A DNA stretch of 20,096 bases from a virus. Positions 1 through 20,096 of the stretch are shown one piece after another. The number at the start of each line of letters is the position of its first letter. Positions within the stretch are counted from its first letter, which is position 1. The position numbers and the translations under genes were made by a program. The notes beneath the pieces are model-generated. The model saw nothing but the letters and a program-made list of their open reading frames with translations. It was not told where the DNA came from and made no database searches. The stretch lies in IMG/VR virus record IMGVR_UViG_3300046808_000237, positions 1 to 20,096 of that record. One strand, 5' to 3'.

Positions 1-122
1 GGAGTAGTAGTGTCAATTACAGTAATAAAAGAGATGACTGCAGTAGTAGCAATCATAAATAACCAGAAAAATAAACTTGCATTAGCAAAGTTGTAAATTG
101 TTTTGATGTTTCTTTTTAACAT
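1..122 (-). CDS. Small membrane protein, C-terminus beyond left edge
   Basis: An ATG at 122 opens a minus-strand frame that runs off the left edge after 40 codons. The visible part has a short basic N-terminus (MLKRNIKTIYNF) followed by a hydrophobic stretch (SLFFWLFMIATTAVISFITV) that would span the inner membrane once. I do not recognise the family. It is the last visible gene of the leftward series and is separated from the upstream gene by an 88-nt leader with a long imperfect hairpin (138-200), so it may be expressed separately. A role in the envelope, for example lysis or exclusion, would be a guess from the membrane segment alone. Confidence 0.6.
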   Translation of the reverse strand, partial: MLKRNIKTIYNFANASLFFWLFMIATTAVISFITVIDTTT

Positions 123-137
123 GGCTTTAAAGGTTTT

Positions 138-200
138 AATCCTCCAATGGTAGCTGCAATTAAAAAACGCTGAGGTTTATTATGCTACCAAAGGAGGATT
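138..200 (-). promoter_or_regulatory. Long imperfect hairpin in leader of the left-edge gene
   Basis: Arms 184-200 and 138-154 pair at 15 of 17 positions with two adjacent T-T mismatches. Read on the minus strand, the 5' arm starts AATCCTCC and the 3' arm ends GGAGGATT, so a Shine-Dalgarno-like GGAGG lies paired about 16 nt before the ATG at 122. The T-run lies in the loop rather than after the stem, which argues against a classical terminator. A control hairpin or RNA processing site is possible. Confidence 0.55.
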
Positions 201-210
201 AGGTTAAGGT

Positions 211-378
211 TTATCCTATTTGTGTACCAAATACTTCAGTACCCTCATCACATCTTGCAAATGCAATAGATGAAGAAGGCGTTGAATATTCTACACCATT
301 TCTAGTGTAAGTGTACATCATGTTAGAACTCAAATCAACTCCCTGATTTAGTTCTGGTGTTTGCGGTTTATTACTCAT
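211..378 (-). CDS. Hypothetical protein, 55 aa
   Basis: The chosen start is the ATG at 378 (MSNKPQTPELNQG...), which overlaps the stop of the upstream gene as ATGAGTAA, an arrangement typical of translational coupling. A frame open further upstream to 423 would overlap the neighbour by 53 nt and is less likely. The product is small, soluble and rich in Ser, Thr and Asn. Its C-terminal half contains YTYTRNGVEYSTPSSSIAF and ends EVFGTQIG. I do not recognise a family and see no membrane segment or catalytic motif. It is probably co-expressed with the two genes upstream (371-607 and 613-966). Confidence 0.55.
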   Translation of the reverse strand: MSNKPQTPELNQGVDLSSNMMYTYTRNGVEYSTPSSSIAFARCDEGTEVFGTQIG

Positions 379-607
379 TTGCTTTTTTAAGTACGGTAAC
401 TGTAGATTCAAATACAATGTCAAATAACTTTTTCAGTGCTACTTGACCATCTTCTGATATGTTAGAAGCAACAGCAGCTGGTTGAAGTTTTTCATCATAG
501 TAATTGTTTGACCCAACTTTAAGGATTTCATCCATATTGGATACACAAATCATCATGTAAGTATCCTTGATTTGATCAAACATGCTTGGTTCTTTTTCTT
601 CTTTCAT
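371..607 (-). CDS. Hypothetical protein, 78 aa
   Basis: The start ATG at 607 lies 5 nt after the stop of the 117-aa gene upstream. The protein begins MKEEKEPSMFDQIKDTYM and looks mostly helical; the C-terminal half (about residues 52-78, ALKKLFDIVFESTVTVLKK) could form an amphipathic helix. No transmembrane segment, cysteine cluster or known motif is visible. The tight spacing on both sides places it in a three-gene unit with 613-966 and 211-378. Function unknown. Confidence 0.65.
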   Translation of the reverse strand: MKEEKEPSMFDQIKDTYMMICVSNMDEILKVGSNNYYDEKLQPAAVASNISEDGQVALKKLFDIVFESTVTVLKKANE

Positions 608-612
608 GGCAA

Positions 613-966
613 TTATATTAGTTTAATGTAATCAGCTTTTTGTGCTAGTTCCAGCATCTTGCCATCAAATCCATTGATAAGATCAAGAACACCAACCTCT
701 AGATATGTTATGAAATCCTCTAGTCCATCATATTCACTGATTTCGTATGATAAACCATCAGGGATTTCAAAGACTTCTAAATAACCATAAGGGCCACTAG
801 CATCTTCACCTAATCTTTCTACAATATCCACAAAAATAGGATCATTTCTTTCAATGTGATGATACTTGAATTCTGGATCTGTATTACCAGATAGTTCACG
901 ATACATGTTCATAGCTTGAGTGGATAGACTATACCCACCAAAGCAGCGGTTAACTACAATTTTCAT
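613..966 (-). CDS. Conserved phage hypothetical protein (VNRCFGG type), 117 aa
   Basis: The protein opens MKIVVNRCFGGYSLS, a beginning I recall from a family of small hypothetical proteins in phages and bacteria. It continues with a conserved-looking ERNDPIFVDIVERLGEDASG block (about residues 39-58) and then LEVFEIPDGLSYEISEYDG (about 63-81). The biochemical role of the family is not known to me. The single cysteine in the RCFGG motif is worth noting. It follows a 59-aa gene (982-1161) by 15 nt, so those two and the genes below probably share a transcript. Recognition of the family is from memory only. Confidence 0.75.
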   Translation of the reverse strand: MKIVVNRCFGGYSLSTQAMNMYRELSGNTDPEFKYHHIERNDPIFVDIVERLGEDASGPYGYLEVFEIPDGLSYEISEYDGLEDFITYLEVGVLDLINGFDGKMLELAQKADYIKLI

Positions 967-981
967 TGGCTTTTTATTAAA

Positions 982-1161
982 TTAAACTGGATAATTACTA
1001 ATGATAGACAAGTTTAAGTTCTCAGCAAGTATACGACGGCATTTATATTGACCATCACCTAAACTTGTGAGAAATTGATTTTTAACTGCTATGTCAAATG
1101 CAGTCTGAGGAGATAGATCTTGAGATACTATAACCTCTAGGGTAGTAAAACGGTTTGTCAC
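982..1161 (-). CDS. Hypothetical protein, 59 aa, GTG start
   Basis: A minus-strand frame from GTG at 1161 to TAA at 982 encodes a protein beginning MTNRFTTLEVIVSQDL and ending NLNLSIISNYPV, with QYKCRRILAENLNLS in its C-terminal third. An in-frame stop lies only a few codons upstream of the GTG and no ATG is available, so the start is GTG or the frame is the remnant of a longer gene. Composition is ordinary coding and the stop is 15 nt before the next gene, as elsewhere in this arm. It directly follows the structured RNA region and may lie on the same transcript. Family unknown. Confidence 0.5.
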   Translation of the reverse strand: MTNRFTTLEVIVSQDLSPQTAFDIAVKNQFLTSLGDGQYKCRRILAENLNLSIISNYPV

Positions 1162-1164
1162 TGG

Positions 1165-1868
1165 CTTGAAAAAATTAAGTTAAACTCATCTGAATGTAAT
1201 CTATAGAATCCAGGCAGACACAGAAAAGGTGCTAACCTTTCATCTACAGATTACTTCAGAATATAAAGTCACCATATGGTAAATAGTATGTAGCCCCACC
1301 CCTTCGTTGGGATTACATGCTGTCATCTATGTGACAATAGGTTTACAGAATATAACGTCCTAGTATGGTCATATTCAACTACAACTATTCACCATTAGCA
1401 TTGCCCCTCTGCACTCAGTTGCAATCCTCTAGTCATATTGCTCTGTCTAGCTGATACTAGAAAATCGATGCAAGTTCACTCGCTGTGGATTACAACTGCT
1501 CACCCTTGGGAACTGACTAGCATGTAGGTTGATGTCTTACCGCATATACTAATCAGGTGGTTTTACATCTTACACTTATATAACCATTTCCACTCAGCTG
1601 TGGGGTTAGATTGTTATGGTGGTAAGAAGTCTTTATATCCACGTGAGTTGTGGTGCATTAGCAAAGCAGTTTATACACTTGCTTTAGGTGTTTTCTCTAG
1701 TACTAAATTTCAGGACCGTTTAACTAGAATAAGCCACGGACAGACAGTGAGTCTGCTTCTGTACAATACCAGTCACGAACTGGATAGCTTAGATTGTTGC
1801 ATAATGTTGGTCATTACCCTATATAAGTAAATTAAAGGAGTTTTTCTTCTGAATAAGAGTATATGTTA
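1165..1868 (-). ncRNA. Candidate large structured noncoding RNA, about 700 nt
   Basis: No convincing gene lies here on either strand, yet the sequence is dense in hairpins. The strongest is a 17-bp helix with one bulge (1189-1206 with 1244-1260) capped by an inner hairpin 1225-1240 with a GCTA loop. Others are 1298-1313, 1321-1336, 1348-1376, 1447-1460, 1470-1483, 1590-1603, 1663-1685, 1697-1727, 1741-1755 and 1769-1783. In three helices (1203/1247, 1299/1312, 1472/1481) one position is G-U on the minus strand but A-C on the plus strand, so the minus strand is the transcribed one. Size and style recall the phage-associated giant RNAs GOLLD and ROOL, but I cannot assign it to either. Exact ends are not visible; it may be processed from the leftward transcript. 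Confidence 0.65.
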
Positions 1869-2111
1869 TTAGTCAGCGTAGTGATCAACAACCTGCTGGA
1901 GTTCATCATCATTTAATCTGAACTTATCAGCTGCGTCAAGAATCGCGGTGGTGATAGACTCATCAGTAACATCATCATACTCAATAGACAAAGAATCTAT
2001 ATAAGAGATAGTATATAGTACTTTGTTATCATGATCACTGTCTGACATCACATATGGACTAACATAACTAAGTAATGTCATTAGTCCTGTGAGAAGTAAT
2101 AATTTAGCCAT
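1869..2111 (-). CDS. Small exported acidic protein, 80 aa
   Basis: The N-terminus MAKLLLLTGLMTLLSYVSPYV is a plausible signal peptide or membrane anchor with a likely end around residues 20-24. The remainder is acidic (many Asp and Glu) and ends in a helical section DDELQQVVDHYAD. There are no cysteines or recognisable catalytic motifs. A weak pyrimidine-rich AACTCCCTC element lies about 40 nt upstream of the ATG, where other units of this arm have CCACCTCC. The structured RNA region follows directly after its stop. Family not recognised; export to the periplasm is inferred from the N-terminus only. Confidence 0.65.
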   Translation of the reverse strand: MAKLLLLTGLMTLLSYVSPYVMSDSDHDNKVLYTISYIDSLSIEYDDVTDESITTAILDAADKFRLNDDELQQVVDHYAD

Positions 2112-2201
2112 CTAGTGTGGATTTTTTTGGGTTATTTGACTGTTTTTGAGGGAGTTATCATGTAATTAGGGTTGTTTTACCACCCTATCACACTCTCTCT
2201 T

Positions 2202-2294
2202 TTACTCATGTTTCACGTGGAACATTCTGTTAACAACTGTTAAAATAGTACACAATAACACAAGAATTAAGACACCAAAGTGCGATTTGTCCAT
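2202..2294 (-). CDS. Possible 30-aa single-span membrane peptide
   Basis: From an ATG at 2294, a frame encodes MDKSHFGVLILVLLCTILTV followed by VNRMFHVKHE: a short polar start, one hydrophobic span and a basic tail. The tail residues MFHVKH are the direct translation of the parS-like site at 2209-2224, an overlap often seen where parS lies in bacterial genes. The frame is open further upstream to 2483, but that extension crosses the terminator and reads like noncoding DNA. The peptide may be real or a chance frame across parS. Confidence 0.3.
   Translation of the reverse strand: MDKSHFGVLILVLLCTILTVVNRMFHVKHE
2209..2224. promoter_or_regulatory. parS: parS-type centromere site
   Basis: The 16 bp TGTTTCACGTGGAACA, whose reverse complement is TGTTCCACGTGAAACA, match the chromosomal parS consensus TGTTNCACGTGAAACA at every defined position. 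parS is bound by the CTP-dependent clamp ParB, which loads and spreads from it. No ParA or ParB gene is seen in the window, so any binding would be by host ParB or a phage protein encoded elsewhere. Chance occurrence of such a match in 20 kb is very unlikely. Confidence 0.8.
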
Positions 2295-2442
2295 CGGTGA
2301 GTACCGCGTAAACACTGGGTTTCTTGTTTTTAAGGGTATGTTTTTGTTGAGTTGTAGGGATAACAGAAAGAATTGTGATTGAGTATCAGGTAACGTAATG
2401 CGCCTTAGTACATGTGGTGTGTAGTGGTAAACGCTTACGCTG

Positions 2443-2494
2443 AAAAAACTAATAGATAGGGTGCATCTTGGAGTAAGACACACCCTATTCTATT
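2443..2494 (-). terminator. Rho-independent terminator after 2527-3042
   Basis: Read on the minus strand, AATAGGGTG (from 2481-2489) pairs with CACCCTAT (from 2453-2460 and flanks), with outer AATAG/CTATT pairing. After a short gap comes a run of six T (2443-2448 on the plus strand as A). It lies 33 nt after the stop of the 171-aa gene and should end the leftward transcript there. The parS site and the secreted-protein gene beyond it would therefore need another promoter or readthrough. Confidence 0.7.
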
Positions 2495-2526
2495 AAGACA
2501 GTAAAGAGTTAGTAGAAGTCAGGGGA

Positions 2527-3042
2527 TTAGTTACCCCCTGGTAGACCAGCACTCGCTGATGCTACACTCTCTCTCCATGCTTTCACCTCTTCTACGTTGT
2601 CATGGTCAATCTTGCTATCTGCTTGACTACAAGTTGAATCATAGAACGCATATCTGATAATACGCTCTCCTTGACAAGTCAACTCTGGACCATCCTCACC
2701 AGCACGCTTAACAGAGTTCTCATAGTCTCCTGTCTTGCTGTTGGTAATAGCTTTCGCTACATTAGCAGGGATATCTGACTCAAGATACTCTTGAACGCAG
2801 ATTCTACCTGGTAAAGACAAGTCTCCATCTTTGTCTTTTACCGCAGCGGTAACTACCTTTTTCAACAACGCTACCTCACCCCTAATGAGAGATGAACGCT
2901 TCTTTTCACGCATCCACCCGTTAGAGGTAAACTCAATTGTTGATTGGTACACTTGTACATAGCCATTCTTGCCACCATTGGTAGCAAAGGCAGTAACTGT
3001 TGCTCCCGCAGCAGATACTTGAATTTTTACTGATTCTTGCAT
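2527..3042 (-). CDS. Paralogous family member A, 171 aa (possible nucleic-acid-binding)
   Basis: Start ATG at 3042, ten-odd residues of beta-like sequence (MQESVKIQVSAAGATVTAF), then GYVQVYQST, GWMREKKRSSLI, LPGRICVQEYLESD, GPELTCQGERIIRYAFYDST and IDHDNVEEVKAW. The same blocks occur in order in 3296-3745 and, shortened, in 3793-4128, so the three are tandem paralogs. The alternation of short strands would suit an OB-like fold, and an ssDNA-binding role is conceivable in a crAss-like phage, but this is inference; I cannot name the family. This copy has a longer Gly/Ser/Ala-rich tail (SASAGLPGGN). A CCACCTCC element lies 32 nt upstream and a terminator follows. Confidence 0.75.
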   Translation of the reverse strand: MQESVKIQVSAAGATVTAFATNGGKNGYVQVYQSTIEFTSNGWMREKKRSSLIRGEVALLKKVVTAAVKDKDGDLSLPGRICVQEYLESDIPANVAKAITNSKTGDYENSVKRAGEDGPELTCQGERIIRYAFYDSTCSQADSKIDHDNVEEVKAWRESVASASAGLPGGN

Positions 3043-3074
3043 GATTTAATAGATTATTAATGCTGAATTCAACG

Positions 3075-3082
3075 GGAGGTGG
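3075..3082 (-). promoter_or_regulatory. CCACCTCC leader element of 2527-3042
   Basis: The minus strand reads CCACCTCC, a GC-rich octamer in AT-rich flanks, 32 nt before the ATG at 3042. The same octamer stands at a similar distance before other units of this arm. It directly follows one copy of a duplicated ACAAACCAACTTCC block. Confidence 0.6.
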
Positions 3083-3198
3083 AAGTTGGTTTGTGTATCT
3101 ACCTGTTGGAAGTTGGGTTGTGTAAGCGTCTTGAACAGCGCCCTACACATACTGTAGAAAACAAAGTAAAAAACAGTGTTGAACTGCGCCCTACACAT
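3080..3198. repeat. Two interleaved pairs of direct repeats in a 250-bp intergenic region
   Basis: TGGAAGTTGGTTTGTGTA at 3080-3097 recurs with one change at 3107-3124. TTGAACAGCGCCCTACACAT at 3131-3150 recurs with one change at 3179-3198, 48 bp on. The second pair flanks a TTACTTTG sequence (minus strand), one base off the Bacteroidota -7 box, and an ACTGT/ACAGT inverted pair. The layout suits operators around a promoter for the 171-aa gene; the protein that would bind is unknown. Confidence 0.65.
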
Positions 3199-3244
3199 TT
3201 GATTTAAAAACGTGAAAGAAAGAATTGTTAATGTGATAGAGATT

Positions 3245-3284
3245 AAATGACAGACCCCTATGTGATTATAGAGGTCTGTCATTT
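3245..3284 (-). terminator. Strong hairpin terminator after 3296-3745
   Basis: AAATGACAGACC (3245-3256) pairs perfectly with GGTCTGTCATTT (3273-3284), with further CTAT/ATAG pairing inside and a small loop. The hairpin starts 12 nt after the stop of the 149-aa gene. The terminal T residues form part of the stem and the T-run beyond it is short, so it may act as a terminator or as a 3'-end stabiliser. Confidence 0.65.
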
Positions 3285-3295
3285 TAAAGTTATGG

Positions 3296-3745
3296 TTATT
3301 TACCATTGTTTTTCTTCCATTCATCAATCTCATCCTGGTTGTCATGCTTGACAGTCTTGTCACTAAGCAGACCAGTTGGATCATAGTCAGTGATCCTCAA
3401 GATTAGTTCACCTTGGAAGGTGAATTCAGGACCATCCTTACACAATCTTTTAATAGCAGCCTCATAGTTCTTCTCATTATCCAGATAATCTTGGATCCTC
3501 TGAGGTTTATCCTCTGACTCCAGATACTCACATACTATGAGATTCCCTGGTAGAGGATTCTCTACGAGTTTCTGTAAGAGTTTAACCTTACCCTTCATTA
3601 TATGGGTTTTGGTTATCTCATTTAACCATCCTAAAGAGTAGTCTGTAGCAGACTGTTCTAGGATAACATATCCTACTTCTGGGTTCTTCTTGAAAGCTGT
3701 TACAGCTGGTTTGTCCTTCTGGACGCGTACTTGAATTGTATTCAT
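3296..3745 (-). CDS. Paralogous family member B, 149 aa
   Basis: Opens MNTIQVRVQKDKPAVTAFKK and contains GYVILEQSATD, LGWLNEITKTHIMKG, LPGNLIVCEYLESED, KDGPEFTFQGELILRITDYD and VKHDNQDEIDEW, each with a counterpart in the 171-aa paralog at 2527-3042. It is probably closest to the ancestral form, lacking the extended Gly/Ser tail. The role is unknown; an OB-like nucleic-acid-binding fold is only a possibility. A CCACCTCC element lies 35 nt before the ATG, and a strong hairpin follows the stop, so this gene looks like a monocistronic unit within the leftward array. Confidence 0.75.
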   Translation of the reverse strand: MNTIQVRVQKDKPAVTAFKKNPEVGYVILEQSATDYSLGWLNEITKTHIMKGKVKLLQKLVENPLPGNLIVCEYLESEDKPQRIQDYLDNEKNYEAAIKRLCKDGPEFTFQGELILRITDYDPTGLLSDKTVKHDNQDEIDEWKKNNGK

Positions 3746-3780
3746 GATTGTTTATTTGATTTAATTACTTGATTTTTAAA

Positions 3781-3788
3781 GGAGGTGG
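3781..3788 (-). promoter_or_regulatory. CCACCTCC leader element of 3296-3745
   Basis: Minus-strand CCACCTCC followed by TTTAAAAATCAAGTAATTAA, 35 nt before the ATG at 3745. It lies between the stop of the 111-aa paralog and this start, so each paralog has its own copy. Confidence 0.65.
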
Positions 3789-3792
3789 ATGA

Positions 3793-4128
3793 TTATTTGA
3801 TGATTCGTTGATCTAAGACTGAATCTGTAGGATCATATACATCAATTCTTATGATCTTATGTCCAGAAACTAAGATGGGTTTACCATCTTTCATTACTAC
3901 ATACTTATTCTCAGATATATCACCAAGTAGACACTTGTATAATTCTGGTTGACCAGATAGAAACTCTAGTCTTACGATTCTTCCAGGTATTACAGGATCT
4001 ACATATTTCCACCCTTTTATCACAACTGCCTGTTTAGGTAGTTGTTGAACTTGTGGTAACTTAATTGTTCTTTCAGACTCACCCTTATGGTTCATCTGAT
4101 GTGCTTTGTTTCCTTTTACTATTAGCAT
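3793..4128 (-). CDS. Paralogous family member C, short divergent form, 111 aa
   Basis: The C-terminal two thirds match the two paralogs downstream: IPGRIVRLEFLSGQ corresponds to LPGNLIVCEYLES, and KPILVSGHKIIRIDVYDPTD to the QGELILRITDYDPT block. The N-terminus (MLIVKGNKAHQMNHKGESER) is much shorter and lacks the GYV...Q and GW segments, and the final HDN motif is missing. It is therefore a shortened copy, either degraded or specialised. Function unknown. Its leader has a CCACCTCC element 26 nt before the ATG at 4128. Confidence 0.7.
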   Translation of the reverse strand: MLIVKGNKAHQMNHKGESERTIKLPQVQQLPKQAVVIKGWKYVDPVIPGRIVRLEFLSGQPELYKCLLGDISENKYVVMKDGKPILVSGHKIIRIDVYDPTDSVLDQRIIK

Positions 4129-4154
4129 GATTTTATTTATTATTGAATTTTAAA

Positions 4155-4162
4155 GGAGGTGG
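4155..4162 (-). promoter_or_regulatory. CCACCTCC leader element of 3793-4128
   Basis: Minus-strand CCACCTCC, followed by TTTAAAATTCAATAATAAAT and the ATG 26 nt on. The following TTTAAAA tract matches the copy at 3781-3788 closely. Confidence 0.65.
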
Positions 4163-4166
4163 ACTG

Positions 4167-4532
4167 TTATAGTCCTTTGAACATGTTAACAAGGTCTGCG
4201 TGATCATCATTGAAGTCCCTATCAATTTTAGGTAGTTCAGGCATGTTAATGTCTTTACCTGAATATACATGGTAGTCAATTGAACCATAACCTTTCCAAC
4301 GTCCAAATGTCTTTTCTACATATGCTTGAAGCATCTTCCACATAGCATCATAACTACCCATTTCTTTACCATACTCTTTTGCGGTAAGACCATTGAACCT
4401 TGGTACATAACCCATAGCAGACCATGAACTGTCTCCTGTGCTAACTCGCACTTTTTCAGCAACAAAGGTAATTGTAGGAACTTCAATAGTTGTCTCTACT
4501 TCAACGCGTTTCATGTAAGTGAATGTTTTCAT
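4167..4532 (-). CDS. Hypothetical protein, 121 aa
   Basis: The ATG at 4532 overlaps the stop of the upstream gene by four bases (ATGA), so translation of the two is probably coupled. The protein begins MKTFTYMKRVEVETTIEVPT and has aromatic-rich middle sections (WSAMGYVPRFNGL, YDAMWKMLQAYVEKTFGRW) and an acidic end (DRDFNDDHADLVNMFKGL). No membrane segment or known motif is visible and I do not recognise the family. It has no CCACCTCC element of its own, consistent with co-expression with 4529-4936. Confidence 0.65.
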   Translation of the reverse strand: MKTFTYMKRVEVETTIEVPTITFVAEKVRVSTGDSSWSAMGYVPRFNGLTAKEYGKEMGSYDAMWKMLQAYVEKTFGRWKGYGSIDYHVYSGKDINMPELPKIDRDFNDDHADLVNMFKGL

Positions 4533-4936
4533 TTTGATTTTTTAAGTTTGATTATTACTGACTCCAATGCTTTTTTCTCACCCATCAGTCTACTTCTGTG
4601 TAGCTGATTATGCATTGTTAATGTCTCCAATGCATTGATTTTCTCTAAATCTGCTTCAATGTTAAAGAGTTCATTATGAAAATCTTTAATTAGATCTTCA
4701 TATCTGTTGTCTCTTGGATTAGGGATTTCATATACGTTATCAACTTGACGCATAATCTCTTGTTCTGTCCACAAATTACCTGTAAGGAGTCCTTCATTTG
4801 TAAGTTGGTGCCATAGTTGATCACCTCTTTTACCATTCACATAGTCTTCTTGTACTCTTTCGTTAGTAGGAAGGAATACGGTTCTGTATCCTTCCTGTCC
4901 CACAGATTTGTAGGTTTTTCTTTTTAAGTTTTTCAT
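4529..4936 (-). CDS. Hypothetical protein with helical C-terminus, 135 aa
   Basis: The N-terminal part (MKNLKRKTYKSVGQEGYRTV) is basic. The middle contains YVNGKRGDQLWHQLTNEGLLTGN, and residues from about 80 onward (YEDLIKDFHNELFNIEADLE to the end KLKKSK) have the heptad-like pattern of a coiled coil. It is soluble with no catalytic motif that I recognise. It is the first gene of a two-gene unit with 4167-4532 (4-nt overlap). A degenerate form of the leader element (4974-4982) lies 37 nt upstream. Confidence 0.65.
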   Translation of the reverse strand: MKNLKRKTYKSVGQEGYRTVFLPTNERVQEDYVNGKRGDQLWHQLTNEGLLTGNLWTEQEIMRQVDNVYEIPNPRDNRYEDLIKDFHNELFNIEADLEKINALETLTMHNQLHRSRLMGEKKALESVIIKLKKSK

Positions 4937-4945
4937 GATTGTTAA

Positions 4946-5473
4946 TTATTTAATTGTTGTACTTGATTTAAATGGGTGGTGGTAGCCTGATTGGACCTTG
5001 CTGAGCATTGCTGTGAGAGCATCTCTCTGTCCTTCGCAATATGTCTTATATCCTGGACTATCATCTACAAGTGGTTGAGACAGCAATTTTATGCAAGCTT
5101 CAAGATCTTCTATCAATGCAGTCTTGTCTTCCTGCAGCTCATTTATGAACTCATATGCTTTATGGTAAGCTGACTCATAACCTAACAGTTCATCTACTAG
5201 ACTTCTCTCCTTGTTACGCCATTCCTCTTTAAATACTCTGAGGTCTGTTAGTTCTTCAAGAACCTTACTTGCTTTATAGACCTTATCCCATTTGAAGTAG
5301 CGTCTTTCATGGTCATGGAAGCCACCAATGTGGACTTCAGATACTACTGTGAACAGACAGTTGCTTGTAAGTTCTCTGTCTATCAATACCAAATCACCAG
5401 GCATTGCAGGTTTGCGTGTCTTTACTAATACACCGTTGTTGTAATAGTACCATGGATTGTTTTTCTTTTTCAT
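4946..5473 (-). CDS. Hypothetical protein, 175 aa
   Basis: Starts MKKKNNPWYYYNNGVLVKTR, then MPGDLVLIDRELTSNCLFTVVSE, a beta-type N-terminal domain of about 75 residues, followed by a long helical region (about 75-165) rich in Glu, Leu and Lys. Its last eleven codons (HHPFKSSTTIK) are read through the CCACCACCC leader element of the next gene, so the reading frame appears to have extended into what is intergenic elsewhere. Family not recognised. A CCACCTCC element within a hairpin lies 36 nt before the ATG. Confidence 0.65.
   Translation of the reverse strand: MKKKNNPWYYYNNGVLVKTRKPAMPGDLVLIDRELTSNCLFTVVSEVHIGGFHDHERRYFKWDKVYKASKVLEELTDLRVFKEEWRNKERSLVDELLGYESAYHKAYEFINELQEDKTALIEDLEACIKLLSQPLVDDSPGYKTYCEGQRDALTAMLSKVQSGYHHPFKSSTTIK
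4974..4982 (-). promoter_or_regulatory. Degenerate CCACCACCC leader element of 4529-4936
   Basis: Minus strand CCACCACCC followed by ATTTAAATCAAGTACAAC, 37 nt before the ATG at 4936. It sits where the other units carry CCACCTCC and shares the following TTTAAA-ATCAAGTA sequence, but lies inside the 3' end of the upstream coding frame. Confidence 0.45.
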
Positions 5474-5509
5474 TTTGATTATTTATTTGATTTTTACTTG
5501 AGTTAATTG

Positions 5510-5536
5510 GGAGGTGGAGATTTGTTCCCCACCTCC
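5510..5536 (-). promoter_or_regulatory. CCACCTCC leader element (5510-5517) paired in a hairpin
   Basis: The minus strand has GGAGGTGG (5529-5536), an 11-nt loop and CCACCTCC (5510-5517): a perfect 8-bp GC-rich stem between the 59-aa membrane gene and the 175-aa gene, 36 nt before the ATG at 5473. It carries the recurrent leader octamer and could also work as a terminator for the upstream gene, though no T-run follows on this strand. Confidence 0.6.
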
Positions 5537-5553
5537 ATTTGTTTTACTTTTTC

Positions 5554-5733
5554 TTATTTTCTATCTCTCTTATTCTCTATCTCTAATAGGATGATTAATG
5601 GAATAGCGAATAGTAAACTTATGAGACCTAATGTTACTTGTTTCTCAGTTGTTTCCGCATTCAATGCAGCAAAGAGATTAAGTACGTAGAGTGATCCTAA
5701 GATGAGGATCAATAGTGAATTATCTTTTTTCAT
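5554..5733 (-). CDS. Small two-span membrane protein, 59 aa
   Basis: ATG at 5733 to TAA at 5554. The sequence begins MKKDNSLLILILGSLYVLNL and contains a second hydrophobic stretch LGLISLLFAIPLIILL, separated by the polar NAETTEKQVT; the tail is charged (EIENKRDRK). It overlaps the 3' end of the neighbouring 66-aa membrane gene by 14 nt, so the two are likely co-translated and may act together at the inner membrane. No known holin or exclusion family is recognised. The length and the paired arrangement would suit a small lysis or superinfection factor, but nothing in the sequence proves that. Confidence 0.6.
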   Translation of the reverse strand: MKKDNSLLILILGSLYVLNLFAALNAETTEKQVTLGLISLLFAIPLIILLEIENKRDRK

Positions 5734-5920
5734 CTTTTCTATCTATTAAGTGTGCTACTATTGCTAATGTTGAAACTCCTGCGTATATGCAGAAGAATAA
5801 GAAGAAGAAGTTTCCTCCTCTTGTGTTTCCCCATGAGTATAGGGATTGTGCTGTAAATAGCAATACTAATGCAATGATGACCATCATCGCGATTAGCTTT
5901 TCAATGATTGTAATTTTCAT
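5720..5920 (-). CDS. Small two-span membrane protein, 66 aa
   Basis: Begins MKITIIEKLIAMMVIIALVL with a first hydrophobic span to about residue 25, then the Gly/Asn-containing turn YSWGNTRGGN, a second span FFFLFFCIYAGVSTLAIVAHL and a charged tail DRKDEKR. It starts 12 nt after the stop of the lipoprotein gene and overlaps the 59-aa membrane gene by 14 nt. A plus-strand frame over the same DNA is a shadow. Function unknown. Confidence 0.6.
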   Translation of the reverse strand: MKITIIEKLIAMMVIIALVLLFTAQSLYSWGNTRGGNFFFLFFCIYAGVSTLAIVAHLIDRKDEKR

Positions 5921-5932
5921 TTGATTATTGTT

Positions 5933-6085
5933 TTAGTGTTTGTAACGATTACATTTACCATAACTTCCTTTATGGAAGTCTTGGGTTGATTTCTCTTTAG
6001 CAGCTTTATAGTTAGCAGCTCTTGAGTTTGTTTGACACGCTGAGAATACTGCAGCTGCCAATAAGATTGCAATTAGCTTTCTCAT
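5933..6085 (-). CDS. Tiny lipoprotein, 50 aa
   Basis: ATG at 6085, overlapping the stop of the upstream gene by four bases (ATGA). The N-terminus MRKLIAILLAAAVFSACQTN is a classic lipoprotein signal: basic start, hydrophobic core and a lipobox FSAC with Cys17 as the lipidated residue. Mature part of about 34 residues is basic and polar (NSRAANYKAAKEKS...) with a second cysteine near the end (KCNRYKH). Such entericidin-like or phage exclusion lipoproteins are common, but no specific family can be assigned. Expected at the periplasmic face of the inner or outer membrane. Confidence 0.65.
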   Translation of the reverse strand: MRKLIAILLAAAVFSACQTNSRAANYKAAKEKSTQDFHKGSYGKCNRYKH

Positions 6086-6240
6086 TTCTTTTTGGTTTTA
6101 ATGGTTAATTCAAAGATCTCATCCTCAATCACATCACGTGACTCAGTTATGATTGTGAACTTAAACGTGTATCGTACGTTATCCGTCAATCGAGATGACA
6201 CTCCCATCACCATCAATTGATTGTTATTAGTATTACTCAT
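6082..6240 (-). CDS. Hypothetical protein, 52 aa
   Basis: The start at 6240 (MSNTNNNQLMVMGVSSRL) is preferred over one 24 nt upstream because it leaves a normal leader with the CCACCTCC element 28 nt before it. The product contains VRYTFKFTIITESRDVIEDE and ends FELTIKTKKK, which looks like a small all-beta protein. It is the first gene of a coupled set (this gene, the lipoprotein and two membrane proteins). Family unknown. Confidence 0.55.
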   Translation of the reverse strand: MSNTNNNQLMVMGVSSRLTDNVRYTFKFTIITESRDVIEDEIFELTIKTKKK

Positions 6241-6707
6241 AGAGTATATATAATTACTAAACAAGATTGGAGGTGGAGGTTTGCATCAGATATGATACAC
6301 ATTGTATCACATTAGACTACACCACACACACCCTCCCATGCATTGTGAACATGCAATACATAAACTCTTGTAGACCAAAATCTAGAAGAGTGCAGTAAAT
6401 GCAATCACTACGCTGAATCAATAGGGGGGTGGAGGGTTGTTGCTGAGAGTAGCGGGGCGTTGTAACTAATCGGTCCCCACATTCACACCCTCATACATTT
6501 TTCTCTCCCTGTACCAGGGGGTATAATACCACCTAGTATAAAGGGTGGGGGTATGTGATTTTAAGAGTACCCTAGGGGGATAGGTTATACGCAAGGTTAT
6601 ATGTCCAGTTTTTTACCAAATAAAGTGGACAATGTTGCATGCAAAATTTGGAAAAATTCATGCAGTTTTGGTAACAATTATATATGCAAAAATGTTACAA
6701 GGGCAAC
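6241..6707. other. Gene-free region with short inverted repeats
   Basis: No credible coding frame is found on either strand. The first half holds a leader element (6269-6276), a second G-rich relative near 6425-6433 (minus CCACCCCC), and small hairpins such as GATACA/TGTATC near 6288-6302 and CCCTG/CAGGG near 6507-6520. The second half is AT-rich, with the inverted pair TGTCCA (6602-6607)/TGGACA (6626-6631), three variants of ATGCAAAA/ATGCAGTTTT between 6637 and 6692, and GTAACA/TGTTAC around 6671-6697. It could be an origin or a control region, but nothing decides between them. Confidence 0.45.
6269..6276 (-). promoter_or_regulatory. CCACCTCC leader element of the 6082-6240 unit
   Basis: Minus strand CCTCCACCTCC followed by AATCTTGTTTAGTAATT, 28 nt before the chosen ATG at 6240. 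It heads a four-gene coupled unit; the internal genes of that unit have no copy. Confidence 0.6.
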
Positions 6708-6734
6708 AAAAAACCCCAACGTATAGTTGAGGTT
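6708..6734 (-). terminator. Rho-independent terminator of the 7550-6792 unit
   Basis: Minus strand AACCTCAAC (6726-6734), loop TATAC, GTTGGGGTT (6712-6720): nine pairs including one T-G, followed at once by TTTTTT. It lies 57 nt after the stop of 6792-6995 and should end the transcript from the divergent promoter at about 7557. Confidence 0.85.
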
Positions 6735-6791
6735 CTTGTCCTGCACATTTGCCACGGTGTAACATCCCAGGTAGCGATCGGGAACTCTTAA

Positions 6792-6995
6792 TCAATCTTC
6801 TGTGAAGTTGATAATATCTTTGGTGTCTGAAATCTCTACACCGTAGTGCCACTGTTCAGACATGTTAATAGCAAGTTTGTATAGTATACCGCCTTCTGCT
6901 GTGATTTGAAGACCAGTTACAATACGCATGTATTGATCAGGATCTGTCTTTAGATAGACAGTCTGACCCAATTTGAAATCTGGATGTATTGTCAT
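6792..6995 (-). CDS. Hypothetical protein, 67 aa
   Basis: The start at 6995 (MTIHPDFKLGQTVYLKTD) is preferred: it overlaps the stop of the upstream membrane gene by four bases (ATGA), while an earlier start at 7130 would put 45 residues out of frame across that gene. The protein has the feel of a small beta-barrel (GQTVYLKTDPDQYMRIV, GLQITAEGGILYKLAI) and ends EISDTKDIINFTED. This general layout, with a short FKLGDTVYLK-type opening, is common in small phage proteins of unknown role. It is last in the unit and is followed by a terminator. Confidence 0.65.
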   Translation of the reverse strand: MTIHPDFKLGQTVYLKTDPDQYMRIVTGLQITAEGGILYKLAINMSEQWHYGVEISDTKDIINFTED

Positions 6996-7261
6996 AGTAA
7001 GTTTTGTATTAGGTTGGTTAATATCTTGGAGGTCGCTAACCCCGCTGCACTCCCAAGCGTCGCCCCCAGGGAGTAAAGCACCCTGTCCGTCAGAGTACCA
7101 AAAGCAATCTTTTTTATGTTGTGACTCCATACCATTGATATCATAAATGCTGCAATAATAACCCCTAAATAAATCTCTTTACTTAAGAAGTATGTGTTAA
7201 TTGCAATAAAGTAAACTTGAATCGCCCCTGTTAGTACTAGTTTAACCCTCTCTTTTCCCAT
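6992..7261 (-). CDS. Phage membrane protein with two or three spans, 89 aa
   Basis: Begins MGKERVKLVLTGAIQVYFIA, then hydrophobic segments at about 8-23, 30-46 and 60-80, with a conserved-looking SHNIKKIAFGTLTDRVLYSL linker and a Gly/Ala-rich last span (GATLGSAAGLATSK). I recall similar IQVYFVAINTY / NVKKIAFG proteins in many unrelated phages but know no assigned function; a holin-like or inner-membrane role is conceivable. It overlaps the upstream gene by 20 nt and couples to 6792-6995 by ATGA. Confidence 0.7.
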   Translation of the reverse strand: MGKERVKLVLTGAIQVYFIAINTYFLSKEIYLGVIIAAFMISMVWSHNIKKIAFGTLTDRVLYSLGATLGSAAGLATSKILTNLIQNLL

Positions 7262-7550
7262 GTCTGTCAGTTAAAAGATACGTAGAGTTTTTGGTTTTAA
7301 AAAGTATTCTTCTAGGAGTTTTTTTAATTACTTCTACAATCTGGGTTGTTAGCCAGGTAAATTCACCAAAGTAAGGATCTACTATAAGTGAGTATCCTTC
7401 TGCTGGTTCATCATGTAGTTTTTTAGCTGTGTTATTATCATTCCATTCTATCCAGAAGATTTGAGAACCATACACAACCTTACCATCATCTTTACGAGTC
7501 ACTCTGTAACGTGGCTTTTTTGCAAATCGCTTTTGATTATCTTTTTCCAT
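7242..7550 (-). CDS. Hypothetical basic protein, 102 aa, first gene of the left arm
   Basis: Starts MEKDNQKRFAKKPRYRVTRK with a basic N-terminus and contains DGKVVYGSQIFWIEWNDNN, FGEFTWLTTQIVEVIKKT and RRILFKTKNSTYLLTDRHG. Several aromatic-rich strands suggest a small beta fold; the positive charge would allow nucleic-acid binding, but no domain is recognised. It is the first leftward gene next to the divergent promoter; the -7 box lies 7 nt before its ATG, so its leader would be extremely short or absent. Confidence 0.65.
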   Translation of the reverse strand: MEKDNQKRFAKKPRYRVTRKDDGKVVYGSQIFWIEWNDNNTAKKLHDEPAEGYSLIVDPYFGEFTWLTTQIVEVIKKTPRRILFKTKNSTYLLTDRHGKREG

Positions 7551-7556
7551 ACATTA

Positions 7557-7588
7557 CAAATATACGTTTAAATTTTTTGAAGTTAAAC
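7557..7588 (-). promoter_or_regulatory. Leftward Bacteroidota-type promoter
   Basis: The minus strand has TATATTTG (7557-7564), an exact TAnnTTTG -7 box. At the right distance the -33 region has only GTTTAA-like sequence, without a clean TTG. It would transcribe the 7550-6792 unit with almost no leader. Confidence 0.6.
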
Positions 7589-7590
7589 TT

Positions 7591-7619
7591 TTGAATATAA
7601 AAAAATAGTATTATATTTG
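7591..7619 (+). promoter_or_regulatory. Rightward Bacteroidota-type promoter
   Basis: TTG at 7591-7593, an 18-nt spacer and TATATTTG at 7612-7619 match the Bacteroidota housekeeping consensus (TTTG-N17/19-TAnnTTTG). Transcription would start near 7625 and give a short leader AAAACCAACTTAAT before the ATG at 7640. This promoter should serve the first part of the head-gene operon. Confidence 0.75.
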
Positions 7620-7639
7620 TAATGTAAAACCAACTTAAT

Positions 7640-7876
7640 ATGAGCGATAACAAAGAACTAAACCAAGAGGAAGTTATATCTTGGTACAAGACCCAGATTG
7701 AATTAGCAACCTTGCGTGCTGATTTAGCAGAACAACAATCACGTGCTGCAAAAGCAGATGCTGAAAGAATGCAAGCAACAATCTTCATGGCACAGGTACA
7801 AGCAAGTAAACCTGGAGAAGATTTTGATGAGGAAGAAGAGGAAGCACCAAAACAAACTTTAAAACGTAAGAAATAA
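7640..7876 (+). CDS. Small helical, acidic-tailed protein, 78 aa
   Basis: First gene of the rightward arm. Residues 8-52 (NQEEVISWYKTQIELATLRA, then DLAEQQSRAAKADAERMQAT) form a strong predicted coiled coil. The tail has an acidic patch (EDFDEEEEEAP) followed by a basic end (TLKRKK). Its stop overlaps the next start (TAATG). I do not recognise it by name. A structural or assembly helper, or partner of the GroES-like protein that follows, is possible. Confidence 0.75.
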   Translation: MSDNKELNQEEVISWYKTQIELATLRADLAEQQSRAAKADAERMQATIFMAQVQASKPGEDFDEEEEEAPKQTLKRKK

Positions 7877-8157
7877 TGGAATTTAAAAAACTAAGAGGTA
7901 GACGCATTTTGATTGAGAAACCAGTGCGTCCAGAATCTCCAATTGAATTGACTGAAGAAGTTAAGATGTCTTTGGATCATGAGTTCATGAAGAAATGGAG
8001 CAGATTGAAAGTATTTGCTGTTGGAGAAGATGTTACAGATGTAGCAGTAGGAGATGAGGTATATGTAGGTTCTGCATTGACCACCTCTGAGATTCTTGAA
8101 ATTGAAGGTAAACATTTTTTAATGATTGGTGAACACGAGGTAGCGATCGTGTGGTAA
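7876..8157 (+). CDS. GroES-like co-chaperonin, 93 aa
   Basis: The length and pattern fit the Cpn10 fold: first strand LRGRRILIEKP (6-16), a flexible section where GroES has its mobile loop (17-41), then RLKVFAVGEDV (43-53), the VGDEVYV signature (58-64) and the closing strands HFLMIGEHEVAIVW (80-93), matching GroES VLIMSESDILAIVE in place. Phage versions such as T4 gp31 replace host GroES as the lid of GroEL for folding of the capsid protein; here it likely helps host GroEL fold the capsid protein encoded downstream. The loop has no obvious GroEL-binding IVL triplet (it has SPIEL), so binding is not proven. Assignment from pattern only. Confidence 0.7.
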   Translation: MEFKKLRGRRILIEKPVRPESPIELTEEVKMSLDHEFMKKWSRLKVFAVGEDVTDVAVGDEVYVGSALTTSEILEIEGKHFLMIGEHEVAIVW

Positions 8158-8169
8158 TGTTACATGGAT

Positions 8170-8243
8170 AGCGGGGTGGTAGCAGATGGTAGCTCGTCAG
8201 TCTCATAAGCTGAAGGTCAGTGGTTCGAGTCCACTCCCCGCTA
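8170..8243 (+). tRNA. tRNA-Met (anticodon CAT)
   Basis: Acceptor AGCGGGG (8170-8176) pairs with CCCCGCT (8236-8242), discriminator A at 8243. Anticodon stem TCAGT/GCTGA (8197-8201, 8209-8213) with loop CTCATAA places CAT at 8204-8206. T arm AGTGG-TTCGAGT-CCACT (8219-8235). CCA is not encoded. The D arm (about 8179-8195) resembles fMet tRNA in length but its stem pairs poorly unless shifted by one base. Lysidine-modified Ile-tRNA (AUA) is an alternative for a CAT anticodon. Confidence 0.9.
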
Positions 8244-8250
8244 CAAATTA

Positions 8251-8377
8251 GTGTTCTTTCTGGATGAAGCGTTAAATAGAGTCACATCTGTTGAGGTTTT
8301 GGTGGTAAACAAGCTGTAAGTTACGCAAGACTTACATTTAGGGATGGCATCTAGGTGAAAGTCCTAGGGAAGAACAC
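8251..8377 (+). ncRNA. Candidate compact structured RNA next to tRNA
   Basis: GTGTTCTTTC (8251-8260) pairs with GGGAAGAACAC (8368-8377), ten pairs including one G-U that exists only on the plus strand, closing a 127-nt domain. Inside, 8315-8321 pairs with 8330-8336 (TGTAAGT/ACTTACA), and 8351-8355 pairs with 8363-8367 (CTAGG/CCTAG) next to the closing helix, so the two could stack. The loop TGAAAGT is of GAAA type. It lies 7 nt after the tRNA and 15 nt before a start codon. It could be a cis leader or an independent small RNA released by tRNA processing. Not matched to any known class. Confidence 0.55.
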
Positions 8378-8392
8378 AAACCCTTTTTTAAT

Positions 8393-8788
8393 ATGGAAGT
8401 AAAAAGAGTAAGTAAAAAGTTAAGAATGACCCAGCATGATTTGGTAAAGTATCAAATTATGACTGAGGTAGTATTCTTTAAGAAAGAGAACGTCATTCCA
8501 TTTGATATGGAGTTGCTTACTCTTTTAGGTACTTGGGGTCCAATGGAACTAGGTATCTTTTGTACAAAAGCAGCAAAGATTTTATATCCTGATATGAAAC
8601 CTGAAGAGATTGCTGTGCGTTCTCAGAATGTACGTAACAGAGTTGTAAAACTTGAAAAGCGTAAGTTGATTGAGAAGACCAAGATTGGTAAGAGAGTAAT
8701 TAAAATCTCTACTTCCATAAATTTAGAATCAAGTGGAAATGTGTTGTTGGATTATAATTTTTTAGCAGTTGAAGCCAGTAAAGCGTAA
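8393..8788 (+). CDS. Winged-helix-like protein, 131 aa
   Basis: Residues 40-80 (FDMELLTLLGTWGPMELG to RSQNVRNRVVKLEKRK) and then LIEKTKIGKRVIKIS have the order of a winged helix-turn-helix: helices, a recognition-type helix with RSQNVRNRVVKL, and a beta wing. The N-terminus is basic (MEVKRVSKKLRMTQHDLVKY). In crAss-like phages a small protein stands at this place before the HU/IHF-like gene; its role is not known to me, and transcription control or binding to packaging DNA are both possible. It overlaps the next gene by 20 nt. Confidence 0.7.
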   Translation: MEVKRVSKKLRMTQHDLVKYQIMTEVVFFKKENVIPFDMELLTLLGTWGPMELGIFCTKAAKILYPDMKPEEIAVRSQNVRNRVVKLEKRKLIEKTKIGKRVIKISTSINLESSGNVLLDYNFLAVEASKA

Positions 8789-9164
8789 AGAATTAATAGA
8801 GAAGACAGCTTCTGAATTGGAGTTGCCATCTGAATTAGTAGAAGATATTGTATCACACTATTATTCTACACTAAGAAAAGAAATGAGTTATGGTAATCAC
8901 CATAGTATATGTGTGCCTAACTTAGGAATGTTTGTAATTAAACGTAAGTCTTTACCAATGAAGATTAAGACTTATGAGCAGAAGCTAAATGTTTACAGTG
9001 ATGAAATATCAATGTGGGGATTTGAAAGCAAGATGACTGTTCAAAGTGAATTGGAAAGATTTAAACTTCTTCTATCTAACATGGAAGAACAACAAGAGAA
9101 AAAAGAAAGAATACGTAAATCAAGAATAAATGAGTCTAATAAAAATTTGGAAGAACAAGGGTAA
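8769..9164 (+). CDS. HU/IHF-like DNA-binding protein, 131 aa
   Basis: Residues 7-60 read KELIEKTASELELPSELVED, IVSHYYSTLRKEMSY, then ICVPNLGMFVIKRK: the helix-helix then beta layout of HU/IHF (helix 1, helix 2, and the G-x-F strand that leads into the DNA-binding arm). An IHF-like subunit just before the packaging genes is typical of crAss-like phages. The long charged C-terminal tail (MEEQQEKKERIRKSRINESN) is not part of the HU fold. The only start that leaves the first helix intact is TTG at 8769, within the previous gene, as no ATG lies upstream of 8883. It may bend DNA during packaging or transcription. Confidence 0.75.
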   Translation: MKPVKRKELIEKTASELELPSELVEDIVSHYYSTLRKEMSYGNHHSICVPNLGMFVIKRKSLPMKIKTYEQKLNVYSDEISMWGFESKMTVQSELERFKLLLSNMEEQQEKKERIRKSRINESNKNLEEQG

Positions 9165-9438
9165 GATTGCAGAAGGTATTATGAATAGTATCTTTAAATC
9201 TGAGCATGTAGAAGAGATTGCAGCAGAGCGCATGAAGATTTGCATGGATTGTCCTTCTATTGACCATGAAGGAAAAAAATGTGCAGTACCAGGAACACAA
9301 CCCTGTTGTGGTGCATGTGGATGTTCATTGCATTTAAAACAACGATCTTTATCATCTTTTTGTGATGAACGTCGTTGGGATGCAGTTGTAACAGAAGAAG
9401 AAGAGGACGCTATCAAAGAACAAATAAATAATAAATAA
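9130..9438 (+). CDS. Cysteine-rich zinc-binding-like protein, 102 aa
   Basis: Eight cysteines at 38, 41, 51, 59, 60, 63, 65 and 78 (ICMDCPSID, KKCAVPGTQPCCGACGCSL, SSFCDERRW) suggest two zinc sites. The N-terminal helix IAEGIMNSIFKSEHVEEIAA ERMK-type leads into the first knuckle. Similar proteins with a C-x2-C...CC-x2-C-x-C signature stand before terminase genes in several large phages, and I recognise the pattern though not a function. The start at 9130 lies 35 nt inside the previous gene. An acidic tail follows (TEEEEDAIKEQ). Confidence 0.7.
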   Translation: MSLIKIWKNKGKIAEGIMNSIFKSEHVEEIAAERMKICMDCPSIDHEGKKCAVPGTQPCCGACGCSLHLKQRSLSSFCDERRWDAVVTEEEEDAIKEQINNK

Positions 9439-9439
9439 T

Positions 9440-10285
9440 ATGGCACTAGTATTTGAACCCAAAACACACTCGTACAAGTCTATTGATTCTTCTGATGATA
9501 CAGTTTGGACAAGTGTTACTACGCTTATTGGTCATTTAAAGCAGCCATTTGATAGCAACGCTGTAGCAAAAAAATCTGCAAGCAATAAAAAAGGTAAGTG
9601 GTATGGAATGACTACAGAACAAATCCAAGAGGTTTGGAAAAAAGAGTCTGAAAGAGCGTGCAGTTTAGGTAACTGGTATCATGATCAAAGAGAAAATGAT
9701 ATTGTTGGCTGTACTACCATTAATAGACATGATGCAGAATTGCCTGTTATTAGACCTATGTTTGATGAACATGGTCAGAAGATGGCGCCATCACAAAAAA
9801 TGATTGATGGTATTTATCCTGAACACATGGTATATTTAAGATCTGTAGGAATTTGTGGTCAATCAGATTTGGTTGAGGTAGCAAATGGTCATGTACACAT
9901 TACAGATTACAAGACAAATAAGGAAATTAAATCAGAGTCTTTTAAGAACTGGGAAGGAATGTCTCAGAAAATGAACTTCCCTGTGTCTCATTTGGATGAT
10001 TGTAATCTAAACCATTACAACCTACAGTTGAGCATTTACATGTTTATGATCTTAAAGCACAACCCTAATCTTAAAGCAGGTAAGTTGACTATTCATCATA
10101 TCATATTTGAGGAGGAAGATGAAAAAGATCAGTATGGTTATCCAGTTTCTAAGTTAAATGAGAATGGTGAACCAATTGTAAAAGAGATAATTCAGTTTGA
10201 TTTACCTTATTTAAAAGATGAGGTTATTGCTATTTTATCATGGTATAAAGAGAATGCAGTAAGTTTATCTAAAAAGAAGAAATAA
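9440..10285 (+). CDS. PD-(D/E)XK nuclease, RecB/Cas4-like, 281 aa
   Basis: Motifs in order: SVTTLI (25-30), GNWYHDQRE with His81 (77-85), YPEHMVY (126-132), GICGQSDLVEV with Asp143 (137-147), ITDYKTNKE with Asp156 and Lys158 (154-162), and YNLQLSIYMF with Gln196 and Tyr200 (193-202). This is the standard arrangement of the RecB-family single-strand exonuclease domain (metal binding by Asp143 and Asp156). Crass-like phages carry such a gene near the terminase. It probably processes DNA in recombination or packaging, but a recombination partner is not seen in the window. It starts 1 nt after the previous stop region and ends overlapping the next gene (TAATG). Confidence 0.85.
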   Translation: MALVFEPKTHSYKSIDSSDDTVWTSVTTLIGHLKQPFDSNAVAKKSASNKKGKWYGMTTEQIQEVWKKESERACSLGNWYHDQRENDIVGCTTINRHDAELPVIRPMFDEHGQKMAPSQKMIDGIYPEHMVYLRSVGICGQSDLVEVANGHVHITDYKTNKEIKSESFKNWEGMSQKMNFPVSHLDDCNLNHYNLQLSIYMFMILKHNPNLKAGKLTIHHIIFEEEDEKDQYGYPVSKLNENGEPIVKEIIQFDLPYLKDEVIAILSWYKENAVSLSKKKK

Positions 10286-10806
10286 TGGTAAAATTATTTG
10301 ATATAGATAACGGTGCAATTGTTCCTAGTGAACATTGTTACACGTTAAGTTTTTTAAAAAATATTATAGAGATATATCCTGAAGAGCATAACAATATATT
10401 CTTGTATTTGTTCTACATGTCATGTCCTAACCCTGATATGAATCCATTTTTTGATGTTCCAGAAAATGAAAAGGAAGAACTGGTACTAAACAGTATTGAC
10501 TCTATGGGATTCTCTACAGAAGATGAACCAATCTTAGATGCATTAAAGATGTGTCAAAAGTTATATGAAACTCCTACGTATCGCGCGTACATAGGTATGA
10601 AGCATATGCTTGATAGACTTGCAAAGTATATGGAGGTAACTCCTATTGAACATGGACGCGATGGAAACATCAACTCTTTAGTAAATGCTGCTGCAAAGTT
10701 TGAAGCAATACGTATGAGTTTTAAAGGTGCATATAAAGATTTGATGGAAGAGCAGAAAGGACAAGCACGTGGAGGACAAAACCTAGGTTATGATCAATTG
10801 ACATGA
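10285..10806 (+). CDS. Hypothetical crAss-like protein before terminase, 173 aa
   Basis: Largely helical: LSFLKNIIEIYPEEHNNIFL near the N-terminus, a loop with CPNPDMNPFFDVPENEKEEL, and later helices YRAYIGMKHMLDRLAKYM and VNAAAKFEAIRMSFKGAYKD. It overlaps the next start by ATGA. It sits where a small terminase subunit often stands, and the helical content and size (173 aa) would fit, but there is no DNA-binding motif that I can point to. I therefore leave it as hypothetical; TerS is one possibility. Confidence 0.7.
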   Translation: MVKLFDIDNGAIVPSEHCYTLSFLKNIIEIYPEEHNNIFLYLFYMSCPNPDMNPFFDVPENEKEELVLNSIDSMGFSTEDEPILDALKMCQKLYETPTYRAYIGMKHMLDRLAKYMEVTPIEHGRDGNINSLVNAAAKFEAIRMSFKGAYKDLMEEQKGQARGGQNLGYDQLT

Positions 10807-11018
10807 ACAACGTAAACATGAATAAACTATTAAGTGTGCAAGTACACTTAACCTATTTGAATCCAACAAGTTCTATTAAGATTGTATTTTTACGTGATGT
10901 TCCTCGTAAGAATGAACATGTAGTTTATAATAATAAAACTTTTGTTGTACAACAGGTTATTTGGCAAGCTGATTTAGAAAAAAAGATAACAGTTGTACTT
11001 GGAGAAATTGAAGACTAA
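10803..11018 (+). CDS. Small beta-rich hypothetical protein, 71 aa
   Basis: Begins MNNVNMNKLLSVQVHLTYLN and continues with alternating strands (SIKIVFLRDVPRKNEHVVYN, TFVVQQVIWQADLEKKITVV). It is coupled by ATGA to the previous gene and by TAATG to the terminase gene, so stoichiometric co-expression with packaging proteins is likely. A tiny protein with a FLRDVPRKNEHV(V/I)Y pattern is known to me from several phages but without a function. Confidence 0.7.
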   Translation: MNNVNMNKLLSVQVHLTYLNPTSSIKIVFLRDVPRKNEHVVYNNKTFVVQQVIWQADLEKKITVVLGEIED

Positions 11019-13192
11019 TGTATAGAAAGATACCTACATATGATTATGTTTCAAAAGAGTGGTCTTATACAGAGTTTGAGACTAGAGAACTTCTTGTAGA
11101 ATTTCTGAGAGAGTCTTTTAAGGAACCTGGTAAGTATAACTTTGATGAGTCTAGTGTAGAGTTTAACTTACAGGCTAGAATATTTAATAAGAATAAGTTT
11201 TACTGTCCATTTCCACCAAAGAGTAAAGATTTTGTAAGATACTGGGAAACAGAAAAAGAAAAATGTCGTAATGGTGTAATCTATAAAAATGGAGATAACC
11301 ATTGGTATCTTACTAGAGATTACTATATGTGGTTAAACTTCTTACCAATTTATAATAAAGAGGTTAGTAAGTTTACCTTCCCTGATGTACGTGATGCTCA
11401 GTATCACATGGCATTATATGAGGAACTTGCAAAGCAAACATTTAAGCATGCAGCAATCTTAAAGAAACGTCAGATTGCATCTTCATATTTCCACGCTGCT
11501 AAAATGATTAACCTATACTGGTTTGAAGAGGGTGCTATTAATAAGATGGCAGGATCTCTTAAAGACTACGTTGCAGAAAAAGGTACATGGCGTTTCTTAG
11601 AAGAGTATCGTAACTTCTTGAATACACATACTGCTTGGTACAGACCATCTACCCCAGATAAAGTATTAAACTGGGAACAAAAGATTGAAGTTAACCAGGG
11701 TGGTAGAAAGCGAGATGTAGGTTTAAAGTCTGTATTAATAGGACTTGTTCTTGAAAAAGATCCAACAAACGGAGTAGGAGGACCTTGTACTTTGTTCTTC
11801 CATGAGGAAGCTGGTATTGCTCCTCACATGGGTAAGACACTTGAGTACTTGCTACCTGCCATGAAATCCGGTATGACTTATACTGGTCAGTTTGTAGCTG
11901 CAGGATCTGTGGGTGACTTGGAACAGTGTGAACCTCTTAAAGAGTTGATACACAATCCAGACTCTAAGGATGTATTAGCAGTTGAAACAAACCTTATGGA
12001 TGAGAATAATCAGACAGGAATGTGTGGTTTGTTTATTCCAGAACAGTGGAGTATGATTCCTTGTATAGATCAGTGGGGTAACTCACAGGTTGAAGAAGCA
12101 ATGCAGATGATTCGTGATGAAAGAGTAATATGGAAAAAAACACTTAGACCTGATGAGTACCAACTTCGTATTTCTCAGAAACCTATGTACATCTCAGAAG
12201 CTTTTTCTTCTAGAGAAGATAGTGTTTTTCCATTACACTTGGTTGCTAAACAATTACGCAGGATAGAAGATAAAACTTATTTTACTGAGTATCTAGATCT
12301 TCATAGAGATGAGAATAGTAAGATTGTAGCAAAGGAATCTAGGAAAATTCCCATTATGGAGTTTCCTATTACAGCAAAAACCCAAGATAAAGAGGGTGTA
12401 ATCTGTGTATATGAAAGACCTGTAAAAGATCCTACATTTGGGATGTATTATGCATCTATTGACCCCGTTGCAGAAGGTAAAACTACCACATCAGAATCAT
12501 TGTGTTCTATCTATGTATATAAGACCTCTCAAGAAGTAACACGTCACAAGAAAGATGGGACAATAGAACAGATTATAGAGAGAGATAAAATTGTTGCTAG
12601 TTGGTGCGGTCGTTTTGATGACCTTAATAAAACACACGAAAGACTAGAGTTAATAATTGAATGGTATAATGCATGGACTATTGTGGAAAATAACATAAGT
12701 TTGTTTATCCAATATATGATTTCTAGAAGAAAGCAAAAATATCTTGTGCCTAAAAATCAGATTTTATTCTTAAAGGAGATTATGAGTAATACTAACGTAT
12801 ATCAAGAATATGGTTGGAGGAACGTTGGTAATATCTTCAGAGGTCATTTGGTGTCATATGCTGTACAGTTTTTAGAAGAAGCATTAGACCATGAAACTAA
12901 GGAAGATGGGGAGATTGTAAGAACAACTCATGGGGTTGAAAGAATACCTGATCCTATGCTTTTGAAAGAAATGCAAGCATATAGAAAAGGATTAAACGTA
13001 GATAGACTGGTGGCATTTTGCTCATTAGTTGCATTTGCAAAAGTACAAGAGTCAAACAGAGGATATTCTAAGCGTATTGAACGTGAGGAGAATTTGGATA
13101 ATAAAAATAAAATGAGTAAATTATTTAGTAAGAGTCCCTTTCGTAATGTAGGGGGAACAAAACCTAGAAGTCCTTTTAAAAATTTTAGATAA
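11018..13192 (+). CDS. terL: Terminase large subunit, 724 aa
   Basis: Packaging motor ATPase-nuclease. The ATPase part has a degenerate Walker A in the ILKKRQIASS region (147-156), and a Walker B TLFFHEEAG (258-266), where the catalytic Glu follows His rather than Asp, as in some large phage terminases. Coupling motif VAAGSVGD lies at 293-300. The RNase H-like nuclease part has YYASIDPVAEG with Asp482, TIVENN with Glu557 and GLNVDRLVAF with Asp662. Length matches crAss-like TerL (about 700-780 aa). The C-terminus is basic (FSKSPFRNVGGTKPRSPFKN). It starts overlapping the previous stop by one base and is followed after 1 nt by the portal gene. Confidence 0.92.
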   Translation: MYRKIPTYDYVSKEWSYTEFETRELLVEFLRESFKEPGKYNFDESSVEFNLQARIFNKNKFYCPFPPKSKDFVRYWETEKEKCRNGVIYKNGDNHWYLTRDYYMWLNFLPIYNKEVSKFTFPDVRDAQYHMALYEELAKQTFKHAAILKKRQIASSYFHAAKMINLYWFEEGAINKMAGSLKDYVAEKGTWRFLEEYRNFLNTHTAWYRPSTPDKVLNWEQKIEVNQGGRKRDVGLKSVLIGLVLEKDPTNGVGGPCTLFFHEEAGIAPHMGKTLEYLLPAMKSGMTYTGQFVAAGSVGDLEQCEPLKELIHNPDSKDVLAVETNLMDENNQTGMCGLFIPEQWSMIPCIDQWGNSQVEEAMQMIRDERVIWKKTLRPDEYQLRISQKPMYISEAFSSREDSVFPLHLVAKQLRRIEDKTYFTEYLDLHRDENSKIVAKESRKIPIMEFPITAKTQDKEGVICVYERPVKDPTFGMYYASIDPVAEGKTTTSESLCSIYVYKTSQEVTRHKKDGTIEQIIERDKIVASWCGRFDDLNKTHERLELIIEWYNAWTIVENNISLFIQYMISRRKQKYLVPKNQILFLKEIMSNTNVYQEYGWRNVGNIFRGHLVSYAVQFLEEALDHETKEDGEIVRTTHGVERIPDPMLLKEMQAYRKGLNVDRLVAFCSLVAFAKVQESNRGYSKRIEREENLDNKNKMSKLFSKSPFRNVGGTKPRSPFKNFR

Positions 13193-13193
13193 G

Positions 13194-15926
13194 ATGCCAA
13201 AAATTTATAACGCTTTACAGTTAAAGAATGGTGCAAGAGCAGAGTACAATCGTATGGGTACAATTACCCAACCTGTTCAATTCTTACTAAGTGATGAGAA
13301 GGATGAGTCATGGGGTGCATGGAACATGGATTGGTTGGAGATGCAAGGTCTTAAACAAATCCGCAGAAATGCCCGCAGATTGCTAAAGAACTACAAACTT
13401 GCAAATGGTATTATTGACAGAACAGACTATCTAGTAGAAGAGGACAATGAGGCAGCAGATCTTATTGAAACTCTGACAAAAGATGATTCTGGTGCATTTG
13501 AACTTAAGTTTTTTCCTATTATTCCTAATGTTCTTAATGTAATGTTAGGTGAGTTTGCTAAACGTAATGATAAAATTTCTTATCGTGCGGTTGATGATAG
13601 ATCTTTTAATGAGATGCTAGAGGCAAAACGCATGATGGTTGAGGAAATTTTGATTGCTGATGCTGAACAAAAAATGATGGAAAATATCCAAAAGATGGGT
13701 TTAAATCTTGAGGATGAACAGCAAGCACAACAAGCACAACAGATGATGTCTCCTGATAATCTAAAGACATTACCTGAAGTAGAGCAATTCTTTAAAAAGG
13801 ATTACAGATCTTTGATTGAAGAGTGGGCAACCCACCAACATAATGTAGATGAAGAACGTTTTATGATGCGTGAGTTAGAAAACATAGCGTTTCGTGACAT
13901 GTTGATTACTGATAGAGAGTTCTGGCATTTTAAAATGAATGAGGATGACTTTGATATTGAAGTGTGGAATCCTGCATTGACATTTTACCATAAGTCTCCT
14001 GAAGCAAGATATATCTCTCAATCCAACTGGGTTGGTAGATTAGATCTAATGACATTAGCTGACATTGTAGATAAGTATGGATGGATGATGAATGCAGATC
14101 AGTTAAAGACTCTTGAGTCAATCTACCCTACAAAAGCTGCAGGATACATGCTTCCTGGTGTTCAGAATGACGGTAGTTATTATGATGCTACTAGATCACA
14201 CGAGTGGAATACACAAGGTCCATCATTAGGTATGCGTCAATTCTTGAGTGCTAGAGATACTTTTGTAAATACAGGGGATGATATTCTTTTTCAAATTTTA
14301 AATGAATCTGAAGATTTATCTGACTTGTCTAACATGAATCTTTTGCGTGTTACTACAGCATATTGGAAGTCTCAGAGAATGGTTGGACATCTGACATCTG
14401 TTGATGCTGATGGTATGGTTACAGAAAGTATTATTGATGAGAATTATTTAATTACAGAAAAGCCTTTATATGACACATCTGTAATAAAAAGAAAATGCAA
14501 AGAAACTGTAATTTATGGTGAACACATTGATTGGATTTGGATTAACCAAGTTTGGGGAGGAGTTAAGATTGGTCCTAACAGACCTAGTTTTTATGGAAAC
14601 ATTGATGCTAATGGTTTTCAACCTTTGTATCTAAACATTAAACCTATTCCTTTTCAGTTTAAAGGAGACTTTAGTTTGTATGGTTGTAAGTTACCTGTAG
14701 AAGGTGCTGTATTTAGTGACCGTAATACTAAGAGTTCTTCTATGGTTGATAAGATGAAACCTTATCAAATTGGATATAACATTGTAAATAATCAGATTGC
14801 TGATATATTGATTGATGAATTGGGTACTGTAATTATGCTTGATCAGAATGCATTACCTAAACACTCTATGGGTGAAGATTGGGGACATGATAATTTCTCA
14901 AAAGCATATGTTGCTATGAAGAATTTCCAGATGCTTCCATTAGATACATCCATTACAAATACAGAAAATGCTTTAAATTTCCAGCATTATCAAGTTCTAA
15001 ATCTAGAACAGACTCAAAGATTGATGTCTCGTATTCAGCTTGCTACTTACTTTAAGCAACAAGCATATGAGACTATTGGGGTAAATCCTCAAAGAATGGG
15101 ACAAGTAATATCTCAAGAAACTGCTACAGGAGTACAACAAGCTGTCAATGCATCGTATGCACAAACAGAAATGTATTTTATTCAGCATTCTGAACAATTG
15201 ATGCCTCGCGTGCACCAGATGCGTACAGATCTTGCGCAGTATTATCATTCAAATAAACCAAGTTTGAGACTCCAATATATTACATCATTAGATGAAAAAG
15301 TAAATTTCCAGATAAATAGTACAGAACTTTTGTCTAGAGAACTTAATGTATTTGCCTCTACAAAGGTTAATCAAAAAATGTTACTTGAACAGATTCGTCA
15401 GTTAGCAATGAATAATAACACTGCTGGTGCATCTATTTATGATCTTGGTAATATTCTTAAAGCAGACTCTCTTGCAGAGATTACACATACCATGAAAGGT
15501 ATTGAAGAGAAAGTAAATGCTTCTAAACAACAAGAAATGCAGTCAATGCAAGAGACTGAGAAGATGAAGCAAGATGCTGAAAATCAACGTCAAGAAGCAA
15601 TGTTGAAACATCAAGCTGAACAAAAAGCATTGGATCGTCAGAATAATAAAGAAATTGCTGAGATACGTTCTGCAGGTTATACAGGAATGGTGGATCTTAA
15701 TAAAGATCAGCAAAGTGACTATATTGATACGCTTGAGTATCTAGATAAAAAGAATGCACAAGAACAAAGTGCGTCACTTGCTAGAGAGAAGGAAATCAAT
15801 AAGAATGCTGCAGAACAACAGAAATTAAATCTTCAAAGACAGGAGTTACAAACCCGCAAAGAAATTGCTGATAAGCAACTCCAAGTAGCGCGTACAAACA
15901 AGAATAAGTACGACAAAGATAAATAA
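13194..15926 (+). CDS. Portal protein, 910 aa
   Basis: It follows TerL directly and precedes the scaffold-like and capsid genes, the usual place of the portal. Residues 40-260 (RRNARRLLKNYKLANGIIDR, LNVMLGEFAKRNDKISYRAV) match portal openings of crAss-like and P22-type long portals. The region around 620-690 (PQRMGQVISQETATGVQQAV) is typical of the helical portal core with a Gln-rich stretch. From about residue 740 to the end lies a long Gln/Glu/Lys-rich coiled coil (KQQEMQSMQETEKMKQDAEN...), the barrel-like extension. Length is within the large crAss portal range. Twelve copies would form the genome gate; motifs are family-level, not residue-proven. Confidence 0.88.
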   Translation: MPKIYNALQLKNGARAEYNRMGTITQPVQFLLSDEKDESWGAWNMDWLEMQGLKQIRRNARRLLKNYKLANGIIDRTDYLVEEDNEAADLIETLTKDDSGAFELKFFPIIPNVLNVMLGEFAKRNDKISYRAVDDRSFNEMLEAKRMMVEEILIADAEQKMMENIQKMGLNLEDEQQAQQAQQMMSPDNLKTLPEVEQFFKKDYRSLIEEWATHQHNVDEERFMMRELENIAFRDMLITDREFWHFKMNEDDFDIEVWNPALTFYHKSPEARYISQSNWVGRLDLMTLADIVDKYGWMMNADQLKTLESIYPTKAAGYMLPGVQNDGSYYDATRSHEWNTQGPSLGMRQFLSARDTFVNTGDDILFQILNESEDLSDLSNMNLLRVTTAYWKSQRMVGHLTSVDADGMVTESIIDENYLITEKPLYDTSVIKRKCKETVIYGEHIDWIWINQVWGGVKIGPNRPSFYGNIDANGFQPLYLNIKPIPFQFKGDFSLYGCKLPVEGAVFSDRNTKSSSMVDKMKPYQIGYNIVNNQIADILIDELGTVIMLDQNALPKHSMGEDWGHDNFSKAYVAMKNFQMLPLDTSITNTENALNFQHYQVLNLEQTQRLMSRIQLATYFKQQAYETIGVNPQRMGQVISQETATGVQQAVNASYAQTEMYFIQHSEQLMPRVHQMRTDLAQYYHSNKPSLRLQYITSLDEKVNFQINSTELLSRELNVFASTKVNQKMLLEQIRQLAMNNNTAGASIYDLGNILKADSLAEITHTMKGIEEKVNASKQQEMQSMQETEKMKQDAENQRQEAMLKHQAEQKALDRQNNKEIAEIRSAGYTGMVDLNKDQQSDYIDTLEYLDKKNAQEQSASLAREKEINKNAAEQQKLNLQRQELQTRKEIADKQLQVARTNKNKYDKDK

Positions 15927-15953
15927 TAGCGATATAGTGTTCAAAAAATATAG

Positions 15954-15979
15954 TTTACCTTTTAAAGGTGTAAATTTTT
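15954..15979 (+). terminator. Weak hairpin plus T-run after the portal gene
   Basis: TTTACC (15954-15959) can pair with GGTGTAAA (15967-15974, one bulged base), then TTTTT follows. It might end part of the transcript from the portal gene. It overlaps the upstream edge of the next promoter (TTG at 15978). Confidence 0.35.
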
Positions 15980-16005
15980 GAAATTTATATTGTACATTAT
16001 ATATG
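15978..16005 (+). promoter_or_regulatory. Promoter of the scaffold-capsid unit
   Basis: TTG at 15978-15980, 17-nt spacer, TATATATG at 15998-16005, one base off TAnnTTTG. The leader then runs AAATTAAACCAACTAAAATT to the ATG at 16034. It should raise expression of the scaffold-like and capsid proteins relative to terminase and portal. Confidence 0.65.
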
Positions 16006-16033
16006 AAGAACAAATTAAACCAACTAAAATTTT

Positions 16034-17293
16034 ATGAGTACTGATAAAAGCGGAGTAGCTGTTGACAGTGTTACCATTGATAACATTGATGACTTTTTAC
16101 CAATGCCAGGTGCTGATAGTATTGTGACTTCTGATGATGATGGTGTAAAAGCACCAGCAAATGTATTCAGTAGTGGTACTAAAACAGCAGACCTAAGCTT
16201 TTTAGATAATGATGATGCAGATGATGATTCTGATAATCCAGATGCTAAAAAGACAGTTAATGTAGATAAAGCATTAGCAGCATTAGATGAAGATCTTGAA
16301 AATGGAGATGATGATGATGTAACAGCAAATAAATCAGGAAGGAAAAAAGTTGATAAGAGTGGTCTTATTGATACATTTTCTAAACTGATTGAAGAAGGTT
16401 TGATTATGCCTTTTGAGGATGACAAACCTTTAGAGGAGTATTCAATGAAGGATTGGAAAGAGTTGATTCAAGCAAACTTTGAACATCGTGAAAATTCTAT
16501 CAAAGAACAAACTCCCAAAGAGTTCTTTGAATCACTACCTGGCGAGTTGCAGTATGCTGCAGAGTATGTCGCAAGAGGTGGTACTGACATGAAAGGTTTG
16601 TTCAGAGCATTAGCTGCTGTTGAAGAAACACGTTCTTTAGATGTATCAAATCCTGATCATCAAGAAATGATTGTACGTCAGTACTTACAAACCACAAACT
16701 TTGGTAACGGAGATCAAGATTTGATTGAAGAACAAATTGAAGAATGGATTGAAGCTGGTTCTTTGAATAAGAAAGCACAACAATTCAAACCAAAGTTGGA
16801 TCAAAAAGAAGATGAAATTCTTCAGATGAAGCTTGCACAACAAGAACAGTTTCGTCAACAACAGCAAGCACAAAAAGAAGCATACATGGCAAACATCTAT
16901 CATACACTAAAACCAGCTGAGTTAAATGGTGTAAAGATTGATGCAAAACGTCAAAAGTTCTTGTGGGATGAATTGACTACTGTAAAGTATGGTTCAATGA
17001 CAGGAAAACCAACAAACTTGCTAGGAAAGCTTTTAGAAGAGTATCAATTTGGTAAAGAACCAAGATACGATTTGATTGCAGAAACACTTTGGTTATTGTC
17101 TGATCCAGATGATTACAAAGAGAATTTGCGTAAGCAAGCTAAAAATGAGGTTGCTGCAGAAACTGCACGCAAACTTAAAACAGAGGAAGCAAGGAAAATC
17201 TCCTCATCTACAAGAGATGATGAGGATGATGATCCAAGACCACAACGTAGACAACAAGGTTTGAAAAAACCAGTGAATATTTTTAAACGATAA
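16034..17293 (+). CDS. Putative capsid scaffolding protein, 419 aa
   Basis: The first 120 residues are very acidic and Ser/Asp-rich (DDDGVKAP, NDDADDDSDNPDAKK, ENGDDDDVTANKS); the middle is helical, with EQIEEWIEAGSLNKKAQQF and a Gln-rich coiled coil around 245-285 (LAQQEQFRQQQQAQKEAYMA); the end is basic (DPRPQRRQQGLKKPVNIFKR). Position between portal and capsid protein and this charge layout (acidic, helical, basic tail for shell binding) is the classic one for scaffolding proteins. No protease motif is seen. It could instead be a head-assembly or internal protein of crAss-like phages. Assignment is by position and composition. Confidence 0.6.
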   Translation: MSTDKSGVAVDSVTIDNIDDFLPMPGADSIVTSDDDGVKAPANVFSSGTKTADLSFLDNDDADDDSDNPDAKKTVNVDKALAALDEDLENGDDDDVTANKSGRKKVDKSGLIDTFSKLIEEGLIMPFEDDKPLEEYSMKDWKELIQANFEHRENSIKEQTPKEFFESLPGELQYAAEYVARGGTDMKGLFRALAAVEETRSLDVSNPDHQEMIVRQYLQTTNFGNGDQDLIEEQIEEWIEAGSLNKKAQQFKPKLDQKEDEILQMKLAQQEQFRQQQQAQKEAYMANIYHTLKPAELNGVKIDAKRQKFLWDELTTVKYGSMTGKPTNLLGKLLEEYQFGKEPRYDLIAETLWLLSDPDDYKENLRKQAKNEVAAETARKLKTEEARKISSSTRDDEDDDPRPQRRQQGLKKPVNIFKR

Positions 17294-17330
17294 CACACAA
17301 TTTATATTAACTTTTAATTTTTAAAAACAG

Positions 17331-18992
17331 ATGAGTACACCAGTTTTAAACAACGGTCTCTTTCTACGCGATACCAACTATAAGGTATCTTCACACGTAG
17401 ACAGCTACCATTTGGTGAACATGCTTAAATCTTCTGAACCCATGGATTTGGGTCCTGTTGATTTGTGGGCAATGTCACAAAAGGTAGAAATGCCTCTTTA
17501 TCAGATGGCATCTTTTGGTGGTAAGAACACCATTTTAGTAGACAATCCTCGCGGAGAGTACAAGTGGCAAACCCCAGTAGTTCAAGATCTTCCCTACATT
17601 GTAGAGAATATTGAAACTGGAAGCAATGACTTGGGGCAGGATGGTACTACATTCAAAATCAAGTTGAACAAGCGTTCTTTTGGTCATGGTGATATCATCA
17701 CTTATGATAAGTACAAAGGAGAGGAATTGTTCATCACTGCTGATGATATCTTGCCTGCTGGTGATGGTTTCATCTACACTGTACAGTTGGTTAACAAAAA
17801 CAACATTGCAAAGTTAGATAGAGCTTACTTGAAACCAGGTACTAAGTTCTTCCGTAAAGGTTCTGCACGTGGAGAATATGGTGAGAAGTTTTCTGACATC
17901 GGTGAATTGAATGCAGGTTTCCGTGAGTACTACAACTTTGTTGGTGGTGCTGAAGCTCACGTACATTACTCTGTATCTTCTCGCGCAGAAATGATGATGA
18001 AAGGTGGAATGAATGCTGATGGTACAGTTCCAGTAACTGAAATCTGGCGTTCATTTGATGCTAACATCGCTAAAGATCCTTCTCTGACTAACATTGATGC
18101 AATGGTTAGCAAAATGGGTAAAGACTATATCAAGAAAGCATATGACAATGGTGATTTGAGTCGCACTTTCGTTACTAAGATGGAAGCTGCTCACTTGAGT
18201 AAAATTGCTAATGACATTGAAACTTACTTGATGTGGGGTAAGGGTGGTCGCATTAAGCAAGATGGACCAGATGATATCCGTTTGTCTGTAGGTTTGTGGG
18301 ATCAGTTGGATAACTCATTTAAGCGTATCTACAACAAGAGTGGATTCTCTTTGGAGTTGTTCCGTTCTGAAATCTTCAACTTCTACAATGGTAAGGTTGA
18401 ATTTAAAGGACCAGATCCTTCACGTCAAATCATTGTTCAAACTGGTATGGCTGGTATGAAGATGGTTAACGAAGCTATCAAGAAAGAAGCATTTAACATT
18501 GCTGGTGCAACTTCAGGACAAGCTAATACTTTGTTCACAGACATGTCTAAAGCAGGTATTGGTGCTATTTCTGGTAACAATGCTATGGATTTGAACTTTG
18601 GATTTGCATTTACTAGCTACACAATTCCTTTCTTGGCAAATGTGAAGTTTGTATTGAATCCAGCGTTTGATAACGTACACACTAATGACATTGAAAACCC
18701 AATCATTGATGGTTTCCCATTGTCTTCTTATAACTTTATTGTATTCGATATCACTGATAACACTAATGACAACATCTTCTTGTTGAAAATGAAGTGGGAT
18801 AGTGAATTGAAGTGGTTCTATCAGAACGGTACTATGGACTACATGGGACGCTCACAAGGGTTTGCCTCTGTTGGTAACTTTAACGGTTACAGAGTGTTCA
18901 TGAGTCAGATGATGCCTTCTATCTGGGTTAAGGACCCAACCAAAGTTCTTAAAATTGTGATGCGCAACCCCATCACTGGTGGTTCATTCTAA
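17331..18992 (+). CDS. Major capsid protein, 553 aa
   Basis: HK97-fold capsid protein of the crAss-like type. Marks I recognise include the opening MSTPVLNNGLFLRDTNYKVS, EMPLYQMASFGGKNTILVDN-like section near 70, ETYLMWGKGGRIKQDGPDDI (about 297-316), FKGPDPSRQIIVQTGMAG (about 358-375, before the capsid spine helix KMVNEAIKKEAF) and the end KVLKIVMRNPITGGSF. The length (500-560 aa) and position after portal and scaffold match. Codons look more regular and less AT-biased than in neighbours, in line with high expression. It starts 37 nt after the scaffold-like stop and is probably on the same transcript. It needs folding by GroEL in many phages, which fits the GroES-like gene upstream. Confidence 0.9.
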   Translation: MSTPVLNNGLFLRDTNYKVSSHVDSYHLVNMLKSSEPMDLGPVDLWAMSQKVEMPLYQMASFGGKNTILVDNPRGEYKWQTPVVQDLPYIVENIETGSNDLGQDGTTFKIKLNKRSFGHGDIITYDKYKGEELFITADDILPAGDGFIYTVQLVNKNNIAKLDRAYLKPGTKFFRKGSARGEYGEKFSDIGELNAGFREYYNFVGGAEAHVHYSVSSRAEMMMKGGMNADGTVPVTEIWRSFDANIAKDPSLTNIDAMVSKMGKDYIKKAYDNGDLSRTFVTKMEAAHLSKIANDIETYLMWGKGGRIKQDGPDDIRLSVGLWDQLDNSFKRIYNKSGFSLELFRSEIFNFYNGKVEFKGPDPSRQIIVQTGMAGMKMVNEAIKKEAFNIAGATSGQANTLFTDMSKAGIGAISGNNAMDLNFGFAFTSYTIPFLANVKFVLNPAFDNVHTNDIENPIIDGFPLSSYNFIVFDITDNTNDNIFLLKMKWDSELKWFYQNGTMDYMGRSQGFASVGNFNGYRVFMSQMMPSIWVKDPTKVLKIVMRNPITGGSF

Positions 18993-19216
18993 GGAACCCT
19001 GAAGGTACTTGTAATCCAGGAGGGCATTAAAATCCTCCTGGAGTTACACTAAGATACTCCACCTCCAACCTGTATATGAAAGTATACAGAACGCCTGGAC
19101 CGCAAGGATCCAGGTACTCCTAAAAGTAACAACCTTGACGTGGTTTAGGAGCTTGAAGCAGAAATGCTGACTAACTGTTACAAAGAAGAAAACAAAAAAA
19201 CCAACTAAAAACTTTT
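18993..19216 (+). ncRNA. Structured intergenic RNA with GNRA tetraloops and a pseudoknot
   Basis: Five hairpins follow one another: 19011-19047 (13-14 bp with a bulged A), 19070-19089 (8 bp, GAAA loop), 19094-19114 (8 bp with a bulge, GCAA loop), 19117-19151 (CTCCTAAA/TTTAGGAG, 8 bp) and 19157-19168 (4 bp, GAAA loop). GTAACA in the loop of the fourth (19126-19131) is complementary to TGTTAC (19176-19181) beyond it, a possible pseudoknot. No T-run follows any stem, so this is no simple terminator. It separates the capsid gene from the next structural gene; it could be a processed RNA, a cis regulator or an RNase-resistant 3' end. Confidence 0.7.
19059..19066 (+). promoter_or_regulatory. CCACCTCC element on the plus strand
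   Basis: The octamer that marks the units of the left arm is found once in sense orientation in the right arm, inside CTCCACCTCC between the first two hairpins of the structured RNA. It lies 150 nt before the next start codon, much further than in the left arm, so it may have a different role here. Confidence 0.45.
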
Positions 19217-20096
19217 ATGGAAGTAACAATGATTGAGAAACACAACTCATTAAAACGTGGTGCAACAGTAAGTATTCGTCCTTTTGTTAATAGTTCTATT
19301 GACAACATGGGACTTGAACGCTATGAGATGGCGTTATTTGAAAATTGTTTTCATGAAGAACCTATTATTTGTCTTGAGTACAATGGTATTAAAAGATATG
19401 TTACAGGTCTCAATGAATTTGCACCAGAACTTAAAGATTTATCTGAAGATGAGTATGAAGCTACAGTCAAACAAATTAGAGTTACAGTAGCACAGTTAGA
19501 GAAAGAATTAGCTTCTAACATTATTAAGACTGATGATCCTGAATTTTGGAACAAAGTAAAACTTTTGCGTCCTGATAATGATCAGTTTTGGGAAAAGATT
19601 GTACTAAGATTAGGTAATGAACCTTTGTTTTTAGATCCTGCAAAAGATCCATATGATCTAATCAGAATGAAAGCTATTGAGGCAGGTGGATTTTCTTTGA
19701 TTGCTAAATCTCTTGAACAAGCTAGACAATCAACAAGTAAAAAGTTTTATCTAGATAAGTTTGAAGAAACTGCATCTATCAGAACTGAGGTTAAGAAGTT
19801 GCGTAACAAAGCTCTTGCAGAGTTGCAAAAATTGTATGATAAGAACCAAAATAAGTTGTTCTATGTGTGCAAGATTGTTGATCCAAATTCAACGCAATAT
19901 CGTAAAACTACACCACATGATGTTATGTATGATAACATGGATAAATACATCAATGGTGAAACTGTAGAGAAAGATAAAAAGAAAACAGCTCAACGTTTCT
20001 TGGATACTGCAAGTTTAGACATGGAAACTTTGAAATTGAGAGCGATGGTTAAAGATGCTTCTTATTACAAGCTGATTGCTACACGTGGTGATGGAT
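19217..20096 (+). CDS. Putative virion protein after the capsid gene, partial (293 codons visible)
   Basis: ATG at 19217 with leader AAACCAACTAAAAACTTTT; the frame stays open to the right edge. It begins MEVTMIEKHNSLKRGATVSI and continues RPFVNSSIDNMGLERYEMAL. The visible part is mostly helical and charged (LSEDEYEATVKQIRVTVAQL, EFWNKVKLLRPDNDQFWEKI, FLDPAKDPYDLIRMKAIEAG, RTEVKKLRNKALAELQKLYD). A gene of this kind stands just after the capsid gene in many crAss-like genomes and is thought to be a structural protein, but I cannot give it a name. No membrane segment. Confidence 0.75.
   Translation, partial: MEVTMIEKHNSLKRGATVSIRPFVNSSIDNMGLERYEMALFENCFHEEPIICLEYNGIKRYVTGLNEFAPELKDLSEDEYEATVKQIRVTVAQLEKELASNIIKTDDPEFWNKVKLLRPDNDQFWEKIVLRLGNEPLFLDPAKDPYDLIRMKAIEAGGFSLIAKSLEQARQSTSKKFYLDKFEETASIRTEVKKLRNKALAELQKLYDKNQNKLFYVCKIVDPNSTQYRKTTPHDVMYDNMDKYINGETVEKDKKKTAQRFLDTASLDMETLKLRAMVKDASYYKLIATRGDG

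Follow-up and report, generated by a model that had tools for sequence, protein, structure and literature searches.

A crAss-like phage record carries on its minus strand (positions 1657 to 1404) what is almost certainly a real, conserved structured RNA element, as judged from paired sequence changes among its relatives. Hypervariable arms project from its pseudoknotted core and are very likely exchanged as modules between phages, and the element appears to be a phage RNA class that had not been catalogued.

RESULTS

Locus and search for relatives

The window, by which we mean the whole 20,096-base virus record that was analyzed, has crAss-like terminase, portal, and capsid genes, and tblastn matches of its terminase were to uncultured crAss-like records and to Flavobacterium, Cellulophaga, and Bacteroides phages (~25% identity). 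An initial annotation had pointed to a gene-free stretch as a structured noncoding RNA, and the gap is indeed there: positions 1162 to 1868 are without genes, lie between minus-strand open reading frames (ORFs) at 982-1161 and 1869-2111, and contain as their sole ORF a 76-amino-acid GTG frame on the plus strand (1600-1830). Elsewhere in the window, a tRNA-Met gene (8170-8244, plus strand) lies near the switch between early and structural genes, and three successive minus-strand genes of unknown function occupy 2527-4128 (2527-3042, 3296-3745, and 3793-4128), the first two being clear paralogs whose duplication is also present in relatives.

Blast comparison of the region with loci fetched for neighboring proteins revealed short, near-identical blocks in L083 and L058; as a direct synteny query, the upstream 80-amino-acid protein led to the L083 contig only. 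One such block, the 17-mer CAACTGAGTGCAGAGGG, occurs in at least 120 IMG/VR stretches, with the same context in nearly all, and other parts of the motif, used as queries, matched 90, 14, and 68 stretches, chance matches among them. The total came to at least 219 fetched IMG/VR loci with 245 3' ends of the element. When GTDB (257 Gb) was scanned with the 17-mer, 10 matches were found, about the chance level, and the element context was seen only in L221, a contig binned into a metagenome-assembled genome. Nucleotide searches of isolated phages (INPHARED) and plasmids (PLSDB) found no similar DNA, and we found no description of the element in the open-access literature. Model R1 matches the window at 1402-1526 (39.3 bits; E, 5.6e-8 in 1 Mb), a structure descriptor gave 89 matches in 2.4 Mb versus zero when the sequence was reversed or shuffled, and presence or absence of the element per genome was scored with models R1 and R2.

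The annotation had likened the region to GOLLD and ROOL. These two phage RNAs are large, assemble into cages made solely of RNA, are frequently encoded close to tRNA islands, and have no established function (PMC12286853). GOLLD has a conserved part plus a variable part, and ROOL, several hundred nucleotides (nt) long and found in phages and prophages, has multiple pseudoknots and no known protein partner (PMC12286853). Searches of Rfam 15 gave no family at E ≤ 1 for the whole window save tRNA at 8173, no meaningful match at E ≤ 10 for the region itself, and no meaningful match in 13 other element-bearing stretches; GOLLD, ROOL, OLE, raiA, and introns, all of which the annotation had proposed to search for, went unmatched. 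OLE and raiA were rejected on this ground, as was a group I or II intron, the element lying between complete ORFs. A tRNA was found within 1, 2, and 3 kb of 3.7, 11.0, and 16.3% of elements versus 6.0, 9.9, and 12.8% of random positions, so that an association with tRNA islands is weak or absent, with no enrichment at 1 to 2 kb. The element resembles GOLLD (RF02032) as a large, ornate phage RNA with a more conserved and a variable part, and ROOL (RF03087) as a pseudoknotted phage RNA with no known protein partner; it differs from both in the missing covariance match and the tRNA context, from GOLLD also in its ~60- to 130-nt junction and pseudoknot core with exchangeable arms, and from ROOL in having scaffolds of two sizes and swapped arms. 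Phage origin, large size, unknown function, and ornate folding would suit a divergent GOLLD, ROOL, or other known large RNA family, yet with the Rfam and tRNA results against it such membership is hardly credible, and the other possibility that the annotation had raised, a new class, is the one favored.

Architecture of the core

The core, ~60 to 130 nt in size, is a three-way junction of P1, P2, and P6 in which a pseudoknot joins the P2 loop (UCCC) to GGGR directly 3' of P1. In form A the order is UAA-P1(UGCAC)-CA-NN-P2(CUCAC)-UUCCCAAGG-P2'(GUGAG)-P6(CAGUUGUAA..)-arm 3-P6'-A-P1'(GUGCA)-GA-GGG-R, with the loop CCC pairing with the GGG past P1'. The window's copy is of the larger form B, which has P3 to P5 inserted within P2: after P2 come P3(GUGG)-AUAUAAAGACU-P4(UCUUA..)-arm 1-P4'-UGUGAAA-P3'-P5(CUGAUUAA)-arm 2-P5' and then the CCCAAGG loop. 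In a third arrangement (L105 and L195), CCC lies 5' of P1 and forms one continuous helix with GUGCAGAGGG; L195 has CUCUC opposite GAGAG. The parts of the window's copy and the evidence for each are as follows.

1404-1657, minus: conserved core, form B, from P1 to the pseudoknot (R1 match; form B row L001; blast peaks)
1653-1657, minus: P1 5' strand UGCAC, partner GUGCA at 1414-1410 (compensatory variants)
1643-1647, minus: P2 5' strand CUCAC, partner GUGAG at 1503-1499 (five of five pairs covary)
1639-1642, minus: P3 5' strand GUGG, partner CCAC at 1560-1557 (GTGG/CCAC, GTAG/CTAC)
1628-1638, minus: internal-loop strand AUAUAAAGACU, opposite UGUAAAA at 1567-1561 (near-invariant in form B alignment A3)
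1568-1627, minus: P4 (1627-1622 with 1573-1568) and variable arm 1 (form B comparison; orthologous site in L083)
1513-1556, minus: P5 (1556-1549 with 1520-1513; one U-G) and variable arm 2 (two-sided changes in A3)
1504-1512, minus: loop UUCCCAAGG, whose UCCC (1511-1508) forms the pseudoknot with GGGG (1407-1404) (compensatory variants)
1416-1498, minus: P6 (1498-1487 with 1427-1416; one U-G) and variable arm 3 (variants that keep pairing; arm families)
1404-1414, minus: P1 3' strand GUGCA, linker GA, and pseudoknot 3' strand GGGG (the 17-mer noted above)
1663-1685, minus: upstream hairpin P0, AAAGCA-AGUGUAUAAAC-UGCUUU (5'-edge hairpin enrichment)
1278-1393, minus: downstream hairpin (1393-1379 with 1293-1278) (in the minimum-energy fold; blast to L138 and L181)
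1189-1260, minus: 17-bp bulged helix with inner hairpin 1240-1225 (confirmed in the sequence)
1700-1862, minus: 5' part of the gap, with hairpins (0 to 3 weak blast matches)

Conservation begins sharply at UAA and stops after GGGR, with blast peaks in the window at 1690-1630, 1570-1550, 1515-1485, and 1425-1405. Directly at the 5' edge there is commonly a hairpin (56% of copies versus 29% in the background), in many cases with a T run after it, and the counterparts of P0 in L103, L136, and L198 differ in stem sequence and still pair, as judged by eye. Adjacent copies in G026 (L390:7490-7800) may interlock, since GTGCAAAGAGA, which is the 3' strand of P1 in one of them, can base pair with TCTCTTTGCAC in the following one.

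Conservation drops off abruptly immediately 5' of UAA, which could also mark the cleavage site of a self-cleaving ribozyme, cutting for example at the edge UAA / UGCAC and freeing units from a long transcript. Such activity is possible and would accord with the pseudoknotted core, the conserved unpaired bases (UAA, CA, AAGG, A, and GA), the tandem copies, and the variable peripheral arms, which known ribozymes have as well; with no match to an Rfam ribozyme family and no catalytic signature recognized, we consider it unlikely.

Covariation and strand

Compensatory changes are found in helices P1 to P6 and in the pseudoknot. The alignments held copies with arms trimmed to their ends; because the sequences of alignment A1 were retrieved with the exact 3' motif, no variation is possible in it at P1, at the base of P6, or in the pseudoknot, and form B rows were retained only with at least four P6 pairs. 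In P2, each of the five pairs varies on both strands across 37 form A sequences, with 100% pairing kept. In the 32 form B sequences, both partners vary in 21 of 42 pairs (versus 11.7 in shuffles), and paired cells amount to 96.7% versus 33 to 41% with slid partners; no shuffle reached the observed values. All eight P5 pairs show both-side changes in A3, and P6 varies in sequence with pairing kept. The variants of P1 are TGTAC/GTACA, TGTAT/ATACA, TGTGT/ACACA, TGCGT/ACGCA, and TGCAT/ATGCA; P3 is paired in 54 of 55 copies (38 GTGG/CCAC, 16 GTAG/CTAC, and one mismatch). Pseudoknot variants are CCC/GGG, CAC/GTG, CCA/TGG (in L182 and, by eye, L349), and CCT/AGG (by eye, in L336 and L346).

Two blind tests, free of alignment circularity because copies were fetched by one side only, had outcomes that were predicted before inspection. 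For P1, the query was the 5' half with P1 altered to TGTNN, and the 3' half was located via GAGGG and P6 pairing, not via P1; it was locatable in 65 of 73 copies, all 65 of which paired at five of five positions, through exact compensatory changes in 57 and through G-U pairs in 8. For the pseudoknot, queried with the changed loop TTCACAAGG, all seven copies with a locatable 3' half show GAGTG, not GAGGG. On the minus-type strand, 37 G-U cells stand against 14 A-C cells. Compensatory changes beyond controls, as expected of a structured RNA, are present, and the covariation in homologs for which the annotation had proposed to look is strong.

Folding of the single sequence

The region folds better on the minus strand (z, −3.6 to −4.1; −4.1 with 60 shuffles) than on the plus strand (z, −1.8). 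Comparison windows from the same record (n = 30; 704 nt) had a mean z of −2.3 (standard deviation, 1.7) and reached −6.8, so the region is unremarkable by stability alone, and it is comparative evidence rather than stability that upholds the proposal of a minus-strand structured RNA in a crAss-like phage. The minus strand of positions 5550 to 6253 has a z of −6.8 against shuffled sequence, exceeding the value of the 1162-1868 region.

Some details of the initial annotation were confirmed: the 17-bp bulged helix is present (1260-1243 with 1207-1189), and at the three positions it cited (1203/1247, 1299/1312, and 1472/1481), A/C on the plus strand is U/G on the minus strand. Its eleven local hairpins exist as hairpins but are largely not the conserved structure, whose core is long range and pseudoknotted; the minimum-energy fold includes P0, P5, the downstream helix, and the outer pairs of the 17-bp helix and contains none of P1, P2, P3, P4, and P6. 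The proposed unit of about 700 nt also needs revision, the conserved part being only ~250 nt (1657-1404). Blast found no convincing homologs of 1700-1862, and 1260-1190 likewise has no convincing homolog (0 to 4 weak blast matches); L138 (81% over 85 nt) and L181 (80% over 102 nt) have an arm 3 related to the interior of the downstream hairpin (1386-1289). The ~700-nt unit is probably a composite in which the conserved core is preceded by a 5' stretch without a found homolog and followed by a hairpin akin to an arm of other copies.

Variable arms

P4, P5, and P6 bear hypervariable arms, which have been replaced from one phage to another where the flanking sequence is almost identical. L135 and L178 are nearly the same in flanking sequence as far as AATGTACCATT and once more from AGTACAGAGGG onward, and P2 and the entire P6 arm differ between them. 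L180 and L254 likewise have the same flanks and different arms, and the P2 halves of L254 (TCTAC and GTGAG) do not match, so this copy looks recombinant, with a chimeric P2. Downstream of an identical 167-nt flank, L163 has form A and L171 has form B; in L139, L200, and L323, the last also with a CAC/GTG pseudoknot, the element occupies one orthologous site and its arms differ greatly in length. In both the window and L083 it is found at the same place, where 94 nt around arm 1 (1642-1550) are 94.7% identical and most else is unrelated. Arm 3 has a median length of 86 nt (range, 16 to 255) and 191 distinct sequences, 121 of them singletons and the rest small families common to different scaffolds. 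Compared with random segments from their own loci, the arms have a slight excess of structure (p, 4e-4), a small advantage over background that is not clearly strand specific (p, 0.08).

Arm 1 of a 345-kb record (L366:2217-2289) resembles, by eye, a degenerate tRNA with remnants of the D-arm and T-arm; T-arm-like hairpins also occur in arms of L108 and L195, and pattern matches numbered 4 versus ~1 expected across all arms. Between two phages ~97 to 99% identical around the site (L267:1093 and L305:1093-1473), there is a clean ~380-nt insertion ~67 nt downstream of the RNA; the idea of a filled and an empty site of the element was dropped, as the insertion is not an element copy.

Cassette-like arms at fixed sites, the interchange of forms A and B, sharp boundaries, and conserved blocks that could supply homology for exchange might also be expected of a DNA-level element, that is, a recombination site or small mobile element with hairpins in single-stranded DNA and arms as cassettes. 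We judge this quite improbable: pairing is kept by compensatory change in helices and the pseudoknot with G-U on one strand, orientation tracks transcription (see below), and no associated recombinase family was found.

Distribution and gene context

Most tested records have one to a few copies by R1 and R2, tandem copies occur, and five relatives (G002, G003, G004, G006, and G008) have no copy by these models. Terminases of RNA-bearing records are 58 to 92% identical to the window's in most tested and 27 to 28% in six; a few records are without a detectable terminase homolog, among them G012, whose capsid protein is 80% identical. A form B copy also occurs in the 345-kb record G030 (L366), which lacks a crAss-like capsid protein. 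The element has the same early-gene surroundings in relatives such as G014, G025, G026, and G005 as in the window. One contig, G034:C1 (135,860 bases), has two capsid genes with nearly equal scores near its opposite ends (5333-6949 and 127508-129124), perhaps an assembly overlap.

The element is intergenic, its downstream ORF is co-oriented in 112 of 118 cases, and the distance to that ORF is commonly 30 to 60 nt, with some copies >100 nt away. A riboswitch- or leader-type link to one downstream gene family did not emerge, the neighbors falling into many small clusters, the largest of 8 proteins. No conserved promoter-like motif was seen, and the terminator-like hairpins that abut the 5' edge leave no room there for an own promoter.

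Since many copies lie close upstream of an ORF, a role in cis is possible, and a cis-acting stability or processing element is the strongest rival to the trans-acting scaffold that we favor below. It would punctuate early operons, the junction blocking exonucleases or guiding processing and the arms mattering little. A broadly similar topology, with a junction closed by a hairpin loop that pairs with a strand 3' of the junction, is a feature of flaviviral xrRNAs; here, however, the hosts of the RNA are DNA phages, the variable arms are long, and Rfam scans show no sequence relation. Consistent with a cis-acting mark, copies are always intergenic and almost always co-oriented, with sharp 5' and 3' limits of conservation, hairpins directly upstream, and freely varying arms. 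It sits poorly with one to a few copies per genome, few for a general mark, with a conserved second domain (P3 to P5) and invariant loops, with arm families that are conserved and shared, and with the copies >100 nt from the next gene. We regard it as a doubtful but serious alternative.

Across seven RNA-bearing and five RNA-lacking genomes, a search for a dedicated protein partner found no family that fits the presence and absence of the element, a result compatible with an RNA that works alone or together with host factors. In four loci (L139:838-2301, L208:1333-2739, and near L176 and L200), a DUF2828 plus DUF7788 protein, which we take to be TROVE/Ro60-like, is encoded directly downstream of the RNA, a likeness to Ro60 and Y RNAs; however, the gene is absent from most element-bearing genomes. 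The DUF2828 gene occurs in 3 of 28 records, one of the three without the element, and the TROVE/Y-RNA idea was rejected. Type III antitoxin RNAs (ToxI) are small pseudoknotted units, sometimes in tandem and phage linked; in contrast, no toxin gene was recognized alongside the element, its arms are much larger, and its copies are separated and diverse.

DISCUSSION

The explanation that we find best overall, and to which we give about even weight, is that of a conserved RNA with exchanged arms that serves as a scaffold in trans. That the RNA is a trans-acting scaffold with arms as exchangeable binding modules is somewhat short of an even prospect. The element would be transcribed together with the co-oriented genes of the early region, and the RNA would work in trans as a rigid scaffold whose constant core may serve folding, stability, or the binding of a common host factor. 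The arms could then turn over fast because their targets, host or rival-phage factors, vary, and swaps may proceed by homologous recombination in the conserved core blocks, as one chimeric copy suggests. Against a scaffold in trans stand the possible role in cis, the small fold advantage of the arms, the lack of a promoter-like motif and of room for a promoter at the 5' edge, and the little antisense potential of the arms: as antisense to neighboring genes they were rejected, the longest complement being 9.96 nt versus 9.78 nt in shuffles.

More tentatively, and with clearly less confidence, the element may represent a new viral RNA class in which a fixed pseudoknotted chassis takes plug-in arms that are swapped by recombination and present changing domains to host targets, such as defense proteins. 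If true, this would be an RNA counterpart of variable receptor-binding or antidefense gene cassettes.

Only a few known phage RNA classes are as large and intricate, GOLLD and ROOL being two of them. The element is abundant in uncultured phages, its core is compact, and its helices are fixed by covariation, while natural arm swaps at otherwise identical sites amount to ready-made mutants. The role of large phage RNAs becomes experimentally approachable with a small core that can be transcribed, clear mutations, and arms as baits, and RNA domains here are shuffled between phages much like protein domains.
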